From a virus: a stretch of DNA of 55,514 nucleotides. The DNA lies in IMG/VR virus record IMGVR_UViG_3300036766_001792, positions 1-55,514 of that record; one strand, written 5' to 3'. Below the pieces are notes generated by a model. The model saw nothing but the letters and a program-made list of their open reading frames with translations. It was not told where the DNA came from and did no database searches. Below are positions 1 through 55,514 of this stretch, piece by piece. A program made the position numbers and the translations under genes. Position 1 is the stretch's first letter. Every line of letters starts with the position of its first letter.

Positions 1-232
1 GCATATCAGCGATCCAGCGACGCTCGGCCGTGTTCAAGTCCGGCGGAACCCGCTCCAGTACGACCGCTCGGACCTCGGTGGACCGGAACCAGTTCCCCAG
101 GTGGCCGCCGTCGTGCCGCCGGTGCTCACCGAACCGCTTCTCGAGCAGGTTGACCGTCTTGCCGACATACCGCAACTCAAGCGTATCGGCGTCGACCAAC
201 CCGTAGATGACCGAAATCGCGTTACTTGTCAT
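1..232 (-). CDS. GIY-YIG endonuclease, 3' end outside window
   Basis: Partial gene: 77 residues are visible and the C-terminus lies beyond base 1. After ATG at 232 it reads VIYGLVDADT and then RYVGKT, the paired strands of a GIY-YIG nuclease fold. The helix LEKRFGEHRR that follows carries the usual catalytic arginine. Members of this fold nick or cut DNA, and in phages most are homing or repair nucleases. The start overlaps the end of the upstream membrane-protein gene by 11 bases. The catalytic glutamate of the C-terminal half cannot be checked here, so a homing role is inference. Confidence 0.8.
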   Translation of the reverse strand, partial: MTSNAISVIYGLVDADTLELRYVGKTVNLLEKRFGEHRRHDGGHLGNWFRSTEVRAVVLERVPPDLNTAERRWIADM

Positions 233-524
233 GCCTACCACAATACAGCGCGAACAGGCCGAGCGGGATGAACGGGAGATGCCCGCACAGGAAGTCAACC
301 TCCTCCTCGGTCAACGGCCCATGGCGCACCTTGTCAAAATGCAAGTCGCCGGCGGTCGCGCGGTCGAACGCCACCCCGACGCTTCCCGCGCCGAGCGACA
401 CCCACACGAGCCCAGCGAGATCCCTCCTGCCGACGGCAGCCAATGCCATGCCACCGAACCCCAGAATCCACGTCAGGCCGACATAACGCGCGAACCCGCG
501 CACCAGTTGGGTCACCAGCCTCAT
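222..524 (-). CDS. Small membrane protein, possible holin
   Basis: A 100-residue protein starting at ATG 524, with GGGAG about 10 bases upstream. Two hydrophobic stretches are clear (about residues 14-31 and 35-52) and a shorter one lies near the C-terminus (about 80-95). A charged acidic segment (LTEEEVDF) sits between. It directly follows a secreted SLT-like muramidase gene, so a lysis role such as holin is plausible, but the sequence has no family-specific signature. Function is unproven. Confidence 0.6.
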   Translation of the reverse strand: MRLVTQLVRGFARYVGLTWILGFGGMALAAVGRRDLAGLVWVSLGAGSVGVAFDRATAGDLHFDKVRHGPLTEEEVDFLCGHLPFIPLGLFALYCGRHDK

Positions 525-582
525 CGCGTTCAACTCCCGAGCGGGAGGCTCCACCAGATCGTGGCGACGCACCCCGCATCCG

Positions 583-993
583 TCACTTGCCCAGCCCCTC
601 CCACCAGCACGTCCCCCAGCCGGCGGTCGACCCCGGGCTGACGCCCCCGTCCAGCAGGTCGCCGAGCAGGTTAGCCGCCGTCCAGCCCTGCTCCCACGAC
701 GAGCGCCAATCAGTCTCGGCCCCGAACCGCGCATAGGACGCCCACGTCCCGGGCGCGAACTGCGCCAGGCCCAGGTGGCCGGACGGGCTGACCTTGTTCT
801 GGTCCCACTCGCTCTCGCACGGCACCACGTCCACGACGAAGTGCGCTCTGTACTCTGCGGGCCCCAGGGCGGCGTCGTAGCCATCGACGAAACCCCGCGC
901 GACGAAGCAGCCGCTCCCGGCCGCCGCAGACGCCAAAATGGCCGCCGCAGCGACCAGTCTCACCAGTATCCCCTTGACTGCCACTAGCCCCAT
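583..993 (-). CDS. Secreted SLT-like transglycosylase/lysozyme
   Basis: 136 residues from ATG 993. A longer reading from 1194 exists but would place 67 unrelated residues before the signal peptide. Residues 1-29 form a signal sequence ending in GSGC, a weak lipobox. The mature part has CESEWDQN (candidate catalytic Glu at 60) and SGHLGLAQFAPGTW, the ES...GLxQ pattern of the SLT/goose-type lysozyme fold. It would cleave peptidoglycan glycan strands outside the membrane. It is shorter than typical SLT enzymes. The membrane protein downstream makes a lysis pair likely. Confidence 0.75.
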   Translation of the reverse strand: MGLVAVKGILVRLVAAAAILASAAAGSGCFVARGFVDGYDAALGPAEYRAHFVVDVVPCESEWDQNKVSPSGHLGLAQFAPGTWASYARFGAETDWRSSWEQGWTAANLLGDLLDGGVSPGSTAGWGTCWWEGLGK

Positions 994-1194
994 ACCGTAC
1001 CACCGATGCCCTTCTTCGAGGGGCGACGGCGGAAGACCGTCTGGACAACTGCGGGGGGCTACTCCGGGTATGTTCCCGTTTCGCACTAGAATGCCCGCAG
1101 GAAAGGGCCTGCGCCTCTTCGGCACGGCTACTAGGTAGGACCAGCAGCCCTTCGCCCTCGCCCCCTTACCCGGGCCTCCATGCCCATGCGTCAT

Positions 1195-1206
1195 CCTTAT
1201 TATACC
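1195..1206 (-). promoter_or_regulatory. Promoter-like GGTATAAT element
   Basis: The minus strand reads GGTATAATAAGG, an exact TATAAT box. It lies just after a GC hairpin in the longest intergenic gap (994-1240) and about 200 bases upstream of the SLT-like gene. It belongs to the GGTATNATA set seen at several minus-strand gene junctions. No convincing -35 box was found at 17 bases. The rest of the gap shows nothing else clear. Confidence 0.45.
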
Positions 1207-1209
1207 GTA

Positions 1210-1226
1210 CCGCGGCAGTTCCGCGG
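1210..1226 (-). terminator. Hairpin, possible terminator
   Basis: CCGCGG, a 5-base loop (AACTG on the minus strand), then CCGCGG form a perfect 6-bp GC stem, 14 bases past the stop of the 1241-1909 gene. No T-run follows, so intrinsic termination is uncertain. The hairpin sits immediately before the GGTATAAT element, which would suit a transcription-unit boundary. Confidence 0.4.
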
Positions 1227-1240
1227 GCCACAGGGCGGCT

Positions 1241-1909
1241 CTACTTCCTGCGCTGCGTGGCCTTCCTCAGCTCGGTGGCCCGCCTCGAGACCTCGGCGGA
1301 CGCCTTGCGCACCTTGCGCATCGCGCCGTCGAGCCTCTTGTGCTCCGACGGCCACTGGCCCGTCGACTCGGCCTCGGCCCATGCGCAGAACGAGTGCGGG
1401 TCGTCGACCTTGCCCTCCATGCGCCCGACGCACGCCCTGTGCCCGCCTGGACCGTCCTTCTCTATGCCGGATGAGATCTTCGACCAGAAGCCGCGGTGGC
1501 TGTCGGGCGTCCACCCGCGCTGCGCCATCATGCGCCTGTACTGGTTCCTCTGCGAGGCGGAGATCTTGCCGCCGCACTTGCTGCATGCCGACGCCTTGCC
1601 CACGTTGTCCAGCGAGTCCCCTATCTCGGCGAGCGACGCCTGCGCGTCCTTCAGGTCCTGGATGGTCGCGAAGATGTCCCCCGCCAGGCCGCCCTTCTTG
1701 AACACACCCGGCACCTTGCCGGCGACGTCGATGTCGCCCACGCCGTGGACCTCGGCGTACTCCTCGTCTGGGTCCTCCGTCTCGTCGGTGTAGATGCTGT
1801 CGGTCGGCTCGACCGAGTCGCCGGGCTCCCACAGGTCCTCGAACGTGGTCCCGGTCTCCTCAGTCTCCTTCTTGGCCTTCGCGAGCGCGTTCCTCAAGAA
1901 GCTCATCAT
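1241..1909 (-). CDS. Hypothetical virion-associated protein
   Basis: 222 residues from ATG 1909 (GGGAGG 9 bases upstream). The N-terminal third is acidic (EEYAEVHGVG region). The middle has ACSKCGG and a short basic segment. The last third holds a pattern with cysteines and tryptophans (HRACVGRMEGKVDDPHSFC, then AWAEAESTGQW) before a basic tail. Similar CV...FCAW patterns occur at the ends of some phage head-region proteins, which is recollection and not a search. No enzymatic motif is visible. It may belong to head maturation, given the structural genes transcribed before it. Confidence 0.65.
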   Translation of the reverse strand: MMSFLRNALAKAKKETEETGTTFEDLWEPGDSVEPTDSIYTDETEDPDEEYAEVHGVGDIDVAGKVPGVFKKGGLAGDIFATIQDLKDAQASLAEIGDSLDNVGKASACSKCGGKISASQRNQYRRMMAQRGWTPDSHRGFWSKISSGIEKDGPGGHRACVGRMEGKVDDPHSFCAWAEAESTGQWPSEHKRLDGAMRKVRKASAEVSRRATELRKATQRRK

Positions 1910-1910
1910 G

Positions 1911-2453
1911 TCAGTCGCCCTCCCCGGGGCTCAGCAGCCCCCCTATCTCCGCGGCCCGCTCCGGCTCGCGCGCCTCGTGGTAGAACTCTTCCTCCAGCCT
2001 GGGCAACGCGTGCAGGTACGCGTTGAATGTCCCGTTGATCAGTGCGCCCGGCCTCAACGCCCGCACGTGGTCAGCCGCGCGCCTGCCGCTCGCCCCGCTC
2101 AGCTCGCGCGCGACCAGCGCGCACACCAGCCCTGCCCTGTTCGATCCAGCGCCGCAGAACACCGCCACCCTCAACCCGGCCTCCATCAGCCTAGCGAGCA
2201 GCTCGGCCAGCGGCCTCAGCACATCTAGGTCCGGCAGTGGCCCATCCTCTATCGGCCACTTGACCAGCATCTTGCTGATCGGCACGGAAAGCGGCGTACG
2301 ATTGTCAGGGTGATCGAGTCCGACGATCACCGCCGCCAAGCCCCACAGCGCATCCCAGTCCTCGGGCGTATCCGGCCCCGGCGCCTGAAAAAGCCCGTCG
2401 GCTATCTCGTAGACGCCGGCCCCGCAGCTCAGCGCGCAGACTGGCTTAACCAC
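1911..2453 (-). CDS. Dual-specificity/tyrosine phosphatase-like protein
   Basis: 180 residues from GTG 2453, overlapping the upstream TAG stop (TAGTG). Residues 97-108 read VAVFCGAGSNRA, the CX5R phosphate loop of cysteine-based protein phosphatases (C101, R107), followed by the usual helix. The residue before the cysteine is Phe where most members have His. Candidate general-acid aspartates lie at about residues 70-78 (WPIEDGPLPDLD). By fold it would hydrolyse phosphotyrosine/serine or another phosphoester. Its phage role is unknown. An ADP-ribose or nucleotide substrate cannot be excluded. Confidence 0.75.
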   Translation of the reverse strand: MVKPVCALSCGAGVYEIADGLFQAPGPDTPEDWDALWGLAAVIVGLDHPDNRTPLSVPISKMLVKWPIEDGPLPDLDVLRPLAELLARLMEAGLRVAVFCGAGSNRAGLVCALVARELSGASGRRAADHVRALRPGALINGTFNAYLHALPRLEEEFYHEAREPERAAEIGGLLSPGEGD

Positions 2454-2848
2454 TATCCGCAGCAGCCCTTTCCCTGCCTGCCGAAGACCGCCTTCAGGAA
2501 GAGCGGCGTGGCGTCGACCGCGTTCATGCCCTTGCGGATCCCCTTGATCAGGTTAATCCCCGCGCCGGTCACCGCGTACCAGTTGTCGCCCTTGGCCCAG
2601 AGCTCGGCGTAGACGGCCCCGTTGTCCACCGAAATGAGGTGCTGGAAGCCGCCCTCGATGGCCTTGGTCAGGCTCGACCACCTGGTCGACCTCATATCGA
2701 GCAGCACCTCGGACGTCAATCCACCTGCCGCCGCCTTGTGCACCTCGGCCGCGAGGCACAGCGAGGTCGCCGTCTCTTCAGTGGTCCTGCCGGGCGCCGC
2801 GTCGACAGCCGCCGCCTTGAGCAGCTCTAGACATTTGTTAAGTCCCAT
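2453..2848 (-). CDS. Hypothetical protein
   Basis: 131 residues from ATG 2848, with GGGAGG six bases upstream. It looks like a mixed alpha/beta globular protein: a helical N-terminal half and LISVDNGAVYAELWAKGDNW as a likely beta pair. It ends in GKGCCG. No family recognised. It overlaps the HNH gene upstream by 11 bases and the phosphatase GTG downstream. Confidence 0.6.
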   Translation of the reverse strand: MGLNKCLELLKAAAVDAAPGRTTEETATSLCLAAEVHKAAAGGLTSEVLLDMRSTRWSSLTKAIEGGFQHLISVDNGAVYAELWAKGDNWYAVTGAGINLIKGIRKGMNAVDATPLFLKAVFGRQGKGCCG

Positions 2849-3197
2849 GTGGCCTCCCGCAGAACGTCCCCGTCTGCGAGTGACAGTTCGGACAGAGTAT
2901 CCGAAGATTCTCCCTCCGCCAGTCACGCTTATTGCCGTTTATGTGATCGAGCTGAAGCACCAATGGTTCACCTAACCACTCCGGCCCTACCCCACAGAAG
3001 GAGCACTTATTCTCAAGTACACCCTCCTTGAATAACCTGGCCTTCAAGCGGGAATGCGCATCAGAGTCCTCGACCAAGAGATCGGACAATGGCCGGCCAT
3101 AACCGGCATGGCTCCTGCCCATCCACTGGTACCAATCAGGACGGCACACCCTACAACAAGGATGTGCCTTCCCACATGACTTGACAGCGTATCCCAC
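2838..3197 (-). CDS. HNH endonuclease
   Basis: 119 residues from GTG 3197, with GGAGGGG six bases upstream. It has a zinc-binding HNH core: CSFCGV near residue 65, LQLDHINGNK (the H and N of the motif) near 83-91, and LRILCPNCHSQTGT near 98-111. An N-terminal CCRVCRP adds a second Cys cluster. Such proteins nick or cut DNA and are usually free-standing homing nucleases in phages. The DNA here is visibly less GC-rich than its neighbours, in keeping with recent arrival. Confidence 0.88.
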   Translation of the reverse strand: MGYAVKSCGKAHPCCRVCRPDWYQWMGRSHAGYGRPLSDLLVEDSDAHSRLKARLFKEGVLENKCSFCGVGPEWLGEPLVLQLDHINGNKRDWRRENLRILCPNCHSQTGTFCGRPHGT

Positions 3198-3267
3198 CTA
3201 GGTCCCCTCCAGTCGGCCTGTCCGCGGCCGCACTGCAATAGTATCAGATCGCGCGGCGCACGGAAAC

Positions 3268-4065
3268 CTATGCCGGTGGGGCGATCAGTCCACCGTCCTC
3301 TGGGTCGACCGTGGCGTCGGCCGGGTACTGCGGCTCCTCCGCTGCCCCCTGCGTCCTGGCGATGAACGCCTGGACCGCCTTCACCGCAGTCTCGTCGAGG
3401 CCGTAGAACCCCGCCGCAGCCGCCATGGTGGCGATGATCGGCTCGTCGTACTCGTCGCTCACCTTGATGACCGAGGCGGCTATCTTCTCGACGCTAGCCT
3501 TCCGCTTGGCCTTCCCGGCGAACGGGTAGTCGTCCGCCCCGGGGAGGATGGCGCGCTCGAGCTCGTCCGCCGTCAGGAACGGCGGCTTGCCCTCGTCATC
3601 CGGGTAGCCGATCTTCGTCACCGCCCCCAGCAGTATGATCGCCGTCGGCTGGCCCTCGCCCCGGCTGACGTGCAGGGTCGGACCGTGCGTGTCGGTCTGC
3701 GAGCTTATCGCCTCCAGGATGCCGGAGACGACCTCCGTCCCGACGTGCACGACCACCTCGTGGCTCACCAGCGCGACCGCCTTCTCGTAGAGCGCCGGGT
3801 CGAACTGGACCTCTACAGGCTCCGGCTCTGTGTCGTCGCCGACGTCGGCGTCATATGGCGGCCACAGCCTGAACTTCCCCCCGTCCTCCAGCACGAACAG
3901 CTGCTGGAGCTTGCCTAGGCGGATGTTGGTGTTGCCGATGGTGAGCGCGTCGTCGGCGTCTAGGTGCGCGACCGACTGCAGCTCGCCCTCTATCCGCTTG
4001 CCGTCGAGCGCTATCGCCCTGACCCTGCGCCCGAGGTGGTTGTCTAGCTCGTTGTAACGTGGCAT
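3268..4065 (-). CDS. Hypothetical protein with Sm-like repeats
   Basis: 265 residues from ATG 4065. Residues 11-50 (LGRRVRAIALDGKRIEGEL, then a later LTIGN) resemble the Sm1 part of the Sm/LSm barrel, in which a DGR-IEG turn is typical. A second weaker copy may lie at about 95-135 (VVVHVGTEVVSGILEAI). The C-terminal 90 residues are helical with an acidic tail. Sm folds bind RNA or build rings, and LSm-like beta barrels also occur in phage structural proteins. Its place in the head-tail stretch permits either reading. Confidence 0.6.
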   Translation of the reverse strand: MPRYNELDNHLGRRVRAIALDGKRIEGELQSVAHLDADDALTIGNTNIRLGKLQQLFVLEDGGKFRLWPPYDADVGDDTEPEPVEVQFDPALYEKAVALVSHEVVVHVGTEVVSGILEAISSQTDTHGPTLHVSRGEGQPTAIILLGAVTKIGYPDDEGKPPFLTADELERAILPGADDYPFAGKAKRKASVEKIAASVIKVSDEYDEPIIATMAAAAGFYGLDETAVKAVQAFIARTQGAAEEPQYPADATVDPEDGGLIAPPA

Positions 4066-4081
4066 TCCTGTTGCCTCCTTC

Positions 4082-4270
4082 TCACTTCGTCTTATGCCAG
4101 CCCCCGTCGGCGTCCCACCACCCGAGCCGATGCCCGCACCGGCAGAGCAGCGCCCCTCCGAGGAACACCCCGAGGGCGGAGCCCGCCGATGGTGGACGCA
4201 CGACCACCGTCCCGTGCCCGAACAGCGCGTGGCGCACTCGCACCGCCCGCTGCCGAATATCTTTCAACAT
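4082..4270 (-). CDS. Small protein with CxCGH motif
   Basis: 62 residues from ATG 4270, two bases after the stop of the upstream gene, with GGAG eight bases upstream. The N-terminus is basic. A hydrophobic stretch (SALGVFLGGALL, about 31-42) leads into CRCGHRLGWWD near residues 43-53. Function unknown. It could be a small membrane-anchored or metal-binding protein. Confidence 0.55.
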   Translation of the reverse strand: MLKDIRQRAVRVRHALFGHGTVVVRPPSAGSALGVFLGGALLCRCGHRLGWWDADGGWHKTK

Positions 4271-4272
4271 GC

Positions 4273-5166
4273 TCAGTACTCCAGATCGCCGGTCCCGTAG
4301 ATGGTCCACCGCGCCATGTCGGGCCACATCGATACCTCCGGCGTCTGCTTGACGGCCGGTGGCCGGTCGAAGACCCTGAACGGCCGCCTGAGGTACCCGT
4401 AGTCCCGGTCGTACCCGATGTCCCGGTGCGCCGCCAGGAAGTCGATGTGCGCCCTCTCCCACCGCTCGACCAGCGCCCTCTGCCTCTCGCGCGGCATCGC
4501 AGCCAGGTCGTACCTGAGGGTCGCGCCCTCCTCGCCCGCTGCCGCCCCGTACCAGTCATGGAACGTCCCGTAGCCGCCCATCGTCTCGGGGTCCACGTAG
4601 TCGGATATGACGCCGCCGCGGCCGATCCTCATGACCTCCTTGTCCATCGCGTACTGCATCCCGGCTATGCGCTCGTCAACTTCGTCGTCCGGTATTGAGC
4701 GGACTGTCGGATCCCCGACCAGCACGTACGACCGGTCGTGGAACCACTCCACGGCCTGCTGCGTCTCGTGGGCCATCCTGCCCGCCAGCTCGTGCGGGAA
4801 CGTGGGGATGGCCAGGTTGTTGATCGGCACCCAGCACGCGCGCCAGTGCGAGTACAGCCCCTGCGCCGGGCGCCCGTCGAGCATGCCCGACAGCCGGTGC
4901 TTCTCGGCGTACATGACCAGCAGCTCCTCGGCGCGCGCCCTCACGGGATCCGGGTCGACCGGCATGTGCTTACGCGTCACAGCCGTCACCATCCCCGACC
5001 CCGGCGGCCTCGACAGCGAGTGGCGCCGATCCAGCAGGATCTGGACATCGGGCCCACGCGCCTGCTTCATGTAGGTGCACACCGGGCAGTTGAAGTACCC
5101 GGTGCCCTCCATGGGCCCGCGCGCCAAGGCCTCATACGACTCGTACGGCTCGTAGTCCTCCGTCAC
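4273..5166 (-). CDS. Hypothetical protein
   Basis: 297 residues if translation starts at GTG 5166, which overlaps the stop of the FmdB-like gene as GTGA and suggests coupling. An internal ATG at 5112 is an alternative. Residues about 25-30 hold CPVC. The remainder is rich in aromatic and charged residues, with HDWYG and a Tyr-rich C-terminus (YDRDYGYLRRPF). No family recognised. It lies among structural and chaperone genes, so a virion or assembly role is only a guess. Confidence 0.6.
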   Translation of the reverse strand: MTEDYEPYESYEALARGPMEGTGYFNCPVCTYMKQARGPDVQILLDRRHSLSRPPGSGMVTAVTRKHMPVDPDPVRARAEELLVMYAEKHRLSGMLDGRPAQGLYSHWRACWVPINNLAIPTFPHELAGRMAHETQQAVEWFHDRSYVLVGDPTVRSIPDDEVDERIAGMQYAMDKEVMRIGRGGVISDYVDPETMGGYGTFHDWYGAAAGEEGATLRYDLAAMPRERQRALVERWERAHIDFLAAHRDIGYDRDYGYLRRPFRVFDRPPAVKQTPEVSMWPDMARWTIYGTGDLEY

Positions 5167-5357
5167 CGCTGCCCACCATTCGTGCTCGAGCGCGTAAAGC
5201 CGCCGGCCTTGAAGATGGCCACCGGCGGGGACGTCGGCACCGGCATGCGCGCGGACATCTCGTGGCACTCCGGGCACTCGGCCTGCTTGACGTCCCACCC
5301 GGTCAGCTTGTCAAATACGCGCCCGCAGTTCGAGCACCTGAAGTCATAGATCGGCAT
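5163..5357 (-). CDS. FmdB-like zinc ribbon protein
   Basis: 64 residues from ATG 5357. It begins MPIYDFRCSNCGRVFDKL and continues with CPECHE about 20 residues later, the CxxC...CxxC knuckle of the FmdB-type zinc ribbon family, often annotated as putative regulators. The protein has the usual small size. The last 20 residues are variable. It overlaps both neighbours (13 bases upstream, GTGA downstream), so it sits inside an operon. The actual role in phages is not established. Confidence 0.8.
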   Translation of the reverse strand: MPIYDFRCSNCGRVFDKLTGWDVKQAECPECHEMSARMPVPTSPPVAIFKAGGFTRSSTNGGQR

Positions 5358-5655
5358 CGGCGTCCTCCTCCGGACGCGGAAGCTCTATCCTGTCCTCCAC
5401 ATCGAACCCGATCGAGACGCTCGCCTTCGAGCCGTCGCCGGCGATCCCCACGGACCGGAAGTCTATCTCGAAGGCCACCGTCGCTACGACCTCTGTCACC
5501 GGTCCGCGCCGCATGGACTCGAGCATGCTCCCGGTCAGCATCTGCGCGCAGAACTGCTGCATCGACTCGAAGTCGATCCAGTGCAGGATCCCGTCCGCGT
5601 CTATCCGGCCGACTGTGCGGCCGTCCCTCTTGAACCTGACGAGGTTACGCTCCAA
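5344..5655 (-). CDS. Hypothetical protein
   Basis: 103 residues from TTG 5655, chosen because GGGGAG lies seven bases before it. TTG 5670 in the same frame is an alternative. The protein looks beta-rich (VGRIDADGILHWIDF, EVVATVAFEIDF) and ends in an acidic tail. No family recognised. It overlaps the upstream and downstream genes by about 11-14 bases. Confidence 0.55.
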   Translation of the reverse strand: MERNLVRFKRDGRTVGRIDADGILHWIDFESMQQFCAQMLTGSMLESMRRGPVTEVVATVAFEIDFRSVGIAGDGSKASVSIGFDVEDRIELPRPEEDADADL

Positions 5656-5953
5656 CCTTAGGCTCCCCAAATGCCACCGTCTGACCGGGCAGCAGCATAG
5701 TTATCGTCCGCACCAGGCCGTAGTAGACGAACTGCCCCTCCTGCACCGGGGCCATGTCGTGCTGCTCGCTGTAGTCAAGCGCCACCACGCTGAATCCGTC
5801 GTCGTCAACGGGTTGCTCGACAGTCCCTATCACGCGCAACACGGGTCGCGGCTCCGGATGCTCCCCCCGGAACCAGAATGGGTCATTGAACTCGACGACC
5901 ACCATCTGCCCGATGAGTGATCGTATCAACGGCCTTAACGCTATCTTAGACAT
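5645..5953 (-). CDS. Hypothetical protein
   Basis: 102 residues from ATG 5953, which overlaps the upstream stop as ATGTCTAA. The N-terminus is basic (SKIALRPLIRSLIG). The rest looks like a compact beta barrel (MVVVEFNDPFWFRG, VLRVIGTVEQPV). No catalytic pattern and no recognised family. Confidence 0.55.
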   Translation of the reverse strand: MSKIALRPLIRSLIGQMVVVEFNDPFWFRGEHPEPRPVLRVIGTVEQPVDDDGFSVVALDYSEQHDMAPVQEGQFVYYGLVRTITMLLPGQTVAFGEPKVGA

Positions 5954-6302
5954 CTACTTCCCGCTCCCTGCAAGCGTTGAGCAGCCAGTCTACCCCGCCG
6001 ACCGCGAACGGCCCGAAGACCGCCGCGCCCAGCCAACCCTGCCACGGTGTCATGCACGGATCCACGGAGTACGCCAGCGCGAGCGTAGCCCACGTCACGA
6101 CGGCGGCTACCTCCTGCGCGAAGCACAGCCGGCAGCCGAAGAGGCCGCGCGTGTAGGCCGCGAACGGACCTTCCCTGCCTGGGTTGGTCGCCCAATGGCG
6201 CAGCCAGGTGAACAGGCTGCCGTTGAGCAGCAGGTGCGAGATCTGGTTGACCACGCATGCCGCCGCGAAGATGCTTAGGACCGCTGCCAGCTCGACCTGC
6301 AC
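5946..6302 (-). CDS. Membrane protein, DUF1360-like pattern
   Basis: 118 residues from GTG 6302, with GAGAGGG seven bases upstream. Three hydrophobic segments are visible: about 5-22, 58-78 and 86-104. A CRLC motif sits just before the second helix (GLFGCRLCFAQEV). A CxxC at the start of a helix is typical of the DUF1360 family of small membrane proteins, a resemblance judged by eye. Function unknown. It lies directly after a GroES-like gene. Confidence 0.6.
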   Translation of the reverse strand: MQVELAAVLSIFAAACVVNQISHLLLNGSLFTWLRHWATNPGREGPFAAYTRGLFGCRLCFAQEVAAVVTWATLALAYSVDPCMTPWQGWLGAAVFGPFAVGGVDWLLNACREREVDV

Positions 6303-6304
6303 CG

Positions 6305-6640
6305 CTATGCCCTCTCGCTCAGCAGCTCCCCCGGCAGGGTGTCAGGAATCGGGCCGGTGCCGTCGTACGCCAGGCACGCGTAGATGTTGTCGTCGAGCAC
6401 GAAGACGAGCCGCCTGCCGTCCTCGTCCCATGCCTCCTCGGCCAGGTACGGCTGAAACAAGACCTTCCGCCCGGGCTTGATCGCCTCGTACGCGTCGGGT
6501 CCCCGCGCCAGCACCAGGCCGACCGCCGAGATCTCCTGCGCCGAGTCGGGGATGAGTATCCCACCACCGACGATCTCCTCGCCGGGGCGCACGACCTCCA
6601 GCAGGACGAGGTTATCCCTCGGGCTGTACTTCTTCGCCAT
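6305..6640 (-). CDS. GroES-like co-chaperonin (first of two)
   Basis: 111 residues from ATG 6640. RDNLVLLEVV opens the barrel, EEIVGGGILIPDSAQE matches the mobile loop (GGI-hydrophobic-hydrophobic-P) that docks on GroEL, and VGLVLARGP, KVLFQPY and LVFVLDDNIYACL follow in the Cpn10 order. Phage GroES-like proteins such as T4 gp31 cap host GroEL so it can fold capsid protein. The length is slightly above bacterial GroES. A second GroES-like gene lies at 12973-13323. Its setting among head-tail genes fits capsid folding. Confidence 0.82.
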   Translation of the reverse strand: MAKKYSPRDNLVLLEVVRPGEEIVGGGILIPDSAQEISAVGLVLARGPDAYEAIKPGRKVLFQPYLAEEAWDEDGRRLVFVLDDNIYACLAYDGTGPIPDTLPGELLSERA

Positions 6641-7058
6641 CTTCCTCTCCAGTCTGCCCCATCAGCTGCCTTATGGCGTCCATGCTCATCGCCGGCCCCG
6701 AGCTCGTCAGCTCTATGTCCGGCGCCTGCCCTTCCATGTCCTGCGCCTGCCCCGCCGCGTCCTCGATTGCCCGCCTCACGTAGCCGGCCGCGAAGACGAC
6801 CCCCAAAACTGGCGTCGATATGTCGCAACGGCTTATGTCTATCACGCCGAGTATCATGATCCGGTGCGCAAACTGGTGCAGCACCTCGCCGTACTCCTGC
6901 TCCACGATCCCGTCCGCGCGCTCCTTCGCGTCCGGGCGCGCCCTGAACAGGTCGAAGAACATGTCCAGCAGCCTGTCGAACTCGTCGTCCGTCCCCGGCC
7001 CCTCTTCGTCAGGCACCGGCGTCTCCTCCCCCGCGCGGGTGCCGCGCGTCGTACTCAT
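6612..7058 (-). CDS. Hypothetical acidic protein
   Basis: 148 residues from ATG 7058. The N-terminus is acidic and disordered. Residues about 25-110 are helical (DEFDRLLDMFFDLFRARP). An acidic C-terminal tail overlaps the GroES-like gene by 29 bases. No family recognised. Confidence 0.6.
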   Translation of the reverse strand: MSTTRGTRAGEETPVPDEEGPGTDDEFDRLLDMFFDLFRARPDAKERADGIVEQEYGEVLHQFAHRIMILGVIDISRCDISTPVLGVVFAAGYVRRAIEDAAGQAQDMEGQAPDIELTSSGPAMSMDAIRQLMGQTGEEDGEEVQPEG

Positions 7059-7254
7059 GGTTGGCGAGTGAGACCTCCAGCCCGGCCGGCGACTGCGAGA
7101 CGACGACGTACCGCTCGGTGTGCCCCACCAGATCTGTCAGGAGGTCCGCAACGAACAGGAAGAACCTGTCGCGCTCAATCACCTTGTTCAGATGGATCGG
7201 CGCGATGATCCTGACCGCTGACGGCCGCTCCTGCGTCTTCGCCTTCGTCGCCAT
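7009..7254 (-). CDS. Hypothetical protein
   Basis: 81 residues from ATG 7254, with GGAGG about six bases upstream. It has a basic N-terminus and a hydrophobic helix (RFFLFVADLLTDLVG). The C-terminal 20 residues overlap the next gene by 50 bases in another frame. Function unknown. Confidence 0.5.
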   Translation of the reverse strand: MATKAKTQERPSAVRIIAPIHLNKVIERDRFFLFVADLLTDLVGHTERYVVVSQSPAGLEVSLANHEYDARHPRGGGDAGA

Positions 7255-7426
7255 CGACGACCTCCTCTGTCGGTCTCTGCTGCCGCAGCGTCCTCCTGAT
7301 CGAGTTGGCGAGCGCAAGCGTCATCGCCCTGCGGACCCTGCGCGACATCTCCCCCGGTACGCGGCCAGCCGAGCCCTTCGGCCTTGCAGCCTTAGCCGCC
7401 CTGCGCTTCTGCGAGTTCTTGCCCAT
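7175..7426 (-). CDS. Small basic protein
   Basis: 83 residues from ATG 7426, with GGAAGGG eight bases upstream. The first 50 residues are strongly basic (KRRAAKAARPKG, SRRVRRAMTLALANSIRRTL) and the tail is acidic. It overlaps its upstream neighbour by 35 bases and its downstream neighbour by 80. The basic character suggests nucleic acid binding. No family recognised. Confidence 0.5.
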   Translation of the reverse strand: MGKNSQKRRAAKAARPKGSAGRVPGEMSRRVRRAMTLALANSIRRTLRQQRPTEEVVDGDEGEDAGAAVSGQDHRADPSEQGD

Positions 7427-7895
7427 CGAGTACGCCCTTCCTATACTGTATGATACCCCACTCGAGCACGCAGAGCGCGTCAGCCGTGTCCTGACTCGGG
7501 ATCTTCAGGCCAAGCCAGCGCCCGGCGACATACCCGGCGATGTCGGACTTGGACGCCCGCCCGCCCAGCCCGAGGTCGCGCTTCCAGACCATGTTGTTGA
7601 CCGTCACGTACGGGATCCCGGCGTCCACCAGGTGCGCCACCACGCCGCCCAGCACCTTCGCCAGGTCGAGCTCCGCGCGGCGGCCCCTGACGAACGATAT
7701 GTCCTCGATGAAGGCGCGCCCAACCGGAGTGAGCTGCCCGAGCCGGTTGCGGAAGTTCGCCATGAGCGCGTCAAACCTGTCTGCCGCCCTAGCGCCGCTG
7801 GCAACGACCTCTATCAACCGCGGAACAGTGGCCTCGCCATCGAATACGGCTATCGCGACCTTCTTCGTCGACAGGTCAATCGCGACGAGCGTCAA
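7392..7895 (-). CDS. RuvC-like Holliday junction resolvase
   Basis: 167 residues, apparently from TTG 7895, which overlaps the upstream TGA. It shows the RNase H-fold acidic residues in RuvC order: VAIDLSTKKVAIAVFD (first Asp), FIEDISFVRG (Glu), and SQDTADALCVLEWG (closing acidic cluster). Between them lies a helical section ending VNNMVWKRDLG. RuvC-type enzymes resolve four-way junctions, and phages use them to debranch DNA before packaging. The placement next to head-completion genes suits a packaging role. A GTATCATAC sequence inside its 3' end may be a promoter for the next gene. Confidence 0.8.
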   Translation of the reverse strand: MTLVAIDLSTKKVAIAVFDGEATVPRLIEVVASGARAADRFDALMANFRNRLGQLTPVGRAFIEDISFVRGRRAELDLAKVLGGVVAHLVDAGIPYVTVNNMVWKRDLGLGGRASKSDIAGYVAGRWLGLKIPSQDTADALCVLEWGIIQYRKGVLDGQELAEAQGG

Positions 7896-8083
7896 GAGAC
7901 GACCCCGTAGTTGCTGCCGTAGCTCGCCCCCGCGTCATCGGGCGCGTTGAGCGGGTTGACGTGCCGGAGCGTCTTCTTCCGCGGTCCGCTCTCGACCGGC
8001 ACCGCATACTTGCTCACCGCCGCGGCGAGCGCCAGCGCATGATCGCGCGCCAACCTGATGGCCTCGTCGTATCCACTCGTCAT
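7892..8083 (-). CDS. Hypothetical protein
   Basis: 63 residues from ATG 8083, with GGGGGGAG nine bases upstream. It has a helical N-terminal half (YDEAIRLARDHALALAAAV) and a Gly/Ser/Tyr-rich end. Its stop overlaps the TTG start of the resolvase. Function unknown. Confidence 0.5.
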   Translation of the reverse strand: MTSGYDEAIRLARDHALALAAAVSKYAVPVESGPRKKTLRHVNPLNAPDDAGASYGSNYGVVS

Positions 8084-8085
8084 CG

Positions 8086-8535
8086 CTACGAACTCCCCCC
8101 GAACTCGAGCACTATCCGCCTCTTGATGTACCGCCCGATGTCCGGGTAGACCCTGTCGACCGCGTCCTGAAGCCACGGCCGCGCCGCGCGGTCGTTCATA
8201 TGCCGGCTGAACGGCCCCCTGAAGTGCCCCCTCACGGCCACCAGCCTCCAGCGCCCCGACACTGTCGACCTGGGCCTGATGCGCATCCGGTGCGGCCTGA
8301 CCCAGTGGCGCCTGACCCACTCGTCGTGCGCCGGGACCCCGAAGTGCACCGGCACCGCGTGCCCCGACCTGTAGACTATCTCGAACCCGTCAGGCAGACG
8401 CCTGAACACGCCGCTCTTCTTGAGCTCGCCCTTGTCGACCGGGACGTCGCGGTCGGACTCCGTGAACATCTTCTCGCCGGCGTCCTGCAGCCCGCGGACC
8501 ATGGCGCGCCTGAGCCTATCCTCAAAGCTGGGCAT
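8086..8535 (-). CDS. HK97 gp10-like head-tail connector
   Basis: 149 residues from ATG 8535. It follows the HK97 gp10 pattern: an N-terminal helix (FEDRLRRAMVRGLQDAGEK), VPVDKGELKKSG, a beta section ending SGHAVPVHFG, and near the C-terminus ARPWLQDAVDRV. Members complete the head-tail joint of long-tailed phages. Residues about 75-115 are unusually rich in His, Arg and Trp for this family. It overlaps its upstream neighbour by 14 bases and lies downstream of portal and minor head genes, as expected. Confidence 0.7.
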   Translation of the reverse strand: MPSFEDRLRRAMVRGLQDAGEKMFTESDRDVPVDKGELKKSGVFRRLPDGFEIVYRSGHAVPVHFGVPAHDEWVRRHWVRPHRMRIRPRSTVSGRWRLVAVRGHFRGPFSRHMNDRAARPWLQDAVDRVYPDIGRYIKRRIVLEFGGSS

Positions 8536-8794
8536 CGCTTTCCACGTCCTGCTCGACGTACGTCGACATGTCAATGTACAGCAGGTCGCAGAGCGCCCGC
8601 ATCTCGTCCGTCACCTCCGCGACCCCGGCCTCGCCGGCCACCTTCAGCCTCTCCCTCAGGAGGGCCGAAAGCTTGTTGGACGCGATGAAGACCGCGCCCA
8701 TGCTTATGCGCTGCCCGGCCTCGCCGGCTGCCAGGCGCCTACGCAGGTAGTCGTAGTAGGCCTTCTGCTCCTTCGTGAAGCCCTTCCTGGTCAT
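8522..8794 (-). CDS. Hypothetical protein
   Basis: 90 residues from ATG 8794, with GGAAGAAG ahead of it. It is mostly helical (TKEQKAYYDYLRRRLAAGE, SALLRERLKVAGE) with an acidic C-terminus. It sits between the phosphoesterase and the gp10-like gene. It may be a head-tail joining protein by position, but no motif supports this. Confidence 0.55.
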   Translation of the reverse strand: MTRKGFTKEQKAYYDYLRRRLAAGEAGQRISMGAVFIASNKLSALLRERLKVAGEAGVAEVTDEMRALCDLLYIDMSTYVEQDVESDAQL

Positions 8795-10086
8795 TGCTTC
8801 TTCCACAGCGCGCCGGGCCGCTCCAGCGAAGCAGGCCGCGCGTACAGCGGCCTGAAGTCCGTGACCCCGTGCTCCTCGTGCAGGTCCAGCAGCCACATCG
8901 TTGGCGTCCGCAGTGCCTTGTACGTCGACTGCAGGTAGGACGACGTCGCCGGCAGCGCGCCATTGATCACGACCCAGCCGTCCTGCCTGATCGGAAGTAT
9001 GGCCGGCTGGTGCACATGCCCGAACAACACCAGGTCTCCGCCGCCGAGCATGTCCGTGAGCATGCGCGCCGCGTTTACGATCGGGTACCACGGGATACCG
9101 CCGTAGCTTCCGGTTCCGCCCTTGAACGACGAGCCGTGCTCGAAGATGATCTTGCGGCCGGCGAACTCCGTATACCCGAAGTACGTCGACCAGTTCTTAA
9201 CCGTCAGCCGCGGCTCGCCCTCGAAGGCGCGCACCAGGAGCTCGCCTATGAGCCAGGCATACGTGTCCACGTAGTCCAGCTCGCCGAGCCCCGAGTCCCC
9301 GCGCTTCGGGCTCGTCCGGTCGTGGTTGCCGCCGACGTTGTGCACCTCTATGCGCTTGACGCCAGGGAAGTTCAGCAGCGCCCTCAGGACGTAGCTGACC
9401 AGGTCGAAGACCTCGACGACCTGCTGGGTCACGAGTCTGTCTATCTTGGCCGCCTGTCCCGGGCGCATGCTGTCGTTCTCGTGCAGGTCCCCGTTGAGGA
9501 TGACGAGAATCTCCTCGATAGTCTGCCCCTTCACCTCGACATCGAAGATGGAGCGCGCGGCGCTTATCAGCTGCTGGACCTGCCAGCGGACGATCTCGGT
9601 CGTCTGCTCATAGATCCCGCCGGTGCTCTGGATCGGCGTCCGCTGGCCGAGGTGCCAGTCGGAGAGGTCCAGGACCCACCGATGGACGGGCTTGTGCGTC
9701 CGCTCATCGCGCGACACGAAGTCGTCCGCGAGCGGGAGGAGCGCCGTCGGCTCGAACGGCTGGAGGCACTCCCGGATCGTGCTGATGTACTCCTGCCTCT
9801 TGGCCTCGGTCCGCTGCAGCTGCGTTAGCTGCCTCAGCATCTCCCTGTTGTGCTGCCGCTCCTGCTCCTGCTTAATGGCCGCCTCGAGGTTGGCGCCGGG
9901 TGTCGACTCGATGCGCCCGCCGGCACCGCGCGGATACTGCACCAGCGCGCCGCCAGACTCGGCTATCGCCCGCCGCGCGTGCGACCGCTCCTCCTTCAGC
10001 GACTTCAGCCGCCGACCAGGGAAGTTGGCCGTCAGGAGCTCGTCGGTCACGCACTCGGCAATCAGGCGCCGCCTGTCGTTGATCAT
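8791..10086 (-). CDS. Calcineurin-like metallophosphoesterase
   Basis: 431 residues from ATG 10086 (AGGGGG upstream). Residues 1-120 are helical and charged, probably coiled coil. The phosphoesterase domain shows the metal motifs in order: LSDWHLGQ (about 139-146), NGDLHEND (about 198-205), GGNHDR (about 253-258), FEHGSS, and FGHVHQP (about 358-364). This family hydrolyses phosphoesters of nucleotides, DNA or proteins with two metal ions. The position between the minor head protein and connector genes is unusual. Mre11/SbcD or a DNA-end role is possible. The N-terminal half has no recognised match. Confidence 0.85.
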   Translation of the reverse strand: MINDRRRLIAECVTDELLTANFPGRRLKSLKEERSHARRAIAESGGALVQYPRGAGGRIESTPGANLEAAIKQEQERQHNREMLRQLTQLQRTEAKRQEYISTIRECLQPFEPTALLPLADDFVSRDERTHKPVHRWVLDLSDWHLGQRTPIQSTGGIYEQTTEIVRWQVQQLISAARSIFDVEVKGQTIEEILVILNGDLHENDSMRPGQAAKIDRLVTQQVVEVFDLVSYVLRALLNFPGVKRIEVHNVGGNHDRTSPKRGDSGLGELDYVDTYAWLIGELLVRAFEGEPRLTVKNWSTYFGYTEFAGRKIIFEHGSSFKGGTGSYGGIPWYPIVNAARMLTDMLGGGDLVLFGHVHQPAILPIRQDGWVVINGALPATSSYLQSTYKALRTPTMWLLDLHEEHGVTDFRPLYARPASLERPGALWKKQ

Positions 10087-10115
10087 GCGGTTATCCCCCT
10101 CTCAATCTCATCGGT

Positions 10116-10121
10116 ATAATA
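10116..10121 (-). promoter_or_regulatory. Promoter-like TATTAT element
   Basis: The minus strand reads GGGTATTATACCGATGAG just after the stop of the minor head gene and about 30 bases before the phosphoesterase start. It fits the GGTATNATA set. No good -35 box at 17 bases was found. Confidence 0.35.
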
Positions 10122-10125
10122 CCCG

Positions 10126-11004
10126 TCACGCGACCATCGCCTCGTACTGCCCGCGCGTTATTAGCCCCTGCTCGAGCATACGCTCCGGCGACTTGGGCGT
10201 CCGCGCCGCCGTGCAGCGGCAGTTGTAGGCCGACGTCTGGTACTCCAACCTGTTGGTGCGCCTGTTGACGACCGGCCACGGCTTGTTGTGGTCGTCGGTC
10301 CATCGCTTCTTGATCCCGTCGAACTCGTACGGCCCGTCGCGCTCGAAGAGGAGCGAGACGTCCTTCGTCCTGTCGTCGTGGGTCGCGACCCAGTGGTAGT
10401 CGTATAGGTACTTGTCGGCGTCGTTGTCCCACGCCGCGATCCTCCCGAGCGAGGTCACCTTCGCCGTTTCGGTCCTCACGACCAGCTCGACAGCCGACCG
10501 CGCCGCGCCTGTGCGCGCCTGCACCCTGTCTATCATGCTCCTGAAGCTGAACGGCCGGATCTTTCCCTCGCGGTCCACCCCGGCGTACGCGTCGCGGAGC
10601 ACCTCCTCGAAGAACTTCCGCTCGTCGTCGGCGAAGCGCCTGAGCGCCGGGACGAAGCCGTCCGGGTTGCCCTTGATCCAGTCAAGGGCCATGGCGTCCC
10701 CGTGGTCGGGCGCGATCCTCACGCCGGTGTCGACCACCCCGACCATGAACCCGGCGTAGAAGATGTTGTCTATCAGGTCGGCGTACGCGCCAGCAGTCAG
10801 CTCCGGCCACATCAGCAGCTTCTCGGAGACTACCTCGCGCGCCGTGATCGGGGTCAGCTCGGGGCCCAGCTTACGCCAGCCCTCGGCTATCTCCGACAGC
10901 AGCCCCTCGTAGGACGCGCCGAGCACGGCCTCGAGGCTCTGCGCTATCTCCTGCACGCCGGGGTATATGGTGAGGTGCGCGATGTCCGCCGGGTCTATCG
11001 GCAT
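10126..11004 (-). CDS. Minor head protein, Mu gpF/SPP1 gp7-like
   Basis: 292 residues from ATG 11004, one base after the portal stop. The C-terminal half shows the phage head-morphogenesis pattern: VVRTETAKVTSLGRIAAW (about 180-197), YHWVATHDDRTKDVSL, and YNCRCTAART near residue 265-270. These proteins bind the portal and are injected or help assemble the prohead. The N-terminal half is helical. Position directly after the portal is canonical. Confidence 0.85.
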   Translation of the reverse strand: MPIDPADIAHLTIYPGVQEIAQSLEAVLGASYEGLLSEIAEGWRKLGPELTPITAREVVSEKLLMWPELTAGAYADLIDNIFYAGFMVGVVDTGVRIAPDHGDAMALDWIKGNPDGFVPALRRFADDERKFFEEVLRDAYAGVDREGKIRPFSFRSMIDRVQARTGAARSAVELVVRTETAKVTSLGRIAAWDNDADKYLYDYHWVATHDDRTKDVSLLFERDGPYEFDGIKKRWTDDHNKPWPVVNRRTNRLEYQTSAYNCRCTAARTPKSPERMLEQGLITRGQYEAMVA

Positions 11005-12972
11005 CTAGATCTCCAGGCCGGGCTCGAGCCCCAGCCGAGCGTCCTCGTCCTCGTCGCCACGGGTGCTCATGGGCTCCTGCGGCGGCTCCTCCATGATCTC
11101 CCCGACGTCGCCCTCAGCCTCGCCCTCCATACCAGGGTCTGCCTTCTCCATCAGCCCGAACGTGCCTGGTGCCGTCGCGTCGCCGCCCGCTCCGCCCTCG
11201 CCCCCCTGCTGCGGACGCTCGGTGCCGGGCTTCACCTCGCCGTATATCTCGTACTCGTCGGCCCCCTGGTCGTAGCGGATGCCGAACCCCATCTGGGCCA
11301 TCCCGCTGGCCCACTGCATCTTCGTCGTGCGGACCTGCAGCTCGGCGAGCTCCGACACCTCCTCGGGCTGCAGCAGCCTCAGGTGCCAGTCGGTGATGCC
11401 GAACGCGGCGAGCAGCGCGGGGAAGACGGCCTCGTGGTACGCCCTCTGCTTGCCCTCGACCACGCGGCTCATGACGACCAGCTGCTGGCTCTCGTTGTTC
11501 AGCCCGCCCGCCGCCATGCTGTCGGACATCCATATGGCCGACACCCCGTAGAGTCCAGCGATGCGCTCCCTGATCTCGTCGCGGACCGGCAGGTAGTTCA
11601 GCTCGTCGAGGCTGTAGGCGAACCTGACGAACTCGGTCTTGCCCTGGCCGGTCTTGCTCGACACGGCGATCCACGGTATGTAGTGCGGGTCCTGCCGCAT
11701 GCGCGCCTCGATCGCGGCCTTGCGCTGGTCCATGCCCTGCGTGTCGTCCGTCGTCGTCGCGATTATGCCCTGCGGGACTTTGCGCTCGTAGAAGTAGTCG
11801 TACACGTACCGGTCCATCCCGATGAGCGTCAGCGCCTTCTCGTAGATGCTCAGGATGGGCGGGTAACCGTAGAGCTCCGTCGGCGTGTAGTAGCTCCAGT
11901 GGATCACCTCGTCGCGCAGGAGGTACATGACCTTCGTCTGCGCGGACCCGTAGCCGCCCTGCAGGTACTGCTCGTTGTACTTGTAGTAGACCGGATACGT
12001 CTGGAGCCCGCATTCGGGGCACCTGCCCCTCCACTCCTCGTCCCAACCCTCCTCGGCCGGCACCTCCATGATGTTGTCCCGGTGGAAGACGCACAGGTGG
12101 TGGCGCATGCCAGGTATGCCGCGGTAGTCGAGGTCGTACTCCAGCAGCACAGGGTCAAGCCTGAGGACGTGCTTCACGATCTTCCGCGGGTGGACGTCCT
12201 GGCCGCGCGCCGCCTGCTGCGCCTCCTCCTCCGACATGACGTACTCTGGGCGCAAGTAGAGGAACGCGTCGTCGACCGTGTTGACGTCGTCCTCGCACTC
12301 CCTGAGGACGGTCTCGAGGCTCTGCCCGAAGTAGTTGGCCTCGGTCAGGAAGCCCTCGAACCTCTCCTTCTGCTTCTCATCCGGTTGGTACAGCGGCGGC
12401 TTGACCGGCGCGCCCGGCAGCGGCTTGTCGCTGAGCCCGACACCCACTATCGCCGGCTCCCCGTCGGCCCCGAGCGGGACGTTCTGCCCGTCCTCTCCCT
12501 TCTTGGTCCACACCTTGCACACCCTGCACCGCGGGGTCCCATCCTTGTCCGTGAGTTTGCGCGCCTCAGATGCGGTGTACTCCTTGTCACACTGGCCGCA
12601 CTTCCACTCGAAGGCCGCCTCCCACTCGATGCCGCGCCGGAAGATCTCGTTGCGCAGGTGGGTGGTCACCGTCCTGATGTCGGCGTTGTTGTAGTGGATG
12701 ACGTAGAGGTCCAGCAGGTAGCGCCGGTCGGCTATGTACTGGCGCTTGCCCTTGAACCCGTAGTCGTTGATGCCTATGAGCCCGCCTGACGCCTGCGCGG
12801 CCGACTTAAGCATGGTATCGCGCGCGAACTCCACGGTCGACAGCCCCGGGCCGCCCTGCTTAAGGCGGGACTCGAGGAACTGGAAGAAGTCCATGCCCTT
12901 CTCGCCGCCGAACTGCGCGGTCGGCGCGGCCGGCGCGCCCTGGCGCCTACGGAAGAAGTCCAGTGCGCCCAT
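11005..12972 (-). CDS. Portal protein with zinc-knuckle insertions
   Basis: 655 residues from ATG 12972. The core is portal-like: NADIRTVTTHLRNEIFRRG (about 96-114), VIHWSYYTPTELYGYPP, a helical stem region, and QGIIATTTDD before a long C-terminal helical section. The last 80 residues are Gly/Glu-rich. Two cysteine clusters interrupt the fold: C125-x2-C128 with C149-x2-C152, and C294-x2-H297 with C318-x2-C321. Both look like zinc ribbons and are not usual in portals. The portal forms the DNA channel at one capsid vertex. It is followed directly by the minor head gene. Confidence 0.85.
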   Translation of the reverse strand: MGALDFFRRRQGAPAAPTAQFGGEKGMDFFQFLESRLKQGGPGLSTVEFARDTMLKSAAQASGGLIGINDYGFKGKRQYIADRRYLLDLYVIHYNNADIRTVTTHLRNEIFRRGIEWEAAFEWKCGQCDKEYTASEARKLTDKDGTPRCRVCKVWTKKGEDGQNVPLGADGEPAIVGVGLSDKPLPGAPVKPPLYQPDEKQKERFEGFLTEANYFGQSLETVLRECEDDVNTVDDAFLYLRPEYVMSEEEAQQAARGQDVHPRKIVKHVLRLDPVLLEYDLDYRGIPGMRHHLCVFHRDNIMEVPAEEGWDEEWRGRCPECGLQTYPVYYKYNEQYLQGGYGSAQTKVMYLLRDEVIHWSYYTPTELYGYPPILSIYEKALTLIGMDRYVYDYFYERKVPQGIIATTTDDTQGMDQRKAAIEARMRQDPHYIPWIAVSSKTGQGKTEFVRFAYSLDELNYLPVRDEIRERIAGLYGVSAIWMSDSMAAGGLNNESQQLVVMSRVVEGKQRAYHEAVFPALLAAFGITDWHLRLLQPEEVSELAELQVRTTKMQWASGMAQMGFGIRYDQGADEYEIYGEVKPGTERPQQGGEGGAGGDATAPGTFGLMEKADPGMEGEAEGDVGEIMEEPPQEPMSTRGDEDEDARLGLEPGLEI

Positions 12973-13323
12973 CTATTCCTCCTCGACGCGCGCGAGGATC
13001 GCGTCGGCGCTCATGATGAGGACGTGCGCGTCCTGTCCCGCGTCGTCCTTCAGCGCCCAGCGCCCCCCGGCCCACTGCTCGAACAGGATCTTCATACCCT
13101 CGGATATGCCGATCAGCCCACACTCCGGCCCCGCCCTGATGACGGTCCCGATCGTCGTAGTCAGCGTGCCCGGCTTCACCATCACGAGCCCTGACGGCCT
13201 TATCGGGTCCTCGAAGTCCTCGCGGACGACGAGCCACTGGCCGACCATCTCGAGCGCGGATACCGCCACTGACTGGCGCATGTAGCCGGAGCCCGGTATC
13301 TTGCTACTCTTCCGTCTCGCCAT
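12973..13323 (-). CDS. GroES-like protein (second copy)
   Basis: 116 residues from ATG 13323. GQWLVVREDFED, RPSGLVMVKPGTLTTTIGTV, VIRAGPECGL, GMKILFEQWAGG and VLIMSADAILARV follow the Cpn10 barrel order, with PSGLVMVKP in the place of the mobile loop. The first 25 residues (SSKIPGSGY region) are an extension. It resembles the 6305-6640 protein only in pattern, so the two are not a recent duplication. It sits between the terminase and portal genes. It may cap host GroEL or be a structural use of the fold. Confidence 0.65.
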   Translation of the reverse strand: MARRKSSKIPGSGYMRQSVAVSALEMVGQWLVVREDFEDPIRPSGLVMVKPGTLTTTIGTVIRAGPECGLIGISEGMKILFEQWAGGRWALKDDAGQDAHVLIMSADAILARVEEE

Positions 13324-13618
13324 CTTTGCCCTCTTCCTTCTGCTGCCGCCTGCGCCGTCTGGCCTGCACCCACGAGTCGAACAGCCTGCCCTTGATCGGT
13401 CCGTCCTCGACGTCGGGAGCCGTGCGCTTTGGCACCATCTTGTCGACGTACTCCCGCCAGCGCGCCAGCTCCTGCTCGATGGCGTGCTCGCCGTAGCCCC
13501 ACTCCCGCAGCTTGGCCGCGTACTCGTCCTCGGTCAGGTCCAGCAGCTCGGCGGGCAGCTGCGGGTGCTGCATGCGGCGCGCCATCGGAGACGGCAGCTG
13601 GAACCCTTCATTAGGCAT
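13304..13618 (-). CDS. Hypothetical protein
   Basis: 104 residues from ATG 13618, overlapping the stop of the HNH gene, with GAGAGG nine bases upstream. The middle is helical (LTEDEYAAKLREWGYGEHA) and the end is highly charged (QARRRRRQQKEEG). No family recognised. It lies between terminase and portal. Confidence 0.55.
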   Translation of the reverse strand: MPNEGFQLPSPMARRMQHPQLPAELLDLTEDEYAAKLREWGYGEHAIEQELARWREYVDKMVPKRTAPDVEDGPIKGRLFDSWVQARRRRRQQKEEGKDGETEE

Positions 13619-14051
13619 CGGCCAACGCCTCTCGCAAGTGCATAAACTCCAAACTCTCGGGCAGCCTACGAACGCCGCGCTCGTAGTCGTAGAGCAGCTG
13701 GCAGTTCAGGCAGCGCACGTCGACCTCGGCCGAAGTCACTTGCCCCCTTACAACAGCCCGATACAATGCAAGAGCTGACTGTCTGTTTTGACCACTTTGA
13801 CCACTCAAATGGTTGATCGACAAAACCAAGATATTCTCCGCCCCACAGTGAGCACACCGACCACCAAGAATCCTAATGGCCTTCTCCCTCGTGCGCCAGT
13901 AAACTCGCCTCTGAAGTTCAGCGAATCTAATCGAATTGTTTTTCGCCCATGTCATCGCACGACGACTACCTGCCCCAGGAAGTTTCGATATGCCGCCCTT
14001 CCATCTTCCATTCTGCGCACCGCGACGCGCCAGAAGCGAGTTAGAGACCAT
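13611..14051 (-). CDS. HNH-type homing endonuclease
   Basis: 146 residues from ATG 14051. It has NGRWKGG near residue 14-20 (a DNA-binding pattern common ahead of phage HNH nucleases), CAHCGAENILVLSINHLSG near 66-84 (first zinc Cys pair and the catalytic His), and VRCLNCQLLYDYERG near 112-126. The DNA at 13750-14000 is clearly richer in A and T than the flanking structural genes. This points to a separately acquired element inserted between terminase and portal genes. Confidence 0.8.
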   Translation of the reverse strand: MVSNSLLARRGAQNGRWKGGISKLPGAGSRRAMTWAKNNSIRFAELQRRVYWRTREKAIRILGGRCAHCGAENILVLSINHLSGQSGQNRQSALALYRAVVRGQVTSAEVDVRCLNCQLLYDYERGVRRLPESLEFMHLREALADA

Positions 14052-14265
14052 CGACCGCCTGCTCCTCCGCCTGCTCCTCCATCGTCTCGACCATCTCGTC
14101 GAACCTACGCAGCTGCGCCTCGCGCGCCTCTTCCGGCAGGCCCTGCTTCTTCATGAACTCTATGAACTGGCCGCGGCGGCCGCCTAGGCTGCCGGCCCGC
14201 TCCCTCAGTGCCCGGCGCCGGTCGGCCTCCTCGAGGTGCCGCCTCCTCGTGTTTATGCTTGGCAT
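14041..14265 (-). CDS. Small charged helical protein
   Basis: 74 residues from ATG 14265, 16 bases after the terminase stop. It is almost wholly helical and charged (RRRHLEEADRRRALRERAG, EFMKKQGLPEEAREAQLR), with probable coiled coil. Its end overlaps the HNH gene by 11 bases. No clear ribosome site is seen. Function unknown. Confidence 0.5.
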   Translation of the reverse strand: MPSINTRRRHLEEADRRRALRERAGSLGGRRGQFIEFMKKQGLPEEAREAQLRRFDEMVETMEEQAEEQAVDGL

Positions 14266-14281
14266 ATTCAGATCTTACCCC

Positions 14282-15820
14282 CTATCGCTCACTCTCGAAG
14301 CCCCGCGGGAGTCCCGTCGTGGGCCGCCCGCGCTGGCCCCCGAATATCTCGTTGGCGTCGCCGAGCACCGTCATGGCCGGCCCGTCCTCTGCGGCCTGCA
14401 CCATGAGCGCGTTCGACCAGAAGCTGTCGCCGTGGCCTTCCGAAGTCTCGAGCGACTTCAGCTGCGGGTTGACGGCGCATATCTGGCTCACCTGGCGCGG
14501 ATCTGGCAGCAGCACCAGCCCCGCCTCGTCCGGCCCCGCGAAGATCCTCCGCTCGAAGAGCAGTGCCAGCTGCGGCTTGCGCTGCTTCGTGAACTTTCTG
14601 CCGTATGCGCGCCTGCTGAGCCCGCGCTCGTCAAGCTCGGCCCTGGTCGAGTCGTAGTAAAACCGCGACACGTTGAAGTGCCCCATCAGCTTGTTGACCA
14701 GCTTCGCCTGCTGCCCGTACTTCATGTGGTCCACGAACCGCTGGTACACCTGCACGAGCGTCCCGTCCGGCGCCTGGACCGCGATGGAGATGTGCGTCGG
14801 GTGGACCTCCTTGCCTATGTCCATGCCGCCGTACGTCGGCCACCCGTCCGGATTATCGAACGGCTCGTCGAGCGAGAATGCCTGCAGCCCCGGCTCGACG
14901 CAGAGCTCGACGGCCTCGCGCGGCAGCAGGCTGTTGACGGCCATGAGCGGCACCAGCAGGTACTCGACCTGGTATGCGGTGCGCCCGACCCGGCGCCTGA
15001 TCTGCCTGAGCACGCGCCTGTCAAACCGCTCCGGCCACGCGACCCTGTCCGGGTCCGCCGGGTCCGTCTCCGCCGGGCAGCGGATCCAGAAGAACTCGTC
15101 ATTGGCGCGCAGCTTGTAGAGCGTGTCGTCGTACGACTGCGGCGTCCCGACCACTATCAGCGGGTCGTCCGGGCCGGGCAGCGACTGTATGACGTTGTTG
15201 AACACGGAGTTTATCTTCGCGATCGCGGCCGGCTCGAGCGGGTTAGTGTAGTCGCTAAGGATGTCATCGCATATGACGAACTTGGGGTGCAGCCCCCGCT
15301 TGGCCCCCATGACGCCTATCCCCTGGACCGCCGCGTGCCACGTCTCGCCGGTCCCGAACCCGCACACGAAGCTGATGACGTGCTCGGAGCGCGGCTTCAG
15401 GTCCTGGAAGAACCGGAAGTAGCGGTTGGCCTTGGCCAGGCGCTTGGCGATCTTGACGTGGTCGCGCGCCAGGTCCTCCTTGTACGAGACGACTATGCCG
15501 TCGACAAACGCCCACGCCTTGAAGATCTGCCAGAGCGTGAAGGCGTGGTTGAGGATGGTGCTCTTGAGGTGCAGCCTGGGGGCCATGACGCAGAGCCGCG
15601 GGTATTTCTGCGCGAAGCCTGCCCACACGTAGTGGAGCTTGCTAAGGCTGAACGGGTGCCGGCCGCGGTCGGCCATGACGAACGTCTCGCCCTCGAACGA
15701 CGCCGGGAAGATCTTCTCGAGGAAGTGCGGGAACGACGCGCACGCCAGCACGATGTCCCGGGACTCCTCGGCCGTGAACGGCGCCGGTGCCTCCGCGAAC
15801 GGTACGCCGGTCAGCTCCAT
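14282..15820 (-). CDS. terL: Terminase large subunit
   Basis: 512 residues from ATG 15820. The ATPase half has an altered Walker A (APRLHLKST, residues 80-88), Walker B (VICDD, 182-186) and the C-motif GTPQS (225-229). The RNase H-like nuclease half has GGMDIG (D334), YYDSTR (D390) and HGDSFWSNAL as the third acidic site. It cuts concatemers and pumps DNA into the prohead through the portal. The length is usual. It follows the probable small subunit with no gap. Confidence 0.93.
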   Translation of the reverse strand: MELTGVPFAEAPAPFTAEESRDIVLACASFPHFLEKIFPASFEGETFVMADRGRHPFSLSKLHYVWAGFAQKYPRLCVMAPRLHLKSTILNHAFTLWQIFKAWAFVDGIVVSYKEDLARDHVKIAKRLAKANRYFRFFQDLKPRSEHVISFVCGFGTGETWHAAVQGIGVMGAKRGLHPKFVICDDILSDYTNPLEPAAIAKINSVFNNVIQSLPGPDDPLIVVGTPQSYDDTLYKLRANDEFFWIRCPAETDPADPDRVAWPERFDRRVLRQIRRRVGRTAYQVEYLLVPLMAVNSLLPREAVELCVEPGLQAFSLDEPFDNPDGWPTYGGMDIGKEVHPTHISIAVQAPDGTLVQVYQRFVDHMKYGQQAKLVNKLMGHFNVSRFYYDSTRAELDERGLSRRAYGRKFTKQRKPQLALLFERRIFAGPDEAGLVLLPDPRQVSQICAVNPQLKSLETSEGHGDSFWSNALMVQAAEDGPAMTVLGDANEIFGGQRGRPTTGLPRGFESER

Positions 15821-16480
15821 CTACTCGTACTCCCCCTCGCCGCCCGGATCCTCGCCCTCGTCCTTCATCGGCCGCACGTTGTCGTGGCCGAACTGCTCCA
15901 GCGCCGCCAGCTCCGGCGAGGCGGCGCCTATCAGCTCGGTGAACGCCTGCCCCAGCTCTGCGGCGAACGACTGCGCGTCGCCCCCACCGAGCACCAGGAC
16001 GTTCTGCGTCCCGACCATCACCGGTCCCGGCAGCGCCTTGTCGCCGAGCGCGTTGCGGAGCTTGATCTCTAGCTCGGCAAGCGCCTGTGCGAACCTGAAC
16101 GCGCGGTTTATCTCCACCGGGATGTACTCGTGCTCGATGAGAAAGCGGCGCTCCTCGGTCACGGCCGCTGCAACGTCGCCGTAGAACCTCTGGAGCCGCT
16201 CCAGCGACTCGCCGAGCAGCCCGCGCATGGTGTCGAAGGCGTCTATCATGGCCGCGGTTGTCACGTACTTGTTGCGCAGCCACAGCGCGCCCTTGGTGGC
16301 CGACCCGAAGTACATCGGCGCGCGCTTCAGCCCGTTGTTGACGCCGGCGTACGTGAGGTCGCCGTAGCCCTGGCGGTGCGCCTCGGCCACGAGGTCCTCG
16401 ATGTAGAAGCCCGCCCGCCTCATGTCAATGAGCTTGTCCCACAGCGGGTGGTCAGGCCCGAACTGCGCCTTCCTGGGCAC
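15821..16480 (-). CDS. Probable terminase small subunit
   Basis: 219 residues from GTG 16480. A GTG six bases earlier overlaps the AGGAGG ribosome site and is less likely. The N-terminal 60 residues could form an HTH-like DNA-binding unit (KLIDMRRAGFYIEDLVAEAH). The middle is helical, suited to oligomerisation. The C-terminus is acidic (DEGEDPGGEGEYE). Assignment rests on position immediately before terL and on this layout; no family signature is certain. Confidence 0.5.
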   Translation of the reverse strand: MPRKAQFGPDHPLWDKLIDMRRAGFYIEDLVAEAHRQGYGDLTYAGVNNGLKRAPMYFGSATKGALWLRNKYVTTAAMIDAFDTMRGLLGESLERLQRFYGDVAAAVTEERRFLIEHEYIPVEINRAFRFAQALAELEIKLRNALGDKALPGPVMVGTQNVLVLGGGDAQSFAAELGQAFTELIGAASPELAALEQFGHDNVRPMKDEGEDPGGEGEYE

Positions 16481-16490
16481 CTTCACCTCC

Positions 16491-16500
16491 TAGGGTCTCA
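16491..16500. repeat. TAGGGTCTCA direct repeat, copy 1
   Basis: Ten-base sequence on the plus strand just upstream of the probable small terminase gene. The second exact copy begins 97 bases away. Sites next to terS are often packaging (pac/cos) signals, but two short copies are weak evidence. Confidence 0.35.
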
Positions 16501-16587
16501 GGTTACCGGCCCGTGACTCGTGGCTACCCCTCGGGATCAGCGGCTCGAGCACGGCCACCTCGTCTCCCTCAAGTCTTCGCGCCGGAT

Positions 16588-16597
16588 TAGGGTCTCA
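16588..16597. repeat. TAGGGTCTCA direct repeat, copy 2
   Basis: Second copy of the ten-base repeat, in the non-coding stretch 16481-16639 between the terS-like gene and the 198-residue gene. Besides the repeats, nothing clear was seen in this stretch. Confidence 0.35.
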
Positions 16598-16639
16598 AGG
16601 GTAGTTTCCTACGTTGCACCCTCGCCTGGCCCCGTGCAA

Positions 16640-17236
16640 TCACGCCGGCAGGTAGCCGAGAGCGGCGTACTGCCTGACGAACCCCTCCACAAACGACAGC
16701 GGGCTCTGCATCCCGCGCTTCGCGCGCGACGGGCCGACGAAGCCGATGAGCCAGAAGGCCCCGATCGTGAACGCCATCAGCCCGCGCCAGCTAATCGGCT
16801 CGCCGTTGGAGAGTATGGCCTCGAAGCACCCGCGCACCTGGTCTCCGAACTCCGCGTCGAGGGTCGGCAGACCGGCGCCCTGCGACACGCGCGTCGCCAA
16901 CTCCCTGACCATGGCCTTCACCGTCTCGATGCTCGCCGGGCTGACTGCCTGCGCCGCGCACCCCACGCCTTTGACGAAGTCCGGGAAGTTCAGCGCCGGT
17001 TCGGCCCCCGTGTAGCTCTCGAACCAGACCTCTACCACCTCCGGCAGCGTGAACGACGCCTCGGCGTCCTTCGACAGCTCCGTGTTCGCCGCGAGGAACT
17101 GCTCCACGCCGAGTTCCGCGCGATCGTAAAAGCGCGGTATGAGCCTCTCGAGCTCGGAGTTCTCGATGGCCCTGAGCGCCACCGAGTCGAGCGGGACGCC
17201 GGACACAGCCGGCCCTAGTGTCTTCATGTCACCCAT
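16640..17236 (-). CDS. Hypothetical protein
   Basis: 198 residues from ATG 17236, with GGGGGG five bases upstream. It is helical throughout. A hydrophobic segment near the C-terminus (RGLMAFTIGAFWLIGFVG) could be membrane-associated or a buried helix. No family recognised. It lies just upstream of the packaging genes. Confidence 0.6.
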   Translation of the reverse strand: MGDMKTLGPAVSGVPLDSVALRAIENSELERLIPRFYDRAELGVEQFLAANTELSKDAEASFTLPEVVEVWFESYTGAEPALNFPDFVKGVGCAAQAVSPASIETVKAMVRELATRVSQGAGLPTLDAEFGDQVRGCFEAILSNGEPISWRGLMAFTIGAFWLIGFVGPSRAKRGMQSPLSFVEGFVRQYAALGYLPA

Positions 17237-17245
17237 GATTCCCCC

Positions 17246-17728
17246 CTACGTGAGAGTCTTGCCGATGTTGCCGAGCATGCGCTGCGTGAACGAGTCCATG
17301 GACTCGCCGCCGGCGGCCGGCATCGTGGAGTCCCGCCGGATCTTCTCGACGTCGGCTGGCCCGGTCGTCGGCTCGGTGATCTGTATCGCCCGCTGGATCG
17401 GCGGGGTCCACTCGCGCTCGCCCGCGCCCTCCTCGATCGGCGGCAACGGCCCGTCCTGCTCAGCCTTCTCGACCCCCGTCGTCTCGAGTCCCCCGCTGGT
17501 GGCGAGGCGGTTGAATGGCAGCAGGTCCGGCACGGAGACGCCGTACTCCGACTGGAGGTACCGCCTGATGTTGTCGGCCTGCTCGAGCGCACTGGTCAGC
17601 CTGTCCAGCTGCTCGATGATCTCGCTCTTCAGGATCTCCCATGCCGCGACCGAGTCAACGAGGCTTGGCCCCGGCGGGCCGCCGGCTGACTTCTTGTCGC
17701 GCGGCGTCACTTCCTCTTCGTCACTCAT
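17246..17728 (-). CDS. Hypothetical protein with coiled coil
   Basis: 160 residues from ATG 17728. The first 25 residues are charged and disordered. A coiled-coil segment follows (AAWEILKSEIIEQLDRLTSA, about 28-60). The rest is Pro, Glu and Thr-rich, low-complexity. No catalytic pattern. It lies in the operon leading to terminase. Confidence 0.55.
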   Translation of the reverse strand: MSDEEEVTPRDKKSAGGPPGPSLVDSVAAWEILKSEIIEQLDRLTSALEQADNIRRYLQSEYGVSVPDLLPFNRLATSGGLETTGVEKAEQDGPLPPIEEGAGEREWTPPIQRAIQITEPTTGPADVEKIRRDSTMPAAGGESMDSFTQRMLGNIGKTLT

Positions 17729-17776
17729 TGCGCAATCCCCCTATCCATGATAGCCCGCTAACCGCGGACCCAAAGC

Positions 17777-18058
17777 CTATCCGTGAGGCATCTTCCCGCA
17801 CGGCATGTCAACGATGGCCGCCTGCGCCGGGTCAACGCACCGCTTCTGCACGCCCAGCTTCGTCTTGGTGGCCAAGCACGGGCAGTCCGCGCATATCAGA
17901 TCGTCCCACCTCGTGCAGCGCGATGCGCATCCGTTTATCGCCAGCGGGCAGGAGTCGCAGTCATCGGAGCAGATCACGTGCCGACGCCACCGCGACGGAA
18001 CCGTCACGTGCGCCCCCTTCCTGAACCACTCCCTCGACTGCGGCCCACCGCTGCCCAT
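17777..18058 (-). CDS. Cysteine-rich small protein
   Basis: 93 residues if started at ATG 18058. A GTG at 18007 has a better ribosome site (AAGGGGG, five bases) and fits a promoter-like TATTAT at 18062-18067, giving 76 residues. Ten cysteines are present in clusters CSDDCDSC, CASRC, CADCPC, then KRC and PCG. The spacing suggests binding of zinc or an iron-sulfur cluster. No family recognised. Confidence 0.55.
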   Translation of the reverse strand: MGSGGPQSREWFRKGAHVTVPSRWRRHVICSDDCDSCPLAINGCASRCTRWDDLICADCPCLATKTKLGVQKRCVDPAQAAIVDMPCGKMPHG

Positions 18059-18594
18059 TAGATAATACCGGTCCTGGCCTCGGACTCGCGCCTCGATTGC
18101 TCACGCGACAGCGTCGTCAGGTGCGCCTCGTAAATGGCCAGCTGATTCTTCAGCCTGCCGACCCGCGCCTCCCTCTCGATGATGGCGCGCGTCAGGCGCT
18201 TCAGGTCCTCGTTCTCCATGATGGCGACCGACCGCAGTATCTCCTTCACGGCCCGCTTCTCCTTCGCGCGCTGCGCCTCGTCCATCGCCCTGCCGAGCAG
18301 CATGTCGTAGACGGCCTTGAACGCGTCTAGCTCGACCTCCTCCTTGCCAGTCAGCCACAACGTGTAGCCGTGGTAGGCCGACAGCATCAGCCGCAGCCCG
18401 CCGAGCTTCTCGCTCCCGAGGGACCGCGCATCGGTCGGGAAGTCGTACTCCATGCCGAGCCCCGTCGGCCGCTTCGGCGCCGGAAGCCCGTGCTCCTGTA
18501 TGAACTCCTCGGCCTTCCCGGTCGCTACTTGCCAGGTCCAGGGGTCTTCAGCTGGATCCCGAGCCTCTTGAACTGCTTCTTTACCGTCTCCCAT
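18058..18594 (-). CDS. Hypothetical coiled-coil protein
   Basis: 178 residues from ATG 18594, inside the 3' end of the nuclease gene (70-base overlap). No better start was seen. The C-terminal 100 residues are long charged helices (LLGRAMDEAQRAKEKRAVKE, EREARVGRLKNQLAIYEAHL). The N-terminus is less ordered. Function unknown. A partner of the preceding nuclease is possible from the overlap. Confidence 0.55.
   Translation of the reverse strand: MGDGKEAVQEARDPAEDPWTWQVATGKAEEFIQEHGLPAPKRPTGLGMEYDFPTDARSLGSEKLGGLRLMLSAYHGYTLWLTGKEEVELDAFKAVYDMLLGRAMDEAQRAKEKRAVKEILRSVAIMENEDLKRLTRAIIEREARVGRLKNQLAIYEAHLTTLSREQSRRESEARTGII
18062..18067 (-). promoter_or_regulatory. Promoter-like TATTAT element
   Basis: The minus strand reads GACCGGTATTATCTAATGG. 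The box lies a few bases before an ATG and about 50 bases before the better-placed GTG of the cysteine-rich gene. It fits the GGTATNATA set. Confidence 0.35.
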
Positions 18595-19367
18595 ATCCCT
18601 GCCTCCCCGTCACTCAACAGGTCGCATACGCCGTCGTGGTCGCACCACTTGCAGCCCCGGTCGCCCTTCGGGAACGAGCGCGCCAGCAGCTCGCCGCCGA
18701 GTATCGCGTCCTGCGCCGCCACGGCCGCCCGCCGCGCCTCCGCGATGTGCTCCGGCGTCGGCTCGACGTAGATTATCCTGAAGTCCTGGTCGTCGGTGTT
18801 CTCTATCAGGAAGAACTTCTCGCCGAACTTTCGGCCGTTGTAGTCGCCATTGACCGAGTACCAGACGAACTGCAGGAACCACTCGCGGTCCCAGGCGTAC
18901 ATGAGCTTCGCGTTGGCGATGCGGTCCGCGGTCGGCCGCGGCAGCGCGGCGAACTTCCGCGAGTTGGTCGTCTTGATCTCCCCGACCGACAGGGCGCCGG
19001 TCGCCGGATTCTGCAAGATCAGGTCTATCTTCCCGCTCACCGTCGGATCGATGCCCCTCAGCGGCCACTCCTTGGCCACGAGGATCCGCATCTCGGAGAA
19101 GTACCGCTGCCACCGCTTGTGGGCGTCCGTCCCGTTGTCCATCCGGCGGCGGTTGCGCGACTTTACCACGCCGCGGTGGCCGAGCATCCACAGCTCTATG
19201 GCCAGCGCGCAGGGCGGACCGGATCCGCTGGGGTGGATCGTGTAGTCCGGCTGGACCCACCGCTCGGGGGACTTGGTCGCGAAGTAGTTGTCCACCACCC
19301 GGCTGAGCCAGTCATCCGAACCCAGCTGCCGCAGCAGCCTGCCGATGCCCCCGCCCTTTGTTGCCAT
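18525..19367 (-). CDS. Cas4/RecB-type PD-(D/E)XK nuclease
   Basis: 280 residues from ATG 19367, with GGAGG four bases upstream. It begins with PSGSGPPCALAIELW (first cysteine near 53), then RRMDNGTDAHKRWQRYF, the nuclease core SGKIDLIL with VGEIKTTNS (D, E and K of the active site, about 112-133), and CKWCDHDGVC near 238-247. One early cysteine plus three late ones is the Cas4/AddB iron-sulfur arrangement. Such enzymes are 5'-3' exonucleases used in recombination or DNA processing. It lies between recombination and packaging genes. Confidence 0.82.
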   Translation of the reverse strand: MATKGGGIGRLLRQLGSDDWLSRVVDNYFATKSPERWVQPDYTIHPSGSGPPCALAIELWMLGHRGVVKSRNRRRMDNGTDAHKRWQRYFSEMRILVAKEWPLRGIDPTVSGKIDLILQNPATGALSVGEIKTTNSRKFAALPRPTADRIANAKLMYAWDREWFLQFVWYSVNGDYNGRKFGEKFFLIENTDDQDFRIIYVEPTPEHIAEARRAAVAAQDAILGGELLARSFPKGDRGCKWCDHDGVCDLLSDGEAGIWETVKKQFKRLGIQLKTPGPGK

Positions 19368-19378
19368 CCGGCCTCCCT

Positions 19379-19828
19379 CTATACGCTGCCCGCCAGGACC
19401 TCGAGCACCGTCTCTGCGTCCTCGAGCGACTCGACGATGACGCTGGCCGACTGCTCGACGAACGCGTGGCTGTGCAGCTTGTCGTCGTGCGCCATGACGA
19501 CGAGCACGAACTTCCCGAGCATGTATCCCCAGGCGAGCTCGAACATCGTCCCGATGCTTACGCGCTCGGCGCCCAGCAGGTTGGCCAGCACGACATCGGC
19601 GCGCTCGACGTCGAACGAGTCCCGGCGCACGAGCGCCTTGTCGGTCGATGTCGGGTTATCGTACCCGTGCGTCCGCAATCGCCTGATGCGCGACAGGAAC
19701 TCCTTGCCGCGCATCGGACTGTACACGTTGTACCCAAGCTCGAGCGCCCGCTCGGCGAACTTCTTGCGCCAGTCGGTCGCCCCCTTGTACGTGCAGCCCG
19801 CTATCGGGCCCGCCAAATAGATGTTCAT
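19379..19828 (-). CDS. Nucleoside deoxyribosyltransferase-like protein
   Basis: 149 residues from ATG 19828, with GAGGAG eight bases upstream. MNIYLAGPIAG at the start, RRDSFDVERADVVLANLLGA (about 68-87) and GTMFELAWGYML (about 93-104, with the family Glu) match the nucleoside 2-deoxyribosyltransferase fold. Enzymes here cut or swap the base of deoxynucleosides or nucleotides. It could serve base modification or salvage with the nearby thymidylate-type genes. It could also be a DNPH1-like hydrolase. Confidence 0.75.
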   Translation of the reverse strand: MNIYLAGPIAGCTYKGATDWRKKFAERALELGYNVYSPMRGKEFLSRIRRLRTHGYDNPTSTDKALVRRDSFDVERADVVLANLLGAERVSIGTMFELAWGYMLGKFVLVVMAHDDKLHSHAFVEQSASVIVESLEDAETVLEVLAGSV

Positions 19829-20106
19829 GACAGAAACTCCTCGGGATAGGCATTCCCATTCTCGGCTATCTTCTTGTCCTCGTATGGATGCTGCACGAGC
19901 CTCTGGAACTCGTCCTTGGCGTTCTCCAGCGCGCCGACGATGTCGTTGCAAGTCCGGTAGCGCAGGCCGTGCTTCGCGAGGTACCCGATGATGACCTCCG
20001 TCAACGCCCAATTGAGCCCGCCCGATTCCTCGGATCCCTCGCCGTTCCTGCGCCCCTCCTGGCGCGGGTCTATGTCGTCGCGCTGCTTCTGTGCGATGTG
20101 CGGCAC
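19825..20106 (-). CDS. Conserved phage protein, DUF6899-like
   Basis: 93 residues from GTG 20106, with GGGGAGGGGG upstream. The C-terminal part reads LNWALTEVIIGYLAKHGLRY, NDIVGALENAKDEF and PYEDKKIAENGNAY. This is a pattern I recognise from a widespread small phage protein family (recollection, not a search), often found near thymidylate synthesis genes. Function is not known. It overlaps the deoxyribosyltransferase-like gene by four bases. Confidence 0.72.
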   Translation of the reverse strand: MPHIAQKQRDDIDPRQEGRRNGEGSEESGGLNWALTEVIIGYLAKHGLRYRTCNDIVGALENAKDEFQRLVQHPYEDKKIAENGNAYPEEFLS

Positions 20107-20108
20107 GC

Positions 20109-20990
20109 CTATACCCCCTCCCCTTTTAGCATCTCCCTGATGGCGGCCTCGAAGAACGCCGGCCACCGCTCGAAGATCTTCGGGACGTTGAGCATCAGTA
20201 CGTACTCTGCTTTCAAGCCGCACCGGTACGCCGAAAGCACGAGGGTCGCATACATCTGCAGTTCCTCGAGCGTCGCGCCCTCCGGCATCGGCGCGTCGTA
20301 GTCTGGCCACCTTCCGCCGTACTGCTCCGCGATCCTGGCGGCCTTCTCGTGGTTGGTGTCGTAGAGGTGCAGCGACCCGGCCACGTGCGTGTACTGCCCG
20401 AGTCTCAGCCCCAAGTCGGTGGCGAGCGCCTCCTGCAGCACCGTGAACATCACGACGTCATACGGCCACCCCAGCCAGACGTCGTTGGACCTCATGTAGG
20501 TGATGAGCTCGAGCGCGCCGTCCCGCACCATGAAGTGCAGGCTGACTGTGCATGGCACGTCGCGCGACTCGCGGTGGTCGACCGGTCCGAAGATCGTGAT
20601 GACGGCCTGCCTGGTGTCCGGGTCGCGCCTCAGCAGATCCCTGACGTACGGCAGTTGCGGGCCGACGCGCGGGCCGTATGCGCCGTCGAGCTCGCCCGTC
20701 TCCTGGTTGACGAAGCCTGCGTATTGCGGCGCCGCTTTCACCAGCAGTCCCGGGTCGCTTACGCCGGCCAGGAGCATCAGCGCCTCGAGGTAGCCGAGCA
20801 GCTTAGACAGCTTGCGCTCCGGCACCTGGATCCACCTCGCGCGCGGATTCTCCAAGACGAGGGTCGCCGGTCGCAGCTCGACCGTACCAATCCCGCGTGG
20901 GCTCACCCTCTCGCCGCGCTCGACCAACGCCGCGAGAGCCCTGAGCCAGAGCTGCGTAGCGTCGGAGCCTACGAAAGTCTCAGGTTTCAC
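20109..20990 (-). CDS. Thymidylate synthase-family enzyme
   Basis: 293 residues from GTG 20990, with GAGGG five bases upstream. It shows the ThyA-type fold: DGAYGPRVGPQLPYV (about 103-117), DTRQAVITIFGP, SRDVPCTVSLHF with the catalytic Cys (about 147), then RSNDVWLGWPYDVVMF and the substrate-binding HVAGSLHLYDTNH. ThyA-family enzymes methylate dUMP, and phage relatives hydroxymethylate dUMP or dCMP. Sequence alone does not separate these. Asn in RSND and the neighbouring kinase and dUTPase leave a modified-pyrimidine pathway open. Confidence 0.82.
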   Translation of the reverse strand: MKPETFVGSDATQLWLRALAALVERGERVSPRGIGTVELRPATLVLENPRARWIQVPERKLSKLLGYLEALMLLAGVSDPGLLVKAAPQYAGFVNQETGELDGAYGPRVGPQLPYVRDLLRRDPDTRQAVITIFGPVDHRESRDVPCTVSLHFMVRDGALELITYMRSNDVWLGWPYDVVMFTVLQEALATDLGLRLGQYTHVAGSLHLYDTNHEKAARIAEQYGGRWPDYDAPMPEGATLEELQMYATLVLSAYRCGLKAEYVLMLNVPKIFERWPAFFEAAIREMLKGEGV

Positions 20991-20992
20991 GC

Positions 20993-22054
20993 CTACCCTC
21001 CCTCATGGTTGACTATGCCGCAGAAGCCGCATTGCCCCTCTTCCCACGGCCGGGCGCCGCTGATGGCAGCACCATACCTGGCGACGTCCTTGTAGTGGGA
21101 CCGCCGCACGTGCGACAGGCTCGGCACCATCCTGTAGCCGTATGCCGCCTCGACACTCGACAACTCGGCCGCCGCGTTCCGCCCGAGCGCGACCACGTCG
21201 AGTCCCAGCCTCGACGACGGCGACAGCAGCTTGTCCGGCAGATCCAGCGAATATGTGGCCAGAGTCCGCTCGTCGCCCTGCACCGAGTTAAACAGGCAGA
21301 TGTCGCCGAGCTTGAGCCCGGCGGCCTTCAGCGCCATATACAGATACCGGTCCGACTCCGCGTCCAGCGCGAGGCCGGTCGACCGCCTGCTGACCCGCTC
21401 CATGAAGCGCTGCCCGCGGCCCCTTGCCAGGGCGCGCCCGTACCAGTGCGGCCTGTCCGCGACCAGCACCAGGCTGGGGTCAACCGTGTTGCCGAGGGCG
21501 TCGAACTCCGGCAGGCCGGACCGCCTCCTGTGCATGCTGTAGAGCATGGACTCGGCGTAAGCCGCGGCGGCATCGAAGACGTGGCCGCAGCTCGTGTAGT
21601 CGTACCGCACGGACAGCAGCTCGGTCGTCTTGATCTTCTCCTCGTAGAGGCGTCTGACCTCCGCCCGCTTGCCGGGGTCCTCGTAGATCACCGCGTCCGC
21701 GTTGTTGGGTCCGCGCGCGAGGTTGCGGTCCACGACTTCTGGCGGGACCGTGCAGTGGACGAGTAGCGCGCCATGCGCCCAGAGGAAACCCTCGAGCAGC
21801 CACTCCTCGAACTCCGTCAAATCTGGCGTGTTGCGGAAAGCGAGCCCGTAGCAGTAGCTCCCGAGGTGCAGCCTGTCGACCACGGCCGGCCCCTCGACGG
21901 ATCGCAGCGTCTGGAGGTAGTACTCGAGCGCCGGCCTGTCCGGCGGCCCACAATGCGCGTAGCTGGCGCCAGTCCGCCTCATGATCTCCTCGGCCAGCGT
22001 CGTCTTGCCGGTCCCGTCAGCCCCCTCGAGCACGATGTAAGGCCCGTATCTCAC
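20993..22054 (-). CDS. dNMP (thymidylate-like) kinase fused to UDG-like domain
   Basis: 353 residues from GTG 22054, overlapping the upstream stop as GTGA. Residues 1-180 are a P-loop kinase: GADGTGKTT (11-19), VVDRLHLG with the DR motif, and a LID-like RNLARGPNNADAV. Residues about 195-345 look like the uracil-DNA-glycosylase fold: VLVADRPHWYG in place of the GEaPG strand, DICLFNSVQGDE, VVALGRNAAAEL, and VPSLSHVRR in the HPS position. Catalytic residues of typical UDGs are not clearly kept. It would phosphorylate dTMP or a modified dNMP. The second domain's role is unknown. Confidence 0.75.
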   Translation of the reverse strand: MRYGPYIVLEGADGTGKTTLAEEIMRRTGASYAHCGPPDRPALEYYLQTLRSVEGPAVVDRLHLGSYCYGLAFRNTPDLTEFEEWLLEGFLWAHGALLVHCTVPPEVVDRNLARGPNNADAVIYEDPGKRAEVRRLYEEKIKTTELLSVRYDYTSCGHVFDAAAAYAESMLYSMHRRRSGLPEFDALGNTVDPSLVLVADRPHWYGRALARGRGQRFMERVSRRSTGLALDAESDRYLYMALKAAGLKLGDICLFNSVQGDERTLATYSLDLPDKLLSPSSRLGLDVVALGRNAAAELSSVEAAYGYRMVPSLSHVRRSHYKDVARYGAAISGARPWEEGQCGFCGIVNHEGG

Positions 22055-22356
22055 GCGTTCCCTCCTACATTATGATACCCGCGCGGCCCGCTGAGCAGCT
22101 CGTATCCCCTGTGCCCGCCGGACACCAGTCGCCGAAGCAGAATCTTCGTGCGCCGGTTCGTGGCCAGGCGGAGGACGACGGCATGCGTCATGCCCCGCAG
22201 CGGCCGATCGTCCCGGAAATAGGCCCAGGCCGGCTCGTCGGCGTAGCCGAACCCCACGACCTCGAACTCGCCCTTGCCGTAGCCGCGGTCGTCATTGTCC
22301 CGCCACACCTGGCCGCGCCTGACATCGGTATCGCGGTAGATGCTGGGCTCACCCAT
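22051..22356 (-). CDS. Conserved small phage protein
   Basis: 101 residues from ATG 22356, with AGGAGG ten bases upstream. It opens with YRDTDVRRGQVWRDNDDRG, a pattern common at the start of small phage proteins of unknown function, and looks like a beta barrel. It ends in RGYHNVGGNA. It lies between the dUTPase and kinase genes and overlaps both. Confidence 0.6.
   Translation of the reverse strand: MGEPSIYRDTDVRRGQVWRDNDDRGYGKGEFEVVGFGYADEPAWAYFRDDRPLRGMTHAVVLRLATNRRTKILLRRLVSGGHRGYELLSGPRGYHNVGGNA
22072..22077 (-). promoter_or_regulatory. Promoter-like TATCAT element
   Basis: The minus strand reads GGGTATCATAATGTAGGAGG, about 20 bases before the kinase GTG. It lies inside the 3' end of the previous gene. 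It fits the GGTATNATA set but the coding context makes it weaker. Confidence 0.25.
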
Positions 22357-22814
22357 CAGTACCCGTCCTCCTGTCGCTTCTTGTTGACGGCGGCCTTCGC
22401 GAGATAGAGCGCGCCCAGGTCGTACTCCGACTCCACCTCAATGATCAGGAGCGCCTCCAGCAGGAAGTGCAGGATGTCGACCAGCTCCTCGATGACGCCG
22501 GCCTCCTCCTCGTCGGTTAGCTCGCGGCCGTAGTCGCCCTTCCACCGCTTCCACGGCAGCCATGCCTTCAGCTCCGACGCCTCCATCATGATAGCGTCGG
22601 CCATCTCGACGAGTCGCAGCGATGCCGGAAGATCCGACTCGCCCAGCCGCTCCTGTATCGCGTCGAGGACGCTCCGCTGCTCGTCGAGTATGATCTGCAG
22701 AACCCCGTCCCTCGGTGGCCACACGGCGTGCGCGCCCTGCAGCCTGTGCTTGAGCAGCATCAGCCCGCCGTCGTAGTCGAGCTCCCCATGACTCTCCCTC
22801 AACCGGTCACCCAT
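22356..22814 (-). CDS. All-alpha dimeric dUTPase/NTP pyrophosphohydrolase
   Basis: 152 residues from ATG 22814. The metal motif MEASELKAWLPWKRWKG (about 76-92), EELVDILHFLLEAL (about 108-121), and the end YLAKAAVNKKRQEDGY (about 137-152) match the dimeric dUTPase family of the MazG-like fold. It hydrolyses dUTP (or dCTP in some members) to the monophosphate. This lowers uracil in DNA and supplies dUMP for the thymidylate-type synthase encoded nearby. Confidence 0.88.
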   Translation of the reverse strand: MGDRLRESHGELDYDGGLMLLKHRLQGAHAVWPPRDGVLQIILDEQRSVLDAIQERLGESDLPASLRLVEMADAIMMEASELKAWLPWKRWKGDYGRELTDEEEAGVIEELVDILHFLLEALLIIEVESEYDLGALYLAKAAVNKKRQEDGY

Positions 22815-23185
22815 CTGCCGCGTGCCCTCCTCTCCTCCGTGTCCTCCGAATGCGAATCGACGAACTCGTGTATCCGCATGTTCAAAGCAGGTCTATTGGC
22901 CGCCTTGAGCTCCAGCTCGCTGACCCGCAGGATCGGGATCCCGGCGTTGACCAGTATCCAGATGTCCCGCTCGGCGTCGCGCTTCCGCTTCCGCGGCCCT
23001 GCGTGCGCCGCCTTGCCGTCTGCCTCCAGGCCGACCCAGAGCTCGTCCACCAGGACGTCGAGCACGTACCACCCGACCCTGACCTCGGCCCGCACCTCCA
23101 GCCCCATACCCCTCAGCAGGTCCATGAGGCGCCTGTGCGGCCGCGTCAGCGCAGTCTGCGGCGGCTCACGGTCCCAGACGGGCAT
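22799..23185 (-). CDS. Vsr-fold/DUF559-like endonuclease
   Basis: 128 residues from ATG 23185. It has the short Vsr/DUF559 fold: GLEVRAEVRVGWYVLDVLVD (core Asp near residue 43), LWVGLEADGKAAH (about 49-61), and ERDIWILVNAGIPILRVSELEL (about 71-92). Proteins of this type act as nicking or homing endonucleases. It overlaps the dUTPase start by 16 bases. Whether it is a homing enzyme or part of DNA metabolism cannot be told from sequence. Confidence 0.7.
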   Translation of the reverse strand: MPVWDREPPQTALTRPHRRLMDLLRGMGLEVRAEVRVGWYVLDVLVDELWVGLEADGKAAHAGPRKRKRDAERDIWILVNAGIPILRVSELELKAANRPALNMRIHEFVDSHSEDTEERRARGRWVTG

Positions 23186-23351
23186 CCTCCGCCTTCGGGT
23201 GCTGCTTTCCCTGCCGCCGCTTGCCGGCCTTGTTCTTGCCGCGCGTCAGGATGCGCGGGATCTCGTCCACATAGAGGAGGCACTCGCCGCGCTCCACGTG
23301 GTCGCCGCGCCCGCCCTCGCGCTTCAGGATGATGGTCAACTTCTGTCGCAT
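23166..23351 (-). CDS. Small hypothetical protein
   Basis: 61 residues from ATG 23351, overlapping the RecA stop (TGATG), with GGAG five bases upstream. It is basic with a short beta start (KLTIILKREGG) and GKNKAGKRRQGKQ near the end. It overlaps the downstream nuclease by 20 bases. Function unknown. Confidence 0.45.
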   Translation of the reverse strand: MRQKLTIILKREGGRGDHVERGECLLYVDEIPRILTRGKNKAGKRRQGKQHPKAEDARLGP

Positions 23352-24346
23352 CAGAACTCCGGGACCTCCGCTATTCTCCGCCGCAGCTCTGCCTGCAGCC
23401 CCTCGTCTGCCGATATGGCCTCCCTGAGCTTCGCCATCCCAATTATCCGGTCGCCGTTTGGCAGCGTGTACGTCGCGCCCCTCTTAGTGACGATCCCGAG
23501 CTCGACGGCCATCGGGGCCATCGCGGCAGCCTCGTCCATCTGACCGGTGAAGAAGAACGGAATGCTCCCCTCCCGCCACGGCTCGCCCAGCTTCGACTTC
23601 TCTACCCGTATCATGAGCATGTATCCGATGCGCCGCTTGTGGTCGCCGGTGCCCTCCTCGATCCAGTCCCCGCGCCTCACGCGCACAAGCTGGCTCGCGA
23701 CGAACTTCTGCCCCTTGCCGCCGGGCAGGACCTCCGGGTTCCCGTACCTGACGCCTACGGCCGACCGGAGCTGGTTTATGAGGATGACGACGGTCTTCTC
23801 GTTGGCGAGCGTGACCTTGCGCAACCCCTTGTTGACGAGGCGCGCCTGGGCGCCGACCTGGAGATCATCCATCCCGCCCTCGGCCTCCGCCGTCGGAACG
23901 AGCTGCGCGATGCTATCCATGACGACTACACCGACGCCAGCGAGGCACATCTGCTCGACCATGTCCCAAGCCTGCTCGCCGGATCGTGGCCGCGCGACGA
24001 GCAGGTCGTCGGTGTTCACCCCCAAGGTCTTCGCCCACTCCGGGTCGTATGACTTCTCCACGTCCACGAAGCACGTGGTGAGCCCCTTGGCCTGCGCCTC
24101 CTTGATCGCCATGTACGCGAGCAGCGTCTTGCCGGAGGAGAACTCCCCTATCAGCATCGCGATGCGGCCGAAGGCGAAGCCGCCGCCCATGGCCGCGTCG
24201 AACGGCGCGATCCCGGTCGGCAGCCACTCGATCACTAGGCGCTCGTCGCTGCCCCAGAAGAGCATGCCGCCGGCGGACTTGTTCTTCGACAGCTCGGCCC
24301 TCAGGATCTCCAGTCCGGCCCTGTCCAGCACCTTGTCGTCGCTCAT
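23351..24346 (-). CDS. recA: RecA recombinase
   Basis: 331 residues from ATG 24346. Walker A is GEFSSGKT (67-74), Walker B ends VVVMDS (140-145), and the L2 region holds NQLRSAVGVRYGNPEVLPGG (191-210). These are canonical RecA signatures. It forms filaments on single-stranded DNA and exchanges strands. The C-terminal regulatory part is shorter and differs from bacterial RecA. It follows a run of small genes and precedes the nuclease and dUTPase genes in the replication-recombination block. Confidence 0.9.
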   Translation of the reverse strand: MSDDKVLDRAGLEILRAELSKNKSAGGMLFWGSDERLVIEWLPTGIAPFDAAMGGGFAFGRIAMLIGEFSSGKTLLAYMAIKEAQAKGLTTCFVDVEKSYDPEWAKTLGVNTDDLLVARPRSGEQAWDMVEQMCLAGVGVVVMDSIAQLVPTAEAEGGMDDLQVGAQARLVNKGLRKVTLANEKTVVILINQLRSAVGVRYGNPEVLPGGKGQKFVASQLVRVRRGDWIEEGTGDHKRRIGYMLMIRVEKSKLGEPWREGSIPFFFTGQMDEAAAMAPMAVELGIVTKRGATYTLPNGDRIIGMAKLREAISADEGLQAELRRRIAEVPEF

Positions 24347-24552
24347 ACACTCTTCAACCCGGCCTTCAGCGCGTTGGCCGGCGTCATGACGAAGTCCTGG
24401 TCGACGTGGCACACCTTACAGGCGAACCTAACCTTGAGCGCCTCCACCGCGGCGTCCGACAGGCGCATAATCTTGCGCGGCCTCTCGAACTCCCGCTCGC
24501 GCCCATCGCACTGGTCGGAGTGGCAACGCGACTTGAACGGCGTCAGGCCCAC
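24343..24552 (-). CDS. Small Cys-containing protein, zinc ribbon-like
   Basis: 69 residues from GTG 24552, inside the end of the SemiSWEET-like gene. RCHSDQC (C10, C15) and FACKVC (C45, C48) could hold a zinc ion. The middle is helical (DAAVEALKVRF). The stop overlaps the RecA start. No family recognised. Confidence 0.5.
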   Translation of the reverse strand: MGLTPFKSRCHSDQCDGREREFERPRKIMRLSDAAVEALKVRFACKVCHVDQDFVMTPANALKAGLKSV

Positions 24553-24803
24553 AGTATGAACCCCAGCGTTATCGTCGTCACGATCGTGGCCAAGCCGTTC
24601 GCCACGAGCAGCCCGACCTTGCCGGTCGCGGCCCCGAGGACCGTGAACGCGACGCACCCGACCAGCAGGAACGAGAACGCCGGCAGCGACAGCCCGGCCG
24701 TCTCCCTGGTCCGCAGCAGGTTCCACAGGTGGAACGCATAGAACGCGAGCAGGCCGAGCATGCCGACCTTGTCGCTCAATCCGATGATGCTAGCCTTGTT
24801 CAC
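24543..24803 (-). CDS. SemiSWEET/PQ-loop-like membrane protein
   Basis: 86 residues from GTG 24803, with GGGGG six bases upstream. Three hydrophobic helices are visible (about 9-28, 42-57, 64-85). Between the first two, LLRTRETAGLSLPAFSFLL fits the loop of PQ-loop/SemiSWEET proteins (charged residues, Thr, then a hydroxyl and Pro at the start of the second helix). SemiSWEETs are three-helix units that dimerise to transport sugars. The PQ dipeptide itself is absent. The match is by pattern, so a different small membrane protein remains possible. Confidence 0.55.
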   Translation of the reverse strand: MNKASIIGLSDKVGMLGLLAFYAFHLWNLLRTRETAGLSLPAFSFLLVGCVAFTVLGAATGKVGLLVANGLATIVTTITLGFILWA

Positions 24804-25191
24804 CGACAGCCCCCTTCTTCGCCTTCGCCTTCTTCGGCTTCTTCGGCTTCTCCAGCGCGGCCTTGTGCTTGCGCACCTCCTCCGCGATGTTCTTGACGCT
24901 CGGTCCGACCACGGACATGAACGCCTCCAGGGCAGCGAGCCGCTCGCGGACGCCGACCCCGGCCTGCCCGCCCGCGCCGACGGACAGCATCTCCGTGACG
25001 CGAACCTCTATCTCGCTGTCTATTGCGAGCCACGCCGCCCGGCCGGCCGCGAGCGCCTGCTCCAGCTGGGGCTCCAGCGGCTGGTCCAGCCGCACGTTGC
25101 GGATCTCCAGCTGCGGCTTCAGGTTGCCGTAGTCTCCGGTCGGGATCGTGGCCCCGAGCGAGACCGAGACCATCAGCGGCTCCTCGGCCAT
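24790..25191 (-). CDS. Conserved hypothetical phage protein
   Basis: 133 residues from ATG 25191 (TGATG overlap with the upstream stop). The first 35 residues are beta (MVSVSLGATIPTGDYGNLKP) and resemble a small phage family I recall but cannot name. The middle is helical. The end is Lys-rich (KPKKPKKAKAKKG). It lies between the possible SSB and RecA genes. Confidence 0.55.
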   Translation of the reverse strand: MAEEPLMVSVSLGATIPTGDYGNLKPQLEIRNVRLDQPLEPQLEQALAAGRAAWLAIDSEIEVRVTEMLSVGAGGQAGVGVRERLAALEAFMSVVGPSVKNIAEEVRKHKAALEKPKKPKKAKAKKGAVGEQG

Positions 25192-25928
25192 CAGAACGTC
25201 GTCACCTCGTCGAGGCCTGCGGCACTTGGACCCTGCGGCCCCGGCGCCGACTCGACGACCGCCTGCTGCGGCGCGCCAGGCTTGCGGTCTCCGAACTCCT
25301 CGAGGACAACCTCCTCGAGCGGCCTCAGCTCCGCCATCGCCTTCTGGCATGCCGCGCTCGGCGGCGCCGCGTCCTTCCCGATGAGCGTGTACGAGACCGG
25401 TCCCTTGCCCGTCACGCCCTGCCGCTCGAGCTCCCAGTCGCGGTCCACGAGCGACCCGTTCTCACCGTACCGCTTGACGACGGTGTCTATCATCCGGTCG
25501 CGGAGCAGCCACAGGCGCAGCTCGTTGACCGTCTCGATGTAGACGTTGAGCAGCCCGCGCTTGCCGAGCGTCCAGCTGCCGTCCTGCGCCGGGCTGTTGT
25601 GCGCTATCGCCTCGACGAAGACCCAGAGCACGGCCTTTGGCTTCACGTACAGGCCGGCGACGCACTGCGCGCACGACTCGACCGGGTCGATGAAGTTCCA
25701 GTCGTCGTCCAACCTACGCGAGCAGATCACGTCCTTCGTGAAGTCCTTCCTGGTGGACTGGACCTTCACCTCGTGGAAGACGTGGCTGAACATCGCGTCC
25801 CCCTCGGTCAAGACCCGGAACTTGGCCACGTCGCCGTCCCCGGTCAGCCACAGCTTCCGTATCCTCCCGCCCTGGTACGCGAACCGGTCGCGCATCCCCA
25901 TCAGGTAGTTGAGTCCCCTCTCACCCAT
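25191..25928 (-). CDS. Possible ssDNA-binding protein
   Basis: 245 residues from ATG 25928, with AGGAGG seven bases upstream. An OB-like core is plausible: RKLWLTGDGDVAKFRVL (about 24-40), HEVKVQS, then VICSRRL and CAQCVAG (C69, C86, C89), a Cys set seen in phage single-strand-binding proteins that carry a zinc. The last 45 residues are Pro, Gly and Glu-rich with a short acidic end, as in SSB tails. It sits between sigma and RecA genes. The assignment is tentative. Confidence 0.5.
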   Translation of the reverse strand: MGERGLNYLMGMRDRFAYQGGRIRKLWLTGDGDVAKFRVLTEGDAMFSHVFHEVKVQSTRKDFTKDVICSRRLDDDWNFIDPVESCAQCVAGLYVKPKAVLWVFVEAIAHNSPAQDGSWTLGKRGLLNVYIETVNELRLWLLRDRMIDTVVKRYGENGSLVDRDWELERQGVTGKGPVSYTLIGKDAAPPSAACQKAMAELRPLEEVVLEEFGDRKPGAPQQAVVESAPGPQGPSAAGLDEVTTF

Positions 25929-25957
25929 GTCGATACCTCCTGTATGCCGTTCCGTCT

Positions 25958-26584
25958 CTACGTTATCTGCTCGGCCCGCACCCAGCGCGCCGCCGAGGTC
26001 GCGTTCCGCACCGGCTTGCCGTCCCGGCCCACCGGGATCCTGAGCCCGTTCCGCCACTCGCGCAGCTCCTCTGCGAGCTCCTGCTTGAGCTCCGCCCGGG
26101 CCGCCCGCCGCTGCGCCGCGGTCAGTCTGATGTCGACCGGCGTGCGCTGCTCGCAGTGCTGGCCCAGCGTACGCCAACTGATGTATGCGCGCGCGACCGG
26201 GCTGAGTCTATTGAGCCTGTCCATGAACTCGGCCGACTCAGCAAGCCTATCCGGCCCCGGGCTGGGATCCGGGATCTGACGGAGCCCCGGGTCGTCGTCA
26301 TAGAGCTCGCCCATGCCGCAGAGAAACAGCGAGCTGTACTCCGCCAGCAGCCCGCGCCTGACGAGTCCCCTCGTCAGCACCTTCCCGAGGTGGTTTGCCA
26401 CCGCCGACCTGAAGTAGAAGAAGAACGGTACGCCCGACGCCGGGTCATACCCGCGGACGCACTTGACGAGCACGTGGTATATCTCGCCGCGCTTGTCGTC
26501 GTCGTCGCAGCCGGGGATGCCCCACCGCCGGACCGTCGCCGCTATGAACGGCTCGTACTGCCGGGCGAACTCCGTAGGGTCCAT
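25958..26584 (-). CDS. RNA polymerase sigma-70-like factor
   Basis: 208 residues from ATG 26584. Residues about 8-75 fit sigma region 2: YEPFIAATVRRWGIP, a DDDDKRGEIYHVLVKCVRGY core, and SGVPFFFYFRSAVANHLGKVL. A later stretch (NRLSPVARAYISWRTLG) may be the start of region 4. The C-terminal part is basic and helical. Such factors redirect host RNA polymerase to phage promoters. A recurring GGTATNATA element at nearby gene junctions may be its target, which is inference. Confidence 0.75.
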   Translation of the reverse strand: MDPTEFARQYEPFIAATVRRWGIPGCDDDDKRGEIYHVLVKCVRGYDPASGVPFFFYFRSAVANHLGKVLTRGLVRRGLLAEYSSLFLCGMGELYDDDPGLRQIPDPSPGPDRLAESAEFMDRLNRLSPVARAYISWRTLGQHCEQRTPVDIRLTAAQRRAARAELKQELAEELREWRNGLRIPVGRDGKPVRNATSAARWVRAEQIT

Positions 26585-26585
26585 G

Positions 26586-27323
26586 TTACACGTCCCCCGC
26601 CACGCCCCTGTCGAACTCCGCCCGCCGCGTCTCCGGCACGCGCGCCCGTATCGCGTCCACGTCCTGGTGCTTGAGCCCAGGCCTGAACCCCAGGTCGACC
26701 AGCTCCCAGCACAGCGCGTTGTTGGATATGAGGCGCCGCGTCGGGTGCCCCTCGTCCGAGCTGACGGCGCGTATCTCCTGGCTCATGAGCTGCATGCGGA
26801 ACACTGCGCGGTCCTCGGCGTGGAACGAGATCTTCCAGCTGAACCAGACGTATCGCCTGCGGCTCTTCGGGACGTCTATCTCGCCCTCGAGGATGCCAGG
26901 CGTGTCGTAGTCTATGGCCCTACCGGTGAGGATCCGGTACATGTCTTGGAACCTGTCGATGTCGTGCGGCGGTATGGTGCACGTGAAGTTGCTCGCGTTG
27001 GCCGCGAGTAGCCCCACGGTCCGGTAGTAGAGCGGGGTCCGCGCCCAATCGGCCTTGGCCGGGCGGAACATCTGGGACGCCGAATTGCGTCGCTGACGCC
27101 TCGACGACTCCGGCGGCCTTGTCCTCAGCATCTCCGTGCGCGCGGCGTTCTCTACTATCCGCTTCTGCACGGCGAGGCTTGTCTCGACCCTGATGCCGGG
27201 TCTGTTGGCGTACTCGACGAAGAGCCTGTCCCCGTCAATCTTGATAGCCGTGTACTCGCCCAGCTTGTTTCTATACCTACTGCCTACCTGAATGCTCACA
27301 TGACCACTCCATTCAGTATCCAT
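26586..27323 (-). CDS. Hypothetical protein, possible SH3-like N-terminus
   Basis: 245 residues from ATG 27323; a promoter-like TATAAT lies about 25 bases upstream. Residues 12-45 may be a small barrel (VGSRYRNKLGEYTAIKIDGD). The remaining mixed alpha/beta part has ILEGEIDVPKSRRRYVWFSW and a helical end. No family recognised. It is the first gene after that promoter and precedes the sigma factor gene. Confidence 0.6.
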   Translation of the reverse strand: MDTEWSGHVSIQVGSRYRNKLGEYTAIKIDGDRLFVEYANRPGIRVETSLAVQKRIVENAARTEMLRTRPPESSRRQRRNSASQMFRPAKADWARTPLYYRTVGLLAANASNFTCTIPPHDIDRFQDMYRILTGRAIDYDTPGILEGEIDVPKSRRRYVWFSWKISFHAEDRAVFRMQLMSQEIRAVSSDEGHPTRRLISNNALCWELVDLGFRPGLKHQDVDAIRARVPETRRAEFDRGVAGDV

Positions 27324-27348
27324 TGCCTAACCAACCTTTCCTTATCAT

Positions 27349-27354
27349 ATTATA
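27349..27354 (-). promoter_or_regulatory. Promoter-like TATAAT with TTGACC
   Basis: The minus strand has TTTTGACC, then GGTATAATATGATAAGG, in the 79-base gap after the primase stop. TATAAT is perfect, but TTGACC lies only 12 bases away instead of 17, so the arrangement is not classical sigma-70. It is the clearest case of the GGTATNATA set and heads the sigma-RecA operon. Confidence 0.5.
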
Positions 27355-27402
27355 CCACGATCGGGTGGTCAAAAGTAGCCCTAAAAGCGGTATCATTCGA
27401 AA

Positions 27403-28365
27403 CTATTTCGGGAACCCGACAGCCGCCACATCGACCGCCTGGGACACCACGACCTTCAGCTCTATGCACCCGCACTCCTGGACGTCCTTCTTGCCTGGCG
27501 GCAGGATGGCCGCCCTGACGCGCATCCTGTGGCCGAGCAGCCTCGCGGCCTGCGCCATGCCCCTCTGGCCCGCCTCGTCCATGTCGAGCGCGAGCACGAC
27601 CCCCCTCGTGCGTCCGGCGAGGAGCGACGCCTGCACCCTCGAGATCTGCGCCCCGAGCAGGGCGACCCCGGGTATCCCGCACTGCCACAGCCACATGGCG
27701 TCCAACGGCCCCTCGACGAGCACTATCTCGTCCGGCGCGTCCGGCATCATGTCCCAGCCGAACAGCACCTCGCCCGCCTTGAGGCCGGCCGTGTAGACGT
27801 ACTTGGGCGACGCGAGCGGGTTGACGTACCGGTACACCAGCCCCTCTATCCTGCCGCGGAACGTGATCGGCATCACGACGGCTGCCCGCGCCTTGTCCAT
27901 CCCCACGTCCCACGCCCTCAGCGTCGCGGGCTCGAACCCCCGCCCCTCCATGTACTTGTACGTCCGCCCGTGCTCGTACTCCGGCATCGCCGGCGGCGCC
28001 TCCGCCACGGCGGCGCCCGTACCGGCTATGGCCTTCCTCAGGGCGTCGTTGCCCGGGTCCGGCGCCTTGACCGACCCGAGCCAGACGTCGGCCTCGGCCT
28101 CCGTTATCCCCTTGACCCTCGCAACGAGCTCGGCGAGGCGGCCGACCCCGCAGCTGGCGTAGCACACCCAATAGCCGTTCTCGATGGCGACGGCGAACGA
28201 CGGGTCGTGGTCGTCGTGGAATGGGCAGAGGCACATCGCCCACGGGTCGCGCTTCTTCTGCTCAACGCGCACGACCTCGATGCCGAGCGTCTCGAGGACC
28301 GCGAGGACGTCGGGCCCTGACGACGCCGCCACCAGCTTGCGCAGCCTGTCGGCCCCGCTAGCCAC
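27403..28365 (-). CDS. DnaG-like DNA primase
   Basis: 320 residues from GTG 28365, with GAGG upstream. The CHC2-type zinc finger is CPFHDDHDPSFAV followed by WVCYASCGVG (C47, H50, C68, C73-region). A helical linker follows. The TOPRIM catalytic part has VLVEGPLDAMWLWQ (about 214-227) and LALDMDEAGQRG (about 256-267). It makes RNA primers for lagging-strand synthesis with the DnaB-like helicase encoded about 1.2 kb upstream. It is compact and lacks a long helicase-binding C-terminus. Confidence 0.88.
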   Translation of the reverse strand: MASGADRLRKLVAASSGPDVLAVLETLGIEVVRVEQKKRDPWAMCLCPFHDDHDPSFAVAIENGYWVCYASCGVGRLAELVARVKGITEAEADVWLGSVKAPDPGNDALRKAIAGTGAAVAEAPPAMPEYEHGRTYKYMEGRGFEPATLRAWDVGMDKARAAVVMPITFRGRIEGLVYRYVNPLASPKYVYTAGLKAGEVLFGWDMMPDAPDEIVLVEGPLDAMWLWQCGIPGVALLGAQISRVQASLLAGRTRGVVLALDMDEAGQRGMAQAARLLGHRMRVRAAILPPGKKDVQECGCIELKVVVSQAVDVAAVGFPK

Positions 28366-28783
28366 GTCGCAACCTCGGCGGACCCAGCGCCGCCGCCAGC
28401 TTCAGCAGCTTGCCCCTGTCCTTCACCTCGCACTCCCAGATCACGTGCACCGTCCAGCCGAGCGCCCTGAGCTCGGCCGCGACCCGCGCGTCGCGCTCGA
28501 CGTTCCTCTCGAACTTCTCCTCCCAGAACCTGATGTTGGACGCGACCCCCTTCTTGTGCGTATGAACCGGGCACCTGTGCCAGAAGTCTCCGTGCACGAA
28601 GACCGCGTGCCTCCTGGCGCGGAAGCAGATGTCGGGCTTGCCCGGGAGGTCGGCGCAGCACACCCGGAAGCGGTAGCCCCACGCGTGCAGCGCACGCCTG
28701 ACCGCCAGCTCCGGGCCGGTGTCGCGCCCGCGTATGCGCGACATCATCCTGCTCCTCACCGCCTGGCTGACCCGATCCGCCAC
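28358..28783 (-). CDS. Vsr-type mismatch endonuclease
   Basis: 141 residues from GTG 28783, with GAGGAGGG six bases upstream. It matches Vsr: MSRIRGRDTGPELAVRRAL (about 14-32), then DLPGKPDICFRARRHAVF with the catalytic Asp, and VHGDFWHRCP with the second metal and zinc residues. Vsr nicks next to T:G mismatches left by deamination of 5-methylcytosine. Phage copies often belong to DNA-modification loci or act as homing enzymes. A DPPW methyltransferase is encoded at 35781-36434. Confidence 0.87.
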   Translation of the reverse strand: MADRVSQAVRSRMMSRIRGRDTGPELAVRRALHAWGYRFRVCCADLPGKPDICFRARRHAVFVHGDFWHRCPVHTHKKGVASNIRFWEEKFERNVERDARVAAELRALGWTVHVIWECEVKDRGKLLKLAAALGPPRLRRG

Positions 28784-28785
28784 TA

Positions 28786-28971
28786 TCAGCCCTCCTCGAC
28801 CAGTGTCCGGTCTACCGGGAAGTCCCTGATGGCGCCCTCGTCGGCGTCGAACTCGACAATGCCAGCCAGAGCGTACCCGCCGGCCTCGAACTCACGCAGA
28901 TCCTCGTCCACCACGATGACCACGAACTCCCTGGCGCTCCGATCCACGTACCGCACTAGCCTCACCCTCAC
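28786..28971 (-). CDS. Small hypothetical protein
   Basis: 61 residues from GTG 28971, overlapping the upstream TGA, with GAGGGGG about eight bases ahead. It begins as a beta strand (VRLVRYVDRSAREFVVIVVD) and is acidic afterwards. Function unknown. Confidence 0.5.
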   Translation of the reverse strand: MRVRLVRYVDRSAREFVVIVVDEDLREFEAGGYALAGIVEFDADEGAIRDFPVDRTLVEEG

Positions 28972-29180
28972 TTCGCGTCCCCCTCGACCAGATAGTCGAC
29001 GTGGCAGTCGCACGGGCAGTCTGGCACGTCGTGCTCCTCAACCCGGCACTCCTTGCACCCGATGTGCGGCATGGCGGCCAGCACGGCCTCGAACGAGGTC
29101 GCCATGGCCTTGTACAGCCCGCGCCTCGTCTCCACGTCGCCGAGACCGGAGATACCGCCCTCGACCGCCGGCTCGGCCAT
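28968..29180 (-). CDS. Small Cys-rich protein
   Basis: 70 residues from ATG 29180 (TGATG overlap). The C-terminal half has CKECRVEEHDVPDCPCDCH, a tight cluster suited to zinc. The N-terminal half is helical. Function unknown. Confidence 0.5.
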   Translation of the reverse strand: MAEPAVEGGISGLGDVETRRGLYKAMATSFEAVLAAMPHIGCKECRVEEHDVPDCPCDCHVDYLVEGDAK

Positions 29181-29512
29181 CACACCAGCTCCAGGAGCTG
29201 CTGGAGGACGTCGGCCGCCTCGTGCTCCGAGATGGTCGTAGCGCGCTCCTCACCATCGTCGTCGTGCAGCATCTGCAGGACCCAGTCCCCGTAGCGCCGG
29301 TCGACGACCAGGCCCGTTACGCTGCGCCTGTGCAGCACGGGCGACTCGAGCTCCTCGGTGATGGTGTAGATCTGGAACCCCGGTATCCCGGCCTCCTCGA
29401 CCAGCGCCTTCACCTTGCAGAGCAGCCCCTCACCGGTCAGATCCAGCCTCTCCTGCTCCTCCTCCCATGAAGGCACCCTCGCCCCGGTCGCCCCCATACA
29501 CGGTTCACTCAT
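29180..29512 (-). CDS. Hypothetical protein
   Basis: 110 residues from ATG 29512, with GAGGGAGG upstream. It has an alpha/beta appearance: a Glu-rich first helix, FQIYTITEELESPVLH and VTGLVVDRRYGDWVLQML. It follows the helicase gene after a 64-base gap. No family recognised. Confidence 0.55.
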   Translation of the reverse strand: MSEPCMGATGARVPSWEEEQERLDLTGEGLLCKVKALVEEAGIPGFQIYTITEELESPVLHRRSVTGLVVDRRYGDWVLQMLHDDDGEERATTISEHEAADVLQQLLELV

Positions 29513-29576
29513 CTCACGCCTCCCTCGTCGTCCGCGCGTCCCCCGCGGGTATTCTTCGATTTGTCCTCCGCGATCA

Positions 29577-30851
29577 TCATACGAAGTCAACCTGCCCATC
29601 CGCCCCCTCCCTCGCCGTAACCTGCCTGATCAGACCCCGATTGACGTCGAAACTCAGGTACTGCCTCTGCGTGACGTCTGGGCCGTCCCTCCACTTGGTC
29701 ACCCTGAAGATGCGCCTGCCCTTGTTGCCGCGCTGGCGCGCCATGCCGACGACCCTGTTGGAGTCCTCCATGATGGCGTAGCCGTAGGCCGCCTGGCTCA
29801 GCTCCGGGGTGTCCTCCTGGATGACCGACGCCTCCCTCGTCGCCTGTGTCGCGCAGAGTATCGGGATCCCTAGCCCCTGGGCGAGGCCCTTGATCCTCTT
29901 GCCGGCCTCGAACATGACCTCCCAGCTCTTGCCCTTGCCGGCCAGCAGGTGGAAGCCGTCCAGCGCCAGGATGTCCGGCCTGTGCTCGCGCGCAAGGGCG
30001 ACCACGTCGTCCGCGGTGAAGGCGCCTCCGCCCTCCCCGGAGTCGACCGTGATCCAGTCGTCGCGGAGCCCGAACCTGTCGAGCCACCTCTCGTACGCCG
30101 CCACGTCGATCGTGCCCATCCTGAGGCCGTCCAGCGTCAGCCCCCAATCCTCGGAGTCAAGCCTAGACAGGATGACGTCGACACGCCACTCCATGTCGGT
30201 CTTCGTGTTCTCGGGCGACAGCAGGAGGACCCGCCTCCCCGCCGCGTACGCGACGCAGCACCAGTACACGAGCATGAAGCTCTTGCCCGATCCGGTCGCG
30301 CCCATGACGGTGGCCACCTCGCCGGGCCGCCACTCGCCGCCTATATCATCGAACACCGGCAGGCCGGTCGGGATGCCCAGCGACCGCCCGGCCGACTTGG
30401 CCTCTACCCGCTCGCGTATCAGAACGAGTCGGTCGGCCGCATCCCTGTCCGACATGCCGACGTGAAGGTCAGTCCCGATGGACAACCCAGCCATGTCCGC
30501 CGCTATCGCCCTGACGGTCCCCTCCGGGTCCTCGTCCAGCTTCTGCACCCGCGTCATAAGCGACGCGCGCGCCCGACTCGCCACGCCAGCGCGAACCAGC
30601 TCCTCCACGTACGTCTGGAAGTCCCTCGCCCCATCGGCCGGCTCCAGCCCAAGCGCCCTCATGTCGTCCGGCCCCGGCAGCGGCGAACCTGAAAGCGCCC
30701 GCTCCCTGAGCAACGACCACACCGCCGCGCCAGCCTCCGTCTGGAAGGCCTCCACTGCGAGCCCGCGCTTGAGCGCCCACTGTACGGCGTCAGCCGTCTT
30801 CATGGCGGACAGCGCGAGTCGCTCCACCTCCGCGGGCGTCGAGTTATGCAC
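29577..30851 (-). CDS. DnaB-like replicative helicase
   Basis: 424 residues from GTG 30851, with GGAGGGG upstream. Residues 1-110 form a helical N-domain (short for DnaB). The RecA-like motor begins GIPTGLPVFDDIGGEWRPG and has Walker A GATGSGKS (184-191), a hexameric-helicase motif ILALDGFHLL (Walker B Asp), and ILCATQ. The C-terminal section ends ADGQVDFV. It unwinds DNA ahead of the Pol I-type polymerase and works with the primase downstream. Confidence 0.88.
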   Translation of the reverse strand: MHNSTPAEVERLALSAMKTADAVQWALKRGLAVEAFQTEAGAAVWSLLRERALSGSPLPGPDDMRALGLEPADGARDFQTYVEELVRAGVASRARASLMTRVQKLDEDPEGTVRAIAADMAGLSIGTDLHVGMSDRDAADRLVLIRERVEAKSAGRSLGIPTGLPVFDDIGGEWRPGEVATVMGATGSGKSFMLVYWCCVAYAAGRRVLLLSPENTKTDMEWRVDVILSRLDSEDWGLTLDGLRMGTIDVAAYERWLDRFGLRDDWITVDSGEGGGAFTADDVVALAREHRPDILALDGFHLLAGKGKSWEVMFEAGKRIKGLAQGLGIPILCATQATREASVIQEDTPELSQAAYGYAIMEDSNRVVGMARQRGNKGRRIFRVTKWRDGPDVTQRQYLSFDVNRGLIRQVTAREGADGQVDFV

Positions 30852-31266
30852 TGATCCCCTCCGATGGCTCCAACAGCAGCGCCAGGTCGTATATGCCGAG
30901 CACCCTAAGCCGAGACGGCGGCACGCGCCGCATTATCAGAATACCCGGCTCGGCCACGTGGTAGACCCAGTCACCGACAGCAGCGCTGTGATCGAATATG
31001 AGGTCGGGCCTGAACACGTCAATTGATCGGTATCGCACCTCGAGGAGGGCCGTGCGCGTGGAGCAGTGAACCGCGACCTGCCGCATGAGGTTCCCCAGGT
31101 GGGCGTCGCCGACCTCCATCTCCGGCCATAGCCAGGTCGCCCGCAGCTTCGGGAACTGCCTGACGATGTCCGGGTGGACGACCCGCTGCGGGACCAACCC
31201 GTCGCGCTCTATCTGCGGCCACTTCGCGCAGGGGGTGTAGTGGTAGCCGATCCTCAGCTCACTCAC
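30844..31266 (-). CDS. Hypothetical protein, possible ART-like fold
   Basis: 140 residues from GTG 31266. ELRIGYHYTPCAKWPQIER (residues 3-21) with GLVP after it resembles the start of ADP-ribosyltransferase/Tpt1-like folds (a YHYT His followed by a helix and GL.P). WLWPEM and YHVAEPGILIM could be later strands. The catalytic Glu is not evident. This is a pattern-level guess. Its stop overlaps the helicase start. Confidence 0.5.
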   Translation of the reverse strand: MSELRIGYHYTPCAKWPQIERDGLVPQRVVHPDIVRQFPKLRATWLWPEMEVGDAHLGNLMRQVAVHCSTRTALLEVRYRSIDVFRPDLIFDHSAAVGDWVYHVAEPGILIMRRVPPSRLRVLGIYDLALLLEPSEGISA

Positions 31267-31706
31267 ATCCCCGCTCCCCTCTCGGCCCACAGCCCCTCGA
31301 GCGCCCGAGAGCACTCAAGCTGCGCGTCGAGGTCGCCCTCCTCGTACGCGCCGCGCCACCTCGACAGCCAGTGGTCCACGGAGGACGCCGTCCGCTCGTC
31401 GCCCGCCCCCTCGGCGAGCCATCTCGCGTATCGCCATGACCCGTCTGGCCAGCCCAGCTTCTCCCTCACGTACGCGAAGTGCGCGAACGCGAGGGACAAT
31501 ATGGGGGAGAACCTCGCGCCCTCGACCTCGACTATCTCGAGCACGACGGCCACGACCATGTCCGCGTCGCCGAAGTCCCCCACCAGGTCGTGCATCCGAC
31601 GCCGCAGCACGACGTAGTCGCCGTACTGCCCGCCGAAGATCTCCTTCAGCCTCGCGTAGACCGGTTCAGCCAGATCACCACCAAGCTCGACCCTGCTCTT
31701 GACCAT
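31263..31706 (-). CDS. Hypothetical protein
   Basis: 147 residues from ATG 31706. It is helical and Trp-rich in the C-terminal half (LGWPDGSWRYARWLAEG, HWLSRWRGAYEEGD). No family recognised. The 133-base stretch upstream (31707-31839) holds no gene I can support. Confidence 0.55.
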   Translation of the reverse strand: MVKSRVELGGDLAEPVYARLKEIFGGQYGDYVVLRRRMHDLVGDFGDADMVVAVVLEIVEVEGARFSPILSLAFAHFAYVREKLGWPDGSWRYARWLAEGAGDERTASSVDHWLSRWRGAYEEGDLDAQLECSRALEGLWAERGAGM

Positions 31707-31839
31707 CGACCCCGTCCTAGTGGCTACAATCGAGCAGAGAGCGGGCTTCCGACAGGCTGATTCCGCAGTCCGCCTTCCCCATGCCTTCCGAACATGCCGT
31801 GCCTCCGATTCTCTGCCTGAACTATGCCTGCAGGACCCT

Positions 31840-32589
31840 CTAGAAGTCCTTCGTCTTCAGCTTGCCGATGACCCGCCGACCGAACCGCGTCTGCAGCTCG
31901 ACCGTCGGCCGCGCCACCACGCCCTCGGCCTCGAAGTCGCCCCAGGCCGAGCGGATCCCGTTGCGCACCAGGACGGCCGCCTCGGGCAGCGTCGCCGCCC
32001 TCACGACCGGGACGTGCGGGATCCCCAGCCTGCTGGCTATCTCGTAGACGTCCCCGCGCTTCAGCCACACGTCGCCGACCCTGACGTCGAACAGCACGAA
32101 GCCGACGCCGTCGGGGATGTACTTGTGGCCGACCTTCTGAATCCGCTCGCCGAACCCCTCTCCGTAGAGGGTGATCGGGTACGGCACTACGCACTCGCAC
32201 CGGTACGGGACCAGGCTCGATCCCGATGCCTGTGGATCATACCACCCTGTCCCACCGCAGCGCTCGCAGCCCTTCTGGCCGCGCCACAGCGCCCGCAGCT
32301 TATCGACCGTGAACAGCCCCGTGAGCTTGTCCACCAGGAACGGTGGGATGTCCGCGGCGGCCGTGCGCCCGTATATCCCAAGGAACCAGTCGAGGAGCGG
32401 GTGATCTGTCGGCTCCGAATACGACTCCAGCGCCACGCGGATGTTCATCCCATCCACCTTCTCGGTCAGCTCCCACTGGCAGTCGCGGAGGTACTCGAAC
32501 TCCGGCTGACTCCAGCCCCACGGAATGACCTTGTGGTCCTCGCCGCGGACCCACAGCGTCTTGATCTTCGGATACTCAGGTGCGTCCAT
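31840..32589 (-). CDS. RNA ligase with Cys4 insertion
   Basis: 249 residues from ATG 32589 (TGATG overlap). Ligase motif I is TEKVDGMN with the nucleotide-accepting Lys at 44. Motif III is FVLFDVRV (164-171), motif IV EGVVARP (222-228), and motif V KLKTKDF at the very end (243-249). This is the Rnl2-like minimal ligase. Residues 108-133 carry CERCGG and CEC (C108, C111, C131, C133), a DnaJ-like zinc knuckle inserted between motifs I and III. It would seal nicks in RNA, perhaps countering tRNA-cleaving host defences. Confidence 0.82.
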   Translation of the reverse strand: MDAPEYPKIKTLWVRGEDHKVIPWGWSQPEFEYLRDCQWELTEKVDGMNIRVALESYSEPTDHPLLDWFLGIYGRTAAADIPPFLVDKLTGLFTVDKLRALWRGQKGCERCGGTGWYDPQASGSSLVPYRCECVVPYPITLYGEGFGERIQKVGHKYIPDGVGFVLFDVRVGDVWLKRGDVYEIASRLGIPHVPVVRAATLPEAAVLVRNGIRSAWGDFEAEGVVARPTVELQTRFGRRVIGKLKTKDF

Positions 32590-32822
32590 CACTCGACCTC
32601 CAGCTCTGTGCCGTAGATGTTGACCCCGTACGTCCCGTCGTCGAACGCGACGTCGACGTACGACTTCGGCTGTACTTCAGGGGTCATCCAGGACCGCGCG
32701 CCAAACGAGTAGTGCCGGATCTCCCCGCACTTGCCCGCGAAGCCGCGCTCCCTGTTGTCAAGACTGTCGGTGGCGCGCACGCGCTGATGCCTGGGCGCCA
32801 TGACCAGGTCGACGTTCGTCAC
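32589..32822 (-). CDS. Small hypothetical protein
   Basis: 77 residues from GTG 32822, with GGGAG three bases upstream. It looks like a single domain: a basic N-terminus and a beta-rich C-terminus (YVDVAFDDGTYGVNIYG). Function unknown. It precedes the RNA ligase. Confidence 0.5.
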   Translation of the reverse strand: MTNVDLVMAPRHQRVRATDSLDNRERGFAGKCGEIRHYSFGARSWMTPEVQPKSYVDVAFDDGTYGVNIYGTELEVE

Positions 32823-32823
32823 C

Positions 32824-32841
32824 GTCTCCCCTACACTTCCG
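32824..32841. repeat. 18-base direct repeat, copy 1
   Basis: GTCTCCCCTACACTTCCG on the plus strand. On the minus strand it spans the stop of the 77-residue gene at 32831-33064 and the ribosome site of the next gene. An exact copy lies at 32910-32927. Confidence 0.4.
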
Positions 32842-33064
32842 TACCGGCGGGGGGATGGGCCATGTTGACCGCCCTCAGCTGGTCGAGCGGGACCAGCCTG
32901 AAGATCCCGGTCTCCCCTACACTTCCGGACTCTATGATCACGACCCCGAAGACGTCGTCCTCCGGCGGCGCGTACACGATGCCGACGAGCCGGCCGTATC
33001 GTATACCGGCCTGCTGCTCACCAGCATTGCCGCCCTTCCGGACCAACCTGACTGGTATGTCCAT
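32831..33064 (-). CDS. Small hypothetical protein
   Basis: 77 residues from ATG 33064, with a GGAAGGGAAG ribosome site. It looks like a small barrel (YGRLVGIVYAPPEDDVFGVV). An 18-base DNA repeat occurs at its 3' end and within it. It follows the polymerase gene behind a hairpin and a promoter-like TATGAT. Confidence 0.5.
   Translation of the reverse strand: MDIPVRLVRKGGNAGEQQAGIRYGRLVGIVYAPPEDDVFGVVIIESGSVGETGIFRLVPLDQLRAVNMAHPPAGTEV
32910..32927. repeat. 18-base direct repeat, copy 2
   Basis: Exact copy of the sequence at 32824-32841, here inside the coding region of the 77-residue gene. It looks like a recent small local duplication. Confidence 0.4.
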
Positions 33065-33106
33065 CGTACCACTTCCCTTCCGGCGTCTCGCGCCTATACC
33101 TTCATT

Positions 33107-33112
33107 ATCATA
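33107..33112 (-). promoter_or_regulatory. Promoter-like TATGAT element
   Basis: The minus strand reads GGTATGATAATGAAGG, 40-odd bases before the 77-residue gene and right after the hairpin that ends the polymerase gene. It fits the GGTATNATA set. Confidence 0.4.
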
Positions 33113-33132
33113 CCGCGATCGCCGGCTGCCGC

Positions 33133-33148
33133 GCCGCCATGCGGCGGC
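33133..33148 (-). terminator. GC hairpin after the polymerase stop
   Basis: GCCGCC, loop GCAT, GGCGGC directly follows the TAG of the polymerase gene on the minus strand. It is a perfect 6-bp stem with no T-run behind it. It may mark the end of the polymerase transcript. Confidence 0.35.
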
Positions 33149-35787
33149 TACGCGGCCTTCGCCACCCACGGCTCGCACTCGCCCCAATGGGTGCCGACCT
33201 TCACGTCGGCGACCAGCGGGACGGTGAACTCCAGCCCGAACCGCTCGCGCAGCTCCGGATACTCCATGACCCTCTTTATAACGGGCACCCACTTGTCGAC
33301 CAGGTCCTCCCTGACCTCGAACAGTATCGAGTCGTGGACCTCGCCGACCATCCTGCACTCGTCCCAGTCGAGCTCGAGCCCGAAGATGCCCTCGGACGTC
33401 AGCGTCAGGTCGCCGCCGAACCCCTGCACCGGCGAGTTTATAGACTGCCGCTCCGCCTCGGCGCGCAGACCCTCGTCGACCGACATGATGGTCGCCAGGT
33501 GCCGCAGCCGGCCGGCCGGGTCCCTGACCTCCAGCGCCTTCCGCAGGATCGCCTTCTGGCGCGTGTGCCACGGCAGCAGCTCGCGGTACAGGCCGAAGAA
33601 CATGGCCCGGAACGCCTGGGCCTCATCGAGCGTGACGGTCAGCCCATACTTCTCCTTCGCGTATATCTGGAACCCCTTGGCGCCCATGCCGAAGAGGAAC
33701 CCGAAGTTAACTGCCTTGGCCATGTCCCTCTCGACCTTGGTTACCGCCGCCTCGATGGCCGCCATGAAGCCGTCGTTGTGGAGCAGATCCTCTATGCCCT
33801 GTCCCGCCAGGCCGAACTGGTCGACGAGCCTCCCGAACTTGCCGGTCACCTGCGCCGCCGTCAGGGCGTGGATGTCCCGCCCCAGCTGGAACGCCAGCAG
33901 CATGACCGGGTCGCCGGACAGGAACGCCGCGATGCGCAGTTCGACCTGCGAGTAGTCGACGTCGATGAACCTCCACCCCGGCGGCGCGCCAAAGATGGAC
34001 TTCAGGTATACCTCCCGCGGCACCTGGTGCAGGTTCGGCGTGGCGCAGCTCCTCCGGCCGGTCACGGTGCCCACCATGTTGAAGAACGGGTGCAGCCTGC
34101 CGTCGGGCCCGAGGAACTCCTTCCACTGGTTGAAGAACGTGATCTGCTTCTCGGCGTGCCTGAGAATCAGCACGAGGTCGACCGCCGGGTGCTGGCCGGC
34201 GAGCTCGTCGAGCGCGTTCTTGTCGGTCGCCGGCGCCCTCTTCTTCGGCGTCAGCTTGTGCGCCTTGACCCCGAGGCCCCCTTCCCCGAACAGCCAGTTG
34301 AGGAGGAACGTCGAGCTCGACCCGAACGGGTGCCCGAGCTTCGACTTCGCCCCCTGGGACTCCGCGTCACCGAGCATCGCCGGCGGCACGAAGTCGTACA
34401 GCTTCTCGACCGTCTCCGCCACGAGCACCTTTACCTCGCCCTCGCGCGCCTCCAACCGCTCCTGGTCGAGCCAGATGCCGTGCACCTCCGCCTTGCAGAG
34501 CGCGGCCGCCCCCGGGAGGCAGGCGTACTTGTACAGCCTGGCGAGCTGTTGGTCCGCACCGAGCCTCTCGCGGAACTTCATGTACAGCCCTTGCGTGTGC
34601 GCGACGTCAACGCCAGAGTAGACGGCCATCTTCTCAAGCGGATCGGGCGGATCGAACTTGATCTTGCCCTTGCCCCAGCGCGACGCGCCGAGCTCGGAGA
34701 CCGCCAGATCCTCGAGGTTTATCGGCCTGTTCTCGTCCAGCAGGTGGGCCGCGATGGCCGTGTCGAACCAGACGTTCGGCGTGATGCTGCGGCGGTACGT
34801 CCACCGCGAGTCGAACTTGGCGTTGTGCCACACCGTCTTGCCGCCCTCGAGCAGCGCGCCGATGCGGGCCCACAGGTCGCGCAGGTACGACTCGTGCCCG
34901 ACCCACGGCGACTCCGGGTGCTCGAGCGGGATGACGAAGCCGAGCTGCGGGTCGTCCGACAGCGCGAGCATCCATATCCTGGCGCCGGTCCTGAAGTCGA
35001 AGAAGCCCTGGGTCTCGAGGTCGCAGCTGAACGGATGGTCGGCCTGCTCGAACCTCGCGAGGCAGAGGTCCACCTCCTCGCGCGTCATGCAGATCCTAAC
35101 CTCAGGGTCGGCTGGCGGCGCCTCCCCGCGAAGCCTGCGCACGAACCTTCCGACGTCGCCGTAGAAGTTGTCGTGGCCGTTGGGGTGCTCGAGGACCCAC
35201 GACGGGTGCATCGACACGATGACCCACGCCTTGAGGTCCTCGTCGAAATACTCCTGCCCCCGGGCCGACGTCACGGCCTCCTTGCCGGTGATGGCCTTGA
35301 GCGCCGGGGCGCCCATGAGGAGGATGACCTTTGGCTTCACGGCCTCGATCTCCCGCCTGAGGTAGACGCCGCAGGGCTTGATCGCCTTCTTGATGTCCGC
35401 GTCCCTGTTGCCGGCGGCCGGCGGAGCGCACTTGACGGCGCTCGTCACGTAGACGTCGTCGCGCGCGACCCCGGCGTCGGCGAGTATCTCGTCTAGGTAT
35501 ATTCCGGGCTCGTTGCGCAGCGGGCTCCCGACCCGGTCGTCGACCAGTCCCGGGGCCGAGCCGATGATCATCCCGTCGGCAGGTACCGGCCCGTCGCCCA
35601 TCATGCAGACGCTGAGAACCCCCTGCGACAGTGGGCACGCCTCACATCGCGGGTTGCGCACGCCCCGCCGCAGCGCGGCAGCGCCCGGAGTCAGGGGAGG
35701 CACGTCATCCGCCTCCAGATTCCGGACGTCGTTCAGCTGCCTGTCTGTCCGCGGCTTGTAGCGCGGAGCCTCGCCGTCATTCACCAT
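33148..35787 (-). CDS. DNA polymerase I with N-terminal family-4 UDG domain
   Basis: 879 residues from ATG 35787, overlapping the methyltransferase stop. Residues 40-200 match family-4 UDG with the iron-sulfur Cys set C48, C51, C120, C139, IIGSAPG (74-80, Ser where catalytic Glu is usual) and MHPSW (193-197). The 3'-5' exonuclease has DLE (D256, E258), HNAKFD (321-326) and YSGVD (390-394). Pol motif A is DYSQVELR (611-618), motif B has R687, K691 and NFG (694-696), and motif C is VHDS (817-820). It is the replicative polymerase. At E. coli Tyr766 it has Phe699. Confidence 0.9.
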   Translation of the reverse strand: MVNDGEAPRYKPRTDRQLNDVRNLEADDVPPLTPGAAALRRGVRNPRCEACPLSQGVLSVCMMGDGPVPADGMIIGSAPGLVDDRVGSPLRNEPGIYLDEILADAGVARDDVYVTSAVKCAPPAAGNRDADIKKAIKPCGVYLRREIEAVKPKVILLMGAPALKAITGKEAVTSARGQEYFDEDLKAWVIVSMHPSWVLEHPNGHDNFYGDVGRFVRRLRGEAPPADPEVRICMTREEVDLCLARFEQADHPFSCDLETQGFFDFRTGARIWMLALSDDPQLGFVIPLEHPESPWVGHESYLRDLWARIGALLEGGKTVWHNAKFDSRWTYRRSITPNVWFDTAIAAHLLDENRPINLEDLAVSELGASRWGKGKIKFDPPDPLEKMAVYSGVDVAHTQGLYMKFRERLGADQQLARLYKYACLPGAAALCKAEVHGIWLDQERLEAREGEVKVLVAETVEKLYDFVPPAMLGDAESQGAKSKLGHPFGSSSTFLLNWLFGEGGLGVKAHKLTPKKRAPATDKNALDELAGQHPAVDLVLILRHAEKQITFFNQWKEFLGPDGRLHPFFNMVGTVTGRRSCATPNLHQVPREVYLKSIFGAPPGWRFIDVDYSQVELRIAAFLSGDPVMLLAFQLGRDIHALTAAQVTGKFGRLVDQFGLAGQGIEDLLHNDGFMAAIEAAVTKVERDMAKAVNFGFLFGMGAKGFQIYAKEKYGLTVTLDEAQAFRAMFFGLYRELLPWHTRQKAILRKALEVRDPAGRLRHLATIMSVDEGLRAEAERQSINSPVQGFGGDLTLTSEGIFGLELDWDECRMVGEVHDSILFEVREDLVDKWVPVIKRVMEYPELRERFGLEFTVPLVADVKVGTHWGECEPWVAKAA

Positions 35788-36434
35788 GCCATGATGTCCC
35801 CGCTGACAGTAACATACCCGTCCAGCCCGGCCTGCCCGAGTGGGTCCAGCCCCGCGAACGCGTCCAGGATGATGGCGCCCGGCGGCGTGCTCGCCCGGGC
35901 CAGCGCGGCGTAGATCTCCGGCGGCTTGCGCGACCCGCCGATCGGCGGGGCGAAGAACACGGTCGGGATAGACTTGGTCGTGAGCGGCCTCCTGCGCGTC
36001 TTCACCGGCTTGCCCGCCATCTCGGCGCTGACGTCGTCGTACGACCGCCGCCAGAAGCACACGATGAACTCGTGCGCGACGCGGTACGAATGCCCGAGCC
36101 CGATCCTCAGGTCGGTCCCGTCCTTGCGCGTCTTCACCCAGACGAGAGTGTGGAAGTGCTCCAGCATCAGGGGGTAGTTGCCGAGCAGCCAGCCGAGCTT
36201 CTGCTCGGGGCAGAACACGTAGAGGTGCGCGCCCGGCTTGAGGACCCTGCACGCCTCGGCGATCGCCGCCTGCATCTGATGGTCCTCCAGGATGGGGTAG
36301 TCGGTCGCTTTGACGGCCTTCGCCCTCGCGCTAACGCGCCGGTCGAAGTGCCACGGCGGGTCCGTGATTATCGTATCAATGACTTCATCGGAGAACGGTA
36401 GTCGCAATGCGTCGAGCTTAACTCTTGTGTGCAT
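35781..36434 (-). CDS. DPPW-type DNA methyltransferase
   Basis: 217 residues from ATG 36434. IITDPPWHFDRR (residues 22-33) is the catalytic motif IV of amino-methyltransferases. Motif I is near the C-terminus as ILDAFAGLDPLGQAGL (about 188-203), the circular order of the beta/MT-A70-like group. It would methylate adenine N6 or cytosine N4 in phage or host DNA. No restriction partner lies beside it, so it is likely an orphan that masks phage DNA. Confidence 0.83.
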   Translation of the reverse strand: MHTRVKLDALRLPFSDEVIDTIITDPPWHFDRRVSARAKAVKATDYPILEDHQMQAAIAEACRVLKPGAHLYVFCPEQKLGWLLGNYPLMLEHFHTLVWVKTRKDGTDLRIGLGHSYRVAHEFIVCFWRRSYDDVSAEMAGKPVKTRRRPLTTKSIPTVFFAPPIGGSRKPPEIYAALARASTPPGAIILDAFAGLDPLGQAGLDGYVTVSGDIMAW

Positions 36435-36437
36435 GTC

Positions 36438-36845
36438 TCAGTCCCACAGCGCCGGCCAGTGCAGCGCGAGCAGCCTGAGCGCCTCAACGATCTGCGGATC
36501 CGTCTCCGGGTTTACCCAGGCGTCACCGAGCAGATCCTCGGCGTTGGCCATCCGCTCGAAGCCCTCGATCATCGTCGTCAGCGTTTCCCGCCACCAGCGG
36601 CGGCACTCGTTGTCAGCGTCGTCATCGCCGCACGCGACGCCCTGGGAGAAGACGCTGGGGAACGGCATGTCCGGGCACCAGTAGCCGTGGCCCTTGTCCC
36701 GCAGGTCCGTCAGCATGCCGGCCATGACGCGGCCGATGTACGAGTACCCCTCCCACCAGTCGCCGTCCGACCAGCCGCGGCGGCCGCGCTGCAAGAAGCA
36801 CCTCGCGGCGTACCACCTTTCCTGCAGCCAACCGATCAACCTCAT
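36438..36845 (-). CDS. Conserved phage hypothetical protein
   Basis: 135 residues from ATG 36845. It reads RGWSDGDWWEGYSYIGRVM (about residue 23-41) and RDKGHGYWCPDMPF, a pattern I associate with a small protein found in actinobacterial and related phages. It is helical overall. Function unknown. It precedes the methyltransferase. Confidence 0.6.
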   Translation of the reverse strand: MRLIGWLQERWYAARCFLQRGRRGWSDGDWWEGYSYIGRVMAGMLTDLRDKGHGYWCPDMPFPSVFSQGVACGDDDADNECRRWWRETLTTMIEGFERMANAEDLLGDAWVNPETDPQIVEALRLLALHWPALWD

Positions 36846-37204
36846 TCTATCGTCACCCCTTCCGGACCCGTGTCATCGCGCACCAGCTTCTCCCTGAGCC
36901 CCGGCCTGGCCTCGAGTATACCGTTGACCACGGCCTCGAGCTGGGCGTCGTCGCGATGCCCGATGAAGAACGCGACCTTTTGGTCCGGACGCGTCGGTCC
37001 GCCGCTGACCAGGATCTCCAGCGTCGTGAAGTTGGAGAAGTCGCGGACCTTGGCCACCAGCGGGTGGCCGACGGTGTGCACCCCGACGTCGACCGTGACC
37101 GTGCCCTCGAAGTCGTCTCTCATTGTGCCTGTGCCCCCTTCTAATCGCAGGTATACACCCGAGTAAGGCCGCTTCCCCTTGTGGGGGTATACCCCGGTAG
37201 GCAT
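36842..37204 (-). CDS. Hypothetical protein
   Basis: 120 residues from ATG 37204, which overlaps the upstream stop and has GGAGGG three bases ahead. An internal ATG at 37123 is an alternative. Its start MPTGVYPHKGKRPYSG is basic. The rest is beta-rich (GTVTVDVGVHTVGHPLVAKV). No family recognised. Confidence 0.55.
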   Translation of the reverse strand: MPTGVYPHKGKRPYSGVYLRLEGGTGTMRDDFEGTVTVDVGVHTVGHPLVAKVRDFSNFTTLEILVSGGPTRPDQKVAFFIGHRDDAQLEAVVNGILEARPGLREKLVRDDTGPEGVTIE

Positions 37205-37665
37205 CAGCCCTCCACCGCCCCGCGCAGCTCATCGACGTACACCGACGGCTTGCGCGCCGGGGCCTCCGTGACGCAGGCCACGAGGTCGGATTCCTTGAGC
37301 TCCTCGCGCTCGATGGCCCTGTTCACCCTCTCCACGTCCAGCTCCCACGCGGTCGCCTTGGTGATGCGCGCGAAGACCCGGTCGCCTATCTTAGACTGGA
37401 GCGCGCCGTAGTCCATGCCGGGCGTCCCGGTCGAGTACGTCACCCGGATCTGCCGGCCGACCGTAGACAGCGGTATGAACCTGCTGGCGCCCACGAGCGG
37501 AACCCGGTCGGCGTACTGCTCGACGGTGTCCCGTATCTCGCCGCGCAGCTGGGCCACGCGGGCCGACTTCGCCTTGACCTCCGCGTCCAGCGAGTCCACC
37601 TCCACCGCCCTCGCCGCCAGCGCGCGGATGACCGCCGGCGGTAGGCTCAGCTTCTCGTTCGCCAC
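37204..37665 (-). CDS. Hypothetical protein
   Basis: 153 residues from GTG 37665, with GGAGG ten bases upstream. It starts with a helical, probably coiled-coil half (EVDSLDAEVKAKSARVAQLR). A beta section follows (RQIRVTYSTGTPG) and then a charged helix. No family recognised. Confidence 0.55.
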   Translation of the reverse strand: MANEKLSLPPAVIRALAARAVEVDSLDAEVKAKSARVAQLRGEIRDTVEQYADRVPLVGASRFIPLSTVGRQIRVTYSTGTPGMDYGALQSKIGDRVFARITKATAWELDVERVNRAIEREELKESDLVACVTEAPARKPSVYVDELRGAVEG

Positions 37666-37919
37666 GATGCCTTTACCTCCTCCATCTCTTGTGCCGATAT
37701 GACCTTGAAGTCGGACGGACGCTGCGTGAACCCGCTCGGGTACAAGGACTCCGTCGGCGCCGTCAGCATAACAAGAGGCACAGCCGCCAACAGGGCGCGG
37801 AGCGCCATGGGCGTCTCGGCGTTCTTCAAGTAGTCCTCGTCTATGAAGATCTCGATGCCCTCGACCTGATAGACCTCGTCCGGCCGTTTCCTGTTCTGTA
37901 TCCAGTCCCCTACCTTCAC
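37647..37919 (-). CDS. Hypothetical protein, tandem paralogue A
   Basis: 90 residues from GTG 37919, with GGAGG six bases upstream. It shares MKVGDWIQNRKRPDEVYQVE, a VE-IE-IDE strand, a T/KAP.ESLY loop and a closing helix with the gene just upstream, so the two are tandem duplicates. A promoter-like TATAAT lies 18 bases before the start. Function unknown. Confidence 0.6.
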   Translation of the reverse strand: MKVGDWIQNRKRPDEVYQVEGIEIFIDEDYLKNAETPMALRALLAAVPLVMLTAPTESLYPSGFTQRPSDFKVISAQEMEEVKASWRTRS

Positions 37920-37936
37920 CGTGCGCCTCCGATCAT

Positions 37937-37942
37937 ATTATA
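37937..37942 (-). promoter_or_regulatory. Promoter-like TATAAT element
   Basis: The minus strand reads GGGGTATAATATGATCGGAGG. The box includes the stop codon of paralogue B, and paralogue A starts 18 bases on. The ATATGAT extension is identical to that at 27349. Confidence 0.4.
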
Positions 37943-38213
37943 CCCCGCGGGGCCACCAAGCCGCCTTGAGCTTCTTCATTGCCTTGGGCGACCAGTCCGT
38001 CATGACCTCGAAGTCCCACGGCGACCGGAGCTCCCTGTCCTGATACAGCGACCCCGGTGGCGCCTTCAGCCGCAGGACCGGCATCGCCGCCAGCTGCCTG
38101 TTGCCGCCCCTCGCGAGGTATCCCTCGTCAATCTCGAGCTCGATGCTCTCGACCTGGAAGAGCTCGTCCTGCCGCTTCCGGTCCCTGGGCAGGATGTAAT
38201 CTCCTACCTTCAT
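37938..38213 (-). CDS. Hypothetical protein, tandem paralogue B
   Basis: 91 residues from ATG 38213, with GGGAGG seven bases upstream. It is the upstream member of the pair: MKVGDYILPRDRKRQDELFQ, VESIELEIDEGYL, and LKAPPGSLYQDRELRSPWDF align with paralogue A. The two differ at most positions, so the duplication is old. A small barrel-type fold is likely. Function unknown. Confidence 0.6.
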   Translation of the reverse strand: MKVGDYILPRDRKRQDELFQVESIELEIDEGYLARGGNRQLAAMPVLRLKAPPGSLYQDRELRSPWDFEVMTDWSPKAMKKLKAAWWPRGV

Positions 38214-38671
38214 CGCGGCGCCTCCCAGGGGAATAGGAATCGCGCGAGCGACGCGCGCAGCGGAGACGGCAGGCGCGGGACTATGGCTTCGTTGCCGTTG
38301 TCCCAGCGGACGATGACCGTCTTGCCGAGACGCCTGGCCTTGGCCGCCACCGACAGCACGTGGCCGTCCCTCGAGCCCCACTGCAGGAAGGCGTGCACCT
38401 CGTCGCACTTGTCCACGATGTCGTTGTTCATGGCGTCGAGCGCCGCCCACTTGTCCGTGCCCCTGCCGCCCACGAGGACGAAGCGGTCCCAGTCGGGTCG
38501 GCAGGTGACGGTCTCGAGGCCCCGGGCCTCGGCCGCCCACACCGCCGTTTCCTCCACGCCCTTCGCGCCGGTCGATACCACGACCGTCCCTGTCGGGAGG
38601 TCGCGCACGTAGCCGACCACGCGCATCGAGTTTATGCCGGACTTCGGTCCCACGACAGCTATCCTAGTCAT
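38210..38671 (-). CDS. SLOG/DUF2493-like Rossmann protein
   Basis: 153 residues from ATG 38671 (TGATG overlap), with GGAGG six bases upstream. It shows RIAVVGPKSGI near the start, VVVSTGAKGVEETA (about 31-44), CRPDWDRF, and DKCDEVHAFLQWGSRDGHV with a later VIVRWDNGN. This is the order of nucleotide-binding SLOG/DUF2493 proteins such as the YspA/DprA-like group. Such domains often bind or sense nucleotide signals in phage and defence loci. Role here unknown. Confidence 0.65.
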   Translation of the reverse strand: MTRIAVVGPKSGINSMRVVGYVRDLPTGTVVVSTGAKGVEETAVWAAEARGLETVTCRPDWDRFVLVGGRGTDKWAALDAMNNDIVDKCDEVHAFLQWGSRDGHVLSVAAKARRLGKTVIVRWDNGNEAIVPRLPSPLRASLARFLFPWEAPR

Positions 38672-39195
38672 CACAGACCTCCGCAGTTCAGACAGTAGAG
38701 GCCACCCCCCTCACGGATCAGCCGCGCGCCGCAACGCGGACACGAGTCACCCGCCTTCAGTATGCGCCCCGTCCTCACAGGGGCAACTGGTCTGAGTCTG
38801 ATCGGCTCGTCCTCCGCCGGTGGCTCGATCGACCGCGGCGGCAGCACCCACAGGCAAGTCGGGCGCCCGCCCTCGCGGAATGTCCTACCGACTATGCCGA
38901 GCGCATCCTTTGCTGCGTAGAGTGTCCTCTCGCCGAACCCCACCCCCTCGACTGCCTGTCGTATCTCCGGCAGCGGCCTCGGGCCGCCGACGAGCATCCC
39001 CACCAGTATCGTCATGACCTTGCCGACCGACGGACGCGCCCTGGCCGTCCCGTAGAGCTCGACCTCGTCGAGCGCGCAGTCTGGCAGCGCGCAATCCTCG
39101 CAGCACTTGCCGCCGTATGGGCACCCGCACGGCGCCGGGTGTCCGCACCCCGCGCATCCGGTCCTGCCCCTGTCTATCGCTTGCATCGCCACCAT
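38671..39195 (-). CDS. Zinc-ribbon protein with winged-helix-like core
   Basis: 174 residues from ATG 39195, with GGGGG six bases upstream. The N-terminal part is Cys-rich (CAGCGHPAPCGCP, then CCEDC). Residues about 75-118 look like a winged helix (RQAVEGVGFGERTLYAAKDA then LGI). The C-terminus is a standard zinc ribbon (CPRCGARLIREGGGLYCLNC). DNA binding or regulation is plausible. No family assigned. Confidence 0.6.
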   Translation of the reverse strand: MVAMQAIDRGRTGCAGCGHPAPCGCPYGGKCCEDCALPDCALDEVELYGTARARPSVGKVMTILVGMLVGGPRPLPEIRQAVEGVGFGERTLYAAKDALGIVGRTFREGGRPTCLWVLPPRSIEPPAEDEPIRLRPVAPVRTGRILKAGDSCPRCGARLIREGGGLYCLNCGGL

Positions 39196-39225
39196 GGCGA
39201 TCCCCCTTTCGCTGTTTCGAATCCC

Positions 39226-39714
39226 CTACTGCAGATCAGATGCCAGGAACTTCGCCCGCTCGGGACTGAGCGCCCGAAGCCCGTCCGGGTCAGTCAGCCA
39301 CATGGCGCACGACGTGGCAAAGTCCTCTAGGTTCATATCATCTGAAAGGTATGCCCAGGGTCTCGGCTGGGTGGCGACCACCACCGCATTGAAGTCCCAG
39401 GCCTCCTTAGTATCATACCACTCCACCAAACCCGGGGTCGTCGGATTCTTGCCAGTCTCGTCGAATACTGTCCAAGCCTGATGAGCGTGGCACAGCTCGT
39501 GAGCGAGTACTTTCAGGCTCTGGTTCGGGGCCAGCACAACCTCCCCGGTTGACTCCCAGTAGAAGTTGCGCGACTCCCCACCGCCGAACGGGCAAACGCC
39601 GCTGGACGTGCAGCCCCGGTCCGACACGAACACGTGGGTCCCGATCGGGACGGTCATGCACGCCGCAGATGCGAGCGCCGCAAGCGCCAGGGCAACGACC
39701 ACCAATTTGGTCAT
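39226..39714 (-). CDS. Secreted lipoprotein with HExxH metallopeptidase motif
   Basis: 162 residues from ATG 39714 (ATG 39717 is equivalent). The signal peptide is TKLVVVALALAALASAAC with a good lipobox. SLKVLAHELCHAHQAW carries HELCH, a zinc metallopeptidase (HExxH) signature, and EWYDTKEAWDFN may give the third ligand. The mature protein is small with a few Cys. It is likely exported and anchored in the host envelope. Peptidase activity is inferred from the motif alone. A superinfection or cell-wall role is possible. Confidence 0.65.
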   Translation of the reverse strand: MTKLVVVALALAALASAACMTVPIGTHVFVSDRGCTSSGVCPFGGGESRNFYWESTGEVVLAPNQSLKVLAHELCHAHQAWTVFDETGKNPTTPGLVEWYDTKEAWDFNAVVVATQPRPWAYLSDDMNLEDFATSCAMWLTDPDGLRALSPERAKFLASDLQ

Positions 39715-39923
39715 CATCGAACCCCACGTCCCCCGCCGTCCGGCGGATCCATCATGTCCTGCACCAGTACGCCTGGGGTCTTCAGCAGCTGTACCAAGGG
39801 GTCGTCCGCCGCCGGAAGATGCCTGTCCGGGCTGTGCCTCGGATTGTCGCACTTCACCCGCCACGTCTCAAGCCCCGTGTCCCATACCTTGACCATGTTG
39901 CCCCCGCACGCGCACCTGCTCAT
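39714..39923 (-). CDS. Small zinc-ribbon-like protein
   Basis: 69 residues from ATG 39923 (ATG 39926 is also possible), with GGAGG close by. RCACGGNMVKVWDTGLETWR and a later Cys and His (KCDNPRH) form a small ribbon. The C-terminal half is unremarkable. Function unknown. Confidence 0.5.
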   Translation of the reverse strand: MSRCACGGNMVKVWDTGLETWRVKCDNPRHSPDRHLPAADDPLVQLLKTPGVLVQDMMDPPDGGGRGVR

Positions 39924-40195
39924 CATATGCCTCCCTTGACCGGCGCCGCCATCAGGTCCCCGACGGCCTCGACGATGGCGCCCAGCACCTCGGCCGCGTG
40001 CTCCCGGTAGATCTCGACGCCTATCCTCGTCGGCAGGAACGAGTCCCCGCCGGCCGGGAGCCAATACTTCCTGACACTGACCGAACGCACCCCGGTCTTC
40101 GGGTTCGTCTGCGTCGAGACCCGGAGCTGCGTCGTCGGATTGATCATGAAGGTACCAAAAACACGCGCCGCTATTTTAGTCTTCTTTGCGATCAT
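39923..40195 (-). CDS. Possible PC4/YdbC-like ssDNA-binding protein
   Basis: 90 residues from ATG 40195. RVFGTFMINP, KTGVRSVSVRKYWLPAGGD and FLPTRIGVEIYREHAAEVLG resemble the four strands and long helix of the PC4-like fold (the motif PT..G..I before the helix). Phage relatives bind single-stranded DNA. The match is by eye. Alternatively, an unrelated small beta-helix protein. Confidence 0.45.
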   Translation of the reverse strand: MIAKKTKIAARVFGTFMINPTTQLRVSTQTNPKTGVRSVSVRKYWLPAGGDSFLPTRIGVEIYREHAAEVLGAIVEAVGDLMAAPVKGGI

Positions 40196-40559
40196 AAGGC
40201 CAGCCTCCTCGTGCGTACGTCCGTCGGGCGTGGCAGTTAGCACATACGACCTCGCACTTCTCGACCTCAGCTTGAGCTTTCGTTAGACTTCCCCTTGTAC
40301 TTGGGGCCCAATGCTTTCGTGATGGCGGCAGATGATCAAACTCAAGCACTATCGGATCGGCCTCCCCACAGTCAACGCACGGGTGGGTCGCCTTGTACTC
40401 CCGTATCCATGCCCTAACCTGCGCCATACGCACCCGCCGCATTGCCTTGGCGTGTTCATGGTGATCCCGTTCCCAAGCCCGGGCTTTGGCGATAATCTTC
40501 TGGCGATTAGCCAAATAGTACTCATGAGCCGCCGCTGACCTCTCAATCGCATTCCTCAT
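40176..40559 (-). CDS. HNH endonuclease
   Basis: 127 residues from ATG 40559, with GGAGGGGGC three bases upstream. A basic, helical DNA-binding first half (YYLANRQKIIAKARAWERDH) leads into the zinc HNH core: HPCVDCGEADP, VLEFDHLPP, and CEVVCANCHARRTYARGG. It is likely a free-standing homing nuclease. The DNA is visibly less GC-rich than neighbouring genes. Confidence 0.85.
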   Translation of the reverse strand: MRNAIERSAAAHEYYLANRQKIIAKARAWERDHHEHAKAMRRVRMAQVRAWIREYKATHPCVDCGEADPIVLEFDHLPPSRKHWAPSTRGSLTKAQAEVEKCEVVCANCHARRTYARGGWPYDRKED

Positions 40560-40699
40560 CTTGCCCCCTCCGCCCACCATGTGGACGCCGTCGGCGGGTT
40601 GAGGTTCGGCGGCTCGGTGCGCGCGAACTCGCCCACCGTTATGGCGGCGACCGCAAGTGCCACCGCGATCAGAAGCTTACCGGCTCGCTTGCCAGCCAT
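40556..40699 (-). CDS. Small membrane protein
   Basis: 47 residues from ATG 40699, with GGAGG four bases upstream. A basic start (MAGKRAGK) precedes one hydrophobic helix (LLIAVALAVAAITVG, about 9-23). The end is polar and Pro-rich. It could be a membrane-anchored peptide. Function unknown. Confidence 0.5.
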   Translation of the reverse strand: MAGKRAGKLLIAVALAVAAITVGEFARTEPPNLNPPTASTWWAEGAR

Positions 40700-41075
40700 A
40701 CTTCCTCCGCGGCTTGCGCCGCCCGGATGCCCGCCGCCTCGCCGGCCGGAAGTCACTGATCTTGTGCCTGCTCTTGCCGAACCCCGCCTCCTCCTCGCGC
40801 CTGAGCGTCTCCATGCACTCGTGGCACGGCGTGCCCTCGCGCAGCACCGGTACCATCATCGCGCCGGGGACCTCGTCGTCTGGCTTGTTCTTGTCGAGGT
40901 ACACCCGGACCCGCATCGCCGGGACGCCTGGTGGGCACCGCTCGTCGACCATGAACGTGTGGGCCTCGCCGCCGCCTCCGAGCACTATGCCCCTGAATGG
41001 GCACCGCCCGTTGGCGAGCCCGATGTCGGCCATCCCTACCGCCTGCTCCTCTGCCTTGCTATCTTCGTCGCCCAT
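40677..41075 (-). CDS. Hypothetical protein
   Basis: 132 residues from ATG 41075, with GAGGAG six bases upstream. The N-terminus is acidic. Residues about 25-75 look beta-rich (RGIVLGGGGEAHTFMVDERC, AMRVRVYLDKN). A CHEC motif precedes a basic tail (RRRASGRRKPRRK). No family recognised. Confidence 0.5.
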   Translation of the reverse strand: MGDEDSKAEEQAVGMADIGLANGRCPFRGIVLGGGGEAHTFMVDERCPPGVPAMRVRVYLDKNKPDDEVPGAMMVPVLREGTPCHECMETLRREEEAGFGKSRHKISDFRPARRRASGRRKPRRKYGWQASR

Positions 41076-41077
41076 GT

Positions 41078-41230
41078 CTAGCTCCTCTGCTGCTCGTCCA
41101 GCGCCTGGAGGACCGCCATAACCAGGCGGAATCTCCCGCGCTTCTCCGGCGGTATCTGAGCCTCCAGCCTGGCGTCCTTCTCCTCGCGCAGCTGCCTCAG
41201 CCATACCGGTTCCGCATTCGGGTCAACCAT
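41078..41230 (-). CDS. Small helical protein
   Basis: 50 residues from ATG 41230, with GGGAG nine bases upstream. It is charged and helical (WLRQLREEKDARLEAQIPPE, LVMAVLQALDEQQRS). It is the first gene behind two tandem copies of the promoter-like repeat (41261-41357). Function unknown. Confidence 0.5.
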   Translation of the reverse strand: MVDPNAEPVWLRQLREEKDARLEAQIPPEKRGRFRLVMAVLQALDEQQRS

Positions 41231-41260
41231 AATCACTGTCTCCCTGCTACCTTGTCCCTT

Positions 41261-41293
41261 ACCTACTATTATAATCGGCACTTTCGCCAAAAC
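41261..41293 (-). promoter_or_regulatory. Promoter/operator-like repeat, copy A
   Basis: On the minus strand GTTTTGGCGAAAGTGCCGAT is followed by TATAATAGTAGG, with TATAAT at 41268-41273. It belongs to a four-member set sharing GTTT-GGC-GTTCG then TTAT-AT. It lies about 30 bases before the 50-residue gene. Confidence 0.55.
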
Positions 41294-41320
41294 ACGAGCG
41301 CCCTGGGACAAGAGATTCGG

Positions 41321-41357
41321 GCCTCTACCTATAATAACGCACGAACAGGCCAAACGC
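41321..41357 (-). promoter_or_regulatory. Promoter/operator-like repeat, copy B
   Basis: The minus strand has GCGTTTGGCCTGTTCGTGCG, then TTATTATAGGTAGAGG. It begins right at the stop of the 171-residue gene and sits 28 bases upstream of copy A. The block is nearly identical to copy C. Confidence 0.6.
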
Positions 41358-41872
41358 TATGGCCTACCTCGCGCAATATACCGGCTCCGTGCATCAGCGT
41401 CCCACTTCGTCTTTTCGAACGTCTCGACGAGGTACTGCGTGATCACCTCGACCAAGCCTGGGCCTCCGTCCGGCTTGTAGTCCTGGACGCACCCGATGAT
41501 CTCGCGGGCGTAGAACCCGCACTCGCGGACCCTCTCGGCCGCCTCGCGCGCCGGCTGCTCGCGCTCCTGCTGCTCCCTGAACAGCCTGGCCGCCTTGATC
41601 GGCTCGTAGTCCTCCATGCTGAGGATCGCGTTCTTGGCGTTGAGGACGCTGTGCAAGTAGGTCTCGACGCTCCCGTCGTGGTTGACGTACTGGACCTTGA
41701 CGTAGTGGCGCTTGGCACGGCTGCCGTAGAAGGTGCGTCGACCTTCGAAGACGTCCGGCTCCGCGACCACCGCGAAGCGCCAGTAGCCCTGCGGCGAGTA
41801 GCGCGACGGCCGCCCGTTGCACACCATGACCTCCTGCCCTACCTCGAACTCCCGTCTCGTTGTCTTAGCCAT
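41357..41872 (-). CDS. Hypothetical protein
   Basis: 171 residues from ATG 41872, with GAGGAG seven bases upstream. It starts as a beta barrel (REFEVGQEVMVCNG, YWRFAVVAEPDVFEG, RHYVKVQYVNHDGSVE) and continues as charged helices (ARLFREQQEREQPAREAAER). No family recognised. It follows the DUF932 gene after an 85-base gap with a hairpin. Confidence 0.6.
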   Translation of the reverse strand: MAKTTRREFEVGQEVMVCNGRPSRYSPQGYWRFAVVAEPDVFEGRRTFYGSRAKRHYVKVQYVNHDGSVETYLHSVLNAKNAILSMEDYEPIKAARLFREQQEREQPAREAAERVRECGFYAREIIGCVQDYKPDGGPGLVEVITQYLVETFEKTKWDADARSRYIARGRP

Positions 41873-41905
41873 GTGCCGTCTCCTCTGCCTTCTGCCCTAT
41901 CGTGC

Positions 41906-41923
41906 GCCCACCAGGCGGTGGGC
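41906..41923 (-). terminator. Hairpin after the DUF932 gene
   Basis: GCCCACC, loop GCCT, GGTGGGC on the minus strand is a perfect 7-bp stem in the 85-base gap after the DUF932 stop. No T-run follows. It may be a terminator or RNA-processing site. Confidence 0.4.
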
Positions 41924-41957
41924 ACGCGGAGGGGCAGTAAGCCCGCTCCGTTGTGTC

Positions 41958-42998
41958 TCAGTTGACCCCCTGCCTGATGCTGACCGCCCGCACCTTGAGG
42001 GCGTCCAGGTCGGCCTGCATCCTCTCGTAGATGCCGGCCGTCGTGAGCAGCATGCTCGCCGCCTGCGACTTGATGTCCGCGCCGGCGCCTGCGAGTGTGG
42101 AGAGGAACTGCCCGTCGACCTTCGGACGGTGGAACCCGTCCTTGGTGGCCGTCGGGACGTACTTGTGGTCGACCCACGCCGTGACCGCGTTCAGCAGCCC
42201 CCAGGCCGACTCCTCGCCGTCGCCCCTGTAGAGGCTGACTATGGCGTCGACCTTCTCCTGCCGTCGCGTGTCCTCCTCGCCGGGCTTGTCCTCCTTCTGG
42301 GGGAAGAGGGCGTTCAGCAGCGGCTCGATCATCGGCAGCCCGTCCGTGTCGGCGAGCTGGTTCATGGCGATGCCGTAGAGCTTGAACGTGTCGACGCTGA
42401 TCCCCATGATCTGGCGGGCGACCGCGATCTTGCGGTTGATGTCGCCGGTGTGGGGGATGTGGACCGTGAGCTCCTTCTCGCCGTGCCAGAGCGCCGCCTG
42501 CAGGGTGTTCCAGCAGACTACCCGCTCACTCGTCGGGATGGCCCTGGCCGCCGACAAGCCGTCGTGCGTCGTCGTGAAGAGAATGAACCTCTTGCTGACG
42601 TCGCCGCGCTTGCCGATGATCATGTCCTCCGGGATCCGACACAGCGCCCAGAACGTCTGGCCGCCGCGAAGCGAACCAGCCGCCTCGTAGCCGAGCTCCT
42701 CGGTCGCCACCAGATGGTCCAGGAAGCTGATGCCGTCCGCGTTCTGGATGGGCCGGTACGCGCGCCCGACGTTGCCGAGGACCGCGCCGTCGGTCTCGCG
42801 AACGACCGCGAAGCGCCCGGGCATCTCGACGAACCTGCCGCCCAGACCCCTTGTGTACGCCTTCCGGATGCCCACCGTCCAGTCGGTGCCAGACAGCGCG
42901 CATACCTCAGCTGAGGACATCGCGCCCTTGACCACCGTGCCGAGACCGTGCCACGCCGGTTCGTCAGCGTACGCTGCCGATTCGACCTTGTGTGCCAT
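41958..42998 (-). CDS. DUF932 phage/plasmid-like protein
   Basis: 346 residues from ATG 42998, with AGGAGG seven bases upstream. It opens AYADEPAWHGLGTVVKGAMS and has RETDGAVLGNVGRAYRPIQN, FLDHLVATEELG, and VVCWNTLQAALW, the recognisable order of DUF932 (phage/plasmid-like protein, TIGR03299). The family is widespread in phages and mobile elements and its molecular job is not settled. The full length is normal. The gene follows the hairpin that ends the zinc-binding gene upstream. Confidence 0.85.
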   Translation of the reverse strand: MAHKVESAAYADEPAWHGLGTVVKGAMSSAEVCALSGTDWTVGIRKAYTRGLGGRFVEMPGRFAVVRETDGAVLGNVGRAYRPIQNADGISFLDHLVATEELGYEAAGSLRGGQTFWALCRIPEDMIIGKRGDVSKRFILFTTTHDGLSAARAIPTSERVVCWNTLQAALWHGEKELTVHIPHTGDINRKIAVARQIMGISVDTFKLYGIAMNQLADTDGLPMIEPLLNALFPQKEDKPGEEDTRRQEKVDAIVSLYRGDGEESAWGLLNAVTAWVDHKYVPTATKDGFHRPKVDGQFLSTLAGAGADIKSQAASMLLTTAGIYERMQADLDALKVRAVSIRQGVN

Positions 42999-43062
42999 TC
43001 TTGTACCTCCTCAGATACCTTCTGCCCGTTCACCCGGCGGCCGAAGCCCGGTCGCCGTGTCA

Positions 43063-43079
43063 AGGGGCGGAAAGCCCCT
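43063..43079 (-). terminator. Hairpin after the 99-residue gene
   Basis: AGGGGC, a 5-base loop, GCCCCT on the minus strand directly follows the TAG stop at 43081, then TTGACAC. The stem is six base pairs. It could terminate the short transcript from repeat copy C. Confidence 0.4.
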
Positions 43080-43080
43080 G

Positions 43081-43380
43081 CTAGCCTACCTGAACCACCC
43101 CGCCGCAGCGGGTGCAGTCCCAGTGGTGCTTGTTGCAGTGCGTGTGCACGCCGTCGGAGACGTAGCGCGGCTCGAGTCCGCCGTCGTCGCACTGGCACCA
43201 GACTGACGTCGCCCGCGCAGCCTTCGCCGACTCGCGGTCAATCACCATGGTCCTGCCCATCTTCCCTAGGCGCCTCGCCCTACGCGCGTCGAACGCCGCG
43301 TGCAGCTCGCCTTCATTCTTATATCCGAACAGCCCGTCATCTACCATCTGCCTTGTCCCTTCCGTAACCGCGACCGCCAT
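43081..43380 (-). CDS. Small zinc-binding-type protein
   Basis: 99 residues from ATG 43380, 6 bases after repeat copy C, with GAGGG five bases upstream. The first 55 residues are helical and basic (DARRARRLGKMG). The end has VWCQCDDGG, THCNKHHWDCTRCGG, a His/Cys cluster likely to hold zinc. It forms a short unit between a promoter-like repeat and a hairpin. Function unknown. Confidence 0.55.
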   Translation of the reverse strand: MAVAVTEGTRQMVDDGLFGYKNEGELHAAFDARRARRLGKMGRTMVIDRESAKAARATSVWCQCDDGGLEPRYVSDGVHTHCNKHHWDCTRCGGVVQVG

Positions 43381-43385
43381 CGGCG

Positions 43386-43423
43386 GCCCTCTACATACTA
43401 TAACGCACGAACTGCCGAAACGC
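43386..43423 (-). promoter_or_regulatory. Promoter/operator-like repeat, copy C
   Basis: The minus strand reads GCGTTTCGGCAGTTCGTGCG, then TTATAGTATGTAGAGGGC. Positions identical to copy B include GCGTTT, GGC, GTTCGTGCGTTAT and GTAGAGG. It begins at the stop of the 53-residue gene and ends 6 bases before the next start, so the mRNA leader would be very short. Confidence 0.6.
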
Positions 43424-43584
43424 TACGCCGACAGCCGCTCCTGCCTCCCGCGGCCGTAACCGGCCAAGAAGGCGAGCCGCTCGTCGCGGCCCCAGAACAG
43501 GGACGCCTCGCCCCTGAGGGCCTGCCACGCGTCCTCGCACCTGCTCTTGCCGTAGTGCCTGCCTGTCTCGTAGATGTGCACCAT
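43423..43584 (-). CDS. Small hypothetical protein
   Basis: 53 residues from ATG 43584, with GGGAGG seven bases upstream. It reads MVHIYETGRHYGKS, EDAWQALRGEASLFWG and ends in a basic helix (AGYGRGRQERLSA). It lies between repeat copies D and C. Function unknown. Confidence 0.55.
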   Translation of the reverse strand: MVHIYETGRHYGKSRCEDAWQALRGEASLFWGRDERLAFLAGYGRGRQERLSA

Positions 43585-43616
43585 GTCCGTACCTCCCAAC
43601 CGTGGCCGTCATGTTC

Positions 43617-43678
43617 GGCCCTTCATTATAATAATCGGCCGAACGGGTCAAACGAGAGCGGCCCGAACGGCCAAAAGC
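43617..43678 (-). promoter_or_regulatory. Promoter/operator-like repeat, copy D with extra half site
   Basis: The minus strand has GCTTTTGGCCGTTCGGGCC, then CGTTTGACCCGTTCGGCCG and TTATTATAATGAAGG. The first part repeats the TTTGGCC-GTTCG core without a -10 box, so it looks like an operator half. It fills most of the 111-base gap between 43585 and 43695. Confidence 0.6.
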
Positions 43679-43695
43679 ACAAAAAGATCGCAGAA

Positions 43696-43914
43696 TTATC
43701 GCCGGCGCCGTATCTGGCGCCTCGGAAGCGGGCCCGGGGCTCCCTCATCGCCGCCGCCCATCACGTCCAGGACCTCGCACACCAGGACCGCCTTCCCCTC
43801 GGCCGCGAGCGCCACCGCGCGCCTGTCGCGCACCGACGAGTCCTCGAACTTCTCGATCCGCATCCGCTCGTTGTCGAACGAAATGACCCTGTACTGGTAC
43901 CGCGGGGCCGTCAC
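43696..43914 (-). CDS. Small hypothetical protein
   Basis: 72 residues from GTG 43914, overlapping the upstream stop (GTGA). YQYRVISFDNERMRIEKFED is beta-like. The end is basic (LPRRQIRRRR). Function unknown. Confidence 0.45.
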   Translation of the reverse strand: MTAPRYQYRVISFDNERMRIEKFEDSSVRDRRAVALAAEGKAVLVCEVLDVMGGGDEGAPGPLPRRQIRRRR

Positions 43915-44633
43915 GGCAGCACCTGCGACGCGACCAGGAACGACCGCCCGTCCGCCGACAGCCCGATCGGTAGGTACCCCCGCTCAATGATGCTGAGCAG
44001 CGGGAGCCACACCGCGGGGGCCTCGTCCCATGCTTCCCACAGTCCCATGACCCACACCGGCCTCAGCCACTTGTACGCCGACGCGTGCGCCGGCTCCGAG
44101 ACGTTCTGCAGGTGCCCGAACGCCAGCTGCCTCAGCATGTCATACCGGTCATCCGAGTGCTCCCTCAGCTGCCTGTTCGCGTCGTCGTACCTGGCGTGCC
44201 ACGCCGGGTGCAGCGGCTGCTCGAACCACCTGTCGAGCGGGACCCACGCCACGCGCCCGCCGACCGGCTCCTGCTCGGTGGCCGACCGCGGGATCGGCGA
44301 CGTCTCGGCCATGGCCTTGAGGTGCGCCCTCGCGGCTGCGGAGCACGCCTTCAGCGGCGACTCGACCGGATAGAACATCCTGGCCGACCACACCCTCCAG
44401 AACGCCTGCGCGGTCGCGCGCGCTGGCCATTCTCCCAGCCCCTCGTCTCGGCTCACCGCCTCGAGCCACTTCCAGAGGACGTTCCGCCTGGTCCCGTCCT
44501 GGTATGTCTCGGTCTCCTTGAGGATCTGGGCGAAGCACGTCTGCGTCCATACCTGCAGACTGGACGAGCGCAGGTCCACGCCTAGGCCCTGCGCCACGGA
44601 GATCAGGTGTCCCCTCTCGGTCTCGAACGCCAT
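43911..44633 (-). CDS. Hypothetical protein
   Basis: 240 residues from ATG 44633, with AGGGGG five bases upstream. It is helical and Trp-rich (WKWLEAVSRDEGLGEWP, AQAFWRVWSARMFYP, VWVMGLWEAWDEAP). No family recognised. With the next two genes upstream it forms a block of unknown proteins between the tail lysin and the repeat-rich region. Confidence 0.55.
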   Translation of the reverse strand: MAFETERGHLISVAQGLGVDLRSSSLQVWTQTCFAQILKETETYQDGTRRNVLWKWLEAVSRDEGLGEWPARATAQAFWRVWSARMFYPVESPLKACSAAARAHLKAMAETSPIPRSATEQEPVGGRVAWVPLDRWFEQPLHPAWHARYDDANRQLREHSDDRYDMLRQLAFGHLQNVSEPAHASAYKWLRPVWVMGLWEAWDEAPAVWLPLLSIIERGYLPIGLSADGRSFLVASQVLP

Positions 44634-44642
44634 CCAATCCCC

Positions 44643-45335
44643 CTACGCCAGCGTCGGCCTGTGCGATACTACGAAGACGTTCCCTGGCGTTACCCCGCAC
44701 GGCCAGAACCCCATGAACACCACCTCAAGAAGATGGCCCCAACCGGAGTCCTCCTCGACCGCCATGTCCCACAGCGCGCGCTGCGCTATGAGCCTCACGT
44801 CCTGAAGCGCCAACCGACCGATCCTGTCCATGTCCGCGCGCCTCGAAGCTACCACGGCCGTGAGGATGTCGTCGAGCCTCTGGAGGTACGTGTTGCCCTC
44901 CGCCTGCGCGCCCATCGACTGCCGCGCCTGCACGTGCCGCGCCTGCCAGGCGCCGCCAAGCATCCTCGGCGGCTCCCAGAGTATCCTGTCTACCCCCTCC
45001 AGCTCCATGCCCTGCTTCCCGGCCCACTCCATGATCGGCCCGGCCACGCCCGCGAGTGGCTTGTTCGGGACGAAGAGCTCCATGGTCCCGAGGGTATCGA
45101 GTGCGCGCGCGATCCGCTCCCCACCCACCGGGTAGGCGGAGAAGAAGTCCGTGAGCATCGCCAGCCGCTGCTTTTCCGGCAGCCGGCGCATGTCTTCTAC
45201 GACGTTGTTCCAGCAGCACATCTGGGCGACGCGCTGCGCCTTCTTGTCCCCGTGCCTCCAGGCGGCGGCTAGCCAGGCCTCCCTAGCGGCATGTGCGTCG
45301 AACGGCCGCGCCGAATTAACGTCCAAGGCGCTCAC
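44643..45335 (-). CDS. Hypothetical protein
   Basis: 230 residues from GTG 45335, inside the end of the upstream gene. It is mostly helical (AWLAAAWRHGDKKAQRVAQM, LPEKQRLAMLTDFFSAYPVG). A hydrophobic C-terminus (LLEVVFMGFWPCGVTPGNVF) could be buried or membrane-linked. No family recognised. Confidence 0.55.
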   Translation of the reverse strand: MSALDVNSARPFDAHAAREAWLAAAWRHGDKKAQRVAQMCCWNNVVEDMRRLPEKQRLAMLTDFFSAYPVGGERIARALDTLGTMELFVPNKPLAGVAGPIMEWAGKQGMELEGVDRILWEPPRMLGGAWQARHVQARQSMGAQAEGNTYLQRLDDILTAVVASRRADMDRIGRLALQDVRLIAQRALWDMAVEEDSGWGHLLEVVFMGFWPCGVTPGNVFVVSHRPTLA

Positions 45336-45693
45336 CCATCGTTATGGCCTTGCTGTCCTGCGTCCAGTACAGCGTGCCGCCGAGGGCCCGCAGGGCGCGC
45401 TCCAGCTCCACGCGCTGGTCCAGGCTCGGCAGGTCGTCGAGGTATATCTGCATGTGCAGCGACTCACGCAACAGGCAGACGACTGTCAGCCACGTCGGCC
45501 CCTCGCTGACCGAGACCCGGAGCGTCTTGCCGTGGTAGACCTCGCTGCAGTGCTGCTCCCCCTTCCCCATGACGCATCGGCAGCCGATGCTCGCGCAGAG
45601 CAACAGCGCGCGACAGATCGCGTTCTGCACCTGCTCGAACGCGGCCTCCAGCGCCGGATAGCTGTTCTGGATCCAGACGTCGTAGTGTTGCAT
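45316..45693 (-). CDS. Hypothetical protein
   Basis: 125 residues from ATG 45693 (TGATG overlap with the lysin stop), with GGGGGG six bases upstream. Helices in the first half contain LLLCASIGCRC and EQHCSEVYHG. A beta half follows (TLRVSVSEGPTWLTVVCLL). No family recognised. Translation is probably coupled to the tail lysin gene. Confidence 0.55.
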   Translation of the reverse strand: MQHYDVWIQNSYPALEAAFEQVQNAICRALLLCASIGCRCVMGKGEQHCSEVYHGKTLRVSVSEGPTWLTVVCLLRESLHMQIYLDDLPSLDQRVELERALRALGGTLYWTQDSKAITMGERLGR

Positions 45694-48275
45694 CAGCAGC
45701 CCCCCTCCATATACGCGCACGGGCACACCGTTACGCCCTCGTGCCGCAGCTCGAAGTGCAGATGATAGCCGTGCGAATGCCCCGTGTTGCCGCAGAGCCC
45801 GATCCCGTCGCCGCGCGTCACCTCGTCGCCGACGCCGACCATAAGCGAGCCGGCCTTCATATGGCCGTACTTCGTGACGTACTCGCCGAATGCCTTGTCC
45901 CTAATCTCGACCGTGTAGCCGTAACCCATCGCCGAGTCACCCCCCTGCGCCGGGTCGCTGCGCGGATCGAGCCCGGCGAACGTGACGTAGCCGTCGTGCG
46001 CCGCCATGATGGTCTCGCCGCCGGAGCCCGGGGTGCAGCTGATGTCAATTGCCGAGAGGCCCTCGTACGCCATGTGCCACGCGCAGTCGCCGGTGAGCGG
46101 CGCCTGCAGCGGCCAGGATAGCCAGAACGTCGGCAGCGGGAACGGTAGTGGGCCCATGGCCACCAGGCACTGCGTGAAGCGGGCGATCCACTGCCTCGAC
46201 AGCTCACCGCTATCCCCCCAGCCCGGGTGCCCGCTATCCCCCGCTACGGCCTTGTACAGCTCGAAACCGGTCAGCCCGTCCGCCTTGTTCGCGTCCCACG
46301 CCGGCTTCATGGACGCCATGGCGACGCTCGCGTTGGTCGCCGGGTCGAGCAGCTGGGCGCACGTCATGCCTGTGCCCTGGCCGCCGCACCTGTTGAGCAT
46401 GAACAGGCCGAACGAGCAGCAGCACGTCGCCGGGTGGTCGCTCTGTGCGCACGTCGCGCACTGCGTGCAGTCGAGCGCCGGGTTCGGGCAGCAGTCCCCC
46501 GCGGCGTCCGCGTAACCCGCCGACTCACGCACCATGACCGCAATGTAGAACGCCATCTCCTCCCAGTCCGCCGGCTGGCCGGCCTCCACCCAGACGAGGT
46601 TGAGGATGCCGTTGCACACCTCGTAGGTCCCATCCGGGCAGCTGAGCGTAGTCGTCTGCCCGCAGTCCCCGACCCCACCAGGACCCGGCGGGACGACCGG
46701 TCCCGGGCCTGGGCCAATCGGTATCGGCATGCAAGGCGAGACGAGCGCACCCATGGAAGGCACTATCGGGTGCAGCATGTCCGACGCGGCGCCTCCCGGC
46801 CCGGTAGGCGGGAGTATGGCCGATGCCGGCGCAACAATCAGCAAGAACCGCCCGCACTCGTTCATGGCCGAAAACCCGCCGTAGAAGGTAAGCTGAAAAG
46901 TATATCCGTCGGCGTCAGCCGCGCTGGGCGTCCCGTTCAGGCGGAGGACCTTGTGCGACAGCCCCGTAACCGGGTCGACGTAGTCCTCGAGCTCGTCCTC
47001 GACGCGCGTGCTGAAGCCCGCGCTGGCATTCAGCAGAATCGGGCTGGAGCCGACGTTGAGCCAGCCCGGGTAGAACGACGGAAAACTGTGATCCTCGTAC
47101 GATGCGCAAGGGCGCATGCCGTACAGAAATATCCACGCGGGCAGCCTGCCAAGCCGCCAGCTCTCGACCGCCAGGCGCGCCTCCCACGGCTGACCGGCGA
47201 CCAGCGCCGGTGCCTGCCCGAGGGACCACCAGACAAGCTCGCCTACCGGGCCCAGGAGGCATGGTCCACCCTCGTATATGTCCAGGTCCCAGAAGTCGAT
47301 CGGCGTGAGCGCCTCCCCGACAGCGGCGCAGAGGCCCTTGGACTCGATCGCGTCGAGGTCGTCGAACATGACCAGGCCGGCCGTCGGATGCCACGTGCAG
47401 TCGCGCCTGGCGCCCTGATCCGGCATGGTGACGTCGAAGCCGTTCACCACATACTGAACCATGCCCTTGAGCGCCTCCGCATCAGCAGAGGTCGCGCGGA
47501 GGTCGAAGACAAACTCCCCCCGGATCATGGTCTGGGTCCCGTAGACGGTCTTGTGCCAAAGCCAGGCCGTCGAGGTGTCCGATGTCCCGTTGGCCGGATC
47601 GACGCGGTGCGCGAGGTTGAGGACCGCATTGCAGAAGACATTATCCGTCGACGCCAGCACGCCGAAGCCATTGTGGCCAGGCATCAAGTTATTGTAGAGC
47701 CCTGACCAGTCAGCCAGCGGCTCGGCGGGTGTGACGAGGTAGATCGGACGCAGCCGACCCACCTGCGCGACGCGCGACGATGTTATCAGCGCCGACAGCG
47801 CGCGCGCCGACGCGGCGCGGGTGCCGAGCCAGGGGGAGAAATACATCTGCACGTTCAGGACGTCAGCCCACCGCGGCTCAATGGTCATATCGGCCATGTA
47901 GAAGTCGATCTTGGTCCCCAAGGGGTCAAGCAGCCTCATGATGCCAGCCCAGCTCGAGCCCTCGGTCATCGGCACCTCGTGGGCGCCCCTGCCGGCGTCG
48001 AACATGACGCCTACCTTCAGGCCGTAGCCGAGCAACTCGTCGAGCCCGCCGGCCAGCCCCAGCATGTGCTGCAGCCTCTGCCAGTCCGCGCCAGCCGGAT
48101 CCGGGAGCCACTCGGACAGCAGCTGGTCCTTGTCGTTCAGCTTGAACACGAGGCCGGTGAGCCCGCAAGCCTGCGCACGCCCGGCGTAGTCGGCTGCGGA
48201 CGCCGACAGCGCGGTCCGCACCAGCGCGTACTTGCCCGGCGTGACCCTGTCCTTGAGCACCGGCGCGTCTGGCAC
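45693..48275 (-). CDS. Tail-associated lysin with SLT-like and M23-like domains
   Basis: 860 residues from GTG 48275, with GAGGG upstream. The first about 480 residues are an unrecognised domain. A Pro/Gly linker follows. The middle has MVRESAGYADAAGDC and SFGLFMLNRCGGQGTG, an SLT/lysozyme-like ES...GL pattern amid many cysteines. The C-terminus is M23-like: AAHDGYVTFAG, VTKYGHMKAGS (H805), and HGYHLHFELR (H838, H840). At the usual HxxxD site it reads LSAID, so the first zinc His seems missing. It would open the cell wall during DNA entry. Confidence 0.78.
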   Translation of the reverse strand: MPDAPVLKDRVTPGKYALVRTALSASAADYAGRAQACGLTGLVFKLNDKDQLLSEWLPDPAGADWQRLQHMLGLAGGLDELLGYGLKVGVMFDAGRGAHEVPMTEGSSWAGIMRLLDPLGTKIDFYMADMTIEPRWADVLNVQMYFSPWLGTRAASARALSALITSSRVAQVGRLRPIYLVTPAEPLADWSGLYNNLMPGHNGFGVLASTDNVFCNAVLNLAHRVDPANGTSDTSTAWLWHKTVYGTQTMIRGEFVFDLRATSADAEALKGMVQYVVNGFDVTMPDQGARRDCTWHPTAGLVMFDDLDAIESKGLCAAVGEALTPIDFWDLDIYEGGPCLLGPVGELVWWSLGQAPALVAGQPWEARLAVESWRLGRLPAWIFLYGMRPCASYEDHSFPSFYPGWLNVGSSPILLNASAGFSTRVEDELEDYVDPVTGLSHKVLRLNGTPSAADADGYTFQLTFYGGFSAMNECGRFLLIVAPASAILPPTGPGGAASDMLHPIVPSMGALVSPCMPIPIGPGPGPVVPPGPGGVGDCGQTTTLSCPDGTYEVCNGILNLVWVEAGQPADWEEMAFYIAVMVRESAGYADAAGDCCPNPALDCTQCATCAQSDHPATCCCSFGLFMLNRCGGQGTGMTCAQLLDPATNASVAMASMKPAWDANKADGLTGFELYKAVAGDSGHPGWGDSGELSRQWIARFTQCLVAMGPLPFPLPTFWLSWPLQAPLTGDCAWHMAYEGLSAIDISCTPGSGGETIMAAHDGYVTFAGLDPRSDPAQGGDSAMGYGYTVEIRDKAFGEYVTKYGHMKAGSLMVGVGDEVTRGDGIGLCGNTGHSHGYHLHFELRHEGVTVCPCAYMEGGC

Positions 48276-48279
48276 GGCC

Positions 48280-50211
48280 CTAGCCCTCTATGATCACGCG
48301 CAGCAGGCAGCCGCCGTCCGTGAGCCACCCGCACGAGAGACCCTCGTCGTACGTTACGTTGACGCTGTAGCGGATAGTGACGTCCGTCGCCGTCACCTCG
48401 GTCGGGTACCAGCCCGCCCACTGCCCGTCGGCCGGGCTGTACGTCAGACCCATCGTCATCGCGAGCTCGGTCCCCAGCACCGGGATCGGCCTGCCGAGCG
48501 CGTCGACGTTTCTGGAGTCCTGCGCGGCCTGCACGGAGATCTTCTTCGGTATGACCCCCTTGTTGTGCGTCCACCTGTGCGACCCGGTGCCGTCCGTCCG
48601 CCACCACCCGAGGTCCTTGAAGTTCCCCTTAGCCGCTATGAGCTGCTCCTGCCTGCGCACGCCCTTGATGACCTGCTCGCCGAACGACCTCATCGGGTTG
48701 CGCGCGAGCTGGAGCGTCATCTGGTTCGCCGGCCACGAGTACTTCCAGCTGTCGACGACGAAGCTCTTCTGTATCCCGAGGTGGTCTATCCGGACCGCGA
48801 CCAGCTGGCCGGGCACGATCGGGAAGCCCGCCAGGTTGCGGGGGAAGTACGGAATCACGACTGAGCCGGCCATGGCCCCGCGGTAGCGGGCCAGCGCCGG
48901 GTTCCCCGTGTAGAGGTTGGCGTACGCGCGGTCGCGGAGCGCCCTGGACGCATAGTTCTCCGAGGACGGTAGGAACTCGTGCGTCCAGTCCCCCGTAAGC
49001 GCCTCATCGTAGTCGACTATCTCGCGCCGCGACGCGTACAACCCGTTCGCCGGGTCCCATGTGTCCTCGGCCGACTGCAGCACGTTCCCGGTCCCCGAGC
49101 TCCCGGCCGGCGCCGGCGGCGTGTACTTCGCCTCGCCAGTCCCCACCACCCGGCTGCGGCTGAAGATGTCCGACCCGAGTTCCGGCATGCTGTAGCTGAT
49201 TATGGGGATGACCGCGAACTTGGTCCCGGCCAACTGCACGGTCCCGTACTGCAGGATTATGGCCGGGTCCCAGGCCTCGTCCCCGCGCTTGAAGTACATG
49301 GCCTGGTGGCCGCGGCGCTGGTTCACCGGCCCGCACGAAAGCGGGGCGGGGCCGATCGGCGGTGGCGCGGGCGGAGGTGGCCCGCATTGTGCGCCGCTGT
49401 AGTAGTCTATCTGGAACTCGCCGCCGATGCCGGCGTCAGGAAACGGCACCGCTGGCGGGGCAGGACCTATCGGCGGCGGTGGCGGCGTAATCCCCATGAC
49501 GACGTCGTACGCGTCTACGAGCGTCACCCCGGGCAGCCCGAGCCCCCACGGATCCTCGCGGGCCAGGTTCCTGATGGCGTCCAGGATCGTGTAGCCCGTC
49601 GCGTCCTCGTAGTTCACCTCTATCGGCTTCGAGCTGATCCAGCTGTACGGGTACGACACGAACAGGATGCCCTGCCTGTACTCGAGGATATTCTGGGCAA
49701 GCTGCGCGATGATGACGCTGCGCATCTCGCCCGGACCGTACGACACGCCGTCCGGGTCAAAGAGGCCGTTGTTGTTGCCGACCCAGTTCGGGACCCAGGG
49801 ATCCGTGCTCTGCCCGGCGCACGCGTAGAACGAGTCCCAGTTGTCGAAGCCGGTGTCGATGTGGTTGTCCGCCAGCGCGCCCAGGTAGTCCCGCCCCTTG
49901 ACCCGGTAGACGCGCCCATAGCGCGCGTCCTGCACCGGCTCGACGTCGTCCAGGCGCCCGACCATGATGATGTCCTTGTTCTGGTCCGTCGGGAGCGAAT
50001 TGTCGCGCAGCTGGAACCGCTGCCTCGCGTAGACCGTCTTGCCGCACAGCGAGAGATCCGGCGCCGCGAAGACGGCTTCCAGCGTGCCCGGCCTGGCGGG
50101 CCCGGTCCGCGTCGCCTCGAACTCGAGGAGGCCGCCGACCTGCGTCCAGGTCTCGGCGCCCAGCCCGGCGCCGTACCCGACCATATCGCTGAGTTCCAGT
50201 ACGTAGCCCAT
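48280..50211 (-). CDS. Tail/baseplate hub-like protein
   Basis: 643 residues from ATG 50211. The N-terminal 110 residues look like a phage tail-hub barrel (LEFEATRTGPARPGTLEAVF, IIMVGRLDDVEPV). Two Pro-rich linkers lie at about 240-295. A later part is beta-rich (VPGQLVAVRIDHLGIQKSFV, MTLQLARNP), similar to hub proteins that anchor fibres. It follows the probable distal tail gene and precedes the lysin, the usual order for siphovirus tail tips. Confidence 0.6.
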   Translation of the reverse strand: MGYVLELSDMVGYGAGLGAETWTQVGGLLEFEATRTGPARPGTLEAVFAAPDLSLCGKTVYARQRFQLRDNSLPTDQNKDIIMVGRLDDVEPVQDARYGRVYRVKGRDYLGALADNHIDTGFDNWDSFYACAGQSTDPWVPNWVGNNNGLFDPDGVSYGPGEMRSVIIAQLAQNILEYRQGILFVSYPYSWISSKPIEVNYEDATGYTILDAIRNLAREDPWGLGLPGVTLVDAYDVVMGITPPPPPIGPAPPAVPFPDAGIGGEFQIDYYSGAQCGPPPPAPPPIGPAPLSCGPVNQRRGHQAMYFKRGDEAWDPAIILQYGTVQLAGTKFAVIPIISYSMPELGSDIFSRSRVVGTGEAKYTPPAPAGSSGTGNVLQSAEDTWDPANGLYASRREIVDYDEALTGDWTHEFLPSSENYASRALRDRAYANLYTGNPALARYRGAMAGSVVIPYFPRNLAGFPIVPGQLVAVRIDHLGIQKSFVVDSWKYSWPANQMTLQLARNPMRSFGEQVIKGVRRQEQLIAAKGNFKDLGWWRTDGTGSHRWTHNKGVIPKKISVQAAQDSRNVDALGRPIPVLGTELAMTMGLTYSPADGQWAGWYPTEVTATDVTIRYSVNVTYDEGLSCGWLTDGGCLLRVIIEG

Positions 50212-50212
50212 G

Positions 50213-50719
50213 CTACCAGCTCGGCCCCTCCCAGGCCGGGTCCACCGACGGCGGCTGCACGATCTGGAACGTCAGCCTGTACGTCCAGTAAGTCTTGCCG
50301 CCCTCGCGCGTGAAGGTCGCCGACTGTATGATGCCCCCGTATATCCAGGTCCCGTGGCCCGGACCCTCCTTCACGAGGATCTTGTTCACGTTCGTCGATT
50401 GCGCGTCGCCGCACGTCACGTTCAGGTAACGCCACCACGTCCGCACGGCTGCCGCCAGCTCCTGGTGGTTGGGGCGGTCAGGCGCGTCGTCGTTGTCCTT
50501 GAGGACGCCGCTGAAGGTGATGGTCTCGGCCATCATCCCGAAGTCGAGGCCGAAGATCATGGGCTGCCCCGTCGTCCCGAAGTTCACGCCCGGGATCGGG
50601 AAGACGATCGGGTTGCGCGTGATGGTGTGCTGTACCGTGTCGACCGCGAGCGAGAAGCCCTCGACCTCCGACTTGCCCGTGTTCACGAGCTTGATGTAGA
50701 CCCCGTCTATGTCGGTCAC
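50213..50719 (-). CDS. Probable minor tail protein
   Basis: 168 residues from GTG 50719, with AGGGGG ten bases upstream. It is beta-rich throughout (IKLVNTGKSEVEGFSLAVDT, AETITFSGVLKDND, GIIQSATFTREGG), a profile like distal tail or tail-completion proteins. Placement between the tape-measure region and the hub-like gene supports a tail-tip role. No specific family. Confidence 0.55.
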   Translation of the reverse strand: MTDIDGVYIKLVNTGKSEVEGFSLAVDTVQHTITRNPIVFPIPGVNFGTTGQPMIFGLDFGMMAETITFSGVLKDNDDAPDRPNHQELAAAVRTWWRYLNVTCGDAQSTNVNKILVKEGPGHGTWIYGGIIQSATFTREGGKTYWTYRLTFQIVQPPSVDPAWEGPSW

Positions 50720-50720
50720 G

Positions 50721-51248
50721 CTACTTCACCCCCTTATGCCGGCCGCAGACGCACCCGTCAACGCACTTACGTCCGTGCCTATATCCGGCCTTGGCTGTAA
50801 CCTGCCGCCGCTCGTCCGGACTCTTAGCCGCCCACCAAGCGGTTTTTCGGGCCGAGACTAACTGACGGTGTTCCAAAGTCTGATTCCGCTTCCGGCAAGT
50901 CTCAGCCGCAGCGTCCCGGACGGCCTGACCCTGCGTAGTTCGACGCCCGTCACCCCATCCCCAGCCGTGATAACCGGAATGACACCCATTATGCGCGGCC
51001 GCTTGATTCTCAGGGCTGTTATTATCATGATCCCCATCGATGTGATGCACGACCAACAACAGTTTCGTGCTTCTCGCGCCTTCTACCGTCCAAGGCGCTT
51101 CAACAGGTTCACCGCAAAAATGACACGGCCAGGGTCCTGGTCCGTGATAGGCGAAGAAGATCCACTTCCAACGGTTCTTTTCGCGAGCCGTTCGGTGATC
51201 CCGCGGACTGGCTGGAAGCTGATTCGATGCTCGTCGGTTGGTCCCCAC
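50721..51248 (-). CDS. HNH endonuclease overlapping RNase HII
   Basis: 175 residues from GTG 51248, with GGAGG ten bases upstream. CHFCGEPVE, LLLVVHHIDGDHDNN and HNGCHSGYHG form the zinc HNH core (about 42-93). A long basic tail with NUMOD-like repeats follows (QTLEHRQLVSARKTAW). The first 55 codons overlap the RNase HII gene in another frame. The DNA is visibly less GC-rich. It is probably a homing nuclease that settled at the 3' end of RNase HII. A later start would shorten the overlap. Confidence 0.75.
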   Translation of the reverse strand: MGTNRRASNQLPASPRDHRTAREKNRWKWIFFAYHGPGPWPCHFCGEPVEAPWTVEGARSTKLLLVVHHIDGDHDNNSPENQAAAHNGCHSGYHGWGWGDGRRTTQGQAVRDAAAETCRKRNQTLEHRQLVSARKTAWWAAKSPDERRQVTAKAGYRHGRKCVDGCVCGRHKGVK

Positions 51249-51790
51249 TGGTCTAGCGCCTCCATGTGCCGTTTCGTACCGTAGCCCACGTTATCACACC
51301 ACAGGTATTCAGGAAACCTATCGTGCATCGGCCCGCGCATCAGCCGATCCCTGGCGTCCTTGGCGACGATGGACGCCGCCGACACGCCCCTGACCCTGGC
51401 GTCGCCCTTGACTACCGCCAGCCACGCGTGGCCCATCTGCGAGTTGCCGTCGACCACAACTGGGACCCTCTTGGCCTCCGGCGCACGCTCGTAGAGCCTC
51501 TCCAGCGCACGCTCCATGGCGAGCACCGTGGCTCGCGTGATGCCGAACTGGTCGATCTCCGCCGCGCTGGCCTGGCCGATGCCGAACGGCATGGCCTCGA
51601 CTATCCTCGCGCCCGTGCGCTCTATGGCCTTCCGCGTCAGGGTCTTCGAGTCCCGGATTCCGGAGCTCCATGGTAGCCCCTCGACGAGGGGATCGTACAG
51701 TACCGCGGCGGCCACAACCGGCCCCGCGAGCGAGCCGCGCCCGACCTCGTCGATGCCGACGAGCCTATCCGCGACCCATCTGGTATCCAA
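51083..51790 (-). CDS. rnhB: Ribonuclease HII
   Basis: 235 residues from TTG 51790 (AGGAACC just upstream). GIDEVGRGSLAGPVVAAAVL (about 12-31) gives the catalytic Asp-Glu pair. IRDSKTLTRK, VVVDGNSQMG (catalytic Asp) and GVSAASIVAKDARDR complete the RNase HII pattern. It cuts RNA in RNA-DNA hybrids, removing primers or misincorporated ribonucleotides. The natural end should be near HRISFQPVRG. The last about 40 residues read through the HNH gene in another frame and may be a junk tail. Confidence 0.87.
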   Translation of the reverse strand: MDTRWVADRLVGIDEVGRGSLAGPVVAAAVLYDPLVEGLPWSSGIRDSKTLTRKAIERTGARIVEAMPFGIGQASAAEIDQFGITRATVLAMERALERLYERAPEAKRVPVVVDGNSQMGHAWLAVVKGDARVRGVSAASIVAKDARDRLMRGPMHDRFPEYLWCDNVGYGTKRHMEALDQWGPTDEHRISFQPVRGITERLAKRTVGSGSSSPITDQDPGRVIFAVNLLKRLGR

Positions 51791-52976
51791 GGTTCCTGTT
51801 CGCTTCCTCGATCATCTGCTTGGCGGCGCCCTCCGGGTCCTTCATGCCGCTGACGTCGACGTTCAGGTTCACGGTATTGCCCGAGTTCTCGACCTTCACA
51901 TCACCGCCCCCGCCGCCTCCGCCGCGGAACTCCTTGAACAACCCGCCTATTCCGGGGATATTGTGCATGGGCACGCCGGCCGTCTCTAGAAGGCTGCCGC
52001 CTATCCCGATGCCGCCGCCTATCGCCGCGCCCCAGGGTCCGAACATCCCGCCGATGCCTGCCCCGGTAAGTCCGGCCATAGCCATGTTCGACGCCCAACC
52101 CGGCGCCCCAAGCTTGTTCATGCCGAAGCCCGCCAGCTGCCCGGCCCCGATGCCAAGACCAGCGATGCCGAGCGGCCCGAGACCCATCATCCCAGGCATC
52201 ATCCCGCCACCTGCGCCCATGGTCGCCAGGCTCATCAGCCCCTTGCCTGCCCCCACGGCCGCACCACCTGCACCCCATCCCATGCCGAGCATGCCCATGC
52301 CCGGGACCACCGCGCTTAGGCCCTTGCCGATAACGACCGCGGCGGCGATCACCGCGAGGATCCGCAGCGCGTCCGCGGCGAAGCTGCCGAACCCGCCGAG
52401 GTGATTGTCAAGCCAGCCCGTCACGTCGGTGAACTTGTCGATGATCCACCCGCCCACGTCGCCGATGATGCGGAAGACGTCGCCCGTCCTCTCGACCACG
52501 TTCTTGACGAACGCCTCGATCTGCGGCGCATGGTCGTTGATCCACTTGGACATGTCCTTGGCCAGGCTCTGGCTCCACAGCAGCAGCTTCTGAAAGAGGC
52601 CGCTCTGGATCAGCGACTGCAAGATGGTCGTCATGAAGAGCATGCCGACGTTGAGGAACGGCGACAGCGCCGCCATGATGAGGTCGGCGAACGCGCCGAA
52701 GATGCGGCGGTAGGCGTCCACGTACGACCCGACGACCTGGCTGCTCCGGACCAGCTCGCTGATGCCGACCTTTATGATCTCCATCGCGGCGAGCGGCTTG
52801 AAGATGGACATGAACGACGGGTCCGGCCGAACCATCACGCCAGTCCCGCCACCGCCTGCAGGATGCCCACCGACCCCGCCGCCCGGCATGGCAACGCCGC
52901 CCGCAGCCATGACCCGCTGCAGGTCGGACGCGTCCAGCACCATCCGGAAGACTACTTCAGAGCTCCCGCTTACCAC
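51765..52976 (-). CDS. Tape measure protein (short)
   Basis: 403 residues from GTG 52976, with GGGGAAG four bases upstream. Helical and hydrophobic in the manner of tape measures: amphipathic helices, membrane-like segments (RILAVIAAAVVIGKGL), and Gly/Met/Ala-rich repeats from about 225 to 340 (GLGPLGIAGLGIGAGQ). It ends in a beta stretch (NTVNLNVDVSGMKDPEG). It sets tail length and is ejected with DNA. At about 400 residues it implies a short tail. Confidence 0.7.
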   Translation of the reverse strand: MVSGSSEVVFRMVLDASDLQRVMAAGGVAMPGGGVGGHPAGGGGTGVMVRPDPSFMSIFKPLAAMEIIKVGISELVRSSQVVGSYVDAYRRIFGAFADLIMAALSPFLNVGMLFMTTILQSLIQSGLFQKLLLWSQSLAKDMSKWINDHAPQIEAFVKNVVERTGDVFRIIGDVGGWIIDKFTDVTGWLDNHLGGFGSFAADALRILAVIAAAVVIGKGLSAVVPGMGMLGMGWGAGGAAVGAGKGLMSLATMGAGGGMMPGMMGLGPLGIAGLGIGAGQLAGFGMNKLGAPGWASNMAMAGLTGAGIGGMFGPWGAAIGGGIGIGGSLLETAGVPMHNIPGIGGLFKEFRGGGGGGGDVKVENSGNTVNLNVDVSGMKDPEGAAKQMIEEANRNLGYQMGRG

Positions 52977-52977
52977 G

Positions 52978-53601
52978 CTACTTCCCCATGCCCTCAATCT
53001 TGTCTATCTTGTGCCAGAACCCTGGCCCCGGGTCACGTCCAACCGCGTAGTCGTTGAGCTCGCGCTCGCCGAAGCGTACGACCGTCAGGCCATAGTGCCC
53101 AGTCAGACACCCGTCCCTAATGCGGTCGCGCTGCTGAATCTCAGGCCGACTATGCCAGTAACTGCCGTCCGCCTCGACCGCCAACTTCAGGGCCGGCACA
53201 TAGGCGTCCACCAGGTACGTGTACCACGGGTGCTCGTCCAGCACCTCGTACCCCGGCAGGAGCGCCGGGAGCAGCGCCTCGCGGAGGATGCACTCGATTC
53301 CCGTTGGCCCTGACCGGTGGCGCGCAAGCCGGGTAGTTCGCGCTATATTTGCAATGACCTTCGGACTTGCCCTCATGGAAGCCCGGTGCTCCAGAGACTT
53401 TGGTCTCCCCGTCATGGTCGCGCTTGTAGCCGCATTATGCTCCGACGAGTGAGGTTTGCCAAGCAAACTAGCGCTAATGGCGGCGCCCGTCCGCGCGCGC
53501 CAGTCTGGATCCTGCCAGAACGCGAGCATGACCGCGCGATGCTTGGCCAAACACTCCGGGTCCTGCCAACCCCGCCTTGCGCCTGCACTTGTGCCACTCA
53601 T
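52978..53601 (-). CDS. Homing endonuclease, Vsr/EDxHD-like
   Basis: 207 residues from ATG 53601, with GGGGG eight bases upstream. The N-terminal half has repeated short DNA-binding modules (WQDPECLAKHRAVM, FWQDPDWRARTG, GKPHSSEHNAATSA, GRPKSLEHRASM), as in NUMOD-bearing homing enzymes. The C-terminal half is a Vsr-like nuclease: YLVDAYVPALKLAVEADG, then SYWHSR and LTVVRFGERELND. It lies between the chaperone and tape-measure genes. The fold class is judged by eye. Confidence 0.75.
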   Translation of the reverse strand: MSGTSAGARRGWQDPECLAKHRAVMLAFWQDPDWRARTGAAISASLLGKPHSSEHNAATSATMTGRPKSLEHRASMRASPKVIANIARTTRLARHRSGPTGIECILREALLPALLPGYEVLDEHPWYTYLVDAYVPALKLAVEADGSYWHSRPEIQQRDRIRDGCLTGHYGLTVVRFGERELNDYAVGRDPGPGFWHKIDKIEGMGK

Positions 53602-53605
53602 GTTC

Positions 53606-54207
53606 CTATCCCCCGAGTACCGCCTCCCGCTCGAGCTCGCGCTCCGTGAGCGCTATCGCGTAGTACTCAAGCAGACGGACCTCGTCGACTGCCGCGAGCA
53701 CCTCCCATGGGAGGCCGGCCTTCAAGAGGGTGAACTCGACGTGGGCCCGCACGAGGTCCTCGTCGCTACGCTCCTGCGTCCGCACCCCGCGGAGGAGCCC
53801 GCTTACCCTTTTTTTATGGCGGCCGCCTTCGCCGGGACCGTGAACGGGTCCGGTATGATCGTGTCGAACTGCTCACCGATCTCGGGCGACATGTTCTCGA
53901 GGACCTTGTCGTCCAGCGGAATCGGCGGGTCCACGAGCATCGCCCGCAGCGCGACCACCTTGTAGATGTCGAGGTGGAAGATCGTGCTGACCTCGTACTC
54001 CCCGCTGTCCCCCTTCTGCCTGGCCGCGAACTCCGACGCCGCGGAGACGGCCCTGGACTTCGCCAGCCACCCGAGTGGCCTGTAGCGGAATACCAGCGGC
54101 TCCTCGTCAGGGTCATCGGTGATCCTGATCTCGAGCTCCTTCGTCAGCTGGCCGGCCTCTAGGACCGCCAGCGTCGCCGCTATCCTATCCTTCTTCGTTG
54201 TGGGCAC
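53606..54207 (-). CDS. Tail assembly chaperone, frameshifted long form
   Basis: Predicted -1 frameshift product. The zero-frame product stops at 53803. If ribosomes slip back one base at the A7 run (53815 to 53809) they read on past the stop through RVSGLLRGVRTQERSDEDL and on to LEYYAIALTERELEREAVLG, ending at TAG 53606. The extension starts right at the slip, fills the space to the homing gene, and is helical and acidic as G-T extensions often are. Programmed frameshifting at this site before the tape measure is typical of long-tailed phages. Not shown experimentally here. Confidence 0.6.
53803..54207 (-). CDS. Tail assembly chaperone (short form)
   Basis: 134 residues from GTG 54207 (GTG 54210 sits too close to AGGAGG). 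The protein has a basic helical start, a beta middle (LEIRITDDPDEEPLVFRYRP), helices (GWLAKSRAVSAASEFAA), and IYKVVALRAMLVDPP. The placement between the tail tube and tape measure identifies it. The end IKKG is coded by the slippery A7 run. Confidence 0.7.
   Translation of the reverse strand: MPTTKKDRIAATLAVLEAGQLTKELEIRITDDPDEEPLVFRYRPLGWLAKSRAVSAASEFAARQKGDSGEYEVSTIFHLDIYKVVALRAMLVDPPIPLDDKVLENMSPEIGEQFDTIIPDPFTVPAKAAAIKKG
53809..53815 (-). other. Slippery A_AAA_AAA frameshift site
   Basis: Seven A in a row on the minus strand, in zero frame as A AAA AAA followed by GGG TAA. A possible GCGG-GCTCCT-CCGC hairpin begins six bases downstream, in the range that stimulates -1 frameshifting. The -1 frame is open from here to 53606. 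Confidence 0.65.
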
Positions 54208-54281
54208 CACGTGCCTCCTTTCCCCCGCGCCTACGGAGTGCGCCGGGACTTACCTACACTTGTCGGAATGCGCAGGTGATT

Positions 54282-54425
54282 CTACCCGCGCGGTCGGGCC
54301 CTCCACCCGCCCTCCTGCTTCTGCGCCGGGCAGAGCCGCTCAGGCTGGTAGTAGGGCTCCCTGTCGGGTTCCTGCCCGGGCGCCAGCGTGGGCGTCCGCG
54401 TTGGTGTCAATGTCGGCGTCGGCAT
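54282..54425 (-). CDS. Small Pro/Thr-rich protein
   Basis: 47 residues from ATG 54425, with GGGGAGG four bases upstream. It starts with Pro-Thr repeats (MPTPTLTPTRTPTLAPG) and continues polar and Tyr-rich. It lies between the tail tube and chaperone genes. A minor tail-joining peptide or spurious gene are both possible. Confidence 0.4.
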   Translation of the reverse strand: MPTPTLTPTRTPTLAPGQEPDREPYYQPERLCPAQKQEGGWRARPRG

Positions 54426-54437
54426 GTCGCCTCCCCG

Positions 54438-55481
54438 CTATATCGGCGTGGTGATGATGACGTGGTCCACGTCCATCGCCCAGACGCTCGGGAAGTACCC
54501 GGTCGGCGGTGGCGGGACGTTGATCTTGCCGCTCCTGATCACGGCCCCCGGATGCGCAGACGTCGCGCCCGTCGAGCATACGATGGTCAGCGTCCCGGAC
54601 GTGCCCTCGGAGAGCTGGAACTGCATCACCACGGAGAACCCGATCGTGGCGCCGCCGGGAGCCGCCGCACCCTGGTTCACCAGCAGGTCGAACAGCTCGA
54701 GGTCGGCCATGTTGGACACGTCGAGCTCGACCTCCAACGTGTAGGCGCGCCTTCCCTCGACGATGTCGTTGGGCACCTGCGTGAGGTTGGTCGGGTCGCC
54801 CGCGGCCTTGCTCAAGTAGTATTTGGCCTCCAGCTGGTTGTCGACGGTCAGGTTGAACCGCTTGACCTTCGCGAGCGTCACGCCGGCCGCCTGTATCGTC
54901 GCGCCGGCGAACAGGAACCTCGGCGCCCCGGACGCCCCCGGATCGGTGCCGAGCATGACTGCTGCGTTGTACTTCGAGACGCCCGAGCGGTTGTGCGCCA
55001 TGTCCTTGAAGATGACGTCGTCCAGGCTGAGCCGCAGCTCCTCGCCCTCGGCCGCCTTGAGCGACGCCCTCCCGACCTTGCCGCCGTAGAACTCGCGGAT
55101 GAACGAGTAGTTCCCCGACGTGTCGCGCATGGCGACCTGCAGCGTCATCGACGGGACGCGCTCGTCGCTCGCCCCGACCCCCTCGAGGACCGTGGTCCCG
55201 GACACGCGCCCGAGCATGAGCGCCAGCAGCGCCTTCAGGTCGGTCGTGGACTGGAGCCGGATGTCTGGCACGCCGCCGCGGAACGCGAGCCGCCCGCGCA
55301 GGATGGTGTCCCGCGACCTTCCGGATGCCACTCCGAAGAACGGGTACCACTCGTTCTCCATGTCCGGTACGGTCACCGCCTCGTGGATCCCGAACCGCTT
55401 GGACGGTTGCGCCCGCGTGCCCCACGTGCCCTCGGTCGAGAACAGCACCAGGCAGTGCTCGGTTCTGTAAATTGTAGTCAT
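54438..55481 (-). CDS. Major tail tube protein
   Basis: 347 residues from ATG 55481, with GGGGGG seven bases upstream. It is beta-rich, with TVPDMENEWYPFFGVASGRS, RFNLTVDNQLEAKYYLSKAA and AYTLEVELDVSNMADLELFD, the tail-tube/structural pattern of long-tailed phages. It stacks into the tube that carries DNA. The chaperone and tape measure follow. It is longer than many tail tube proteins and probably has an added domain. Confidence 0.72.
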   Translation of the reverse strand: MTTIYRTEHCLVLFSTEGTWGTRAQPSKRFGIHEAVTVPDMENEWYPFFGVASGRSRDTILRGRLAFRGGVPDIRLQSTTDLKALLALMLGRVSGTTVLEGVGASDERVPSMTLQVAMRDTSGNYSFIREFYGGKVGRASLKAAEGEELRLSLDDVIFKDMAHNRSGVSKYNAAVMLGTDPGASGAPRFLFAGATIQAAGVTLAKVKRFNLTVDNQLEAKYYLSKAAGDPTNLTQVPNDIVEGRRAYTLEVELDVSNMADLELFDLLVNQGAAAPGGATIGFSVVMQFQLSEGTSGTLTIVCSTGATSAHPGAVIRSGKINVPPPPTGYFPSVWAMDVDHVIITTPI

Positions 55482-55493
55482 CTCTCGTCCCCC

Positions 55494-55514
55494 CTATGGC
55501 GTCGCGGCCGGGTC
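55494..55514 (-). CDS. Possible 3' end of an upstream gene
   Basis: Six codons ending in TAG at 55494-55496, 12 bases before the tail tube start. They could be the last residues of a gene outside the window. Too short to assess. Confidence 0.25.
   Translation of the reverse strand, partial: DPAATP

Follow-up and report, generated by a model that had tools for sequence, protein, structure and literature searches.

A phage nucleotide kinase joined to a uracil-DNA-glycosylase-fold domain in a predicted cytosine-modification cassette

Phages that fully modify their cytosine must exclude both ordinary cytosine and uracil-type nucleotides from their DNA, and little is known about such policing of the nucleotide pool. 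One of the closest described systems is the 5-hydroxymethylcytosine pathway of phage T4, with its dCMP hydroxymethylase gp42 and kinase gp1. The kinase described here is likewise predicted to take the product of a dCMP-type thymidylate synthase (TS) homologue, and a pyrophosphatase is present in its cassette, whereas gp1 is of another kinase family and is not known to carry a uracil-DNA glycosylase (UDG) domain. An Asp at the position of residue 177 of E. coli TS marks cytosine-using enzymes such as T4 dCMP hydroxymethylase and MilA (PMC5175136), and MetaGPA has tied this residue to phage contigs with modified cytosine (PMC8670742). MilA acts on CMP for the antibiotic mildiomycin, in a pathway that also includes the hydroxymethyl-CMP N-glycosidase MilB (PMC5175136). 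For the glycosylase UdgX, roles have been assigned to E52 (motif A), F65 (stacking), N91 (base reading), H178 (motif B) and R184 (substrate phosphate) (PMC10359453, PMC10776899), and the mutation H178A abolishes activity (PMC10776899).

The gene studied here is located on a single IMG/VR virus record, 55,514 bases long and with 66% G+C, the whole of which is called the window. Its reading frame runs on the minus strand, as do all window features given below, from a GTG start at 22054 to a stop at 20993 (353 amino acids), and is coding, with G+C fractions of 0.65/0.48/0.89 at the three codon positions. The operon order is pyrophosphatase, small ORF, kinase-UDG gene, TS homologue and then a deoxyribosyltransferase-like gene. 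The pyrophosphatase (22356..22814; PF08761, E 3.4e-11) is of the all-alpha NTP type (dUTPase_2/MazG-like) and a candidate dCTP/dUTP pyrophosphatase, and the small protein of 101 amino acids (22051..22356) has no Pfam or PHROG match. Up to the TS homologue (20109..20990; Pfam PF00303, E 1.4e-19), a predicted dCMP hydroxymethylase, spacing is tight: the small gene overlaps both its neighbours by 1–4 bases, the kinase gene by 4, and the TS homologue starts 2 bases downstream of the latter. The nucleoside 2-deoxyribosyltransferase-like protein (about 19379..19828; PF05014, E 1.7e-11) is of a family that we take to include MilB and, by analogy, could be a dNMP N-glycosidase; as in the mildiomycin pathway, a MilA-like hydroxymethylase is thus followed by a deoxyribosyltransferase-family protein. 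No glycosyltransferase was found among the scanned window genes. Directly upstream of the pyrophosphatase, the operon carries a protein with a DUF559/MTES_1575 endonuclease fold (22799–23185), and a second such protein is encoded at 52978–53601.

Residues 1–180 (21515..22054) form a P-loop kinase of the TMP-kinase fold, with the P-loop EGADGTGKTT at residues 10–19 and a DR motif at 60–61. Structure comparison gave Z scores of 20.4 and 20.2 with YorR of SPbeta (3kb2/2axp) and of about 15 with TMP kinases, and PHROG 761, thymidylate kinase, is matched with E 4.8e-10, while a PDB sequence search with the single window protein yielded no significant match. Residues E10, G11, D13, G14, G16, K17, D60, R61 and Y69 are invariant in 41 aligned fusions, the signatures EG.DG.GK and DR among them. 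Fold, P-loop and DR motif are common to YorR and the thymidylate kinases, but those are single-domain proteins of about 170–210 amino acids, whereas the window protein has an added C-terminal domain.

This domain covers residues about 186–335 (21050..21499) and was assigned to the UDG superfamily by profile, Pfam, Foldseek and VIA comparisons. Because the C-terminal part of the single window sequence matches no Pfam or PHROG family, its identity becomes visible only to a family profile. The profile of 38 relatives (A3) matches the Thermus type-4 UDG 1ui0 with E 6.9e-5 and UdgX with about 1e-4, and 10 of the 38 members match Pfam PF03167 (UDG), the best with 1.1e-6. When an AlphaFold2 model of residues 180–353 (pLDDT 80.6, pTM 0.80) was compared with the PDB by Foldseek, the best 36 matches were family-4 UDGs and UdgX (probability 0.95–1.0) and the next two MUG; VIA gave Z scores reaching 9.7, with 131 residues aligned at 3.2 Å. 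Judged from this model, the domain is a true UDG-superfamily fold. It shares with family-4 UDG and UdgX the fold and the layout of the active site (acid, Phe, Asn, (His), Arg), but differs in being joined to a kinase, in having shortened loops and in the absence of the four Fe-S cysteines of family-4 UDG, for which the fused-family alignment contains no conserved Cys column; the window copy in addition lacks the motif-B His.

The pocket columns of the fused family correspond to UdgX E52, F65, N91, H178 and R184, and are occupied by D/E in 39, F in 38, N in 40, H in 38 and R in 39 of the 41 aligned proteins. Retained in the window are the motif-A acid D200 (21455..21457), the stacking Phe F217, the base-reading Asn N256 (21287..21289) and the motif-B Arg R318, which equals the DNA-contacting Arg of UdgX. 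The motif-B His-Pro (HPx4R) is gone: S312 (21119..21121) takes the place of the His and residues 312–313 are SL (SLSHVRR). A relative with 88% identity (L001) has likewise lost this His (SPS), whereas a 56% relative (L007) retains HPQ. Comparison with the 88%-identical homologue gave dN 0.073, dS 0.347 and dN/dS of about 0.21 for the UDG domain, against 0.066, 0.356 and about 0.18 for the kinase. The UDG domain, like the kinase, is under purifying selection and retained for some role, and loss of the His in a domain so maintained points to base binding instead of excision in the window copy. Brig1, which excises glucosyl-hydroxymethylcytosine, carries a Glu at the base-reading site (PMC11078745), unlike the Asn found here; this mildly favours a uracil-type ligand for the fused domain, but an Asn with flipped amide can also pair with cytosine, so the assignment is a weak one. 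An earlier note on this DNA, made from the letters alone, had described a P-loop dNMP kinase followed by a UDG-like fold, quoting C-terminal motifs that are indeed present in the ORF. Both assignments are borne out, profile, Pfam and AlphaFold/Foldseek agreeing that the C-terminal part folds as a UDG and not as something unrelated. Its statement that standard catalytic residues are lacking applies to the motif-B His-Pro, but not to D200, F217, N256 and R318.

The most informative neighbour is the TS homologue, which is the immediate next gene in 37 of 40 fused loci. The window protein has the catalytic Cys as well as an Asp (Asp178) at the position of E. coli TS 177, and the same Asp occurs in all 72 TS homologues that were found, with or without a fused kinase nearby. 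The closest PDB relative of the window protein is the CMP 5-hydroxymethylase MilA (E 2.6e-38), the best TS following at 5.5e-20. MilA has Ala176 where the window protein has the Ser of its RS motif (RSND) (PMC5175136), which predicts a deoxy substrate for the latter. E. coli TS Trp80 aligns to a gap in nearly all TS homologues, which we read as an indication of hydroxymethylases and not methylases. The TS homologue at 4505–5293 of a 148-kb contig (L034), alone among those compared, combines Asp177 with Trp80, making it a candidate true dCMP methylase instead of a hydroxymethylase. Recurrent neighbours across the loci, named by eye from sequence and annotated members, are dCMP deaminase, pyrophosphatases, and SAM-methyltransferase-like and glycosyltransferase-like proteins; 19 of the unfused kinases still directly precede a dCMP-type enzyme. 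Because an Asp-type TS homologue is adjacent and recurs in all equivalents, the special substrate to be expected is a 5-modified dCMP and not hydroxymethyl-dUMP. The link to a non-standard dNMP proposed in the earlier note is thereby upheld, the surroundings not being those of an ordinary dTMP kinase, whereas its thymidylate-type reading of the kinase is probably wrong.

The architecture is recurrent. An alignment search of viral contigs yielded 80 loci. Among 84 related kinases, near-duplicates included, half (42) are long, with the UDG part at their C-terminus, and the other 42 are short; since two long sequences duplicate others, 40 distinct fused loci remain. PW916 and ctUtU524 are among the phages with the long form, and the fusion also occurs in AXL3 (gp29) and in Bacillus phage G (gp315); the fused kinases are annotated as thymidylate kinase or not at all. 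On a tree of the kinase domain, 14 changes are needed to explain the long/short label, and supported branches force at least 7 of them, so the UDG domain was gained or lost repeatedly; since half of the kinases also lack it, the pathway does not depend on it. The combination had been called new: the literature searched yielded no account of a kinase fused to a UDG domain, though one may exist elsewhere, and a cytosine-modification cassette with this addition to its kinase is apparently undescribed so far, but the arrangement is no singularity of the window.

Several gene-content correlates of the fusion were considered and rejected. None of 39 fused records encodes a trimeric dUTPase, against 11 of 39 unfused ones (Fisher p 1.9e-4), as if the domain substituted for a missing dUTPase, but the dUTPase-bearing phages belong to a small number of related clades and the test corrected for kinship is null. 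The same correction removed the significance of dCMP deaminase (33/40 fused, 20/39 unfused) and of a glycosyltransferase-like family (13/40 and 3/39), and no gene content that tracks the UDG domain was left after it. As for a separate UDG gene in the unfused phages, PF03167 matches none there, but it also misses most of the fused domains, so that its silence says little.

Stenotrophomonas phage AXL3 carries the same cassette and ties it directly to an experiment. Of 37 restriction enzymes, 35, each with G/C in its site, fail on AXL3 DNA; the two that cut, TasI and Tru1I, have sites made up of A/T alone (PMC7504290). This pattern shows an alteration at G or C, either of the two. In Bacillus phage G, gp315 was found by structure search, and the family profile covers both its domains (1.8e-35 at full length, 1.7e-8 for the C-terminal part alone). 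In the gp309–gp319 locus, gp315 lies 1.5 kb upstream of the TS homologue gp319, which by eye is of the Asp type; the dCMP deaminase gp317 lies in between and the alpha-glucosyltransferase gp313 close by, suggesting a glucosylated-cytosine pathway. In phages such as AXL3 and PW916, the annotations thymidylate kinase for the kinases, and deoxyuridylate hydroxymethyltransferase or thymidylate synthase for the TS homologues, probably mask roles in cytosine modification.

On balance, we consider it rather probable that the gene encodes the NMP kinase belonging to a phage cassette for cytosine replacement or decoration, with a UDG-fold domain that binds uracil-type nucleotides. The pyrophosphatase would trim dCTP to dCMP, which the enzyme resembling MilA and T4 gp42 would convert to 5-hydroxymethyl-dCMP or, less likely, 5-methyl-dCMP. 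The operon makes 5-hydroxymethyl- (or methyl-) dCMP the most likely substrate of the fused kinase, after which host NDP kinase would add the last phosphate, for use by the phage polymerase. The UDG-like domain would bind uracil-type nucleotides (dUMP, or hydroxymethyl-dUMP arising by deamination) near the kinase. In most relatives it may also cleave them, barring their entry into phage DNA, whereas the window copy without the catalytic His would most likely bind only, for holding or sensing. Architecture, fold, conservation, operon, the Asp177 signature and the G/C-specific restriction resistance of AXL3 are direct observations. From these we infer the kinase substrate, the modification chemistry and the job of the domain, which may be to edit or hold uracil-type nucleotides, to regulate or to dock. 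A recurrent kinase-UDG fusion with conserved base pocket points at policing of the nucleotide pool. In the strictest form of this idea, the protein has two active sites, a kinase for the modified cytosine precursor and a UDG-fold glycosylase that destroys uracil-type dNMPs before they are phosphorylated, the window copy being degenerate and binding-only; as such it is a doubtful proposition, but if true, it would be the nucleotide-pool counterpart of editing by aminoacyl-tRNA synthetases.

It could also be argued that the protein is an ordinary dTMP kinase that boosts dTTP supply, with a decaying or decorative tail that plays no role in nucleotide metabolism. The Pfam and PHROG names, the absence of the domain from half of the related kinases, the lost motif-B His of the window copy and the route assumed by the authors who described AXL3 (PMC7504290) agree with this, but the neighbouring TS homologue is of the dCMP and not the dUMP type in 72 of 72 cases, the UDG pocket residues are 93–98% conserved, selection on the domain (dN/dS) is close to that on the kinase, and AXL3 DNA is altered at G or C, which together make such an explanation unlikely. 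Very unlikely in our opinion is a kinase acting on DNA after replication, in which the UDG-like domain flips a hydroxymethylated base that the kinase then phosphorylates, in the manner of 5-hydroxymethyluridine DNA kinases. Such enzymes exist in phages (PMC7653180), UDG folds flip bases and the DNA-contacting Arg of UdgX is kept (R318, 39/41). Against this stand the retained TMP-kinase fold and DR motif, as well as the half of the set's kinases that have no such domain, including the 19 directly before a dCMP-type enzyme. The thymidine-hypermodifying phage M6 offers a contrast. Its gp54, annotated as terminase small subunit and which we take to be a 5-hydroxymethyluridine DNA kinase, matches the fused family with 12.3 bits in the P-loop region only and has no UDG domain; no fused kinase was found among the M6 genes searched, and by eye the M6 TS is of the Asn type.

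Finally, the domain might serve to dock the kinase, or tether it to DNA, at the replication fork, comparable to the UDG-like N-terminus of the window phage polymerase, from which the catalytic Glu and Asn are gone. Complexes that synthesise dNTPs are known in T4, which fits this proposal, but docking alone gives no reason to conserve a base pocket, and among 46 records searched UDG domains above the Pfam cut-off are limited to the window and the records of L001, L007 and L008, so that docking seems improbable as the explanation. Since no gene-content correlation survived correction for kinship, editing is not firmly ranked above it, and the reading we prefer remains a cytosine-pathway kinase with a domain for binding uracil-type nucleotides.

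The window phage has a further UDG fold, altered in another way. In its family-A DNA polymerase (33148–36252), the N-terminal family-4-like UDG domain (35176–35598; Pfam E 6e-25) has GSAPG and TSAVKC in place of GEAPG and TN, while Cys residues and HPS are kept; UDG domains occur in similar long frames in L001 and L007. We take this polymerase to be similar to the SPO1-type DNA polymerase with its N-terminal UDG domain, in which, as in the window kinase, a UDG fold is fused to a phage enzyme that encounters modified nucleotides, the partner enzyme being a different one. A Vsr mismatch endonuclease is encoded at 28358–28783 (PF03852, E 1.7e-23). Bacterial Vsr repairs T:G mismatches arising from deaminated 5-methylcytosine, and the window enzyme could suit a genome with 5-modified cytosine.
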